Source: Globodera rostochiensis (taxonomy: Eukaryota > Nematoda > Chromadorea > Rhabditida > Heteroderidae). Taken from it: a stretch of 64,000 nt of DNA. The DNA lies in assembly GCA_018350325.1 (NCBI GenBank), contig JAEVLN010000004.1, forward strand, positions 3,162,001-3,226,000, read 5' to 3'. Of this stretch, positions 1-64,000 are shown in pieces. Under the pieces are notes generated by a model. That model did no database searches and was not told the DNA's origin. It saw only the letters and a list, made by a program, of their open reading frames with translations. Position numbers and translations under genes: made by a program. The first letter of the stretch is position 1. The number at the start of each line of letters is the position of its first letter.

Positions 1-863
1 GGGCCCGTTCAACAGCACTTGGTTCATGTTCTGCGACTGACCCTAAAACGGTTCAGTTGAACAAACATTTCGACAAATTATTATTTTCTTCGCTGTCTGT
101 CCACCCACCAAATTGTATCCGACTTGGCTGCCCAAAAGTGTGCCGACCGTGCCGAGAAGGGCGCCTCCGAGTGCCGCGCCTTTCCACATGCCGTGCCCAT
201 GGCTCTTCTCCTTTTTGTTCATTGGTCGTTGACGTTGTCGTTGCGGTCGCCGCATTCCCCTACCGTATGGTGCCGTCCTACCGTAGGCCGCCCCTCTCCT
301 AAAACATTTAAAACAAAAGCCATTGCCGCCTCCAATTTGGCCTGCCTGTATTGTTGTGCCGCCCGAGGCCGTTTTGCGCCCCTCCGGCGTCCGTTGCCGA
401 CGTCATCGTCCCCATGGAACTTCCTCTTCCGGATGCGTCCGCCTCCTCCCGCTCTTCTTGTCCCTCCCTTCTCTTCCTTCTCCTCCTCCTCCTCTTCCTC
501 CTCTTCTTCCTCTTCCTCTTCCTCACTTCCATTTTGGTGCCGCTGTTCTCGCTGACTCAACGGAGCATTTCGTTTCGTGCGATTGACGGCGATCATTTTG
601 TCGGCCGTTTTTAGACCGGAAGTGATCGCTAAATTGGACTTTTTGAGTTCGCCCGAGGGCATTGTTAAAGATATCATTTAAATTCATAAAAAAGTTTGTT
701 CAAAAATCTAAATTATAAATATAAAAGAGTTAAATGAAGGTTAGCCAATCTCTAAAATGTTAAATTACTTACGCATTGGGACGGATCCGATCGGACCGAT
801 TTTGGAGACGGCCAAGAAAACGATCAGGTGGAAGAGAAGCAAAAGCAACGGCAAAAAGTTCAT
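1..863 (-). CDS. small secreted or membrane protein with Gly-rich tail (partly resolved)
   Basis: Exon 1 (863-773) starts at a clear ATG and encodes a classic signal peptide (MNFLPLLLLLFHLIVFLAV), ending at a GTAAGT donor in phase 1. An acceptor at 629-630 continues in phase into a basic stretch (TSGLKTADKMIAVNRTKRN) that runs into a Glu-rich low-complexity tract at about 480-530. A further exon from about 298 down encodes a basic segment, then a Gly-zipper-like hydrophobic run (GAALGGALLGTVGTLLGSQ), reading to about 43. The middle junction is unresolved because the best donor (phase 1) and acceptor (phase 2) disagree, so an exon may be missing. The family is not recognised; a small secreted or membrane-inserted protein is an inference from the hydrophobic segments alone. 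The Glu tract could equally be intronic. Confidence 0.45.
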
Positions 864-2054
864 TATCAACTCAATAATAATTATTTATTTTTTCAGAGAA
901 GCTATTGGCATGGCAAAAAAATCATTAATTTGAAGTAAAATAAATTTTTATTGATTTGATGATGGTTTTTATTAAATAAAATTAAAGCAAAGGGGAGGGG
1001 GATGGGTGGGTATTTATTTCCTGATTTGCAACCTTAAAAAAGTCGGTTAGAGTAGCGGGTTGGCATGCAGCCAGGTGGCAGCTGGCATGCACCGAGTGGG
1101 GGCATGCAGCGATCTTGCAGCTGGAGTGAGGCTGAGCGAGCTGACAGGTGGCGTATTGGCATGCAACGAGCTGACAAGCAGCGAGTGGGGGCATGCAGCA
1201 ATCTGGTAGTTGGTGAGTTGGCATGCAGCAAGTGGGGCATGTAGCGAGCTGGTAGGTGGCGAGTTGGCATGCAGCGAGCTGGCAGATGGCGAGCTCGCCC
1301 ACTTTTCTCTTCCTTGTTCCTATTCCATGCCCTCCTTTATTATTTCCGCGTCGTCTTTTGTTCATCCATTCATTCTTCATTCATTAGTCTCTTCTTCTCT
1401 CAAAGTTCCATTCATGCCAATTTGCCCATCCGTTCATCCCTTGCGGGGAGATTCGCACAAATTGGTCTTTGCTGCGGGAAATGAGGGAGGGGCAGAAGAC
1501 GAAGACCCAATTCCTCCCAGGCACTTCTGGGGCAAGGTTAATAACGCCGCGTCCTTTCCTCCGCCTTCCTTCCGCTGATCTTCCGGAAGACTTTGAGGGG
1601 ATTAACCTCAGCGGCGAAGAAATTGACGCAATAAATCCCTCCCCCAGGGGGAAGAGATGGGAGGGGAGGGGGGGGGGGAGGGGTCCCCTCGGGGGAAGAA
1701 GATGATCATTCCCCCGGGGGAGAGGGGGAGGAGGCGGGAGATCACTCATTCCCTCCCACTTCCATTCTTCCTCAAAATCCAGCAATTCCTCAATCCTCCC
1801 TTTTCTAGCGCTCCTTCCGGTCACTTGTCCTTTCCTCTGCCGAGTAAATAAGCACCCTCGGGTGCTGAGAATGAAATGAATAGCCCCTCGGGGGGGGGGA
1901 ATATGCGGGAAAGGCCATGCCCGGGAGGGGGAGGGAATGCAATCGGAAGGAGTGAAAAGTTCGGTTGATTTCCTTCGACATTTTGTCGATTTCTTTCTCT
2001 CACATTTCACAAATTTCAGAGGGCCCCCACTCACCTCAATTTTTGATTTCAAAA
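864..2054. other. intergenic; repeats and G/C-rich low complexity
   Basis: No convincing gene. It holds a degenerate repeat block at about 1060-1290, then G/C-rich DNA (about 1640-1930) with several copies of a CCCTCGGGGG-like motif. Frames open across 1384-2070 are Pro/Gly/Arg-rich and look like composition artefacts. The 5' region of the ZP gene must lie at the right edge. Confidence 0.5.
1060..1290. repeat. degenerate tandem repeat with GGCATGCAGC core
   Basis: About a dozen imperfect copies of a short unit combining GGCATGCAGC with GAGCTGGCAG-like words. Translated on the minus strand it yields Cys/Ala/Leu-rich repeats (LATCQLAACQ), typical of translated minisatellite rather than protein. 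Unit length drifts between about 12 and 24 bp. Confidence 0.75.
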
Positions 2055-4678
2055 ATGAATTTGTCTTCAAATTCTGTCAGCTTTACCCTGTGGACTTTTT
2101 ATGTCATTGCCTCCGGCGTCTTTTGCTATGATATTTCGGCAGTTCTGGACAATTTCATCATTGGTCGGGGGCTTAAAGAAAATAAACAAAAAAAAATGTA
2201 AAAATATATTTAGGCACTCCAAAAGTCGTTTGCGGTGAGTCCGAAGTGGCTTTGGACATTATTACCGCTAAACCGTTCATTGGTTAGTTTAGAAACGCTT
2301 TTATTGCGCCAAAATAATACAAAATTAAAATGTTTTGCCTTAGGGAATATTTTCGTCAAAGGCCGTGCCAAAGACACGACGTGCCGACAATCATTCTCCG
2401 ACCCGGCTTTGAGCAATGGCACCAACACTTACATTTTGAGTCTTGGCAAATGCGGCATGCAAAGGCTCCGATCGGTATCGACTAATTAATTTAGCATTTT
2501 AAAACAATAAATTTAAATTCTCAAAAATTGCTGCAGGCAAATCCCCGGGGCATTAACTTTGCCGTCACCGTAGTGGTCTCCTTCCACCCGGCCGGTTTCA
2601 TCACCAAAACTGACCGCGCCTTCCATCTGAACTGCTTCTACACGGAGCCGGACGAAATTGTGACCAGCAGTTTCGAAGTTAGGTATAAATCGAGTTTGAA
2701 TTATTTTTGATAATTTTTGGTATTTATTTTAAATTTCTGATTTAGCCAATTGCCCACCCAAGAACTTAGTGATCAAATGCGAATGCCGAGTTGCCATTAC
2801 TCTGTGCACAGCACAAGTGTCGACGGCGCCGAGCTGAGGTCAAAATAATTCTGAAAACCCAAAATTTTTATTTAATTTTTAAGTTGGGCAAATGTTGGGG
2901 ACGTTGTGTTCCATGTTTGGGAATGTCGAGGCCCTGAAATGGGCATTCTTATCAAAAAGGTTTGAAAAGTTGCAAATTTGCAAATTTGGCTTTTCAGTGC
3001 TTTGTCACGGACGGGGACGGCGAAGACCACGCGGTGGTGGACGAGGACGGGTGGGCGACGGCTTGGGGAGTTGGGAAAACAAAATTATATTTCAAAAAAA
3101 AGTTGTTCACTGGACCATTCACTGCTCAGTGAGGTGACTTATGACAAGGACGGCACCATGCGGGCCCATGCCAAGAGTCAGGTGCCCGATAATCACTGAC
3201 ATACCGTAATTAGGAGCCCGACAATCACTGACATACCGTAATTAGGAGCCCGACAATCCTGACATACCGTAATTAGGAGCTAAATCACTGACATACCGTA
3301 ATTAGGAGCCCGACAATCACTGGCATACCGTAATTAGGAGCCAGACAATCATTGACATACCGTAATTAGGAGCCCGACAATCACTGGCATACCGTAATTA
3401 GGAGCCAGACAATCATTGACATACCGTAATTAGGAGCCCGACAATCACTGGCATACCGTAATTAGGAGCCAGACAATCATTGACATACCGTAATTAGGAG
3501 CCCGACAATCACTGGCATACCGTAATTAGGAGCTCCAAACCAGTGATTTTGCTTACCCAGTGCTAAGACCCGGTTGATTTGATCACTCAAAATTATCTGA
3601 CCTAAACTCATCCTCGTCAAGGTGTTCAAGTACGCGGACTCCAATCAGCTGTTCTTCACATGCCAGGTCATAGCAAGTAACATAATGTTGGGGAACTCAG
3701 ACTCAATATTTTCAGATCAGAATGTGTCAGAAACAAATGGACATGTGCCACGGAATTACGGCGAGTTTATTGGCCCATAAAATCCAATTTTGGGTCTAAA
3801 GCCCTTTTTAAGCCGCCCAAATGTGAGGGAGGGCAAAAGTTAGGCGGAGGAAAGAAACGGAAGGGCAAAAAGGACGGCAAAGACAAGAAGACAGGCCACG
3901 CCCACAGTGAAGACGAACATCGGCCGGATGAGGAGGCGGAGACCGTCGAGGGCGAGCTGAGCGTGGACAGCGACGATACCGTACCCAACCGGACGAGTAC
4001 GGTGGCTACAATAAGAGCGTCGGAGACGACGACAGTTGGGGTAGGCAGATGGTTTCGAAATTGAATGGGGTAAATTGCAGAATCCGTTGAAGGGCAACGA
4101 GACGGTGGTGGACTCGACTTTGGCACAACGGAAGAAGAAGCAACAGGTTCAGAGACCTGCCGTAGCGGAAGAGGAGGAGGACGGCGACGAAGAAGGCCAA
4201 TGGGTCCTGAAGAGGCCGGAGATGGCGCTCAGTCGGAAAAGCCGATCTCTGACGCAAGGTACTGCTTGCCGGGCCCGCCGGTTTCCCATACAAAAAAAAT
4301 ATGCCAACAGATGCCGGAGAACAACTGCTGGAGGTGGACGTTGCCTCCCCGCAAATGTTGGTGCTGGACCAGGAAGACCGTGCTCGGATGGACCCACTTC
4401 GGCGGCAACTCGCTACAACTTCGGCATCTGTGTCGGCAAACGCCGCTCAACAAAGTGCCGGAGACATTTCCGCATCGGATGCCCTCAGGCGAGTGCCGTT
4501 GCTTCCGGACCAGCAACAACAATTGTGCTTATCCCGAGCCGGCCTTGTCCTGCTTGTCCCAGTCGCAATTGCACTGCTTGCCGGTCTCGGCTCCGCCTTG
4601 ACACTGTGCATGCTGCACGCATTTGCGCGTGCCGCCAGAGGCAAAAGGCGTGCGCATTGGACGTCGACGTTTTTTTGA
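2055..4678 (+). CDS. ZP-domain, cuticlin-like transmembrane protein
   Basis: Thirteen exons in consistent phase: 2055-2163, 2214-2282, 2344-2474, 2537-2682, 2746-2838, 2884-2959, 2998-3050, 3103-3181, 3622-3666, 3716-3760, 3813-4040, 4081-4258, 4311-4678 (about 539 aa). The order matches nematode cuticlins: signal peptide, PKVVCGESEV start of the ZP domain, VKGRAKDTTCRQ, NPRGINFAVTVVVSFHP, DRAFHLNCFYTEPDE, DVVFHVWEC, DEDGCSLDHSLLSEVTYD, then VFKYADSNQLFFTCQI and CHGITPPKCEGG. A Lys-rich linker follows, then a C-terminal transmembrane helix (LVLLVPVAIALLAGLGSAL) with a basic tail. ZP proteins polymerise extracellularly and nematode members shape cuticle or aECM; the exact paralogue is not identified. 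Intron 8 holds a minisatellite. The junction in GIT-PPKC appears to use a GC donor (GCGAGT at 3761). Confidence 0.9.
3184..3535 (+). repeat. 31 bp minisatellite with two-monomer higher-order pattern
   Basis: About eleven copies of a 31 bp unit containing CATACCGTAATTAGGAG, inside intron 8 (3182-3621) of the ZP gene. The right half alternates strictly between an A monomer (CCAGACAATCATTGACATACC) and a B monomer (CCCGACAATCACTGGCATACC), giving a 62 bp higher-order unit. Confidence 0.9.
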
Positions 4679-4894
4679 ATTTGAACAATTTTTCACAGTT
4701 TTTTTTCTCTGTTTTAATAAAAATAATTTCGCAAAGAACACAATAATGGCAAAAATGACTCATCGAAATGTATAAAAATTCTGATTAGCTTAACCGAAAT
4801 GCTAATCATTCCTGATCAGTCAGTCATAGTCAATCTTTAAAAGAGTTGAGATATTAACAGAGTTCAAAATGCCATAAATCAATTGAAATATAAA

Positions 4895-7800
4895 TCAGTC
4901 CACGTGAAGAAGCCCTCCGTCGTTTTTCCCACTTGGCAACGGGCCACATTTGGTCGTCCTTTCTCGAATATTGGCCAATTTCAGTGATTCAGATGCTGGC
5001 ACCAGCCGCTGATAGCACAGCAGCCACAGAAAAATGCCAAAGGAAAACAGAAGAATTTCCATCACCCAAATGGGCCGGGGCCCGTAGGTCTGGTAGGCAA
5101 AGCTGTGAGTGATGGCATTTTGAAAAGTTTAAAAGTCCATGTTCCGATCGTTGTCCAACAAACTCCAAATTGATCAGATCATGAACTCCCCCCACTTACT
5201 TGATCAGCGGTGGCCTAAATAAATTCGAGTCTGAACTGCAAAAGTGAATTATATTTACCCGAACAGTATTAACGACTCGCCAACGGAGAAGAATATTCCC
5301 TGCATGGTGCCCTGCTTGATGGGCCCAAGCTGGAAATTTTGATTAACGGCTTGGGCCCCGAACAATTTATGGCCCACAATTTATGGGTCAGGACCCAAAC
5401 CCGCCCTTGGGGCCCACTTACCATGCGCGAGTACAGCGTGTCCAGATTCATTTGGCCAACCGGCATGGCCAACCCAAAACACAACACCAACGCCACGTGG
5501 TATACGTACACATTGATGGCCTAAAATAATCTTTTTCGAATTTTCGTCCATTTTTTGCAATTTGTTGCCTCACCGGAGTGCTGTCGCACCAGCTGTACTG
5601 GCCCCGATCGCATCCATTTGATGCCAAAACCAAAGTCGAAGTTTCGTTTACTGAGAATGATTCAAATTGTCGCTGAACTAAACCACCAAACAAACATATT
5701 TTAGGACATTTTTTAAAGTCAAACAAGATACCGTACCCGTTAATGAGGTATACTGTAAACAATGATAAAATAGTACAAATACAGTATCTACCCTGGGAAA
5801 GGTTTTGCCGGAACTGCGGCCGTGGCATTTGCGTGCCAAGAAAGGGCCATGGGAAGGAGACCACGAAGAATGTAAGCATCAGACACAACTAAATCGCGCG
5901 AATTTGGCCGTGAGACTGGCAATTCTCACCGAGAATAAAATGCACTTGCGCTCTTTGAGGCGTGAAGAAATGCGCATGGAATAGCCCAACGAAATGAGAA
6001 GTCCCATGCCGCCCGTGACCGCTTGGGGGGAGGGGGGGGGGGGATTTGGAAGGATTTTGGGGGGGGGGGGAATAGCCCAACGAAATGAGAAGTCCCATGC
6101 CGCCGTGACGCCTTGGGGGAGGGGGGGGGGGAGTTTGGAAGGATTTTGGGGGGGGGGGGGAAAGCCCAACGAAATGAGAAGTCCCATGCCGCCCGTAACG
6201 CCTTGGGGGAGGGGGGGGGAGTTGGAAGGATTTTTGGGGGGGGGGGGAATAGCCCAACGAAATGAGAAGTCCCATGCCGCCGTGACGCCTTGGGGGAGGG
6301 GGGGGGGGGAGTTTGGAAGGATTTTGGGGGGGGGGGGGATAGCCCAACGAAATGAGAAGTCCCATGCCGCCCGTGACGCCTTGGGGGAGGGGGGGGGGGT
6401 TTGGAAGGATTTTGGGGGGGGGGGGGAATAGCCCAACGAAATGAGAAGTCCCATGCCCCCGTGACGCCTTGGGGGAGGGGGGGGGGAGTTTGGAAGGATT
6501 TTGGGGGGGGGGGGGATAGCCCAACGAAATGAGAAGTCCCATGCCGCCCGTGACGCCTTGGGGGAGGGGGGGGGATTTGGAAGGATTTTGGGGGGGGGGG
6601 GGGGAATAGCCCAACGAAATGAGAAGTCCCATGCGCCCGTGACGCCTTGGGGGAGGGGGGGGGGAGTTTGGAAGGATTTTGGGGGGGGGGGGATAGCCCA
6701 ACGAAATGAGAAGTCCCATGCCGCCCGTAACGCCTTGGGGGAGGGGGGGGGGGTTTGGAAGGATTTTGGGGGGGGGGGAATAGCCCAACGAAATGAGAAG
6801 TCCCATGCCGCCGTGACGCCTTGGGGGAGGGGGGGGGGGGAGTTTGGAAGGATTTTGGGGGGGGGGGGGGATAGCCCAACGAAATGAGAAGTCCCATGCC
6901 GCCCGTGACGCCTTGGGGGAGGGGGGGGGAGTTTGGAAGGATTTTGGGGAGGGGGGGGAATAGCCCAACGAAATGAGAAGTCCCATGCGCCCGTGACGCC
7001 TTGGGGGAGGGGGGGGGGGAGTTTGGAAGGATTTTGGGGGGGGGGGATTTGGAAGGATTTTGGGGGGGGGGAATAGCCCAACGAAATGAGAAGTCCCATG
7101 CCGCCCTAACGCCTTGGGGGAGGGGGGGGGGGGAGAGTTTGGAAGGATTTTGGGGGGGGGGGGGATAGCCCAACGAAATGAGAAGTCCCATGCCGCCCGT
7201 GACGCCTTGGGGGAGGGGGGGGGATTTGGAAGGATTTTGGGGGGGGGGGGGAATAGCCCAACGAAATGAGAAGTCCCATGCCGCCGTGACGCCTTGGGGG
7301 AGGGGGGGGGAGTTTGGAAGGATTTTGGGGGGGGGGGGGGAAAGCCCAACGAAATGAGAAGTCCCATGCCGCCCGTGACGCCTTGGGGGAGGGGGGGGGG
7401 ATTTGGAAGGATTTTGGGGGGGGGGGGGAATAGCCCAACGAAATGAGAAGTCCCATGCCGCCGTGACGCCTTGGGGGAGGGGGGGGGGGAGTTTGGAAGG
7501 ATTTTGGGGGGGGGGGGGATAGCCCAACGAAATGAGAAGTCCCATGCCGCCCGTGACGCCTTGGGGGAGGGGGGGGGGGTTTGGAAGGATTTTGGGGGGG
7601 GGGGGGAATAGCCCAACGAAATGAGAAGTCCCATGCCCCCGTGACGCCTTGGGGGAGGGGGGGGGGGAGTTTGGAAGGATTTTGGGGGGGGGGGGGATAG
7701 CCCAACGAAATGAGAAGTCCCATGCCGCCCGTGACGCCTTGGGGGAGGGGGGGGGAGAGTTTGGAAGGATTTTGGGGGGGGGGGGGAATAGCCCAACGAA

Positions 7801-10800
7801 ATGAGAAGTCCCATCCGCCCGTGACGCCTTGGGGGAGGGGGGGGGGGAGTTTGGAAGGATTTTGGGGGGGGGGGGGGAATAGCCCAACGAAATGAGAAGT
7901 CCCATGCCGCCCGTGACGCCTTGGGGGAGGGGGGGGGAGTTTGGAAGGATTTTGGGGGGGGGGGGGAATAGCCCAACGAAATGAGAAGTCCATGCCGCCC
8001 GTGACGCCTTGGGGGAGGGGGGGGGGGAGTTTGGAAGGATTTTGGGGGGGGGGGGAATAGCCCAACGAAATGAGAAGTCCCATGCCGCCCGTGACGCCTT
8101 GGGGGAGGGGGGGGAGTTTGGAAGGATTTTGGGGGGGGGGGGGAATAGCCCAACGAAATGAGAAGTCCATGCCGCCCGTAACGCCTTGGGGGAGGGGGGG
8201 GGAGTTTGGAAGGATTTTGGGGGGGGGGGGAATAGCCCAACGAAATGAGAAGTCCCATGCCGCCCGTGACGCCTTGGGGGAGGGGGGGGGAGTTTGGAAG
8301 GATTTTGGGGGGGGGGGGGAATAGCCCAACGAAATGAGAAGTCCCTGCCGCCCGTGACGCCTTGGGGGAGGGGGGGGGGAGTTTGGAAGGATTTTGGGGG
8401 GGGGGGAATAGCCCAACGAAATGAGAAGTCCCATGCCGCCCGTGACGCCTTGGGGGAGGGGGGGGGGAGTTTGGAAGGATTTTGGGGGGGGGGGGGAATA
8501 GCCCAACGAAATGAGAAGTCCCTGCCGCCCGTGACGCCTTGGGGGAGGGGGGGGGGGAGTTTGGAAGGATTTTGGGGGGGGGGAATAGCCCAACGAAATG
8601 AGAAGTCCCATGCCGCCCGTAACGCCTTGGGGGAGGGGGGGGAGTTTGGAAGGATTTTGGGGGGGGGGGGAATAGCCCAACGAAATGAGAAGTCCCATGC
8701 GCCCGTGACGCCTTGGGGGAGGGGGGGGGGGGAGTTTGGAAGGATTTTGGGGGGGGGGGGGAATAGCCCAACGAAATGAGAAGTCCCATGCCGCCCGTGA
8801 CGCCTTGGGGGAGGGGGGGGGGAGTTTGGAAGGATTTTGGGGGGGGGGGGAATAGCCCAACGAAATGAGAAGTCCCTGCCGCCCGTGACGCCTTGGGGGA
8901 GGGGGGGGGGGAGTTTGGAAGGATTTTGGGGGGGGGGGGGAATAGCCCAACGAAATGAGAAGTCCCATGCCGCCCGTGACGCCTTGGGGGAGGGGGGGGG
9001 AGTTTGGAAGGATTTTGGGGGGGGGGGGGGAATAGCCCAACGAAATGAGAAGTCCATGCCGCCCGTAACGCCTTGGGGGAGGGGGGGGGAGTTTGGAAGG
9101 ATTTTGGGGGGGGGGAATAGCCCAACGAAATGAGAAGTCCCATGCCGCCCGTGACGCCTTGGGGGAGGGGGGGGGAGTTTGGAAGGATTTTGGGGGGGGG
9201 GGGGAATAGCCCAACGAAATGAGAAGTCCCTGCCGCCCGTGACGCCTTGGGGGAGGGGGGGGGGAGTTTGGAAGGATTTTGGGGGGGGGGAATAGCCCAA
9301 CGAAATGAGAAGTCCCATGCCGCCCGTGACGCCTTGGGGGAGGGGGGGGGGAGTTTGGAAGGATTTTGGGGGGGGGGGGGGGGAATAGCCCAACGAAATG
9401 AGAAGTCCATGCCGCCCGTGACGCCTTGGGGGAGGGGGGGGGAGTTTGGAAGGATTTTGGGGGGGGGGAATAGCCCAACGAAATGAGAAGTCCCATGCCG
9501 CCCGTGACGCCTTGGGGGAGGGGGGGGGAGTTTGGAAGGATTTTGGGGGGGGGGGGGGAATAGCCCAACGAAATGAGAAGTCCCTGCCGCCCGTAACGCC
9601 TTGGGGGAGGGGGGGGGGAGTTTGGAAGGATTTTGGGGGGGGGGGGAATAGCCCAACGAAATGAGAAGTCCCATGCCGCCCGTGACGCCTTGGGGGAGGG
9701 GGGGGGGGGAGTTTGGAAGGATTTTGGGGGGGGGGGAATAGCCCAACGAAATGAGAAGTCCATGCCGCCCGTGACGCCTTGGGGGAGGGGGGGGGGAGTT
9801 TGGAAGGATTTTGGGGGGGGGGGAATAGCCCAACGAAATGAGAAGTCCCATGCCGCCCGTGACGCCTTGGGGGAGGGGGGGGGAGTTTGGAAGGATTTTG
9901 GGGGGGGGGAATAGCCCAACGAAATGAGAAGTCCCATGCGCCCGTGACGCCTTGGGGGAGGGGGGGGGGGAGTTTGGAAGGATTTTGGGGGGGGGGGGAA
10001 TAGCCCAACGAAATGAGAAGTCCCATGCCGCCCGTAACGCCTTGGGGGAGGGGGGGGGAGTTTGGAAGGATTTTGGGGGGGGGGGGGGAATAGCCCAACG
10101 AAATGAGAAGTCCCAGCCGCCCGTGACGCCTTGGGGGAGGGGGGGGGGAGTTTGGAAGGATTTTGGGGGGGGGGGGGGAATAGCCCAACGAAATGAGAAG
10201 TCCCATGCCGCCCGTGACGCCTTGGGGGAGGGGGGGGGGAGTTTGGAAGGATTTTGGGGGGGGGGAATAGCCCAACGAAATGAGAAGTCCCAGCCGCCCG
10301 TGACGCCTTGGGGGAGGGGGGGGGGAGTTTGGAAGGATTTTGGGGGGGGGGGGGGGAATAGCCCAACGAAATGAGAAGTCCCATGCCGCCCGTGACGCCT
10401 TGGGGGAGGGGGGGGGGAGTTTGGAAGGATTTTGGGGGGGGGGGGGGAATAGCCCAACGAAATGAGAAGCCCATGCCGCCCGTGACGCCTTGGGGGAGGG
10501 GGGGGGGGGAGTTTGGAAGGATTTTGGGGGGGGGGGGGAATAGCCCAACGAAATGAGAAGTCCCATGCCGCCCGTGACGCCTTGGGGAGGGGGGGGGGAG
10601 TTTGGAAGGATTTTGGGGGGGGGGGAGTTTGGAAGGATTTTGGGGGGGGGGGAATAGCCCACGAAATGAGAAGTCCCATGCCGCCCGTAACGCCTTGGGG
10701 GAGGGGGGGGGGGAGAGTTTGGAAGGATTTTGGGGGGGGGGGACGCCTCCAAAATGCCTTGTGAAAGCATTGTGTAGATGACCGCCTGCTCACCCGACCA

Positions 10801-12261
10801 TCCGAAAACGGTCATCGCGTACGGAGAGGAAAGCCTCAAAAGTTTGTTGAAATAAATAAATAAAATTAATTAAAATACGAAATTAAATAGAGAATAAACG
10901 CGCAGAAGTTAATGCGGGCGACGAAACATGCAAAGATGGCAAAAGGGTCCAGTTTGGCCGGCGGTCTCAACGCTTTGGGCGCTTTTGACGGCGACGCGAG
11001 AGGAACCGGACTGACCGAACCATCGGAAAATGTTATAAATTGAATGATTTAATCAAATTTAGCCCAAAACCTTCCCTAAATGGCACTGCCAGATTAGACG
11101 GCGCCCGCTCCGTGCCGTCTATGTCCGCGCGCGGCTTTCCGCCGTGTCGCTGACGCGCGTTGGCATTCGCGGCGCCGTGCATGCGCCCGTCAAAAAACAC
11201 CGCCAACAGCCCGAAGCTGAACAGGCCGATCAGCGCCTGCACGTAAAGGGGCGCTGTGTAAATGTTGAGGTGGGCGTGCCATGGAAGCGGAAGCGAGCTG
11301 GGGAAGACGTAGTTGGTGGAAAGCACGATCACTGCCATTTAGGTTTAAATTAAAAGCCAGAAATGATTAAAATTACAGGGTCCAATGATGAAGCCAAGAT
11401 TGAAGGCGATGCTGACCAGTGCCGTGGCCTTTTGCCGGTCCCGGTCTGTGCTCGATATGGCCAACTGGAACAAAGTTATTGGATTGAACCAGACCAGAAA
11501 CAGAGAAAAAGGAAAAGCCTTTAAGAAGATTAAATTCAAAAATACCTGAGTTCGCCACAGGACAATGGCACCTAATTTAAAAACGTAACCATTTTTTTGG
11601 CACTCTGTGCCATCCAAAAACCTCCTGCCCAGCCAAAAAGCAATTCCAGCGTTAGAAATGCCCATTTTCGCCATTGTTCAGCCAACATTTCCATGTTGGC
11701 ATACAAAATGCAGCACAAAAGCATCAAAAGTGTGCCGGCCAGAATGGACGGCCTCAATTTGGTAAAAGTTTTGAATTGTTTTTTTAAATTTGGTCTCTAA
11801 ACTTTAAGGTTAATAAGCAGAGATATACTGTATTAGAAGTAAAATATGAATCATTTACGGTATCACTTTGTGTGAGAGATGTAATTGCTGAAGTAACCGG
11901 ACGCCAGCGAAGCAGTGATGGTTCCCAGCGTGAGGGCTGACTTGGCAACGCCGTAGAACTCCTCGTCAACGTTTGAATCCATCTGCCAAAAGGGCAAATT
12001 ACGGTAATTTGTGCCAAAAGAAAAACGAACACTCTTCAGGTAGGGCCAACTGTTCATTTGGACGACAGTAATTTTGATGGAGTCCTGTGAAAGTTTGGAG
12101 ATGAAAATTTTAGTTCTGATCACTTTTCTGACTATGATCACGACGGAGGCAATAAAAAAGACGGAGCGCCAGTCGGTGATGAGGACGAAGACGGAGTTGG
12201 AGGAGGAGCAGGAGCGACTGGAGGAGGACATGGACGGCTTGCGGACGGCGGAGGGGGACAT
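4895..12261 (-). CDS. MFSD8/CLN7-like lysosomal major facilitator transporter
   Basis: Sixteen exons: 12261-12133, 12084-12033, 11982-11867, 11752-11622, 11571-11546, 11464-11377, 11331-~11100, 11010-10879, 10834-~10758, 6021-5930, 5888-5792, 5650-5574, 5520-5422, 5329-5259, 5214-5200, 5102-4895 (about 546 aa; human MFSD8 is 518). Collinear with MFSD8: DWRS start of TM1, NSWPYLK, LLCCILYANME, LGFIIGP, NIYTAPLYVQALIG, GWSGEQAVIY, SRLKERK, SFPWPFLGTQMP, GCDRGQYSW, GLAMPVGQMNLDTLYSRM, LGPIKQGTMQGIFFSVGES, YGPRPIWV and a last helix. MFSD8 is a lysosomal membrane protein mutated in human CLN7 disease; the substrate here is unknown. Exon 15 is only 15 nt. Weak points: the exon 2/3 junction lacks an in-phase GT donor, the exon 7 donor (GTCTAA) is poor, and the intron 9 donor fits best as GC (10757). 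Intron 9 holds a 4.7 kb array. Confidence 0.9.
5975..10745 (+). repeat. G-rich 84-90 bp minisatellite built from an exon-intron boundary
   Basis: Roughly 55 tandem copies. Each unit on + reads ATAGCCCAACGAAATGAGAA, then GTCCCATGCCGCCCGTGACG, CCTTGGGGGA with a long G tract, AGTTTGGAAGGATTTT and a second long G tract. On the transcribed (-) strand each unit carries C-rich tract, AAG, then about 44 nt closely matching the start of MFSD8 exon 10. Unit length varies mainly in the two G homopolymers, with occasional small deletions (for example in CCCATGCC). The array fills MFSD8 intron 9 and directly abuts exon 10 at 6021. Confidence 0.95.
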
Positions 12262-13006
12262 CGCCAAATGATGGCACCTTCGGGATGGAATTCGGTCTGA
12301 AATCCGCGAAAACCCACAAAATGATTCATTTGTCAGCCATTGGCTCTTTGAGGGAGGAAACAATTTTGGAGTTTCGAGGGGACAAAGCAATGCAAAAGGT
12401 CAAAACAAACAAAGCAAAGCGTCTGGGAGGGCTTTTGTCAATTTACTCCATTTGTAAACTTTAAAATGAATTTATGCTTATTTTAATTCGTTATAAAGGA
12501 TTCTGCCGATTCCGAGCATTGGCCTATTGCAATTTTTGAACGCAAAATGAACTTTGGCCGAATGAGTGACCACATTTAATGGCGTTGGGTTGTCAAGGTG
12601 AAGAAAGGCACAAAAGTCAATTTCACAGAATTGCCCCGGGCAATGGTGGGAATCTGGCAATATATCTTCCGGCGAAGTTTGATTATATTAAAAATTGTGG
12701 CAATGATTGCGACAAAATGTCCCTTCTATTAATTAATTTATTAAAAATTTAGTTGGCAAGATTTATGAATTAAAAAGGCACCTGTTCATGCCGTCTTTCC
12801 ATTTTTGATTAATTTAATAAAAACAATTTGTGCCACGCCACCTTTTCCCTTAGTCTTTTGCGTCAATCAATCCCCCCCCCCCCGGCGTAAGTCATTTGGC
12901 TGCGCAAATAAAACAAAAAAATGGTGCACTAATTGTTTTGTTTGGAATAATGAATTTTGTTGGCATAATTATAAAAGAAATGGCACAAAAATATAATGCC
13001 ATTCGT
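12262..13006. other. intergenic between two minus-strand genes
   Basis: AT-rich DNA between the 3' end of the laccase and the MFSD8 start. The MFSD8 frame stays open upstream of 12261 to about 12390, so a longer N-terminus is possible. A poly-C run lies at about 12872-12883. No other gene seen. Confidence 0.5.
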
Positions 13007-16000
13007 CTAATTCGACTTCTCATCGTAGACACCGCACGAGTGGGGGTACGTGTCGGGCGGCTTCGGCACCTGCTCATCCGTGCCGACACGGAAGGCGAAA
13101 GCGGTGCCACCCTTTGGCGAGAGTTTCATTTAACTTTCAAATTGTACAAAATTTGATCCTTTTTTGCTGACCATGTTGTGCAGCATCAGATGACAGTGGG
13201 AGAACCACCAGCCCGGGTTGCGAGCGCGGAATCGGAAAATTTAAAAGTTGGCGATGATCATAAAATGTTGATTCAATTCCGGCTTCATTCATTTCCTTAT
13301 TTTAAGGCCCAATTCGTTGAAATTCTCTCAAAATATTGATTCAAGATTAGGCTTTCCGATAGCATCGTTAACGAGCTCATAACTGTCTTAAGGATGGGAA
13401 TTCCCGGGTTCATTAATTTTTCCCCCTTATTTTAAGGCCCAATTCGTTGAAATTCTCTTAAAATATTGATTCAAGATTAGGCTTTCCGATAGCATCGTTA
13501 ACGAGCTCATACCTGTCTTAAGGATGGGAATTCCCGGGTTCATTAATTTTTCCCCCTTATTTTAAGGCCCAATTCGTTGAAATTCTCTTAAAATATTGAT
13601 TCAAGATTAAGCTTTCCGATAGCATCGTTAACGAGCTCATACCTGTCTTAAGGATGGGAATTCCCGGGTTCATTAATTTTTTCCCCCTTATTTAAGGCCC
13701 AATCGTTGAAATTCTCTTAAATATTGATTCAAGATTAGGCTTTTCCGATAGCATCGTTAACAGCTCATACCTGTCTTAAGGATGGGAATTCCCGGGTTCA
13801 TTAATTTTTCCCCCCTTATTAAGGCCCAATTCGTTGAAATTCTCTTAAATATTGATTCAAGATTAAGCTTTCCGATAGCTCGTTAACGAGCTCATACCTG
13901 TCTAAGGATGGGAATTCCCGGGTTCATTAATTTTTCCCCTTATTTTAAGGCCCCAATTCGTTGAAATCTCTTAAAAATTGATTCAAGATTAAGCTTTCCG
14001 ATAGCATCGTTAACGAGCTCATACCTGTCTTAAGGATGGGAATTCCCGGGTTCATTAATTTTTCCCCCTTATTTTAAGGCCCAATTCGTTGAAATTCTCT
14101 TAAAATATTGATTCAAGATTAAGCTTTCCGATAGCATCGTTAACGAGCTCATACCTGTCTTAAGGATGGGAATTCCCGGGTTCATTAATTTTTCCCCCTT
14201 ATTTTAAGGCCCAATTCGTTGAAATTCTCTTAAAATATTGATTCAAGATTAAGCTTTCCGATAGCATCGTTAACGAGCTCATACCTGTCTTAAGGATGGG
14301 AATTCCCGGGTTCATTAATTTTTCCCCCTTATTTTAAGGCCCAATTCGTTGAAATTCTCTTAAAATATTGATTCAAGATTAAGCTTTCCGATAGCATCGT
14401 TAACGAGCTCATACCTGTCTTAAGGATGGGAATTCCCGGGTTCATTAATTTTTCCCCCTTATTTTAAGGCCCAATTCGTTGAAATTCTCTTAAAATATTG
14501 ATTCAAGATTAAGCTTTCCGATAGCATCGTTAACGAGCTCATACCTGTCTTAAGGATGGGAATTCCCGGGTTCATTAATTTTTCCCCCTTATTTTAAGGC
14601 CCAATTCGTTGAAATTCTCTTAAAATATTGATTCAAGATTAAGCTTTCCGATAGCATCGTTAACGAGCTCATACCTGTCTTAAGGATGGGAATTCCCGGG
14701 TTCATTAATTTTTCCCCCTTATTTTAAGGCCCAATTCGTTGAAATTCTCTTAAAATATTGATTCAAGATTAAGCTTTCCGATAGCATCGTTAACGAGCTC
14801 ATACCTGTCTTAAGGATGGGAATTCCCGGGTTCATTAATTTTTCCCCCTTATTTTAAGGCCCAATTCGTTGAAATTCTCTTAAAATATTGATTCAAGATT
14901 AAGCTTTCCGATAGCATCGTTAACGAGCTCATACCTGTCTTAAGGATGGGAATTCCCGGGTTCATTAATTTTTCCCCCTTATTTTAAGGCCCAATTCGTT
15001 GAAATTCTCTTAAAATATTGATTCAAGATTAAGCTTTCCGATAGCATCGTTAACGAGCTCATACCTGTCTTAAGGATGGGAATTCCCGGGTTCATTAATT
15101 TTTCCCCCTTATTTTAAGGCCCAATTCGTTGAAATTCTCTTAAAATATTGATTCAAGATTAAGCTTTCCGATAGCATCGTTAACGAGCTCATACCTGTCT
15201 TAAGGATGGGAATTCCCGGGTTCATTAATTTTTCCCCCTTATTTTAAGGCCCAATTCGTTGAAATTCTCTTAAAATATTGATTCAAGATTAAGCTTTCCG
15301 ATAGCATCGTTAACGAGCTCATACCTGTCTTAAGGATGGGAATTCCCGGGTTCATTAATTTTTCCCCCTTATTTTAAGGCCCAATTCGTTGAAATTCTCT
15401 TAAAATATTGATTCAAGATTAAGCTTTCCGATAGCATCGTTAACGAGCTCATACCTGTCTTAAGGATGGGAATTCCCGGGTTCATTAATTTTTCCCCCTT
15501 ATTTTAAGGCCCAATTCGTTGAAATTCTCTTAAAATATTGATTCAAGATTAAGCTTTCCGATAGCATCGTTAACGAGCTCATACCTGTCTTAAGGATGGG
15601 AATTCCCGGGTTCATTAATTTTTCCCCCTTATTTTAAGGCCCAATTCGTTGAAATTCTCTTAAAATATTGATTCAAGATTAAGCTTTCCGATAGCATCGT
15701 TAACGAGCTCATACCTGTCTTAAGGATGGGAATTCCCGGGTTCATTAATTTTTCCCCCTTATTTTAAGGCCCAATTCGTTGAAATTCTCTTAAAATATTG
15801 ATTCAAGATTAAGCTTTCCGATAGCATCGTTAACGAGCTCATACCTGTCTTAAGGATGGGAATTCCCGGGTTCATTAATTTTTCCCCCTTATTTTAAGGC
15901 CCAATTCGTTGAAATTCTCTTAAAATATTGATTCAAGATTAAGCTTTCCGATAGCATCGTTAACGAGCTCATACCTGTCTTAAGGATGGGAATTCCCGGG

Positions 16001-19000
16001 TTCATTAATTTTTCCCCCTTATTTTAAGGCCCAATTCGTTGAAATTCTCTTAAAATATTGATTCAAGATTAAGCTTTCCGATAGCATCGTTAACGAGCTC
16101 ATACCTGTCTTAAGGATGGGAATTCCCGGGTTCATTAATTTTTCCCCCTTATTTTAAGGCCCAATTCGTTGAAATTCTCTTAAAATATTGATTCAAGATT
16201 AAGCTTTCCGATAGCATCGTTAACGAGCTCATACCTGTCTTAAGGATGGGAATTCCCGGGTTCATTAATTTTTCCCCCTTATTTTAAGGCCCAATTCGTT
16301 GAAATTCTCTTAAAATATTGATTCAAGATTAAGCTTTCCGATAGCATCGTTAACGAGCTCATACCTGTCTTAAGGATGGGAATTCCCGGGTTCATTAATT
16401 TTTCCCCCTTATTTTAAGGCCCAATTCGTTGAAATTCTCTTAAAATATTGATTCAAGATTAAGCTTTCCGATAGCATCGTTAACGAGCTCATACCTGTCT
16501 TAAGGATGGGAATTCCCGGGTTCATTAATTTTTCCCCCTTATTTTAAGGCCCAATTCGTTGAAATTCTCTTAAAATATTGATTCAAGATTAAGCTTTCCG
16601 ATAGCATCGTTAACGAGCTCATACCTGTCTTAAGGATGGGAATTCCCGGGTTCATTAATTTTTCCCCCTTATTTTAAGGCCCAATTCGTTGAAATTCTCT
16701 TAAAATATTGATTCAAGATTAAGCTTTCCGATAGCATCGTTAACGAGCTCATACCTGTCTTAAGGATGGGAATTCCCGGGTTCATTAATTTTTCCCCCTT
16801 ATTTTAAGGCCCAATTCGTTGAAATTCTCTTAAAATATTGATTCAAGATTAAGCTTTCCGATAGCATCGTTAACGAGCTCATACCTGTCTTAAGGATGGG
16901 AATTCCCGGGTTCATTAATTTTTCCCCCTTATTTTAAGGCCCAATTCGTTGAAATTCTCTTAAAATATTGATTCAAGATTAAGCTTTCCGATAGCATCGT
17001 TAACGAGCTCATACCTGTCTTAAGGATGGGAATTCCCGGGTTCATTAATTTTTCCCCCTTATTTTAAGGCCCAATTCGTTGAAATTCTCTTAAAATATTG
17101 ATTCAAGATTAGGCTTTCCGATAGCATCGTTAACGAGCTCATACCTGTCTTAAGGATGGGAATTCCCGGGTTCATTAATTTTTCCCCCTTATTTTAAGGC
17201 CCAATTCGTTTAAATTCTCTTAAAATATTGATTCAAGATTAGGCTTTCCGATAGCATCGTTAACGAGCTCATACCTGTCTTAAGGATGGGAATTCCCGGG
17301 TTCATTAATTTTTCCCCCTTATTTTAAGGCCCAATTCGTTGAAATTCTCTTAAAATATTGATTCAAGATTAGGCTTTTCGATAGCATCGTTAACGAGCTC
17401 ATACCTGTCTTAAGGATGGGAATTAGTTGACCCCCCTCCCCCCTCCCCCTCATTAGTTGACCCCCCCCCATTAGTTGACCCCCCCCCCTCCTCATTAGTT
17501 GACCCCCCCCCCCTCATTAGTTGAAATGATCAGTCCCAACGAATACCGAAACATTCACCGAATGGTGATGTACCCGCCGACGGGGATGTTGACTGTGTCC
17601 CGCGAGGACGGTCTCTGGCGCATGGCCGGCACATTGCCGCCCAGCCAGCTCGTGTTGGCCCATTTCAGGCCCACGCATCTCTCCTAAATGTTGAGTTTTT
17701 GTGACTGTTTAATAATCATTTTGAACGACATTTTATACCCGGTCATTGGTGCAGGGAATGTCCGGATTCATTGTCCAAATGCTGCCGTTGTTCGCATGGT
17801 ATCCACCGTAGCCAACTTTCACCAGCAGGAAATGCGTCCCATGCACATGGAGCGGATGTGAGTATCCCTGCACAAAACTTGGATAAGTTACAAACCGGGG
17901 AACAATCTGATTAACGGGTGGTGATCAGCAAGGAATTGAAATGGAAATTTAAATCCGATCAGATTTGTCTAAAAGGTGTTCTGGCCGGGTTGACGGACCG
18001 GTCCAAAAGGGTTGTCCATTTCGCCCATGTTGTAAATGGTGATTTGCACTACGGAGTCCAGTTTGAAGTTGAAGTAAACGAAACAATCGCAAGAATGGTC
18101 CTTTAAAAAACAAATCAAATTTTGCAAAAATGCCCTAAAACCCAATGTGCCATTGACTGAGGGTCACAACTTGTGTTCGTGTCGCAGAGATGCGCAACGC
18201 GACTCAAATTGTGGCGATTGAAGTACGGCTTCAAAATGTAAAACATAGGCCAGAGATTTGATGCCAAACTTACGATTCCAAGAGGGTGTTCGAAGAGCCA
18301 ACCATCGAAGTGATTGTCTGAGTGCATATTGGCGAACACTTCCTTAATGATACCGTAATCTCCATAAAATAATCAACAAGTCGCCAGGAGATACAGTATC
18401 CGGAATTCCTTGCACTGTATTCCCCGAGAAAAATTTACATGAAAAGTGCCGTCCGGGAAGACTTTTTGCTCCAAAAGTTCGATGTCCTCAATGGACTCGG
18501 CATTCTCCAACAGATGTACCGGCATGCAAGTGAAATTGAAGTGGGGCGGAAACTGCTTGAACGGACAGTTCAGTACAATGCATTTAGCCTCGGGCGTGCA
18601 TTGGCGATGTGTCCAGTCAACTTTTGAATGATTTAAATTAAAAAATTGTGATCAATTTCCCACCAGCGTTTGCGTCTTCGTCCACGGCCTTTTGCGTGTG
18701 AGCGTCTTCGTAGTACAGGTTGGCAAGCCCCACGGCGGGTCCGTCCATGCGAGTCCAATCCCAATTGATATATTCCATTGTTTCGACGATCACCCGATAG
18801 ACACGTCGTCGGGGAGTTTTAAGGCCCCTGGATTATTTAATTAGCTTCAAATTGGACAATAATCATTTTCACCGGATCAAAAGGTCGTATCGTTCGCCCG
18901 GGAAAAGAATCAGCGCGTCCAATCGGATCGGTTTCACCGGGGCGCCGTCTGCCGCAGTCACCCAAAATTCGTGCTGCTCAACCCAAACCATAAAACCTAC

Positions 19001-20816
19001 GCAATTCAAAATGCCAATTTGTTAGGGAATTCAAATGTCTATAAGCCTAAAGATCCTACTGTGGCCTGATACCGTACCCTCTCACTCATACTGTGGCCTG
19101 ATACCGTACCCTCTCTCTCACTCAATCTTTCAATTAGCATACTGTATTTCCCGGGTGGCAGCTTTATTCAGCTAAAAAAGGAGCAAAAATCGCTCAGAAA
19201 AGACGGACCCTGCGACACTCCGCCATTGACCAAGCGCAACAAAACATTTTCACCCTTCCGAATGGCATAAGTGGTCAATGGAAGTGCCGACGGGCGTTGC
19301 CGGATGTCCGTTTGGCTGTGCCATCCCTTCTGACCTACCAAAATGGCCGACAACGGCACGGAGCCGCCCACATTTGAACCGAAAAAAAGGAAATTCCATC
19401 TTTCTAATCGTTTTGCTGAAATATCGGAAACTTTAGCACTCACTGTCATAAGTACGCTTTGGGGCCCAACACTAAAAATTGTAATTCAAATCAACAAATT
19501 ATGCCATACAAATTTAACTTCGTGCCGTGCGTCATTGCTAGCGGCTTGGTCGAAGCCGTACAACCACTTCATTGTGCTGTGAATGTGGCACAGCCATTGC
19601 TCTGCCGACGATGGCACCGACCAATCCTTTTGAGGCAATTGAATTTTGTTTTTTATTAAAGCGATTCCCTTACCTGCAGGATACTGTAATATTCGCGGCC
19701 AATTGTTGCCGTTTCTCCGTCCAATTCAAATTTGATTGGGCCGTCGCCGTCCTCTTCTTTTCTCACCACAAAACCTCCCAAAAGTCCATCGGCCCGATCG
19801 TTCATTAAATGCCCCAAAACATTTTTTTATTGAAAATTTTAGGCATTTGTAATAAATACTAAAATAAATACTAACCGTGATACCAATGAGTGCCGGGAGT
19901 GTCGGCAATAAATCGGTAAACAAAACTGAAATTTTTGCATCCAAAATAAAATGTTTAAATTGGGAGGGCCTCTCACTCGGTCTGCGGCTGAATTGGGCAT
20001 TGCTGCACAAAGGCCACGCCGTCAGTCCACCTGAACAATTGCAAAATGTTCGGGACGTTCGGTTGGTTTTGGTTCTGTCAGTTTCCTTCTCACCACGCGT
20101 TTTTCTTGTCCATTCCGTGCAAATGTACTATAAAATCAACTTTTAGAGGCTATTTTGGAATTTAAAACATTTCTTTGAAATAACTCAAAACGAAAGCCTT
20201 CGCATATTTTGTCAAATATTTAAATATTGTAAAGTTTACTCGTAAGCGCCTCGGCACGGAGGCGGTTACGCACGCGCATTGCAACACGGGCGCCAAGCGG
20301 GACGACAATTACGCGGCCCGGGCTTAAAAAATGAATTTTTATTTTTATTTTTTGCTAAACGTTTGGACATTGTAATTTTATTTCTATGCTTTTTGTTATA
20401 AGCATTGGCCACACACAAAACCTTTCTCCGTCGATGGTCACAATTCGCCGGTGCAGCCCGTCCCATTGTAACAAAACTTCAATTTCGTCCGCTGTAAGCG
20501 TTCGATTCGCGCCGCGGGGCCTCCAAATTTTCTGTGAATATTTAAATTTGTTTATTTTCTCCAAAAATAATTTTTCGACTTTATCGGGGAGATAATCGAC
20601 CGGAATGATTTTGCCATCTCTTCGGACGCTCATTGGCAGAGAATGCTCAACGATCAGATCAAATTCATAAACGCCAGCCTTAAAATTTCAACTTTTTTTT
20701 AAATTTATTAATTTTTCTACCGTATTCGGCACGGCCGTTTCCAGCGGCTTTTCAAATTGACGCCAACCCGTGCAAACAGAATGCCAAAACAGTAAAAGAA
20801 AAGATAATTTGAGCAT
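13007..20816 (-). CDS. laccase-type multicopper oxidase, copper ligands intact
   Basis: Twenty exons, about 734 aa: 20816-20721, 20678-20422, 20322-20240, 20127-20094, 20030-19977, 19925-19876, 19813-19674, 19626-19519, 19471-19444, 19415-19209, 18996-18873, 18827-18664, 18620-18439, 18342-18274, 18228-18142, 18100-17999, 17867-17739, 17683-17559, 13232-13172, 13111-13007. A signal peptide (MLKLSFLLLFWHSVC) precedes three cupredoxin domains. Copper motifs are complete: IHLHG, HWYHGH, HPLHVHG and NPGWWFSHCHLMLH. Secreted laccase-type oxidases oxidise phenols or metals with O2; insect relatives harden cuticle, but the nematode role is not settled. Two acceptors needed by phase and homology end in GG (before 19813) and CG (before 13232) instead of AG. 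The 4.3 kb last large intron contains a 130 bp array and separates the HCH exon from the rest. Confidence 0.9.
13298..17425 (+). repeat. 130 bp tandem satellite-like array
   Basis: About 32 head-to-tail copies of a 130 bp unit (landmarks TTTTAAGGCCCAATTCGTTG, GCATCGTTAACGAGCTC, GGGAATTCCCGGG) in the laccase intron 17558-13233. Copies between about 13990 and 17090 appear identical. Edge copies carry AGGCTTTCC instead of AAGCTTTCC, and the copies at about 13690-13990 have several 1-nt deletions. No coding frame or RNA gene is seen. Confidence 0.97.
17423..17525 (+). repeat. CATTAGTTGA plus poly-C short tandem repeat
   Basis: Four to five copies of CATTAGTTGA followed by 9-13 C's and occasional T's, directly after the 130 bp array and still inside the same laccase intron. 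Confidence 0.85.
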
Positions 20817-21304
20817 TTTGGCAAATAATAAAAATTGCTAAATTTATTTTGATAAAATATTTTGACAATAAAAGATTTAAACTAAAGAATTTAAGGAGCA
20901 ATTTTTGGGTAAATTAAAAGTTGCAATTGAAAGGCAACATTTTGTCACTTTTTGGTCCGCCCGCCGCCGCCTTTCGTTTTCATTCATCGGGCGGGGGGCC
21001 TTTATTTGCTCACAAAAAAGGGAAATAATATTAAATTGAATTGAATTGAATTGAAATGCCGCCAATCGTTCATATTTATTCTTCAAATGATTTGGCGTTT
21101 TTCTGAATATTTGTATATTTGTGAAGGCTCTTTTAGTGAATGATTCTCTCCGTCCGTCCGACCGTTCCGTCCCAAATGTTTATTTTGTAAAAATGCGTTT
21201 ATATTGCGAGAAAACTTACAGAACACCCAGAATATGCAATAATTTGCTGAATTACCTTTTTATTTTAACATTTTTTCAAATTTTCGCAATTTTTTGGACA
21301 CAAA
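20817..21304. promoter_or_regulatory. shared upstream region of the divergent laccase pair
   Basis: The two oxidase start codons (20816 on -, 21305 on +) are 488 bp apart and point away from each other, so both promoters must lie here. It includes an AT-rich stretch and a TTGAA microsatellite at about 21033-21056. No defined promoter element is recognisable. Confidence 0.5.
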
Positions 21305-24300
21305 ATGCCATTTTCCCTACCGTCCATTCAATTTTTTGTCATTTATTGCACATTATCCGATGGCTGGTCTCTCTACGAAACGTCTGTCCAACTTGGCCAC
21401 CCCTCGGCAAAAGTATTTGTCTTGTCATGAAAGTCCTCCGTGTTACGATTCCCGTCCTCATTAGGGAGTGTACGAATTCGAGATGCTAGTCGAACCAAAA
21501 CTGAGCATGAGCGTTGAGCACGAGCACGGCGAGCTGTCCATCCACGACTACGAACCGGACGGGGTCTGAGAACAAAATTATTTTTTTCTGCAACTTTTCG
21601 GCATTATGTGCCATGGCATTTGAGTGCATCGTCCTTCAGATGGCCTGGACAGAGCGTGAGAAGAGTCAATTGAGGCCATGCCTGGACCATCACAGACTTT
21701 TGTCCGTGCCTCCGTCGACGACACATCGGCAGCAACAGAATCGCTCGTCTGTCTTGCGCGAGTTGGCACTGCACGCGGAACGCGCATTGCCCGGGCTGAT
21801 CCAGTTCAACGGACGGCACAACCGGTTGAGTGTGGTCAATGGACAAAGGTGAGGAGAGACTGACCAATTTACAGATTTTGATCAGACGTTTTAATGATCT
21901 AATCCAGAGCACGGATGTTGCCTTAGGGGGCTGACTATTCATTGTTCAGTCCTGGCCCCACCCTGGTGGTACCGGAGGGATCGGAAGTTCTGATCCGACT
22001 CAAAAATCGACTCCTTCTTGAAAGTTTGGCCATCCATTTCCATGGCCAAACAATGAACAACAGTTGGTTCCACGACGGAGTTGCACCCATACAACAATGT
22101 CCGGTCGCTGTTCGATCCGAGTAAATTGCTGTCCTTCGGTCACGGGATTTGCGATTCCGATCAGTCAATTTCGATATTTAAACTTAGTTTTGATTTCCGC
22201 TTCACGGCACATCCGGCTGGCACGCATTGGTATCACGGGCACTTTCCCGGAGGCCATCAAAGCGACGGACTGGTGGGAGCGTTCATTGTCCTGCCGAAGA
22301 ACCAACAACGGCAAAGACAGTTCCAAAAGGACTATGTGACGATCCTTCAGGCAAGTAAAGTGAATTGGTCTGTCCTTTCCCACTCTGGCATACAAATTAA
22401 AATAGAAATTGTCCGGTGTGGTTATTTGCAGGATTGGCCACTGGTGCCAAGTTGGGAGCAGGAAGCCCAGATGGAGGAGGGCAGTGCCGATTTTGTGCGG
22501 GGAGTTCATGGGGACTTTGACGAGAAGTATTTGGAACGGCCTGGAAAGAAGAATGGCACATGGACCATCCTGATCAACGGTTGGGCGTTTAAGCATCCAA
22601 TCGACCCGCATTCATTAGTAGAGGTTTTTTGGAAATTGTTCGAATAATCCGTGGAACTGATCCGGATTAGAACCGAAAGCCCTACTCACGAGCATTTGTT
22701 TGGCATTATTTGGAGACAGGAACTGTTTTATTCAGGCAAGGGATGGCACTCTCCGAAGGATATTCGACAGAAGCCCAACAAATTGCAATGGACCACTTTC
22801 CGAGTTGATGAAGGTAAAAGACCAACATTATCCGGTCACGGGCACATTGTGTGACTATAAAAGTAAAGCCCCTAAAGGGTTTTTGTCCGACTCTATTGTC
22901 TCAATGTGTCAAGACTCTCGAACATTTCTGCAGGAGATAGAATTCGCTTTCGACTGATCCACGCCGGCTTTCAACGCCCATTGGTAGTGCACATTGAGCA
23001 TCATCAAATGGAGGTGATTGCCACCGATGGGAGTGATGTTGTGCCCTTCCGAACGGACGCTTTGATCCTTTACCCGGGCGAACGGTCCGATTTACCTCGG
23101 CTTATGCTTTCGGCAAATTTTCCCTAACATTTCAGGTTCGATGTTCGAGTTAAAGCCCTCACAGTTCCCCGTCGGCCCATCTACCGAATGGTTGTCGGGC
23201 TTGCCGAGCAGTTCCTCGCAGAAGAGCAAGAGCCAATTTACGGGTTGGCCGACTTGGACTATAATTTGATCGGAGAAGCGATCGATCGGAGTTGGGACGG
23301 TGGAAAACGGGGTAAGATGATTCTCAATGCTGAATTTCGAAAATGTTTCTTTGGTTCAGTTGATTTTCTGCTGAATCGGTGTACTGCTCGCCCATGTGTG
23401 CTGATGGGATGTCCCTTTGGAACGGATGGCAACGGCACATTCACAACTCCCGATAGACGCAAATTCAAATGCCATTCCGTTGACGATTTCCAAAGCATTA
23501 GCAAATCGGATAATTACTCTTCCGATCAATGGTATTTTGCGAGCTTCTGAAATCATCTGGACCTCTCAAAAACGTTCTCGGAAAGGAACGGGGCGGCCGA
23601 AACTCATCAAATTTCGCTTGATCCCGAGCGAAAAACTGTCGATGGCTTTCGTTTCCAAATGCCCACGGCGACGGCACCCTTTTCCACCCGCAAGGAAACA
23701 GTCGCGGAGGCGTTGCGAGTGGGGAACTGCTCGAGTCCGGACTGCAGCAACGGCACCCGGACTCCGTGCGCGTGCTTCTACCATAAACGGTTTCCGCTAG
23801 GCAAAACGATCCAGGTCCGATTTAAAAATATATAATAAATATTTGCAATTGAACTTCAGATAATCTTTGTGAACAACAACGAACAAAAAGGTGCTACTTT
23901 TGCTGCCGCTAATATCCTCCGTCGTTCCGTCTCTGTCCACTTGCACGGCACTCGCTTTCAAGTCCAACAAATTGCTGCTCCGCGACTGTTAGGGAATGGC
24001 AAAGTGATCAATCCCCCGCTGGCAAAATGTTGTGGCACTGAAAATAGCGGAGGCCATGCAGCGGAAAATGTGCACAATGCGGTGTGGAAAGACACTGTGG
24101 TGGTGCCCTATGGAGGGCACACCGCGATCAGGTCGGTCCGGGTAGAGACTGATCAAAGAAATTTGAGAAATTCCATTCTCGATTCTCAACAAATTCTAAA
24201 ACTGCAAAAGACAGCTTGATGAGCTTGCCGAAATTCGCGAATTGGATTAATTGTTTTTGAGAAGGGATCATCCAAACTGAATCGTCCAATTACATTTTTA

Positions 24301-24565
24301 GAAGGGATTATCCGGACTGAATCGTCCAATTACATTTTAGAAGGGATTATCCGGACTGAATCGTCCAATTACAATTCATTTGAGGTTTTATGCGCAAAAC
24401 GCGGGCTGGTGGACGGCTGAAACGCAACAAAATGGCCGAGGTTTTGTTCGCTTTGCATTTGCCGTTGGCGAAGACAACCAAATGCCAAAAGCGTCCGAAG
24501 AATTTCCCTCCGATTGCGACGTTTTTGACCCGGGAATGGAAATTTATGCCAAATTTTTGGAGTAG
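21305..24565 (+). CDS. laccase-like multicopper oxidase paralogue lacking type-1 copper ligands
   Basis: Thirteen phase-consistent exons, about 736 aa: 21305-21412, 21465-21563, 21640-21848, 21950-22120, 22188-22350, 22432-22617, 22720-22813, 22934-23084, 23136-23311, 23360-23531, 23586-23814, 23860-24131, 24385-24565. It has a signal peptide (MPFSLPSIQFFVIYCTLSDG) and the same domain order as the minus-strand neighbour. The first two copper motifs remain (IHFHG, HWYHGH). The third reads SVSVHLHG, with Val in place of the type-1 His, and the C-terminal HCHxxxH is replaced: NAGWWTAETQQNGRGF. So all type-1 ligands and two type-3 histidines are missing and electron uptake should fail. Frame and splice sites are intact, which argues for a maintained pseudo-enzyme over a dead gene. 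Intron 5 is a textbook GC-AG intron (CAG|GCAAGT at 22351). Confidence 0.9.
24240..24375 (+). repeat. short tandem repeat, about 50 bp unit
   Basis: Three copies of a unit with GAAGGGATTATCCGGACTGA followed by ATCGTCCAATTACATTTT, in the last intron of the plus-strand laccase-like gene, running up to the final acceptor at 24383-24384. Confidence 0.85.
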
Positions 24566-24821
24566 GAAAAACGAGCAAAACATCGTCCGAAATATGCTTA
24601 CAAATAAATAAATTTAAATAATTTATATATTTTATTTTATCAAAAACAAAAGATACACACAAATTTGTACGAAAAAATACAGGAGGAAGAGAAATTGGAG
24701 AATCTGTGAGATTTAAGCGATACTTTGAGGTGGTGAAAGGCCGGCCACCGGCCCTTCTTTCTTGTTTCGTTCAATGCTAATTTGTAAGTGCCTACATTAT
24801 TTCACATTTCCCACCCGTCCA

Positions 24822-27646
24822 TCACTCGTTGATGTTGCCCAAAGCGTTTGTCCTCTTCATGCTGGGAATGCGCGAGAGTCTCAAGTGAAGTTGGGAGACG
24901 CTCCGTCTCAGCTGGGAACTCCGGCGAACTGTGCCGGTGGAGCGCAGCTCGGCCGCGATCGAACTGAAAATGTGTCGCCTATTTGGCAGAAATAAAAACC
25001 CGCTCGAAGGATCAAAACGAATCTTTCTTAAAATGGGAAGAATAAAGTCAAATTTTCGGGGCAAACCGACCAAATTCCTTATGTAATTTTTGAACCAATT
25101 CGGGATCCGAAACTCAAAAAGGTCAGAAATACTAAAATACGTTTATTTCCAATAAAAATTAATTTTAGGCTTAGGTTTTCTTCTCTTTCTTTGCTCGTCG
25201 GTTGATTCCTCCCCCAATTTGTTCAGGTTAAAGCCCTCGTGCAGTTACAAAAGAACAAAAACTTACAGCGCTTTAAGAATGCCGTCAACTTCTTCGGGTC
25301 GGTTTTCGCGCTGATCACAGATTTGCTGCTTGGTGACCTCCTCCATCACAATGTCCCGCGTCGATGTCGTCTTGATCTTGAAAGCCGACAAGAAAATATT
25401 AAAAAATTCAATTGAAAAGAAAGCCTACGCGTTGAATGAGATTTTCGAAAAAGTCGACGCAAATGTCGAACGTATGGCTAAATTAATTGTTCAAAAATTA
25501 ACCGCAATAAAACAACAAAAACCAACCCATTCGTTGGATAGAAAAAGCACATTTCATCGGCCTTCTCATCGCGAATTTTCACAATGAAGACGCCTTAATC
25601 GGGAAAACAAGCAATTGAATTGGTCCCAATGTTCAGTTCAAAAAGTTAAATATTTTATTATTCAAAAAGAAAATTTGTTCCCAAATTTTTTCTATAGAAA
25701 TTTCATTCCCCCTCCCCCCTCTCTCTCACCATGCTCTCTCTCCATCTCCAACGAGCGGAAGTTAGCGAACCGGTAGTCCTTGATGTGTTTGTACCGGTGG
25801 CGATCCTTCTTCCACGAGGCGCCCCTCCTCAGCGTGCTCAAAGACATTTGTCGAGGCAATGTGTTGCCACTGCCACTGCTGGTGTTGCCGCCGCTGAACG
25901 AACTGTTCAGGTTGCTGCTACTCCTGCTGAGCTCGGAAGAGTAAACACGACACTTGGCAACCTGACGTCAGTTGGTCTTGTCATTAAAAAGAACTTCCCT
26001 AACAGAACAGTTCATGAATGAAGAAAAGAAAGATGGTATTGAAAAAACCTCAACAAAATCGTTGAACAGAAAGAGGCCGATAGTTTTGCCTTTGAATTTG
26101 TGCAGAATTCCCCCGGCGTTCAACACCACCACATCAATAGACTGCACAAACTCGCGTTCGCTGGTAATTAAAGCAATCTGAAACTTTGTTTGGCATTTAT
26201 TTGGCCTTGTTTTATGTCAAAGAAAGAAAAAACGCACCGGAAGTCCCTCAATGTCCTGGCAAATCTCCAAAAAATGTTGGTAATTCTCGGTCCGCCTCCG
26301 CGACTCATTCGTTTTGCTAAACAAAAACAAATTTCTCATTTCTTTTTATAGAAATAACGCACTCCAAAACGCCCTTAAGAAGCTCGACAGCGCCCTTCAC
26401 CCACGGATAGTCCGGATTGTTGCGCTCGGTCCGTTTTTGGAGTTCTAAAAAAGAAACTTTTTACACATTTAAAGTTTAACGGTCTTTAAGTTCGCTTTGC
26501 CCATAAATGGAAATCAGGTACGGCTCGAAGTCTCCCAAAAATGTTAGAAAAAGAACCCTGCAAAAGGAGAAGAACACTCGGAATCCGTTGCACAGGCCGT
26601 ATCAGGAGGTCCCTGATTGAATTCTTCTGACACTCCTTCTTCGCTTCTGCTTGCTAAAAGCCAAAAATGCTTACGAAATTTAATAAATGGTCTTTCTCAA
26701 AATAAATTCAATTTTTTTTTTTGAATAATAAACAATTGTTTTCCTAAAAAACCGCCCTTATTTTGGTCCCGGTCGGAGCTACCTTCAGAAAAGCGTGGAA
26801 TTTTGGGCGATTTGCATCACAGAGGTCCAATGTCGCCAGCATTTCATCGTAACAATTAATGTACGGAGGGTAAAACTGCAAACTGTCGGTAATGTTAAAG
26901 CTAAAGTCGACTCAAAAACTGACCTTTTCGAGGTCGAATGCACTATCTGCCCAAATTTTACCGATTAAATTCGTGTTTTTCCAGTCAGAAACTCTGGAAA
27001 ATAGAAAAAAAAATTGGTAAAGAAATTTAAAAACAGACTAAAAAAACAACAAACTGTCTGCGCAAGTTTTGGAGAATGTTCTCGTGGACCTGGATGAGCG
27101 GCTCAATCTTTCGAAACAAAACGTTCAGTTCATTTGCCTGCAGAAGGTCTCGTTCCCCCTCGCTTTCAATTATCGCCTTCAATGGCTTTTTGAAGGTCTG
27201 AACAAGGGGATAATGCCATGGCTGTTTTAGAAACCATTTTCAAATCAAAAGTGCTTCCAACCGGAAGTGGAAAGACAAATATGCCGAAATTCCAACTCAC
27301 ATTGATCAGCACGTTCAGAATGGTCAGGTAATTCTGTTCGGTGTCCAGAATTTCATGGCACACCATAAAACGACGCTCATTCTTCTTCGGCGTGCCGTCG
27401 TTGGGAATTTCAGATGAAGGCCCACTGAATGCGACTTAATTAGTTTTAATACCTTCCCCAATAAACAATAGCACGCACCTGCTGTTGTTACTCGTCTCGA
27501 GAGCTTCAAGAGCTGACCTTAAATGAGTACATAAACAAATAAACGAATGGATCAGAAGCATGCCCATACCTGGAATTGTTCTTCTTCTTGGCCATGAGCA
27601 ATCCCTCATCGGTAATCGGTGGGCTGTTCTTAACGCGCTTCTGCAT
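24822..27646 (-). CDS. ECT2-like RhoGEF, DH-PH only
   Basis: Fourteen exons in phase, about 495 aa: 27646-27570, 27517-27479, 27424-27301, 27197-27055, 26993-26924, 26875-26783, 26653-26557, 26444-26363, 26316-26238, 26177-26049, 25961-25730, 25593-25523, 25376-25267, 24963-24822. The DH domain begins near residue 60 (VCHEILDTEQNYLTIL) and runs through FYPPYINCYDEM, KFHAFLK, LLIRPVQRIPSVLLLLQ and TNESRRRTENYQ; a PH domain follows (IGLFLFNDFVEVAK). Spacing and RPVQRxPS match ECT2, which activates Rho for cytokinesis. Animal ECT2 has N-terminal BRCT repeats that autoinhibit the DH; none are encoded here and the ATG lies just before the DH. Missed upstream exons are possible, but only 198 bp separate it from the next gene. 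A Rho-family substrate is an inference from the family. Confidence 0.85.
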
Positions 27647-27844
27647 CGTTCACTGCTTAAACGAACAAAAATTGATTGCAAAAAAATATATACAAATATT
27701 ACAGAAAACCGTTTAATTTATGTGCTAAAACAATTACTACAATGTGAAATGATCTGTCCAACAACACAAACAATGTCCATATAAATGTCAAATCGAGTCA
27801 AATGAAAAAAGAACATATATTTATGTCAATGCCCAATCCTCCGA

Positions 27845-28903
27845 TCACTTCTCATCCTTCTGCTGCGGCTGCTTCTTCGTCGGCCCGTTGCGCACCACAC
27901 TGATCCCACGAACCGCATGAGACACACCCGAAGCTTTGGCAGCCGAAACGACACTGCGCGTGCTGATACTGATCCCACGAGCCGCATGAGACACACCCGA
28001 AGCTTTGGCAGCCGAAACGACACTGCGCGTGCCGATAGTGCCTCTGACCGGCGCGGTCACAACATTGTCGCGATTCCTGAGCAAATAAAAAGGATAGTAA
28101 ATGTACTCCCAGCCATCCAATATTTACTGACCCTCTGGTGACGACGGGTCGGCTCGCCGTGGACGTATTACCAAAACGCATCGGCGGCTGGACAATGGTC
28201 GAATTTACTTCGCGCATTTGCGACATCGAACGACGACTGACTGGACGCGGCATGGCTTGGACTTTAGAAGCCCGAGTCTGCTGCTCTTGGATCTTAGATG
28301 ACGGGGCCGGCTGCTCTTGGATCTTAGGCGCCTGGGCCTGCTGCTCTTGGATCTTAGATGACGGGGCCGGCTGCTCTTGGATCTTAGGCGCCTGGGCCTG
28401 CTGCTCTTGGATCTTAGATGCCGGGGTCGGCTGTTCCTGGATTTTGGCGGCTAGGGCAACTTCGCGCATTTGCGACATCGAACGACGACTGACTGGACGC
28501 GGCATGGCTTGGACTTTAGAAGCCCGAGTCCGCCGCTCTTGGATCTTAGATGACGGGGCCGGCTGCTCTTGGATCTTAGGCGCCTGGGCCTGCTGCTCTT
28601 GGATCTTAGGTGCCTGGGCCGGCTGCTCTTGGATCTTAGATGCCGGGGTCGGCAGCTGAGCAAATACTAAACAACATCGATTGTTATGACAAAATGTCTT
28701 CGAATTTATTTTTGCTCTCATATCAATTTTGGCAGAAATTCAACGGTTTTTCTTTAGGTAGAAACTTAAATGAATTCACGTTCAAAGAAGCGATCTCCGA
28801 TGGTGTCATTCAAATCTGCCTCCTCCTTTCGGAAATCGCGATACATAGGCACTGAAGCAATAAAATAAGGGTCGTTTGGGTCCGGAGTTATCGACACGGG
28901 CAT
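27845..28903 (-). CDS. KIQEQ-repeat disordered protein, unknown
   Basis: Three exons in phase: 28903-28780, 28666-28132, 28076-27845 (about 296 aa). The N-terminus (MPVSITPDPNDPYFIASVPM) is acidic and unique. The middle is a tandem array of KIQEQ followed by 5-6 Pro/Ala/Ser/Gln residues (KIQEQQAQAP, KIQEQPAPSS), itself duplicated with an RPVSRRSMSQMREV spacer. The last exon holds two near-identical copies of TRSVVSAAKASGVSHA and a Lys/Gln-rich end. No known domain is recognised and the protein should be largely disordered. It lies 198 bp upstream of the ECT2-like gene on the same strand, so an operon is conceivable. An antisense frame at 28138-28659 is only the mirror of the repeat. Confidence 0.75.
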
Positions 28904-28945
28904 CACGAAGATAGAGAGATTGTATGTTGGTCAAATAAAAATCTT

Positions 28946-28957
28946 TCTGCAAAAAAA
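28946..28957 (-). promoter_or_regulatory. candidate trans-splice acceptor of the KIQEQ-repeat gene
   Basis: A T-rich tract ending TTTTTTTGCAG, 43 nt before the start codon at 28903 with no in-frame stop between them, resembles a spliced-leader acceptor. It could instead be the acceptor of an unseen upstream exon. Confidence 0.3.
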
Positions 28958-30285
28958 GTTATTAGATTTATTTGTTTTGAACATTGTTTTACTTATTCAA
29001 AGACAAATTTCATCAATCATTTTTTTATCGTAGAGCGAAGAAAAATATACACAAGTCAGATTTGACTATTTTTAGAGACAAAAAAGAATTGGATTTGGAA
29101 TGCCTTTTTAGTAGGGTACTTTTAGGCATTGTAAAATAGGCGCCTAAATAGGCATGAAATATGCACAAAAATAGGCAAATAAAATTTTTTTACCGAAGGT
29201 TTTAATACAAAAGAGGAAAAAATAAGCGATCATTTCTGATTGCAGTTACAAATCAAAAATTTTTCGATATTTTCAGGCGTAAAGCGCATCCGAATTTGTT
29301 CACAAACCCGATTTAGACCATGTCAAAAGAATTTGAATTTGGAATGCCTTCTTAGCCTTAATGCTTGCTTCCTTTCTTTCCATATGTTCAAAAAAAAAAT
29401 TAGCGCCAAAATAAACGCTAAATTCAAACAATTTTTTGAGGTTTCTTGTCATTTTTATTAAAAAGTAAACGAGTTGCGTGTAGGATGACCATAATACCTG
29501 CTTTAGCAGGCTTTTTGGGTTTTTACAGGTGGCATCCTGGTTGCGTGCCGTTCACAATAAGTCACTAATTGGCATTTATCAGTTCCAAAAGCACTTTAAG
29601 ACCCAATCAGCGTTTGCCAATCTTTTGAAGGAGCAATGCCTTTTAACGTCCACCAAATCTCTGCTAAATTTGAGTCCATTTCAATCCATAAATAAGTCAG
29701 TCCATTTACATAAGCAAACAGACAAATCGACCCGCCCAAAAGAAAACAATTGACACATGCGCAACAAACGGAAAAAGCGCATTCATTCGTCGAACAATAG
29801 CATAAAACATCGTTTTTTGGGGGGCTTTGAGGGGGGGGGGGGTGAGAAGTGCCCCCCCCCATCCGAAACACATAAAAGGGCCGTCCGCATTGGATAAGAG
29901 GGCGGAGTAATCCCGTTAATCGCCCCCTCCCCAATCTTTGTCCCCACACATTCATTCAGATTCTGTGGTGACGACGGCACTGAGTGGAGGGGGGGGGGCA
30001 TTGTGTTGCGCCTGCCGACAAATTAAAGGCAACAATTTTGGTGAGAATGTATGGAGACAAAAAGGCTGAACATTGCGGTTAGGCCCCCGCGGGGATGGAT
30101 ATGCTTTTTACGGATGAGGGCACTTCGTGTCGGGCGGCTAATTGTTATTTTCGAATGGCAAACATCTGATAATGTTTGAAAATATTTTCTCGAATCAATT
30201 CCTTTCATATTAAAATGCACCTTTACATCCATTATAAAGTAAAATAAGGAAAAATCGGATTTTGCCGGAATTACGCACTTTAACA
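28958..30285. other. intergenic; duplicated segment and small hairpin
   Basis: AT-rich, no convincing gene. A sequence near 29085-29115 (GAATTGGATTTGGAATGCCTT) recurs imperfectly at about 29329-29352. A perfect hairpin CCTGCTTTAGCAGG lies at about 29498-29511, followed by T's. G-rich runs lie at 29819-29842 and 29988-29998. Confidence 0.4.
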
Positions 30286-31792
<1,507 letters not shown>

Positions 31793-34700
31793 GGACGTGC
31801 TGGAGGAGGAAGAGCCGAGCCCCGACTTTGCCTCATCCGACGATGTTGTTGTGGCCGCTTCAATAGGCGAAGTTGACGAACATTTAGCTAAAATTTGTTT
31901 TAACGATGTCCCAATTTAATTAAAATCCGTACGGGTCCGGTCCGTTCACAGAAACGGATTTCGGAGTTTCCCAACTTCCCCTACAGTATGCCCTCGTCGC
32001 TGCACTTCGCTTCCTTTCCGTCCCATCAGTGCCCACCTTCCCCCCCCCCTCCCCGACTTTCCATCATCGTAAAGTGGTTTTGCCCCTCGGGGGCAGAGTT
32101 ATATTGCGGTTTCCCCGACGATTTGCCCCGGGCGATTTGATTGAGTGGATGGATGGGATTTTGGGTGGGAGGGCGAAAGGCATCGGACAGCAAAGTAAAG
32201 GCGAAAAACAAAAAAATAAATCACCAAATATTTTGGAATTTTTTTCGCTTTTGCTCTCAAAGAGAATTCGGTGACTCTGAAAAAATGCAATTTTAGACGA
32301 CGTCATTTCATCAATCTTTTAAATCGAAATATTCCCCAATTTAATATGGGCATGCCAAAGTCCCCCCAATTTAAATGCCAAAGTCCCCCCCCCCCCCCGC
32401 CGCCCATTTGGCGGTGGCGGGTCGTAAATGCGTCAAAGGTTGTGGGTGCTGTGCAGCAGGCGGACAACATCGGAGTCAATTTGCAAATTTGTATTAATTG
32501 GGCTTGAGGAATGGACTTCACAAATTGGCGGGGGGGGGGGGGAGGGGAATCGATCGATCGATTGGACTTTTGGCAATTTTACGATTCCTCAAAAATTGTG
32601 GAGGATTACGGTAGGTTCGGAAACATTTAGACACAATTGCGGAATAAAACAACAAAAAATGTACTTTAGGTATACGGGTTTTTGCACTTATTAAAAATGG
32701 AGTACGGTAGCTAATTGTTGGAATTAAATTAAATTACTTTTGGTTTTTTAAGCTTTTCACCTTCCGCGCGACGGTTTTCGTCGTCCTCTTTGAGTTGCCC
32801 GTCGTCCGATTCGTTTTTGGAATTTGTTTTCCATTCATTGCTCCTCTTCCCCGCCGTTTGTTCGTCACCCGCCGATGGCGTACACAAAAGTTGGAAAATG
32901 CTGAACCCCCGGGGGGCTGTCATTAATTTCTGAATTTTTATTATTATTGAATTTGTCCATTTTTAGAACAATTAAACAACAACACTTCAATAGTTTAAGT
33001 TGATATTTTGGGAAAATAAAAAGAAAAAAGTGAAGCTTTTCGACAACATTTCCCAATGTCGAGGACAATGCGAATTTATTGCTTTCGGGCTGTTACCCTC
33101 GGGGGTTCTGTTCGGTTATCAGTGTTTCGTTTTTGGAGGGCCTTCTTTTCCATGTCGGACGGATCATGAGAATGAATGGTCGCCCCTAAGGGGAAAAAAC
33201 ATTAAAATTTAATTGTTTTTACCCAACTAAAAGCCATCAAATTTTTTGGCAACACAAAAATTTTTGAATTATTTTTAATAAAAAATGTTGCAGAAACAAA
33301 GTCAATTCATTTGGGCTTTTGCAAATAAAACCCTTTTTTTGATGGTGTCATTTTGGAATGTTTACTAAGTGCGTAACGCATTTTTGCAGCTTTTTTGGTA
33401 ATTTTTTTCACGAAAAATTCACCAAAAAATCGCATGACCAATTTTTACGCGCAAAAATTTCAATTTTCGGCCACATTTTTGTTGCGTCGTCGCCCAAACT
33501 GAACGTGTTTAACCCCAAACTGGGCGGACTTTAAACATTTTCACGGCCGATTTTTGGTTGTTGCCATAATTAATGGGAGGGGGAAAAGATGCACAAATTA
33601 TTTACGCCGGGGGGGGGGGGTCAATTGAAAAGATTTTGGGGGACGGGAGTGAAGATCATCGGGGCGCGGAGGTAAGGCAATGTGTACCAAATCCAAATAT
33701 TTTGGTAGTAAATTACTTACGAAATTTTGCAAAAAAATATAAACGCGATGGTTACCCAACTCCAAATTAAATTCAAAAAAAGTGTGAATTCCCATGACAA
33801 ATTGGCGGGCGGAGGGAGTAAATGTAAAGGAAATTGCTGAAACCAAATATATGGTGAAACTTTACAAAATTTTGCAAAAAATAAATCAATTTAAAAATTC
33901 CAAAGATTGACAACAAAATTTTGCTTTTTATTATTTAGCAATTTCGGAATCCATCAAACGTTTGAGTTTTGAATATGTCAGAGAATGTTTCCGCACAATT
34001 TGTGCCCTCGGCTACCGTACCGTATTTCTCCGCTTTTCCCTCGGGGGGATTTAAACATAGCAAATTTGATGACGGTTTGGGCAAATAATAATAACCGACG
34101 GAGAGGGGGGGGGGAGGCGGGGCATTTTTGACAACTTTCGGATGATGGGACAGAGACAGGGACACATAACAATGGACGGGGGGGCGGGGCATGGAATTTC
34201 TGAGACATTGGGAAATTGGAGGGAATTGGGCGGAATTGATCCAAGATTAGCTGATTGATCACCACGCTTTTCCATAAAAAGATTTAGGAGGTTTTGATTG
34301 GCTTGGCGGGAGGAGTTTATTGAATTTCATTGATTTTGACGGGCCAAAGAATTCGGGATGATCGATTAATTCCATAATTTTTGTTCGAATTTTTGGTAAA
34401 ACCATTGAAATGTCTGCCCAACCCAAAAAGACCGGTCCCGCCAAAAGAACACCCAAATAAACAACCGCAGAAGGCCCAGAATCGGCAAAACACACACAAA
34501 AATATATAAAATGGCGGTAATGGGCCGGCCTCCCACTCTCTGTGAAGAAGAACTTCCCCCCGGGGGAATGGTCTCGGATTTCCCGACGATTTGCCCCCCC
34601 CCCTTCGGCGCGGTGTTTTTTGGGCGCGTTAATCTGCTCGGCCCTCTAAAATTGCTTTTGCCTTCAGGCGATTACGCGTGTGGGCGCAGCGGCACAAAGG

Positions 34701-37147
34701 CAAAATTTGGGGATTAATCCAGGAAAAGCCCCATTTGACACGGATTTGTCCCCTCGGGGGATGTGCAGCAATTTTCGGGAAGCACTTTTAGGATTGAGTT
34801 GCGCTCGTCATTTTGTAATTCGAGAACTTTTAAATGTAATTGTATTAGAATATGGATTTTGTTTAAAAAGATGAATTTTGATTCATTTCTACCAAAGCCG
34901 GAGGGCTTTTTTCTCTTCCGCCGGAGGCATTTTTAATGGACGCGCCAATTCGTCACAAAATGCCTCCGGGCACAGTGCAAATTAATCCAATAGCGCGAAT
35001 CCATTCAAATTGCACCTGAATTCATGCCATTGATGAGCCCAACAAAATTCCCACTGTGCGATTAATATGCCTTCCGGGGAAATTAGTAGAGAATGGGGGG
35101 ATTAGTGCGATGAGAGACATTGGAAGGCGAAAGTACCCCCCGGGGCAGTGAAATTTAAAGAAATTTGACTTATACGGGTGAGGAGAAAGTTACATAAAAA
35201 CTTATTTTTATTCATAAATTGCGATGTGAAATAAAAATGCAACTTTTGCGGGTGCGCAAAGCCTTTGGAATTTCAATGAAAATTTAATTAGAAAAATACG
35301 AACCGGCACTGCAAATGCTTAAAGCGAAGGAATTTGTCCGGGATGATACCGGACAGAAGCCGGATGTCGAAAGAATAAAGCGCCCGATTTTGGCATTTCT
35401 GTCCAACTCAATTTAAACAATGAATAAAATTGCCATTAAATTTTAGTTCTATTAAATAGTTTTGGCATTGTTTGTTTATTTGCCCAATTGTGTTACCGTA
35501 TTCGAACAATGGCACAGCGTAAAGAAAGTGCCATTGGGGGCAAATTTGGTGTGAATTTCATTTTGGGGGGGGGGGATTTGGGGATTTTGTCGTTTATTTA
35601 TTCATTCATTCATTTATTTATTGCCCTATAAGGAATTGTTAAAGTCCAAACTTTGGAGAATTAATATAAAATAACCATCAAAAACTTTTACAATTGAAAA
35701 TTTATTTCTTGTCAATTTTAAGTCGTGGCACAAAACTTCCAAAACTGGCGCGTTTTAACGCTTTGGCATTGTTATTGGCGTGCCAATCCGTCCTCCCGCG
35801 CACATCTGGCATCAACAATTAGGGGGGGGGGGGGGGGGGGTAATGGCTTCGTAATTGGATAATCGCGCAGCCAAAAGAGTTCATCCCCAGCAGAGTGCAA
35901 TAAAGTCCGACCGAACGGTCCTTACACTTCATTAAATGTGTCGGGGGATGCGAAAATGCCCGCGAGGGACGAATTATTGGCTGTGATGGACGCGATGTTT
36001 GATGATGACGATGATTTGCTTGGCTTGCTGACCTTGCCATGGTGGCGATGGCGTTGGAGTTGGAGATGGACGGAGAGCAGAAACTTTTTGCCATCCGCCG
36101 ACGGAAGTTCGCCCGGTTGCGCAATTTTGCGATAAACGGATTTTTTTTTTGAATTTGAATTTATTTTATTTCAAATTAAGTCATTGGAGCTGAGAAGATT
36201 GGAGAGTGAGCCAACCTCGCAGTTCTAGTTCAGAAGATTGGGTTTTGGTGAAATTAAATAATGTAAAGATATTTTTTAACCCAAATGTATTATTTAAATT
36301 ACGTTCTTAATTTTGCCGGCGGCATTTACCGGCACCGCCCGAATACTATAATTAAATTTGAAACGGCGTGGTGTAACGGGCATTTTGGTTTGTTCAGCAG
36401 CCGAGGACGCTTTTCCATCAGCCCCCACCTTTATCGGCGCTCAATTCAAAGCCGAAATTTCAAATTGATTTTTACCCCGCGGGGGGTGCCCGTCCCGCCC
36501 AGTGCAGTGCCCGAATGCGGCCTGGGTTTGCCCTCAGTCGGTCGCCATAACCGCTACCCGCAATTGTGACACCCGCCCGCATGCCGGTATGCCGGCATGC
36601 CGGTATGCAATCAACCAACATTATGCCGATGTCTTTAAACATTTCGTTCGTCGTCCCATTCATTGTAGTTAAAGTTCGTTTAAATTCATTCCTCTCTTGT
36701 CGAAGAATGGCACACCAAAAACTAATAGGAAATGATGGGTGAGCAAATAAATAAAATAGGTAATGGCACCAGACGAAGACAGAAATTAATTCAATGGCAC
36801 ATTTTGTCGTCATTTTGTTGCGACCCCGCACAATGGTGGAGTTGGGAAGCATTTTGTTGCGACAAATATTTGTTTTGTATTTGCTTAGGCCCATTTTGGC
36901 AACAATGTCAAACTTTTGTCAAATAAGCCGAGCGTTGAAATTTAATGAATTCGCGACATTTGTTTCACTCGGCACAAATTTTGCTTGTAAATAAATTTGA
37001 TATTATTTGATTACGTTTTTTGTTTTAAGTTCCAATTTAATTATGTAAAGAATTCCCACACCCCCAAAACGAAAACAGAAATTTTATTTTTAAATTCTCA
37101 ACTTTTGCCGTTGAGAGAGGGACAAAAACAAAGCTCCAAATTTTAAA
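31793..37147. other. 5.3 kb gene-poor interval
   Basis: No supported gene. AT-rich DNA is punctuated by G or C homopolymers (for example 32384-32398, 33609-33620, 35820-35840) and by several CCCTCGGGGG-like motifs (32094, 33103, 34040, 34752). A nested GCATGCCGG palindrome cluster lies at about 36578-36608. A weak possibility is a small coding exon at 35880-36124, where minus-strand composition is richer, but no splice-consistent model was found. Confidence 0.45.
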
Positions 37148-39098
37148 ATGGACTTGTTTCTGTTCCATCGCAACGAATACGAACGTCTGTACAACTGTTC
37201 GGGCTTTGACGCCGAGCTGATTCCGATCGAACAACGCACCCACACTTTTCATGGCATCTTTCTGATCATTTTGTTTTTCGTTTTTGAGGTTACAATAATT
37301 CATTATTATTTTAATTAAATTGATGCTTTAGCTGTTGTACATTCCCTGCATGATGTCCATGTACAACAATCTAAACAATCCCTGCTACAAATTGTTGTTC
37401 TACATCGGCGTCACTGACATGGTAGGTGACGGCCAGTCGTGGAGTTGAACACCAAAAAACCTTGCACTTTCATTCAGCTGGTCATGCTAATGAACGGATT
37501 TGAGACAGGTCAGCTTCTTCTGGCTACTGTATTGATGGAAGGGGGCGGGCAGATACGGTGCACCGGATGATCGTAGTTAGGGGTTAGGAGTGAGATTACG
37601 GTATTCGGGTGGATACGATTAGGAGGAAATTGGCCTAATTAAGGATTGTTGTCCATTGTCGGCGCGGTGTTCTGCACGTATCCGGGTCTAATTTACACTT
37701 CCGGCTCCATTGGATTATGTAAGATTTTTTGTTGTATGCCAATGCCATCATTTGCCCATAAAATAATATTTTCAGCTCTTTGGTTTGCAGGTATTATTTA
37801 TTTTATTAATTTTCAAAATAAAAATTTCTTTTGGAAACCGGAGCTGAGCTTTTGCTGGCAATTAATCGTTGTCTGGAGCTGGTTGCCCCAAAGTATGCCC
37901 TCCGCATCTATCACGGTCAGAACGCCAGAAATTGGGAAATTAAATTTGAATTAGGGTTGGTCCCCGAACTCCGACCCCGACCCCAACTCCCGAACTCCGA
38001 CCCCGACCCCCAACTCCCGAACTCCGACCCCGACCCCCAACTCCCGAACTCCGACCCCGACCCCCAACTCCCGAACTCCGACCCCGACCCCCAACTCTCG
38101 AACTCCGACATGGGGTCGTCCCCGACCCCGACATGGCCAACCCCGGCCTCCCCGACCCCCAGGGGTCGGGGACCAACCCTAATTTGAATGATAGGCTGAC
38201 AAATGTAAATGATATGTACTTAAAGGACTCAAGGGCTAAACTTAAAACTCCCAAGGGCATTTAAAGGAAATCGGACTTGGTGGCTATGTGTGGTGCCCAG
38301 CGTTTACGCGCTCATTCTGTCGCTGTACACGCCGCCCATTCTGTTCACCGGCCTCTATCTGTCCTGGTTCTTCAACCCGTACGTCGGCTACTTGGACGAT
38401 TTTGGCCAAATATATCACAACTACATGCACACGTTTGTTTGTTTGTTTTTATTTTGTATAGTCTAACGGTCGGTCTAACAAATTAAAGAATCCACGACAT
38501 GTTCGTCATCTTCGGCCTGTCCGCCATTTACATCACCTTCTCCGTGTTGTTGACCATCCAGACCGGCTCGTACCACGCCCAATACCAGGCGACTCTGGCT
38601 CAAAAACTGGTCCGGCTTTCTGATTTATTTGGAAACTCAATTTGTAAATGGCCAGACTTTCCTCCAAGTCGTGCTGATCAGCTTCTTCAACGGAGTGGCT
38701 GCCGGCATTTACATTTACATGCAGACTGTGCGCATCAGCGACTCTCTGGTCCTAATCGGCACGTACGCGTGGCTTTTTGCGCACGGTTTCTTTTTAAAAA
38801 CTTAATTGGCACTGATCAAATGACCTGATCAGACTCAGCTTCCATTTACACCTCCCATATGAAAGGAGTGCCGCCACTGATTTATTTGGCACTGAACAAA
38901 ACAATTCGGACGGATTTTGTGCGCTACGTGAAAATTGTGTTGCGACGGCGCGTCTGCCATAGCCACCCGCTGCACATGCCGACGATCACTGCGACAGTGG
39001 CTTTGCGCGGAGCGCATGGCCGCATCAAAGGCGGCTCGTTGACAAAAGTCGGCACGAGTTTCAAATCCGGAATTTTAACATTGGCCAAGCCCGACTGA
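37148..39098 (+). CDS. nematode serpentine receptor, srt class
   Basis: Ten exons in phase: 37148-37288, 37332-37421, 37478-37508, 37644-37718, 37776-37790, 37835-37915, 38267-38432, 38489-38609, 38656-38785, 38839-39098 (about 369 aa). It matches the Srt chemoreceptor family: an extracellular LYNCSGF, TM1 with FHGIFLIILFF, ELLYIPCMM, NNPCYKLLFYIGVTDM, SIVGAVFCTYPGLIYTSGSIG, LAINRCLEL, HGNRTWWLCVVPSVYAL, NYMHTIHDMF, and a final PLIYLALNKTIR. Seven membrane segments are expected; these receptors sit in chemosensory cilia, ligand unknown. Exon 5 is 15 nt. The exon 6 acceptor by family spacing ends GG; a later AG (ending at 37843) also keeps phase but shortens the loop by three residues. The C-terminal tail is basic and long. 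Confidence 0.88.
37968..38170 (+). repeat. 28 bp C-rich minisatellite in srt intron
   Basis: About five copies of a unit with CCCCAACTCCCGAACTCCGA and CCCCGAC, followed by a degenerate extension, inside srt intron 6 (37916-38266). Confidence 0.9.
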
Positions 39099-39438
39099 CG
39101 TCCTACTTTTAACTGATCAGTCAGTGTTTGTTTATGTGATCTAGAATTTGCGAGACAATTCCGAGTCTATTCAATCTGCTGATTAGGATTGGTTACCAAT
39201 ACGCGGTCGGAGTTTATTTAATACGTAATTTTTAGCCAATTCTGATCAGAATTGCTGCGCAAAGGCAGCTTTTCCGCTCGAATATTAGCTTTTTAAATTT
39301 TATTTACCCAATAAAAATGAATGATCGGAGGTTATTAGTTTATGAAAGACAAAATGCCAATTTGAATGTATCGTGGATGTTCGGCACTCTCTGACAGCGC
39401 TCTTGCCGTTCAACGAGTCGAAGACCGTGGGATGGTAT
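39099..39438. other. short intergenic stretch between converging genes
   Basis: AT-rich, with several TGATCAG palindromic words; no gene or RNA is recognised. Confidence 0.4.
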
Positions 39439-40025
39439 TCATCTGGACACCTTGCTGATCGATTTGGCCGCGGGTCTTATGGTAGCGTACAGTAAATAAT
39501 ACGATGGTGGACTGTAAACGGAATACGATAGCTTAAATGGGATGAGTTGGCCTTTTCCCCGTTTCCCAAACCAAAAAAAAGTGTGAAAAATGTCAAAAAT
39601 TCTTGCCACTCCGATGGCGCCAATAGTGACACCGCAGACGATTATGAGAACCCAGCAGAGGGCAGAACAGACGAACGGCTCCCCCTCCTCCTTGGCCTTC
39701 TTGCCCTTCTCGCGCAGGCTTTCATTCGTTTTGGGCGATGTTTCATCGAATGTCACGTCCACCACCAACTCGTCGCTGCTGCTGGTGCTGAGGCGAAATT
39801 CTTTGTTTTGTTTTTACTTTTAATAATTGCTTCACCAACCCCTGCCCCTGCCCTTGCCCTTGCTGTTGTTGTTGTTGTTGTTGTTGGGTGGGCTGAGTGG
39901 CATTGGTGACGCCGTCCGTGTCGAAATCGTCGATGTCTGACGGTTTGGCCATCGCTAGCAAGGACGAGGACAACAAAATGAGGACGATGGTTGGGAGGGG
40001 AAGGACGAAGGGACAAAGTGACATC
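39439..40025 (-). CDS. small membrane protein with polyQ segment, unknown
   Basis: The start at 40025 encodes a signal peptide or anchor (LPTIVLILLSSSLLAMA), an acidic stretch with a glycosylation-like NAT, and about nine consecutive glutamines. A second segment from about 39792 reads TSSSDELVVDVTFDETSP, a Lys/Glu-rich linker and a strong transmembrane helix (CWVLIIVCGVTIGAIGVA). The intron joining them is not certain: the phase fits best with a GC donor inside the GGGCAAGGGC repeats near 39860. The 3' end is also unclear; the frame stays open to 39439. A small single-pass membrane protein is the likely product; no family is recognised. Confidence 0.5.
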
Positions 40026-40451
40026 ATTTGGTGTGTAGACAAGAATGTCCAAATGATCTGTCCTTAAGGCTGGATAGATTGATCAATTTTAAATGGATGT
40101 TCCAAGTGAAGAAGGACCTTATCTCAGAAGGGTTTTCAGAGAATAATCCTTTGAAATTCGATTAAATGGGGGGGGGGGGGTCTATGCACATTTTATGAAT
40201 GCTTTCGGTGAATTGTAAGCGACGATCAATCAATCATTTGTAAGCAAAAAACATAAAATGATTTAGCAGAGAATATTAAAATATAATGGACCAATCCAAA
40301 TGAATCACCCCCCCCCCACTCAATTCGTTCATCGCTGTCCATCATTTATCACCGAAAAAGTTGTGCAGAAACCGAAAGATTTGCTAATTTTGAAAGAATG
40401 AATGTTTAGGGAACATAGAAATTTCAGAATCGTTTTTCTTTGGTGTTTTGT

Positions 40452-42699
40452 TCATCGCATCAGAATGTCCTTGAAATGCACGCGAATTTTATTTCCGAAA
40501 AGCTTCTCGGCGTCTCCGGGTCCAGCTCCAACTTGAGCGGGTCCATCTCCAGCTTGAACTTGATGAGTGTCCAATTGTTGTCCAGCAAAATCATTTCGTT
40601 TTCCGGTGCCAAAATTGCCTGGAAAATTTAATTTTGCTGCAAATTTTCGATTGGAATAATGAAAATTCAAAAAGATCACTCAATCTTGGGCCGTAAGGCT
40701 GTTGCATCCAGGCCAATAACTGATCAATGCGCGGACGCTTTTCCGGACATCGCTCCAGGCATTTCTGTATGGGGCGGGGTACGGTATTATTGATTAGTGT
40801 ACATATAATCGATCAGATTGTTTAACTAACTGCAATTTTTTTTTAATTAGAAAAAAATTAAAAATTCCTTTTTCTTTAATTAATTAAAAGAATTTGACCT
40901 TCAATATCTGCAGCACGGCTCCATCGTCGTACTGTCCGAATTTGATGGGTTCCGTGCCGTGCAAAATCGCGGGACGGAGTGCCGCGTCGGTGCGCTCCGC
41001 GCGTTCGGCCTCCTCTTCCACGGCATCGAATTGATGCAAAAGATTGGCGTACGGCGAGTGGCCGTACAACATTTGGTACAAAATGATGCCCACCGACCAA
41101 ACATCCGATTTTTCGGACATCTGCGCAAAAATTCTTCCAAATTTAATGAATGGCACATTTTTATGTTTATTTATTTACTTGGTGTTCCCTGCGTTTGTCC
41201 ACAAATTCGTTCCTTCTTTGCCCACACCAGGCCATTTGCTCTGGACTCATGTACATTATCGTACCTTTAAAGCACAGTAAATTTAATTGCTTTGTTTGAT
41301 TTAGCCCGCCCCTCTAAACCGGTGACGATCTCTTCACAAGCGCTGTCCAATGTTCTCGCTCTCATGGCACCGCCGAAGTCGATCAGCTTCAGCACGAGGT
41401 CGCTGGACTGGTCAGCACCACCTGGAGATGAACCCGAGATGGGCTTGAAATAGGCCATATTTTCTGGCTTGATGTCTCCGTGTACAATTTCTTAATTTTA
41501 AATTTTTTTAGTTTCCAAAAGTTCGGAAGCTTCACCGTTTGCATGCACCGGTTGTATGGCGCGCAGAATGTCGTGAAACGTGCGACGAACCCACCGATGG
41601 TCATGACTACCCATTTTTGGCGTGATCTCGTCGAACAGGTCGTGGTCAGCTAACTCAAACACCATGCTCATGCTCTTGGACGGGTTGTGCTCCCTGACAG
41701 TGGGCGGGAACTATACCGACAATTCAAACAGAACAAAGCATTGATGGGTAGGATACTGTAGTCCCTTAGACTACAGTCGACAAGGAAATGGCACTGTATT
41801 CTGAAGACATTGTTGGGTAGGATACTGTAGTCCCTTAGACTACAGTCGACAGGGAAATGGCACTGTATTCTGAAGACATTGATGGGTAGGATACTGTAGT
41901 GGCTTAGACTACAGTCGACAAGGAATGGCACTGTATTCCGAAGACAATGATGGATAGGATACTGTAGTCCCTTAGACTACAGTCGACAAGGAAATGGCAC
42001 TGTATTCTGAAGCCAAAGAAGAGGAAGAGAATGAATACCGTACATTGTGTACAGTACGGGAATGCGTCGTACCCCTCGGGCATTCAACTCGCGCAGAATG
42101 GCCGCCTCATTATTCAGCTGATTTTCCTTCTCCGGCTCGACCTTGGCCATGTCGACCACTTTAATTGCCAAACACCGAACTTCCGGCGCCGTCGGCATTC
42201 TCTCGACGGCATGGAACACCTTTAACACTGCAAAAGTCAAGCACAAAGGCGGCACAAATTACCTTTTTTCTTTTAATTTTAATTTTAATTTGTACTCTTT
42301 TAAGGGCTGAATTTAAATTTTAAATTTATTTTGGGTTAGGTTTGGTCCCAAAATGGACAACAAAATAACTCGCCCTGCTGGTGGCTCCATGCTGAATTTG
42401 ACCGTACACCCGATACTGTATTCCATTGACCGTTATCGTGTCAGGTACGGTATCGTCGGGCACGGTCTCGTGGTTGAGTATTCGGCACTGGGCCGGCACT
42501 TCGTCGTTAACCATGCGCGCGACAATGAACGCATGCGACACTAAAAGTTATTTTAATTGAATTTTAAAATGACAAAAGATTTAAATTTTAAGGGCCTAAA
42601 CACCAATAAATAAATGCCAAAAAATGCCTTACCATTGGTAATGACGGCAAAAACGGTAATGGCGACTAAAAAGTGTGGTAAATGGAGTGCCGTTAGCAT
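40452..42699 (-). CDS. TTK/MPS1-like protein kinase with N-terminal signal peptide
   Basis: Nine exons in phase: 42699-42633, 42540-42370, 42227-42058, 41710-41536, 41490-41320, 41264-41179, 41120-40899, 40764-40680, 40618-40452 (about 437 aa). Exon 1 is a hydrophobic leader (MLTALHLPHFLVAITVFAV). The kinase core is complete: Gly loop GQIQHGATSRAMLKV, Lys in LAIKVVDM, Glu in NEAAIL, HGDIKPEN, LKLIDFG, GTIMYMSPEQ, KSDVWSVGIILYQMLYG, KCLERCPEKRP. The C-lobe pattern (SDVWS.G.ILY.M.YG, then KCL.R.P..R) resembles TTK/MPS1, the spindle-checkpoint kinase. A signal peptide is unexpected for that family, so a secretory-pathway kinase or effector is possible. The ATG could be wrong, but exon 1 splices cleanly. 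Active-site residues look functional. Confidence 0.8.
41738..42012 (+). repeat. 70 bp tandem repeat containing a hairpin
   Basis: Four copies of a 69-70 bp unit in kinase intron 3 (42057-41711). Each contains the inverted repeat ACTGTAGTCCCTTAGACTAC and AGT (one copy has GGC for CCC), then a CACTGTATTCTGAAG segment. Confidence 0.93.
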
Positions 42700-43329
42700 T
42701 TTGGCACGGAATTCAATGCAAATTTTTACAAATGGCAAAAAAAAAATCTTTTTTTTTCTGATTTTTTGAGTGGAAGCACTGAATGAATGAATAAATGAAG
42801 GCCTAAGCAATGTGTCCGGAAGGCATCGCGCGCCATTTCCTCGTCACGGGCCAATGCCAACGCAGCAAATCCATTTTTTATTATATTTTTATGATTAAAT
42901 CGATTTGCTTAATTTTGCGCTTTTTTAACATTGAAAAGGTTGGGTTAAAAGACTATTATACTTTTGAATTGATTTACAAAATTCATTAAAATTGCTAGCC
43001 AACTTTTTAAATATCAATTTTAATTAATCAATTATTTAATAATTATTGTTTGCTGATTAGAGATGGAAGTTGGAAGCACCGTTTGTTTATCTGTCACAAT
43101 TTTTACGAATTGTCCAATCACAACGAGAGAATTGGAGGGAGAGAAAACAGAAGCAAATAACAAAATGAACTTTCTTTCTACGCCGGAAGGTTTGTTTGTT
43201 CCTCCTTCACTGATTACCCCTCTGGCGCATGTCGTCTTTCAACCAAATCTGAAATTTGGAAGCTTTTGAATGCTTTTTGGCGTGCCAGGCCTTGGCATTT
43301 GCTCAAATGTTCCGAGTTTTGATCCGAGA
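42700..43329. other. intergenic, AT-rich
   Basis: AT-rich DNA upstream of the kinase and downstream of the next minus-strand gene. No supported gene. Confidence 0.4.
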
Positions 43330-44139
43330 TTATAAGTTTTTTGAAGCTTTGATCGAAATTGGGAAGCTTTGATCGAAATAAGTTTTGAAGCTTTGATCAA
43401 AATAAGTTTTGAAGCTTTGATCGAAATAAGTTTTGAAGCTTTGATCGAAATAAGTTTTGAAGCTTTGATCGAAATAAGTTTTGAAGCTTTGATCGAAATA
43501 AGTTTTGAAGCTTTGATCGAAATAAGTTTTGAAGCTTTGATCGAAATAAGTTTTGAAGCTTTGATCGAAATTGAGGAGCTTTGCTTGCCTCGGCTTCCGC
43601 AGGTTGTCCATGGCCTTTAGCCATTGACTTTCCTCTCCGAAACTTCGCTCCGCCGGTGCCCTCCGCTCTTTCGGCCCAATGAAAATGGTCGCCGGCGGCG
43701 CCTCGCCGTCCAAAAAGCGTTTGTTCGGCCCCAAAAAGTCGGCAATATGAAACCCCCGCGGCGTTAGGGCGGCGTCTGAACCTAAAAATGTCTGCGTTTT
43801 CCTGCAAAGTTCTGAGATTTGGGCGCAAATTCTTGTTCTTATGGCTCAGTTCTTTCGGAATTCCAAAAAATAAAGAGCCCTTTGATTTTCCTCGAATTTC
43901 GACCGATTCTTGTCCCATATAATGAAATCTCCCGGAGGGATGCCAAGTGAATGGAAAGGGTTTTGGCACATTTGAATTGGTTTTGGGTGTCCGGCATTGG
44001 CCTTACTGAGAATGTCCGGGTTGACAAAAAGTTGTCGCGTTGCGGGCAGAAACATATAACTGACGGAGCCCGTGCTGAACAGGCCGAACGCGACGACCAG
44101 CGGCAGAAACGGCGACGGGACGGCGGCGATCGGACGCAT
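43330..44139 (-). CDS. small membrane protein ending in 8-residue repeats, unknown
   Basis: Two exons joined in phase 1: 44139-44007 and 43781-43330 (about 194 aa). Exon 1 encodes one membrane segment (LPLVVAFGLFSTGSVSYMFL) followed by RQLFVNPDILS, faintly reminiscent of small mitochondrial MLRQ/B12D-type proteins, but this is weak. Exon 2 continues FHIADFLGPNKRFLDGEAPP, then IFIGPKERRAPAERSFG and a basic segment. The C-terminus is a run of FDQSFKTY octapeptides encoded by a 24 bp minisatellite before the stop. The donor GTAAGG and acceptor TTTTTAG are good. Function unknown. Confidence 0.65.
43338..43570 (-). repeat. 24 bp minisatellite, in coding frame
   Basis: About nine copies of a unit with TTTTGAAGCTTTGATCGAAA plus TAAG (+ strand). 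The unit length is a multiple of three and contains no stop in the frame of the overlapping gene, giving FDQSFKTY repeats. Confidence 0.95.
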
Positions 44140-45161
44140 TGAAATGGCCAAGGAAATACAAATTGACGGCTTTAATTCAAATTTTCTAAATTTAAAAGGA
44201 CAATTAAAGAAAGGGAAAGTCCAAAAATATTAAGCGCAAATTCTCTGAGAATGTGTAAAATTACAAAAACGATTTTATTTTGACTAATTAAACACATTTT
44301 GGAATTGAAGCGATTTACCACAATTCTTTGTTCTGTGAAGAGTTTGTGAAAATGAACCGAAAGAAAAAATTTTAAGAATGTGGGATAAAATCTGTGCTGC
44401 CCTTTTTAGAAATGATTCTTTTTTCTAATTTTTATTTATGAAATAAATTATTTCGAAAGTAATTGGCTAAAATTTCAGTAAATTATGAAAAGGGCGGACA
44501 ATTGGCGAAGGCGACTCCATGAAACATAAATGAGCCCGGGCATGGCGGGGCATAAAAAGTGGCGTGGGAATTGGCATTTACGCATCGCCAACAATTAATT
44601 TGACGCTAATGGAATATGGCCCAAGGTGGCAAACAACGCCCGAGGGGATGTGTATTTATTCGCCGGCACAAATATTCGGTGCCAATGGCCGATGATGTAT
44701 TTGTGCCTCCGGGGGCGTTTGATCATGAAACATCGACATCGGATGCCGCCAAGGTCATCAGTCTCTGCCCTCGGGGGGAGAGCTTTGGCACAATTTTGGA
44801 GGATGGCATACGGTGGCATGGCGTGTTTTGGTTTTGGTCTGTCTGACAATGAGGTGTGCCCTTTTGATAATGAAAATGCCGCCTGCACTTTTCCCAAATT
44901 TTGATGATTTTTAAAACATTTCTTTTTTTGAAATTTGAAAAAAATTTTGCGAATTTTTTTGATGATTGGTAATGATAAAAAAGACAAACTTTTAATTCAA
45001 CAAAATTGTGATTGTTTCCGAGTTTATCAAGAATTACAAACAGAAAGTCGTCAGAATGCACAGACAAATGGACGACGGCATTTATTATATCGGAGGGACA
45101 AAGCAGCGACTGATCGATTAGCTTTCATTCCCTCCATTGCCAATTCAAAGTGATCGACGGC
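44140..45161. other. intergenic
   Basis: AT-rich to about 44590, then a G/C-richer patch (44640-44870) with CCCTCGGGGG-like words. Short open frames there have no recognisable product. Confidence 0.4.
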
Positions 45162-48100
45162 TTATGTCAACTCCAATTGCCACAGCTGATCGTTAATGTA
45201 AGTGCGTAGCTGAAGTGCCAATTCGTGCGGGTAAACCGTCCGATCGGTGAACCATTCATTTCTAACGGTGCCAATTTTGGCGTAAATTTAAAAAAAACAA
45301 TTCAATTCATTCCATTACCCAGTCAACAGCTCAATGTCACGAATTCGCGAAGTATGGCGGAAAATGTACTCGACGGGAAACTTAAATATGGGAATAAATT
45401 GCTTAAATTGTGTCGGCCACTCACCAAACAGTTCAAATCCCGCTCCAGCAGCGGCAGCACGAAGGACAGCGTGCTGGTGTTCTCCGGCCGCGAGCACCAC
45501 CGTCCCCTTGCGTCCCATTGGTCCGCGCCGGGGCATCGGAGCAGTATCAGAAACACGTGGGACGGCGACGTTGCTGCAGCATCGGCCGTCGCCGAGTCCC
45601 AATCCACCAGCCCGTCGTTGTCGTGGTCCCACACCGGACCGGACCACATCAGCAACCGCTTGTAGTGCTGCACGTACTGTCGTATCAAACTGAAATTCGG
45701 CGATTGTTGGATGACCAATCGAAAAGTGATCAAACATAAAACCTACGACAAAATTTGTTGCCAGACGCCTAAATTTTGAAGAAATTATCCTCCAAAATTT
45801 AATTTGATTTTTACCGTTGTAAAAGCCAATCGGCACGCGGATTTTGCCCTGATGGATGTACCGGGCATAATCTAAACAAAATGCCAATAATCGGTCAAAT
45901 TCGTTTCTTTCCAATTACGGCACCATTGTCCGAAAACAGACTGATCCACGCATTTCCGCTCGCGTTGTTTGCCAAAGTGCCGAGCCGCACGCATTGCTCA
46001 TGGCTCGTCGGCGTCGACTGACTGAAAATGTTGAGGGCTTTGTCCATTGCACAACCGGATGCTTTCTGAGCAAAGCCAATCCCGGAAAGTCCGATCAAAA
46101 GTCAAAACCCGGAATCAGAGCCAATCCCGGAAAGTCCGATCAAAAGTCAAAACCCGGAATCAGAGCCAATCCCGGAAAGTCCGATCAAAAGTCAAAACCC
46201 GGAATCAGAGCCAATCCCGGAAAGTCCGATCAAAAGTCAAAACCCGGAATCAGAGCCAATCCCGGAAAGTCCGATCAAAAGTCAAAACCCAGAATCAGAG
46301 CCAATCCGGGAAAGTCCGATCAAAAGTCAAAACCCAGAATCAGAGCCAATCCCGGAAAGTCCGATCAAAAGTCAAAACCCGAAACTCAAACGTTGGACGC
46401 TCCGTCTCTTGGTCTGCCATTGACGGGAGCGAATTATCTTCCGTCTGCTGCTGATTTCCCATTGGCCGCTCCACCATTTGGTCTTCGAATGATTCCTCAA
46501 TTTGTTAGCACATTGTGACAAAAGGCCAAAATTCAAAGACAAAATGACGACATAATCCCAGACAAAGAAATAATGCCGCTTAATTCCATTACCATTATTT
46601 CATTTGTCTCTTCGCCATTTGTCGTGCTTGTCGTCATTGTTGTCGACGCTGGCGGCGTTGTTGCCGTTGGCATGGGCCGTTCACCAGACCCATCCCCATT
46701 TTCATCGTCGGCACCGCTTTTTGGCACCAAAAAATGTGCAGAACAATTGGCACGAAAATGAGGACAAGGCATAATCAATCAATCAATCAATCAATTAGCA
46801 AAGATAAGCAAACAATCAAAAATATGTTTATTTTAAAAGAGTTTTTTTGAAGCGAAACCTTTCTAAAATGTATTTGGACTAGAATTGACCAAAAATCCTG
46901 AATTAATATCTTCCGAGACCCCAATCTCGAGTTCAATTCACCGGTACTGTATGAAAATCCCGACTTCAAGAAAAGGAGACCAACCAACCGGTGATCAATG
47001 TTTGGCACGGGCGCCGTCAGTTGGCTCTCCACAAAATTTGGCACCCGCCAACGCAAATTGAACACCTTCAAAAGTTAGCAGCCCAATTCAAACTGTACTT
47101 CCATTTCCATTTCCATTCCCTCCCCACCAGTGTGGCATTGCACATGCGCAAAGTGCACATTGGCATTCGCTGGTAAAGTTGTGCCGGGATCAGCAAGTGT
47201 TCCACGTATTTGCAATGTTGGGAAGAATAAATTGGCACTTTAGTAGTCGACGCGGACTGGTCCGGTCGGGGACCGGAAGACTCTCCGGCTCCGTCGGAGG
47301 CGGAAGGTTCGTCCGGACCGGCGGAGGACGGGGAGGAGGGCATCGAGACGGAGCCGGACGACTGACCAGAATAATGCAGCTGAGCACAAACATTTATTGG
47401 CACGCAATATTCAATGAAACTCGCCTCAAAATGGCATCCGTCGCCGCATTTGACGAGTCGGGCACCGGCACATTCGGCCAATTCCACCAACGGCTCCAAA
47501 TCGACGCTCGGCGGAGAGCGCAGCAACGAATGGAGACGGCCCGGTGTGCCGTTGTTTGGTGCGAAAAGAGAAAACAATTCGTTTGAGGCGCTTTAAAAAT
47601 CATTTTGGGTTTTTAAATGCCAAAATTATTGCCTTTTTGTAAGCAATCGTTTATTTGGTTAGCATATAAATGGAAATAAATGCTAAAAAATACCGGTCAC
47701 AGGCAACTGCATCAGTGCTTAATGGGAATGGGCAAGAAAATGCCAGATTTGCTGGGCAGGATTTGCCAATGAGGTTCAGATCAGAATCCAGCCATTTTTG
47801 GGTCGTCAGTTCCAAATGGTCGACCGACCTGTGAACAGGTTGTACAGCTCGATGTTCTGGAAGGGCTTCTCCGTGTAGCGCTGCTTGATGGAGGGACCCC
47901 AAGCGCCAAAAACGGCACGCATGGAACTCACGCGATTATCGTAGCTTAAGAAATGTAAAAGTTCACTAAATAACCCTTCCCAACCCATGTTCCCCCTTCA
48001 TCGTGCTGCCGTTCATCTGCTTGACCGTCCTGAACAGCTTGGTACCCACTGCTGAGTCAATGACCACCTCGCCAATGCGGCCACTGCGAGTATAACTAAA

Positions 48101-50539
48101 AGTTTAAAATTAGCAATTATTGAGGAAAAAGTTTCACTGATATCGCCGTGGCATACTGTCGCGGGTGTACACGCGAAAGATTTGTCCGCCCGAACATTCA
48201 AACGGCGCCAAAACTTTGTTTAGCAGCGTGGAGTCTGAACAATTCTTGTTTTTTGCCGCATAAATGCCAATTCGACCCGTTCAATTTACGTTTTCGGGAT
48301 TGCCCAAATATTAATTAATTGGGAATTTATTTTATTTTCTTTCAATCTATAAGCATTTCCTCCAAAATCCCTTTCGCTCACTGTTCTCGCGCAGTTTGAT
48401 CTGCCCGATGATTCCCGGGAACACTTCGAGAATGCCCGGGTCCGCCGCGTCCACAAAACGATCCAACGCCACCGCCATGTCATCGCGCAGCTTTTGAGCC
48501 CCGTGATCAGAAACAATGATCAAATTGATGCAACCCAAAAAACCCTATTTTGGAATTTAATTTTCTTAATGATGCAAGAAGATCCTCCTCACGTTGTTGT
48601 CCAACTGTTGCATTAAATAGTTAATCATCGCGTCCACATAAATCTTACAAATTAGGAGAAAAGTATTAAACATAAAAATAGAAATCAGAAAATTTAATTT
48701 TAAAAGGACCAGCGCGGAATTGACGGCATCCGAGTCGGGTCCCTCCTGGTGCATGGCCGTGTCCGGTTGCTCAAAGTAAATGGCCAGAAAGGTGGGACGT
48801 TCGTTCTCGTCGAGACGGAGCCAATTAATCACCTGGACATGATCGAATGGCAATTAAACTTTGAATAGATCAAAGAAACAAAAATTTGATAAATCAAAAG
48901 GACCAACCCGCGCATCAATCAAACCCCCAAGATTGCCATTGACGCCCACCTGGTCAACCCGTTTAGAGAAGGGAATGGTGGCGTTGTAGCTGTACCGGTA
49001 GGTGGGCCTAATGCCCTGAATTGGCACCTCGGAGCCCGGCCTGTGCAGTGCAAGTTTTGGCATAATCTTGCCTAAGGGGTGTCATACCAAAAGAAGATGG
49101 CCGACTTTTTGCCATTCTTTGCCACCGTGTTCCAAATCTTAAATGCCGAAAATAAAGTGCCAAAAAGCTGATTTGCTTCTTCCCCCACCGGCTCTCCGAT
49201 GTACCAAGCCGGGTTGCGCGAAGAACGAGCAAACATTTTCTGAACATTTAAATTCACTAATTCGTACAAAAAGACTCAATAAACTTCGTCTGGCATTTGC
49301 TCATCGTAGAAATAGTTGTCCACTATGCCATGCGACTCCGGGTAAAGGCCTAATTTATTTAGTAAAATTAAAAACAGAAAATTCGCTATTCCTTCTGACC
49401 GGTGGCGATGGTGAAATGGTTGGGAAACGTTTTGGACGGATAGGAGGGCATCATGTACTCGGTGGTGGCCCCGCATTGGCTGAAATGTTGTCATTTCTAA
49501 CTCTTGGCCTTTGGGTTCATTAAAAATTCATCCCAATGCCCACCTGATCCTTGACACCGCTTCCGTTTTGCCGCGCTGCAAAAAGTCGGCGCGGAAGCCG
49601 TCCATGCTAATCTGAAAGTGATGGAAGCATTGGCACAATTGTGCCAAAAAAGCGTTACTACCAGAAGCAGAGGTGGAACGTCGAATCTGAATTTTAAAAA
49701 AAGAAAGAAATTTCCTCCGATATTTCAAATTTCTTTTGGGGGGGGGGGGGAGGTTTCACTGAAAACTTTCAAAACCTTTGGAGGTTTTAGCCCTAATGTC
49801 CCCGCCCTCCCACTCACTTGGCATTGCATTTACGTTCACAATTCGACCTCCAGCTGATGTCCTTGTTGAGGAAGGCGGCGTCCTCCTCCGGCGTCTGTTG
49901 CAGTTGGGCGTTGTTGAGGGCGATCACAACGGCCTAAACTATCATTATGCCACGTTTCGTTTCCTTTTCTACCAGTGAAACGATCAAAATGATGGCCACA
50001 GCGGAGAGGAGGAAGACGAGGGCAAGCAGAAAACGGTGGCTGGAGAGGAGACGGGCGGTGAGAGGCGTCGGTGGCCATTTGGAGGTTGGCACCGACACTT
50101 GCGGAAGGGCAATCTGCAACATAAAATTTGTTGCCATATTTAAATATAAACGATAATAATTGAAATGCCAACAATGCGAACTGACCAGCTGCGCATTGCT
50201 GTTGCCCTCCGGTGTTTTCGCCACCGGCAATTCATCGTTTTTTGTCTCACAACCTAACAGCACATCCCCCGCCGGCATTTCCAAGCCGTTGTCCAACATC
50301 GGCGTCGTCGTCTGCTGTTGTCCATCATTCTGGACCAGGCTCAGCACCACTGGCAGCACAGCCGGACTACGCAACGAAACTGTGTGGAACTCGGAAATGG
50401 ACATGGCCGACTCGGTTTCATCAACAGCGACTTGTGCCGTAGACTCCTCCAACGGTGCCAATGCTGTCGTTGAGGACGAGGACGAGGGCGAGGGCGAGTC
50501 CAGGGTTGAGCTTGAGGACGACTCACCAGACTTTTTCAT
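45162..50539 (-). CDS. ectonucleotide pyrophosphatase/phosphodiesterase (ENPP), type II membrane
   Basis: Exact exons: 50539-50186, 50113-49973, 49933-49848, 49686-49662, 49611-49544, 49479-49400, 49349-49285, 49239-49189, 49137-49088, 49040-48950, 48832-48710, 48643-48593, 48544-48382, 48234-48138, 48095-47985, 47944-47829, 47579-(about 47380), then less certain exons to 45783, and 45742-45425, 45380-45319, 45261-45162. A Ser-rich cytoplasmic tail and a helix (FLLALVFLLSAVAIILIV) indicate a type II anchor. Metal ligands and nucleophile are present: SMDGFR, YPSKTFPNH, EQPDTAMHQ, VSDHGA, KGEHGYDN. The C-terminal nuclease-like domain shows WSGPVWDHDNDGLVD and RIRDIELLTG, as in ENPP1-3. It should cleave extracellular nucleotide phosphodiester bonds. 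No somatomedin-B domain was found. The exon 17 acceptor by homology (YNLFTELFSLFAPNNG) ends CG. Confidence 0.88.
46060..46385 (+). repeat. 45 bp minisatellite
   Basis: About seven near-identical copies of a unit with GCCAATCCCGGAAAGTCCGA and TCAAAAGTCAAAACCCGGAA, within the 3' part of the ENPP gene. The unit is a multiple of three and leaves both strands open; on + it reads Lys/Arg/Ser-rich repeats. Most likely intronic. Confidence 0.93.
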
Positions 50540-51860
50540 TCAATTACAATCTGCTGATGATAAACACTTTAATCACCTTGAAGGATAATTTTTGTTATGC
50601 AATTTTTATTAATGAAATGATTTTGAATTTTATTAATTGGCGTAAAGAATCAAATTGCGGTTGGATTTGGCGAAAAAGTGATCAAATATTAATCGGGTTG
50701 CGGGAGTTATGGAGGAGCCACTTGAGTTAAGTCGGCGCGCGGGCCATAAAGCCACTTCAAACTTAGGTGGCTATTTTGCCCCCAATTTTTTGCGTTAAGT
50801 ATGGAAATTGAATTTAATTTAAAAATTTGCGTTAAAAACGCCGAAATTAGTTCCGCCTCTTCAGCAAATGGCATTCCTTTAAACGATCGGCCCATTTTCG
50901 TGCTCTTTTGTCAGGCGATTTCAAAATGAACATAAATAACTAAATTTAATGAAGAAAACGGAATTGAATGCCTCGAGGCAAATTGTCCCAAAATTTATTT
51001 AATCAGCTATTTGAATGCATGCAAAAATGGGACCATTTCGCTGCTGTCGTCGGTGCATTTGTTCACTCGGAAACGAACGGCACAAATTGGTCATTCAAAA
51101 TGAAGATAATTTTGGAAACCTCCCATCGGTCATGAGGCCAATGAATATTAAATTCTATCCGGAAATTCCATCTTTTTTTTTCAAATTTCGTGTGCCCGCC
51201 CCATTTCTTTCTTCCGCTAGTGACTCCACAAACGGACAAATCCGCCATCCGGAGAATTGGCTAAACTCTGGTCTCCGTTTTGGTGCCTTTAATTGGCTCC
51301 AATTGACCCCACAGAAATAAATGATGGGGGAACTCTGTGAAAGGGACGGGCAGGGGCCAAATCGGATAGTGATGGAATGGTGCAAATGCCCCCCCCCCGC
51401 TGATGAAGACGCTTCAAAAGACACCGCCCCCCGGACGTTCAATTAGATAACTAAATGAATTAATTGTAAGCGATAAAAGCACTAGCAAGTGTGATTAAGA
51501 AACAAAACAGCAGCAGCAGAACCCTTTCCACAGTCAATGAAAGAGGTCATACATGAATCGATTCTTCCAAATTTACATTTAAAAAGCACAAAACCCAATG
51601 CAATCAATCCATATTTTCGAACCATAAATTTTATTAATGAAAAAATTAAAATTTTTATTTTCGTGTTACGACATTTGCGCCCCGAACATAACAACCAGAC
51701 AGCAAAATAAACTTATTTTAGAGAGCTATTCTAAGTCTATTAGAGGCGAAGTACCCGAGGCGCAAAAGTTCTTTCTTGTCGCATATAAAATCATTCATTG
51801 ACTGATTTGTAAGTGAATAAATTGTTGTTTCTTTCTGTTACGGACGGACAGTTTCTCCAA
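50540..51860. other. intergenic between ENPP and synaptobrevin genes
   Basis: AT-rich with a poly-C run at about 51389-51398. A 101-codon frame on + (51015-51320) lacks any recognisable domain or splice context. Confidence 0.4.
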
Positions 51861-52377
51861 TCAAATGACTTTGAAAATGCGGAGGAGGGTCAGCACGCCT
51901 AGCAGCAACATCACGGAGAGGAAGACGCCAAAAATGATTGTCCACTTCATGGACTGCATGCACATGAACCGTTGTACACGATGGCTGGTGTGGGTGAATG
52001 ACTGAGACTGAAATGAAGAATAATTTGAAGAAGACATTTTGTCTACTCTTTGGCGGTCGGACAATCACAAAGTATTTCATTTCCCTAACATTTTGGGTCG
52101 AGAATCACGTTCTGATCCGAATCAGAACATAACACTGACCGATTCCTGCAGTGCTTGGCTTCGATTGTCCAAATGCTCCAAACGTTCGCCTCGCTCGAGA
52201 ACCCGGTTCACATTTTGCGCCATCACCTAAACAAAGCGATCAGAGTGATCAATCGATAATCTTCCAACTCACCGTCCTGACCTCATTGACTTGTTGCTGA
52301 ACTTGATCTAAGTGGCCATTGTTCTGTTGCCGTTGGACTCCGCCTTCGGCACTCGCAATTGCTGACGGGGAGTCCAT
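51861..52377 (-). CDS. synaptobrevin/VAMP-type R-SNARE
   Basis: Three exons in phase 0: 52377-52273, 52226-52140, 52007-51861 (112 aa, the usual VAMP size). A short Gln/Asn-rich N-terminus leads into the SNARE motif: LDQVQQQVNEVRTVM, AQNVNRVLERGERLEHLDNR, SQAL, with the zero-layer Arg in VLERG. A juxtamembrane Arg/His-rich stretch and one C-terminal anchor (IIFGVFLSVMLLLGVLTLL) follow. R-SNAREs sit on vesicles and pair with Q-SNAREs to drive fusion. The linker between SNARE motif and anchor lacks the WW pair of neuronal synaptobrevin, so it may be another VAMP type. Confidence 0.88.
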
Positions 52378-53369
52378 TTGCCAAATGCTAACAAAAACCG
52401 GTAAATTTGAATATTTAACTGGAAGTATAAAAAGTAAGGAGTTTTGAAATAACTTATTGCTAAAGTGTTTATTTGTTAATAAAACATTTAATTGTAAAAT
52501 AAAATATTAAAGTCATGGGAAAGTCAATGCGGAAGCAGAGCAAAAGATTTGAAAAAGCAATGAAGGCGACGAGCGACACATTACAACATTATGTACGTAC
52601 TTAATCTGCTTATGCACATTCAGTAAAAGGTCACATTTTATCGTGAAAAAAACAGCGAATGAGAATTAAATTATTGCGATCTGATCGAACATCCCAGAGT
52701 ATGATTAAATAAATAATATTTTAAATTATTGTGAATACCTTTTTGAATAATGTACATTTGCTTAAAAAAATTTCGAAGAATTTAAACGGGTTTTTCATTA
52801 AAAAGGCTGTCCAAATTGTCACCCGCACCCTGGGGGGGTTATCAGATCGATTGAAAGAGGACAGAAATGGAAGGAAAGTAGCGGCGGTTGCCCGGGGGGG
52901 GGGCTGTGTTGATGAGATGGCTGCTACATTTGGAAAGCGCTCTTTTGTTGAATGAGTCAGCGGGGGGACAGCGTTTGAATGAGCCGATGAGGGAAAAGAA
53001 GGCAATGAATGTGAAGAAAAGGGAAGGCATTGGCCAAATGGACGCCAAAAATATTCGTCCAGAAAAAACACCAACTCAAAAGAAATATTCGTACAATATT
53101 TTGCTTGGGGCTGAAAGTTTCCGCAAACACACACAAACAATGACAGACCAAATATTGGTTCAACTATTTCAATTGTTTTTTATTATGAAAAGATTTGACT
53201 TACAGCATCGGCATTAAATTGTTAAACATGGTATTTTGCTCGTTTCTCACTGAGCTTGGTGTTGTTTCAGCAAACGACATATTCACGGTGACAACCGCGA
53301 CGGATGGGTAGGGGGGGGGGAAGGAAAGTGAAATTCCTCAAAAATTCCCTTCCAGCATTGTATAAGTCC
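52378..53369. other. intergenic between SH2D4 and synaptobrevin genes
   Basis: AT-rich with one G-rich run near 52893. The long minus-strand frame at 52721-53140 is Phe/Ser/Pro-rich with no family resemblance and is not called. Confidence 0.4.
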
Positions 53370-56196
53370 TCAAATTCCATTCGCAATTTGCTGTCCTTCG
53401 TCGTTATTGTCGTTGCGTTCGTCTTGGGTGCCTTTGAATAGTTCCGCATAGTCCGGCAGCTGTCCGTCCGCCGTCCGTTGGCCCACCGGCTCGCGCAACA
53501 TTTCGCCCCCCTTGGCCGTAATGGGCACTGACTGGTGGTGGTTAACCAGGTCGGCGAGAGACGAATGCACCAACTGATTGGTTCCTGGTGCGCAAGAAAA
53601 ATTATTAAAGATTTTTCAAATACGCGTTTAAAAATGCTTTTAGGATTTTTCTGTTTAAATTCCTCACCCATAAATTGGTAGCCGTCCGAAATGCGCTCAA
53701 TCAAAAAGTTTTTAGTCATTCCGTCCACAGTCCGATAGGAGACGGTGTAGCCGAATATTCGCTCAGTGACGCGAACCAAAAATGCACCGGACGGTTTGGC
53801 ATCCAACAGGCGATCGGCGTCCAGTCGCGAAATGATTCCTTGCGACGGATTTTTGTGAAACTCTTTTTCATTGTTTTCCATTACCATGGAACCAAACGGG
53901 CGGCTTCTTTCGTCCCCATTGATCTAACTCCGACGAACAAAACCATTGGACGATCTAAAACAAACCCAATGAATATTTGTATAAAATGTACTTTCAAATA
54001 ATTAATTTTCATCAAAATGTTATAAATGCATGGCTTCCCAACGTTCATTATCAGGCCACTTTTTGGAGACACAAACTGGTTGGGAGGGGGGGGGGGGGGC
54101 TCCCTCCTCACACTGTGGCGACTCTTCGGTTTTGGCGGCCTTGGCAGTGCCTTCATCGCCTCGCGCAATGACTGTGCCGTGCCGCCGCCCATTTGGCTGC
54201 CGCCGTTTCGTTGGAAAAGCGGTAACAGCGAGTCCGACGTTCGCAGGCACTTACGATGTTGCTCTCTTAAAATGGCGGAATTGGTTGCCGTGTTGCGGAT
54301 TCAAAATAGAAAATTTAGCCGAAGTCCCAACCGTTTAAACGTTTTATTTTTTGATGAAAAAGCATCAAAATGCCGCAAATGCCGCTTTACCTATCCTCCC
54401 TCCCCACACCATTCTGATGCTCACCTCGCCTTCTGTGCAATTCTTCTGATGGATTCCTCCGCCTCGCGGGACCGCCTCTCCTGCTCTTCCCAGCGTGCTT
54501 GCTCTCTCCGCGCCTCCTCCTCCGCGGCGCGTTCGAACCTCAAAGTTTACTAGCTTTTTTGAAAATTTCAAAAATTAAAACCGCTCGCGCTGTTCACGCA
54601 ATTGCTCAAATATTTTGGACTGGCGTTTCTCCACTTCCGCGTCGGGGATGTACGACCGTAAGGTCTGAAATTGCAAGCGTTTTAGTCTAAAATTCGGGCT
54701 TAAGCTATCAGAATAATGTTACATTCCTTCACTAGAAAAATAAGATATTCCAAATTAAGTTTGTTTATTTATTCTTTAAGTGACATGAAATAACGTTTAC
54801 ATTGAATGCAAACATTTCCAAGGCGGGCAATTCGTTCACAACACCCCCACCGTCACTGTTTTTACTGCTATCATTGTTCATCACCATCGAGTTGGACACC
54901 GTCCGCCGCAAAAATGCCGGCTTTTCAGGCACCGGCGGAGGCTTCGGACGATCATCCGCCTCCAGCACTTGGAATGCGTGTAATTGTTGACCATTTCTTG
55001 CGTTAAAGTGCAAATTGTTTGAGATATGATGTTGTGTGGCGGGTGGATAGAATGCGTCCACATTGTCTGCATAGATTCAAAACGTAAAATTTTAAATCAA
55101 AAAATCACCATAAAATTCGAGCTGTTCTCGTCCGCTGTTGGTCCCATCCTTGATAAAAGGCGGTTGTTGTCGACGGGGCGAAGGCGCAATTGAATGATTT
55201 TGGTAGTTCATTGAGAGACGATTGGTGCCACCGTTGCTGGTGGTCGGCTGCACAGATGGACCATTAAATGGCAACGGAAAATGAAGACCAAGTCGATGGT
55301 CATGCATTAAATCGTCGTATGGAGAATGCGAATTCGACTTAATAGCCAAATTTAATTGATCGTCAAAAAATTCGTAATTTGTCGACTTCAAACCTTTGTT
55401 TCTCCGTTTTCGACGTCCTCCATGCCGCACCCATTGCTCGTCTCAGCCCTGTTCAGCTCCATGTCGGCCAACTCCGCTTTCAACGCTTCCTCGCGTTCCA
55501 ATAAATTCGGCAAGTCGTCCGCCAACCGAAGCTTTTGGATTAACTGTTTTTCGTTTTCAAAAGTTTATTTATTTTGAAAAACTTCGTCGTCCGCCTTTCG
55601 AAGCGTTTGCATAATCTAAAATATTTTTAAATGAATTTCGGCGGATTTTTTTGTTTGTTGCTTTAAACCTGCTTTGCGGCCATTCGGCGTGCCATTTCCT
55701 CGGATTCCTTGTCCAGGATTTGCTCGATGCTGATGTCATCCGGATGTTCACCCATCACCCACACCCACACATTGCCGTCCCTGCCAGTCCGCCATCTTCC
55801 AATGGTGACAAATTCATTTTAACCTTTTTTGTTTTAAAATATGCTATATTAAGAGAATTAAAAAATGCCTAATTTTCAAAAATTCATTCAGCCCCCCCCC
55901 CCTCACTGCACTCGACGAATGCCACTCTTTTCGGATGTCTCCTGCGAGCGTCTTTTGCCGCCGCTTTTGCGCGCCTCGTCCGTCTCGCGCTGCCCGATCT
56001 CCGCCTCGTACAGACGCCACTTGCGAATTTGCTCCTCTCGCATTTTGATGAACAAAATTTGCTTCTGCTCCTCGCCTAACTGCTCCAGCAGCTCTGGGTC
56101 GACGTAGCCCTGAAACAAACACATTTAATCGTATCCCCCAAATTCGCGGACCCGAATCACACCGACCTTTTCCAGAATCTCCTGCAAAGCACTCAT
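53370..56196 (-). CDS. SH2D4-type SH2 adaptor protein
   Basis: Twelve exons in phase: 56196-56167, 56109-55907, 55795-55669, 55615-55583, 55543-55394, 55337-55109, 55066-54801, 54664-54582, 54538-54425, 54265-54112, 53923-53668, 53584-53370 (about 619 aa). The N-terminus matches SH2D4: YVDPELLEQLGEEQKQILF then KMREEQIRKWR, and GNVWVWVMGEHPDDISIEQIL. A disordered middle contains PPPVPEKPAF, then a charged helix (ERAAEEEARREQARWEEQE), KALPRPPKPK and a C-terminal SH2 domain with the FLVRV core (PSGAFLVRVTERIFGYTVSY) and MLREPVGQR. The binding Arg is kept; the family's usual WFHG before IISR reads PSQG. SH2D4 proteins are cytoplasmic phosphotyrosine adaptors with poorly known roles. Confidence 0.9.
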
Positions 56197-56924
56197 CCCT
56201 CAATTAGAAATCTGCAAACAAAATGGAGAAAATTTATTCCTAGGCAAAGTCCTACCTGCTAGATAATCAGAATTCATTTTTTTCGTAAAAATTTACTAAG
56301 ACCTCCTATTTTACAAACTTATGCTTATTGTCTCAACAAATATGTATTTTAATCCAAAATCTGATTTTTCAGAAACAGGAGGATGGATGAATGAAAAATG
56401 AAAACGTATAAACGTCACTAATTTTTTTAAAAAATTCTGTACCAAACAGTTTGACAAGCCCACCCTACGGACAAAACGATTACCTGTTTTCTCGAGTAGA
56501 AAATTTAGCGATTTGCTTTGGATTTCTTAGATTTAACCGAGAACAAACAGTGCAGTGACGATGATTATTAAGCCACAAAACAAAGCAAATTTTTACGCCT
56601 AAAATTAAGGTACAAACTTTTGGGTCATCGATTACACAACGAATTTCTGTGGAGAATGCGAAGCACTTAGGATTTTTTAGACATCGTCTCGCAAATGTGC
56701 ATGGGGATTGGGGAAAGATGGAGAAACGGTTGTGCAAATACAGCGGAGATTGACTGAACGACGAATGAATGGGCAATTAATAAGGCAAAGAGGCGGAAAA
56801 GGACACCAAAACCGAATCAAAAAGTGAAAATATGGGAAAAATACGGAGAAAAGAAAAGATGCGGCGGCGGGGGAAAACAAAACAAAAGGTTTTCAGTACG
56901 TTTCACTTCGACTTCGCTCGATTG

Positions 56925-57180
56925 ATCCTCTCATCCTTTCCATTCGGGTCGCCGACATTTCATCCCATCCTTTCCATTCGGGGCGCCGACATTTCATCCC
57001 ATCCTTTCCATTCGGGGCGCCGACATTTCATCCCATCCTTTCCATTCGGGACGCCGACATTTCATCCCATCCTTTCCATTCGGGGCGCCGACATTTCATC
57101 CACGCGACACTTCATCCACGCGACATTTCCTCCACGCGACATTTCATCCACTAACCCAAACGACACTTCATCCCGCCTTA
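56925..57180 (+). repeat. 34 bp CATTTCATCCCATCCTTTCC minisatellite
   Basis: Four to five copies of a unit with CATTTCATCCCATCCTTTCC and ATTCGGGGCGCCGA, decaying on the right into CACGCGACATTTCATC copies of about 16 bp. Confidence 0.92.
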
Positions 57181-60100
57181 GAGTTCATGCCTTTTTTTTG
57201 TCAATTAATGTGCAGTCTTGGCCATGTGCGGCACGTTATCTTCCGTCGACGATACATCGAATGAATTTATGTATGTGAAATCCGGAATTGGCTATGGTAA
57301 GGGCTCGCATGGAGTTTTTTTTTAATCTCCAGTGCCCTCGAAATTCTATTTTTGCGATTCAAATATTAAGAAAAATTAAAAAAAACAATTATAGCAAAAG
57401 TAAACTCGATCAAAATTAGCTTCAAATTTAAAAAAACTGATCTTTGTTGAACAGAACAGCTACTTACATTTTTAACCCTCTCTCCACCATTTTCTTCATT
57501 CCCACTCAAATCCATCATTATTTGTCCTTCCGTCAGTCCGTACGTCCGCCAACCCTTTCATTCCCGGTCAATGAAATGCAGTCGTCATCATCGGAAAGGG
57601 GTCGGCGGTGGGATTTGGAGGATGGATCGATTTAGTTGTTATATTCGCCCTGCGATTTATTTCGACGTCCTTTCACCGACCCGGGTGGGTGGGTAGTGGG
57701 GCGGGGATATTCCGGTGATACTCACTTATATGAGTGTCCTTTCTGCTCCCGCCCATTCATCACCAATCGGTCGGGAGAATCAACCTCCCAATTAATTGAT
57801 AAAGAGATATTGCTGCTCTGTTTATCCGGTCAGCGAAGGTCGCGATGTGCGAGTTGAGGAGCCCGAAGAAGAGATTTGTGGGGTAGCAGCAACAGCAGCA
57901 GCAGGTGGGGCCCATGGCCTGTCACCACCAGCAACCCCTCCCCCCTCATTTATCCTTGGGAATGGGCCTAATATTATTTATCGTTGCACCGACGGACGAC
58001 GCTGAGATGAAGGGGATGGATGGATGTGGGGGACGGGGGGGGCTGATGGGAGGTGATGATGGACGACGAGCGCCAGTGTCGTCGACCGCCCCCACCCCGC
58101 CCCATCCATTCAATTCTCCGCAATATTTGCGAAAACTATCGGAGAATGAATGCATGGGAGGATGTGTGCTTGCTTGTACGTAGCTATCACTCTTCAGCGC
58201 GATCAGTCGAATGAATTCAATCCGATCAGTCAGTCTGTCACTGGAAATGCAGGGAGTAGCTAGCCGATTCTCTGGGACAGTCCTCCCACTTTTTGGCCCG
58301 AAGATGATGTCTGATAAAAATCCTTATCACCGCAATGAAGAATTCAAAATTGTTAGGCTTTGCGTCGATGGCTGCTATTTAGTAAGCTATTTTAGATACA
58401 TACGAATTATCCAACTCATTTCAAAAATGTATTAAACCAATATTCTGTTTGCCACCTGTGTCATGGACTTTCCATTTTCACTGCATTTTCTCGCCCAATA
58501 AATATTGGCCAAAATATGGCCAGTGGGACGGCCACTGATCCCAAGCACAAACTCCCCCCCCCCCCCCCTCCAAACATATGCCCTCAATTTGCACATCGGT
58601 GCAGATGTGGACCAGATCAAATCAGCCAGCATTTTCTTTTTGTCCAGATGGATTTCTGCTCCCTTTGGTCTGACTTTTGGAAATCCAATCCGTCCAAAAC
58701 GATGATCAAATCCCCCGTTTTAATCCGTTTCAATGGGTCATTTTTCTTTGGACTCTCCAAAACTCGTTTAAATGGTCGAAAGAGTCATATAAAATTTCAT
58801 TTAAATGTTAGCTTCTATCTGGCTTTTAATGAATCGACGGTGGACTGCTTTGCATACTGCAGCTCTTCAAGCTTTTAAGGATAAAAATATACTGTGGCAA
58901 TTCATTGAGATTTAAACAGATCCGAACAAAAATGGTCTAATTTCGAGATTCGAGAGCTCCGCTTTTTGATAATTTGAACAGCAGAGAAGTAAATTATTTG
59001 AACAGCAGAGAAGTAAATTTTATTAAATTTTTTGTGGCTGGTGGGTGACTCATCCCATCCGCCACCTCCCCCCTTCCAAAGGCATCCCTTCGTTCGTCGT
59101 CTCCCCCCCCCCCCCTCCCCCTCCAACGAAACCACTTACCAATGCTTTCGACTAACTGCTACGACACACTTACAGACACATTTTTAAGCTTTCACTGTCA
59201 TTTTCTCGTGTAAAGACATTACTCCGATCAGAATTTTGCATGGAAGTGGCAAAATGATACTTCTTCCATTAGAATGAGAGGGATATTCCTTCTTATCCAA
59301 TGCTTCTTCCATCCAGAAAGAGGGACTATTCACCTTCATCCGTCCGTGAGAGGATATATTCCCTCTCATCCGATGATTCTTCCACCCAACAGATGAGTGG
59401 GGGCATTCCCTCATCCATCCATCTTCTCGGAGCACAAATTCTGGTCTCCAACCAGCAGGAATGCCCAAACTTCCATTGTTCTTCTGTTTCCCGCCACTTT
59501 CTCCATCACTTTCATCCATCTCGGCGCTTCTCGAGCAAATCTTCGCGCAGCGAGGCGGGAGGAACATGTTCCCTTTCCCTCCCCCGCTTCTCCCACTTTT
59601 CTCTTCCTATCGACGACTCTTTCTGCCCATTCTTCCGCTTTTTTCTCGACTTTATATTTGCTTTCTTCTTTGAAAGAGCTAATTGCTCATCGGCTCAGCA
59701 GAATTGGACAGAAAAATAGAAATTTTTTAAATTTTACCTTACATTTTATTTGTAACGTTAACCCACCCCCTCCAAACCTTTTGGTTAGCCGTATTTTCAG
59801 AAACGACACGCTAAAATAAAATTGTACTTTACAAAATTAGGTATTTGCCTTTTTTGTGCTTTCCAATATTTTGGCCTTTTTTGGCAGATTAACAGGCACC
59901 CCAAAAGAGGAAGCGAAGTCAAAAGACACACCGACCGTGTCCATCCCCTTCCTTTCCCTCATCCTTTGCATTTCATTGACACACCCACAACAACATCACA
60001 CCATCAGCCTCATCCCTCCTTCCGGTCGGTTATTTGAGCCAATTTTCTCGACCATTCGTCCTTCAACCACCCCCAACTCCATTCATCATTATTCCTTCAT

Positions 60101-60454
60101 CCATTCGAACATTTATTGAGCACATCGAACATTTTTGTTGCTCCATTCACAGCACCAAAAAGGTTCCAAAATAGTATATGATCAAAAAAAACTGACTTGC
60201 GAATGGATTACTTTAACTTTTGCTCCAGTTTCTGAGCTTATATCTCGTTTAAAGATTGCGATCGCTTTCAGTGTATTTTTTTGGAATCAAGAGTGAAAAT
60301 AGCCGCCAAACAACTGTTGGAAAGTTTTCATGTGTGCTGTTAACAATGCGCTAAAACAAATGATGATTCAAGGGAACTTATTATAGAACAGATCAAAATC
60401 CGGGATTTTCCGTTGCTCTTTTTGCAAAAATTCTGTACAGAATAAAACACAGAA

Positions 60455-60700
60455 TAATGGTGCCGACATTTTATCCACTCGACAATTCATCCACTAACCC
60501 AAAATACGACACTTTATTCAGGCATTTCCTCCACGCGACATTTCATCCACTAACCCAAAATACGACACTTCATCCACTAACCCAAAATACGACACTTTAT
60601 CCAGGCATTTCCTTCACGCGACATTTCATCCACTAACCCAAAATACGACACTTTATCCACGCGACATTTCCTCCACGCAAAATTTCATTCACTAAGCGAA
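60455..60700 (+). repeat. CGACATTTCATCCAC-related repeat block
   Basis: Irregular copies of CGACA(C/T)TTCATCCAC, CTAACCCAAAATACGACAC and GGCATTTCCTCCACGCGAC. They share words with the block at 57100-57180, 3.3 kb away. Confidence 0.88.
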
Positions 60701-61397
60701 AACTCGACATTTAATCTAAGAAAAAGCCCGCCCGGTTACAAGTCGGGTTTCCTAACCCTATTAGGCCTGCTAGAGTTCAGTTTGAAACAGTACTCGTATT
60801 TTTATGAAAACAAAAAATACTTGATCGTGTTTAAATTGCTTGTATTTTTTGTCCGAATAAATTTTTTCCAAGTTTTTCTTGTTTACGTTTAACATTTTGT
60901 GCGATTTTTGTTTGTATATTTTAATTTTTTGTCATTCAACCGCACAAATTGCATTACATTATTCCCGTAGATCGGAAGCCCAAAACGGGAAGGTGATTTA
61001 TTGAATTCATATTGGAGGAATAAACGTGAAAAGAATTGATTGAGACATTGAAAGATCTTGGAGCAAGAAAAACTTTTTATTTTTATGAAGGAAAGCACTT
61101 CTGCTATTTGTATTAGAAAAAATAAATTTCAAAAATGAAGGTTCTTCACGTCAAAATCTTTTTAATTCGGCGTCTTTTAGATCCAAGATAATGCATAATT
61201 TAAATTCGATCATCAACAAATTCAAGGGGTTTTCAGAGTTTCATAGCAAATATCAATTTTTATAAAGTTTAGTAATTACCCAAGCCCAAATTGGTCTTTT
61301 CCAAAGAATAACTGCATATACATAATTAGCGTCACTTTTATGTATTTTGAATAATTCCCATAATTTTTATTCGCATAAAAATTTAAAAATCTTGCTC

Positions 61398-61407
61398 CGT
61401 ATTTTAG
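61398..61407 (+). promoter_or_regulatory. candidate splice or trans-splice acceptor at the MYPT start
   Basis: A T-rich ATTTTAG directly precedes the ATG at 61408. This arrangement fits either spliced-leader addition or an upstream 5' UTR exon. Confidence 0.3.
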
Positions 61408-64000
61408 ATGGTTCTTGACGATGACTGTATTAATATGAGCATGGATGCGGCAATGCTGCAGAATAAGGGACAGATTCAGCACAACGTTACTTCAAAACGA
61501 AAGGTGCTTCTTTTGGCTGGGTTTTTGATGCCAATTGCATTGCCAACGCTTCAAATCCAACAACTTAATTCTCCCTGTAACCAGCAAAAAAAAAGAAAAT
61601 TTCAATAAGATTAGCAATTTCGGGTTCCTTGATTAATATTGGATGACAATTTAATTTTTTTAGGAACAATTGAAGCGCTGGGAGAGTTCCGAGATGAACC
61701 AAGTCTGTACACGTCGTCGACCCGAGCACAAGTCGAGTGTAAAATTCCAAGACCGAGACATCTTTCTGAGTGCATGTGTGAGCGGCGATGAAGAGGAGGT
61801 GGAGGAGTTGTTGAAGAACGGTTCCGACATTAATGTGTCCGATATTGACGGAGTCACTGCACTCCACCAGGTTCGGTTTCGATGTTCAATAATTGGTCTC
61901 GAATTACAGATAATGCACGAAATATTGTTCTCAAAATTCAAGAAATTCGAAAGAGATGAAGATTTAACAAAACGTTAAAATTGACTAGAAAAGGAAATTA
62001 ATTCTCGTGATGTGTTTTGAATGACTAGAGGTGTAACCAGTGGGAGCGGGGGCTGCCACCCTCCGAAGCAAAACGGCATATTTAAACAAAAAATGCGTTT
62101 TTGTAAATCACACTGACGGCCGAACCGCCTACCCCTCACCCCCAGGAATTTTTTTACTGGTTATGTCCACGGATTCAACTATTAGCAATTTTTATACTAC
62201 TTTTTTAAAGGTTCAATCGCGCTTTATAAAATCGCATACCAACGTCAAAGTTCAAAAATGACTCTTTTTAGGCCGTCATTGACAGCAACCCGAACATGGT
62301 GCGCTTCTTGGTAGACCACAGAGCAGCGATCAACGCGCAGGACAATGAGGGATGGACGCCACTGCACGTTGCAGTCTGTTGCGGCAGTTTGAGCATCGTC
62401 AAGTACTTGTGCGAGCACGTAAGCCAAATTTTCACTTTATGATTTAAGTATAAATTATGTTTAATTTGGCAATAATTTAAAAAACTATTATACCCGCCCT
62501 TCATGAAATCAACCTTAGAATTTCATAGTTCGACGTCGCTTTTCCACTCGAAACATTTTTGATCAATATTTTTTTTGATTAGGGCTCGGACTTGAGCTGC
62601 GTGAATAGTGACCGAGAGTTGCCCGTGGATTTGGCGGAGAGTGACGAAATGCGCACATTTCTCGAGCAGGAAATGCGTCGGAAGAATGTGGACGAACAGA
62701 AGGCCCGCGAGAGAGAATTCACACTGCTCTTTGAGGATTGCAACAGGTGATCAATGAACAAATCATAACGGATTATTTACATAAAATTGAAGAAATAAAT
62801 TCAATAAATAAAATTAAACCAAAATTGGTTTATTTGGTTTTGATCTCTACTGTTCAACTGCTGCTTTGCAGATGGATCCAGTCGGGCCACTACCTTGACA
62901 AACCCCACCCGCGAACCGGCGCGACGGCGCTTCATGTAGCGGCTTCCAAAGGCTACAACAAACTTATTGGTGGAGAACGGGAAACGATATTTTTACAAAG
63001 CCGTTGCTAAACCATCAGAACTTGAATAATTATATTTTTAGGGGATCCAAAAATGTTCCACTAAATCTGCAGTCATCAATCACCACGCCTTCATTTTTAT
63101 GCTCTTAAGGGATGTTGAGCAGGGCGGGGGCGGACGTGAACGCGCAAGACTTTGAGGGATGGACGCCGCTACACGCGGCGGCTCATTGGGGCGAGCGGGA
63201 CGCGTGCCGTATTCTGATGGAAAACGGGGCCAACTTGGACGCCTTGACACACACGGTTCGATTGTAGATGGGGCAACGATTTCTTTTTTTTGTTTTAGAA
63301 ATTTTAATCTAAAATTATATAATAATGAAAAAAATCCTCGGTCGTTTCTTGCATAAAAGGCCGGAATTCTAATATTCTGGAGAGTTTCTTCCATCCGATT
63401 AGTTCTTTTTCCCTTCTTTTTAATTATAAATTTGAATCATTTTCCCCAGGGTCACACAGTGTTTTCGTTGGCGGACAAGTCAATTTCGGACTATCTGGTC
63501 AACTTGCAAGAGGTTGGTTTGGTTGTGGATTTTTTGAGTTTTTTTTGTAGAATTTTAACCAACTCCGTTCGGATGCTCTCCAGCATCAACAACAGCAGAA
63601 TGGCGCTGCAGCTGCACCACATTCAAATGGGAGCAGTGCAGTGCTGCAAGACATGGCTAATCTGACGATGAACAGAGAGAAGGAGCCGTCAGTGGACAGC
63701 GAAAGGGCTAGCAAAGTGAGGGGGATTACCGCGTGTCAGCAAAGCAAAAAGGTGGCATGGGCCTAGGGATGCTCTAACAGTCAATACTGTTTGAATCTCA
63801 ATTTACTTTATATCAATCAAAGGTGAAGCATTTTGAAACGACAGAACAACTGACAAAATTACTGATTGTAAAAATTAACATTAATTGCGAGCATCCCTGC
63901 TGGGGACCCAAAAAGCTGGCAAATACTGAACAACTACCCCAAACTTTGCTGCAGATTTCTTGAAAAAAAGATAATTAAGAAATTCGTAAAAATTGATATA
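61408..64000 (+). CDS. myosin phosphatase targeting subunit (MYPT/PPP1R12-like), 5' part
   Basis: Eight exons before the window ends, all in phase: 61408-61503, 61664-61870, 62272-62418, 62583-62746, 62872-62969, 63110-63255, 63450-63512, 63551-63715; the gene continues past the edge. After a short N-terminus comes EQLKRWESSE, the PP1-binding KVKF-type motif (SSVKFQD) and ankyrin repeats: GVTALHQAVIDSNPNMVRFL, EGWTPLHVAVCCGS, a helical insert, TGATALHVAASKGYNK, EGWTPLHAAAHWGERDACRI. The break between the second and third of these listed repeats is typical of MYPT. MYPT targets PP1 to myosin II light chain; the C. elegans counterpart is mel-11, named from family knowledge. The last visible exon is Gln/Ala-rich. 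Confidence 0.92.

What the first reader, a model, noticed from the sequence alone, without database searches (positions are those of the whole stretch)
5975..10834. Intronic G-rich array built from the acceptor and first ~44 nt of the next MFSD8 exon
On the transcribed strand every unit contains C-rich tract, AAG, then GTCACGGGCGGCATGGGACT and CTCATTTCGTTGGGCTATT, nearly the same as the true start of exon 10, which encodes conserved transmembrane residues (GGMGLLISLGY) and sits right at the array edge. So an exon-intron boundary seeded the minisatellite, leaving about 55 tandem copies of a near-authentic 3' splice site before the real one. The real exon differs by a small swap (AAGCGGTCAC versus AAGGCGTCAC), which could mark it. 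Each unit also carries two long G runs on the non-template strand, able to form G-quadruplexes. The array could cause decoy splicing, exon repetition, transcript stalling or R-loops, and may regulate this transporter.
Basis: partly seen in the sequence, partly recalled or inferred. Interest (0 to 1): 0.85.

Follow-up and report, generated by a model that had tools for sequence, protein, structure and literature searches.

The report
Intronic array copying an exon's start
In the potato cyst nematode, the end of one short intron and the start of the next exon of a transporter gene have been copied about fifty times in a row inside the intron, leaving a long line of false exon starts before the real one; such 'mirage' repeats were known from lancelets.

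Summary
The gene is an MFSD8-like transporter of Globodera rostochiensis, minus strand. My model (16 exons, 547 aa) matches UniProt A0A914I5H5 at 535/535 aligned residues, with one 12-aa gap. Intron 9 is 4,736 nt; the other 14 are 41-141 nt. It is filled by an 89-nt minisatellite: the intron's C-rich 3' end plus the first 42-44 nt of exon 10. There are 52 decoy AAG acceptors, then the real one at 6021.

Corrections: 52 decoys, not about 55. The G runs are on the template strand; the RNA is C-rich. Exon 9 most likely ends at a GC donor (10758), restoring 12 residues whose counterpart stands in 8 of 8 relatives but not in the UniProt model. The real exon seems to carry the changed codon: decoys encode Gly, as 7 of 8 relatives do.

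Donor to first decoy is 64 nt, the likely original intron. The array probably arose by tandem duplication between an intronic C-run and exonic ...TATTCC.

This matches lancelet 'mirage' minisatellites, reported not to disturb splicing. The listings of ten literature searches showed no nematode case. Regulation is unproven. New member of a known kind.

The parts
10758..10834 (-). Exon 9 of the MFSD8-like gene (77 nt), ending at a GC donor AAG|GCATTT
   Evidence: the GC donor keeps GEQAVIYTMLSQ, whose counterpart aligns without gap in P0002-P0009. Inferred, no RNA.
10793..10794 (-). Upstream GT donor CGG|GTGAGC (last exon base 10794), implied by the UniProt protein A0A914I5H5; drops 12 aa in frame
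6022..10757 (-). Intron 9, 4,736 nt, GC-AG, 64% G+C
10694..10757 (-). Donor to first decoy acceptor, 64 nt: the likely length of the intron before the array grew
   Evidence: inference from the other 14 introns of 41-141 nt
5978..10742 (-). Minisatellite: C-run, AAAATCCTTCCAAACT, C-run, T, CCCCC, AAG, then 42-44 nt of exon-10 start; 52 decoy copies plus the real copy, and two short 26-27-nt copies without the exon part
5930..6021 (-). Real exon 10 (92 nt), acceptor CCCCCCAAG|CGGTCACGGG, donor TCG|GTGAGA; the last copy of the repeat forms its first 44 nt

Best explanation
This is a 'mirage' minisatellite. Shown by sequence: the repeat unit spans the 3' end of intron 9 and the first 42-44 nt of exon 10, the real boundary is the last unit, and the 52 other exon-bearing units keep the AG. 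Inferred: a short GC-AG intron of about 64 nt with C-runs underwent a tandem duplication between its 5' C-run and exonic ...TATTCC (shared CC), and the copies then multiplied by slippage or unequal exchange into a 4.7-kb intron. Inferred: the whole array is normally spliced out from the GC donor at 10758 to the real acceptor at 6021, because only that acceptor is followed by a good 5' splice site at ordinary exon length (92 nt). The array is then mostly tolerated baggage, with some leak to the last decoys.
For: Unit anatomy and the 53 acceptors. All 53 genome matches to the unit lie in this array. Donor to first decoy is 64 nt, and the other 14 introns are 41-141 nt. The gene stays open: 547 aa, aligning along its length with relatives, for example LGPIKQGTMQG. 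GC donor: restores a 12-residue stretch whose counterpart is present in 8 of 8 relatives returned; G. rostochiensis has 3.46% GC/AG introns with consensus AAGG[T|C]AAGT (PMC4901422, passages). Exon definition: the GC donor matches AAG|GTAAGT at 6 of 9, the exon-10 donor at 5 of 9; the best GT or GC site inside the array reaches 4 of 9. [quoted passage not shown] PMC3902484, passage).
Against: No RNA was seen. The decoy acceptors are as good as the real one by sequence, and the first lies at normal intron distance from the donor, so an intron-definition model predicts use of the first decoy, not the last. The gene structure of relatives was not available (proteins only), so the ancestral short intron is inferred. 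14 of 15 introns were placed with the UniProt protein as guide, and that model need not be RNA-supported; it also shows the GT donor, against my GC donor. The real acceptor is C-rich and ends AAG, unlike most of the gene's other acceptors. Single-base calls in the array are doubtful.
Confidence: 0.74

Rival explanations
1. Decoy trap: decoys are used often. Splicing to one of the last decoys adds repeat-encoded residues in a membrane segment, or shifts frame, so array length tunes the level of working transporter, much as the ABCA7 repeat does in people.
For: All 52 decoys keep AAG|G. Six of 52 (units 42, 44, 46, 50, 51, 52) join in frame with no stop up to the end of exon 10; unit 52 would add 90 nt. 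In ABCA7 a 25-bp intronic repeat whose unit starts with a splice donor is linked to retention of a unit, and exon 19 skipping rises with repeat length (PMC5954066, passages).
Against: No RNA. A decoy would have to start an exon of 182-4,764 nt, since there is no good donor in the array. Frame counts depend on one-base indels in the assembly that may be errors. Lancelet mirages appear to splice normally; in ABCA7 the unit-retention event itself did not vary with repeat length.
Confidence: 0.15
2. The UniProt splicing is the true one: exon 9 ends at the GT donor (10794), and the 12 residues are lost in this species, perhaps because the array weakened the old donor.
For: A0A914I5H5 lacks exactly GEQAVIYTMLSQ; the GT donor is in phase with exon 10. 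The two donors score alike, 5 and 6 of 9.
Against: 8 of 8 relatives keep this stretch without gap. Automated models in this species largely missed GC donors until manual curation against RNA; a later re-prediction allowed them (PMC4901422, passages), and I do not know which annotation A0A914I5H5 comes from.
Confidence: 0.12
3. Assembly artefact: the array is collapsed, inflated or mis-polished.
For: Strict alternation of 42-nt and 41-nt exon parts, 31 of 31 steps in units 2-33, with the deletion at varying places; variant GCGTTACG falls on both parities. C/G homopolymers are hard for long reads (general knowledge).
Against: Edges differ from the interior (units 1 and 53), and interspersed variants and two short copies look like ordinary repeat turnover. 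The existence of an array does not rest on single-base calls.
Confidence: 0.07
4. An inserted mobile or introner-like element that happens to resemble the exon.
For: One 18-nt piece of the spacer recurs once elsewhere (C78:213361).
Against: The unit search found no copy outside this locus, the C78 place shows one copy and no array of it, and the exon match is 42 nt.
Confidence: 0.02

Closest known systems
Lancelet 'mirage' minisatellites (Adh3, globin BflGb6 and BflGb9, troponin C; similar repeats in PGBD5)
   Same: Tandem repeat of an intron-exon boundary; in BflGb6 the 3' end of an intron plus the 5' part of the next exon (PMC3087553, passages; PMC3902484, passage).
   Different: Here 52 extra copies against 6 and 3 repeat units in the two BflGb6 haplotypes; unit of 89 nt with two C-runs; a GC-AG intron; a nematode.
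ABCA7 intron 18 VNTR (human)
   Same: Intronic repeat whose unit carries a splice site, beside an exon (PMC5954066, passages).
   Different: There the donor, here the acceptor plus coding sequence; there effects on RNA are shown.
Internal tandem repeats at human exon-intron boundaries in segmental duplications
   Same: Minisatellites that alter gene structure, some at boundaries, where they may form novel introns (PMC2812944, passages).
   Different: Units average 30 bp repeated 4 times, in recent paralogues.
GC/AG introns of Globodera
   Same: AAG|GC donor (PMC4901422, passages).
   Different: Intron 9 is 4.7 kb and repeat-filled; positions +4 and +5 (T, T) depart from the consensus.

Membership tests
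Mirage minisatellite | Repeat unit spans an intron-exon boundary | tested here: met
Mirage minisatellite | The authentic boundary is a member of the array | tested here: met
   Unit 53 at 6021 runs on into exon 10
Mirage minisatellite | Repeats keep splice dinucleotides (many, not all, in lancelets) | tested here: met
   AAG in 52 of 52 decoys
Mirage minisatellite | Copy number differs between alleles | not testable with these tools
   One assembly only
Mirage minisatellite | Normal mRNA splicing despite the copies | not testable with these tools
   No RNA data; the UniProt protein is consistent with the real acceptor
Globodera GC/AG intron | Donor fits AAGG[T|C]AAGT with C at +2 | tested here: met
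   AAG|GCATTT, 6 of 9 to the GT form, mismatches at +2, +4 and +5
Globodera GC/AG intron | RNA-supported junction | not testable with these tools
   Only protein comparison
Introner or mobile element | Dispersed copies elsewhere in the genome | tested here: not met
   53 of 53 matches in this array; one stray 18-mer
Intron gain by tandem duplication | No intron at this site in relatives | tested here: inconclusive
   Relatives seen only as proteins

The most novel reading that the evidence does not exclude
The array is a length-variable splicing switch: the number and order of decoy acceptors sets how much MFSD8-like transporter with or without a repeat-encoded insert is made, and copy number differs between populations. 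More widely, GC- and homopolymer-rich boundaries in cyst nematodes may keep generating such mirages, turning short introns into long ones.
Probability: 0.08. Interest if true: 0.8.

Novelty: new member of a known kind. Interest (0 to 1): 0.46.

Why it matters
How the splicing machinery tells a real acceptor from near-identical copies is an open kind of question, and this natural gene offers 52 near-copies in a row, about 89 nt apart, with the real one last; 14 of the 52 differ from it by only two bases in the shared exon start. Reading which junctions appear in RNA would show directly whether intron distance or the downstream donor decides. It also extends a pattern reported for lancelets to a nematode, shows a likely step from a 64-nt to a 4.7-kb intron, and points to a likely error in the public gene model (12 missing residues).

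Tried and rejected
Docking-site idea: the donor region AAGGCATTTTGG can pair with CCAAAATCCTT of each unit, as in docking-site splicing. The best duplex (-13.8 kcal/mol) is not unusual: 245 of 2000 shuffled donors and 1110 of 2000 shuffled units do as well, and 1072 of 2580 other 21-mers of the gene. Rejected.

Searching for the array as protein: one record above threshold, A0A914I5H5, at 8% coverage (7,968 candidates scored). A fragment query gave P0006 and an unnamed 128-aa protein, P0010, which I did not follow. No PDB chain matched at E 0.001; Pfam gives MFS_1.

A genome-wide count of such arrays was not possible: 89.5 kb in nine stretches was read, one of them chosen for the stray 18-mer.

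The first protein query used hand-set junctions that differ at several places from the final model.

Full report
What is there. The window lies in a 92.6-Mb genome of 80 contigs, at C34:3162001-3226000. The coding part of the gene on the minus strand runs from about 12261 to 4895, with 16 exons and 15 introns in my model, and encodes 547 aa. It is 535/535 identical to the UniProt protein A0A914I5H5 of Globodera rostochiensis except for one 12-aa gap; the other junctions were set with that protein as guide, so their agreement is partly built in. Pfam gives MFS_1, and a relative in Aphelenchoides is named MFSD8 by its source. It is therefore an MFSD8-like transporter; orthology to human MFSD8 was not tested.

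The array. In transcript sense each unit reads: C-run, AAAATCCTTCCAAACT, C-run, T, CCCCC, AAG, GCGTCACGGGCGGCATGGGACTTCTCATTTCGTTGGGCTATT, with small variants. Fifty-three acceptor-like sites exist; 52 are decoys and the last, at 6021, continues into exon 10. Spacing is 85-93 nt, but 113 nt twice, where a short copy without the exon part is inserted. Fourteen of 52 exonic parts differ from the real exon only in GC versus CG right after the AAG; none is identical.

Where exon 9 ends. Two donors fit the phase of exon 10: GT at 10794 and GC at 10758. The GC donor gives EQAVIYTMLSQ-AVTGGMGLL, which aligns without gap to the eight relatives returned: five Heterodera proteins (four of them from one species, H. 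trifolii), two from Ditylenchus destructor and one from Aphelenchoides. The GT donor gives the UniProt form without those 12 residues. In this species GC/AG introns are 3.46% of introns, and the initial automated models had far fewer than the manual, RNA-guided set (PMC4901422, passages seen). I therefore take intron 9 as GC-AG, 10757 to 6022, 4,736 nt. The other 14 introns are 41-141 nt.

How it arose. From the GC donor to the first decoy acceptor is 64 nt, the size of an ordinary intron of this gene. The array's exon part stops at ...TATTCC and runs into a C-run like that in the 5' half of the intron, so a duplication could have joined exon and intron at shared CC. The rest is repeat turnover. 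The duplication step is inference. The amino acid at the junction gives a direction: decoys encode Gly, the real exon Ala; five of five Heterodera and two of two Ditylenchus proteins have Gly, one Aphelenchoides has Val. The exon, not the array, seems to have changed, unless array units were altered later, for example by conversion; GGCGTC also stands at the 5' end of the intron.

How it likely works. No GT or GC site inside the array matches the donor consensus AAG|GTAAGT at more than 4 of 9 positions; the GC donor has 6, the upstream GT donor 5 and the exon-10 donor 5. A decoy exon would have to run 182-4,764 nt to the exon-10 donor. Exon definition thus favours the real acceptor, 92 nt from its donor. 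Against this, the first decoy lies at a normal intron distance, and all decoys keep AAG|G; an intron-definition machine would choose it. If decoys leak, 6 of 52 give an in-frame insert without a stop, 13 of 52 are in frame but meet a stop, and 33 of 52 shift the frame, judged up to the end of exon 10; single-base indels in the assembly make these counts soft. Skipping exon 10 (92 nt) would shift the frame.

G-rich strand. The G runs (108 of at least 8, up to 16) and all 23 G4 motifs found are on the plus strand, which is the template of this gene. The transcript of the array is C-rich and has no such motif, and R-loops of the usual G-rich-RNA type are not expected (general knowledge). A template-strand quadruplex that slows transcription is not excluded. 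Homopolymers of this kind are common here: 28 G/C runs of at least 8 elsewhere in the window and 50 in 89.5 kb of nine other stretches.

Place among known things. Lancelet 'mirages' are minisatellite-like duplications of intron-exon boundaries; [quoted passage not shown] outline and abstract). The ABCA7 repeat shows that a splice-site-bearing intronic array can be tied to changed splicing with length (PMC5954066, passages). The listings of ten literature searches (only the top of the list shown in several) held no nematode case that I recognised; the library lacks most subscription journals, and the original Adh3 paper was not seen. I judge this a new member of a known kind, unusual for its copy number and for the test it offers.

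Caveat. In units 2-33 the exonic part alternates strictly between 42 nt and 41 nt, 31 of 31 steps (0 of 100,000 shuffles), but the missing base moves about. A true 178-nt dimer explains the alternation, not the moving deletion; a consensus artefact is possible. Raw reads are needed.

Noticed in passing
6111-10580: Exonic part of units 2-33 alternates 42/41 nt in 31 of 31 steps, with the deleted base at varying positions; from unit 33 on every decoy unit has a 41-nt part. Real dimer or assembly artefact.
   Followed up: partly
10758-10794: UniProt A0A914I5H5 lacks 12 residues (GEQAVIYTMLSQ) that a GC donor would restore; likely an annotation error.
   Followed up: partly
13295-17424: 130-nt tandem repeat, about 32 copies, 99% matches, just upstream of the gene.
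   Followed up: no
17439-17524: Small C-run minisatellite (unit about 22-24 nt) beside the 130-nt array.
   Followed up: no
43339-43571 and 46074-46381: 24-nt and 45-nt arrays inside long open frames (FDQSFKTY and ANPGKSDQKSKPGIR repeats), possibly coding.
   Followed up: no
L011:4362-4379: The 18-nt spacer core recurs once elsewhere, at C78:213361, with a C-run but no array of it.
   Followed up: partly
L012:4356-5717: 24-nt G-rich array of about 56 copies in an arbitrarily chosen stretch; several of the nine stretches read hold minisatellites.
   Followed up: no
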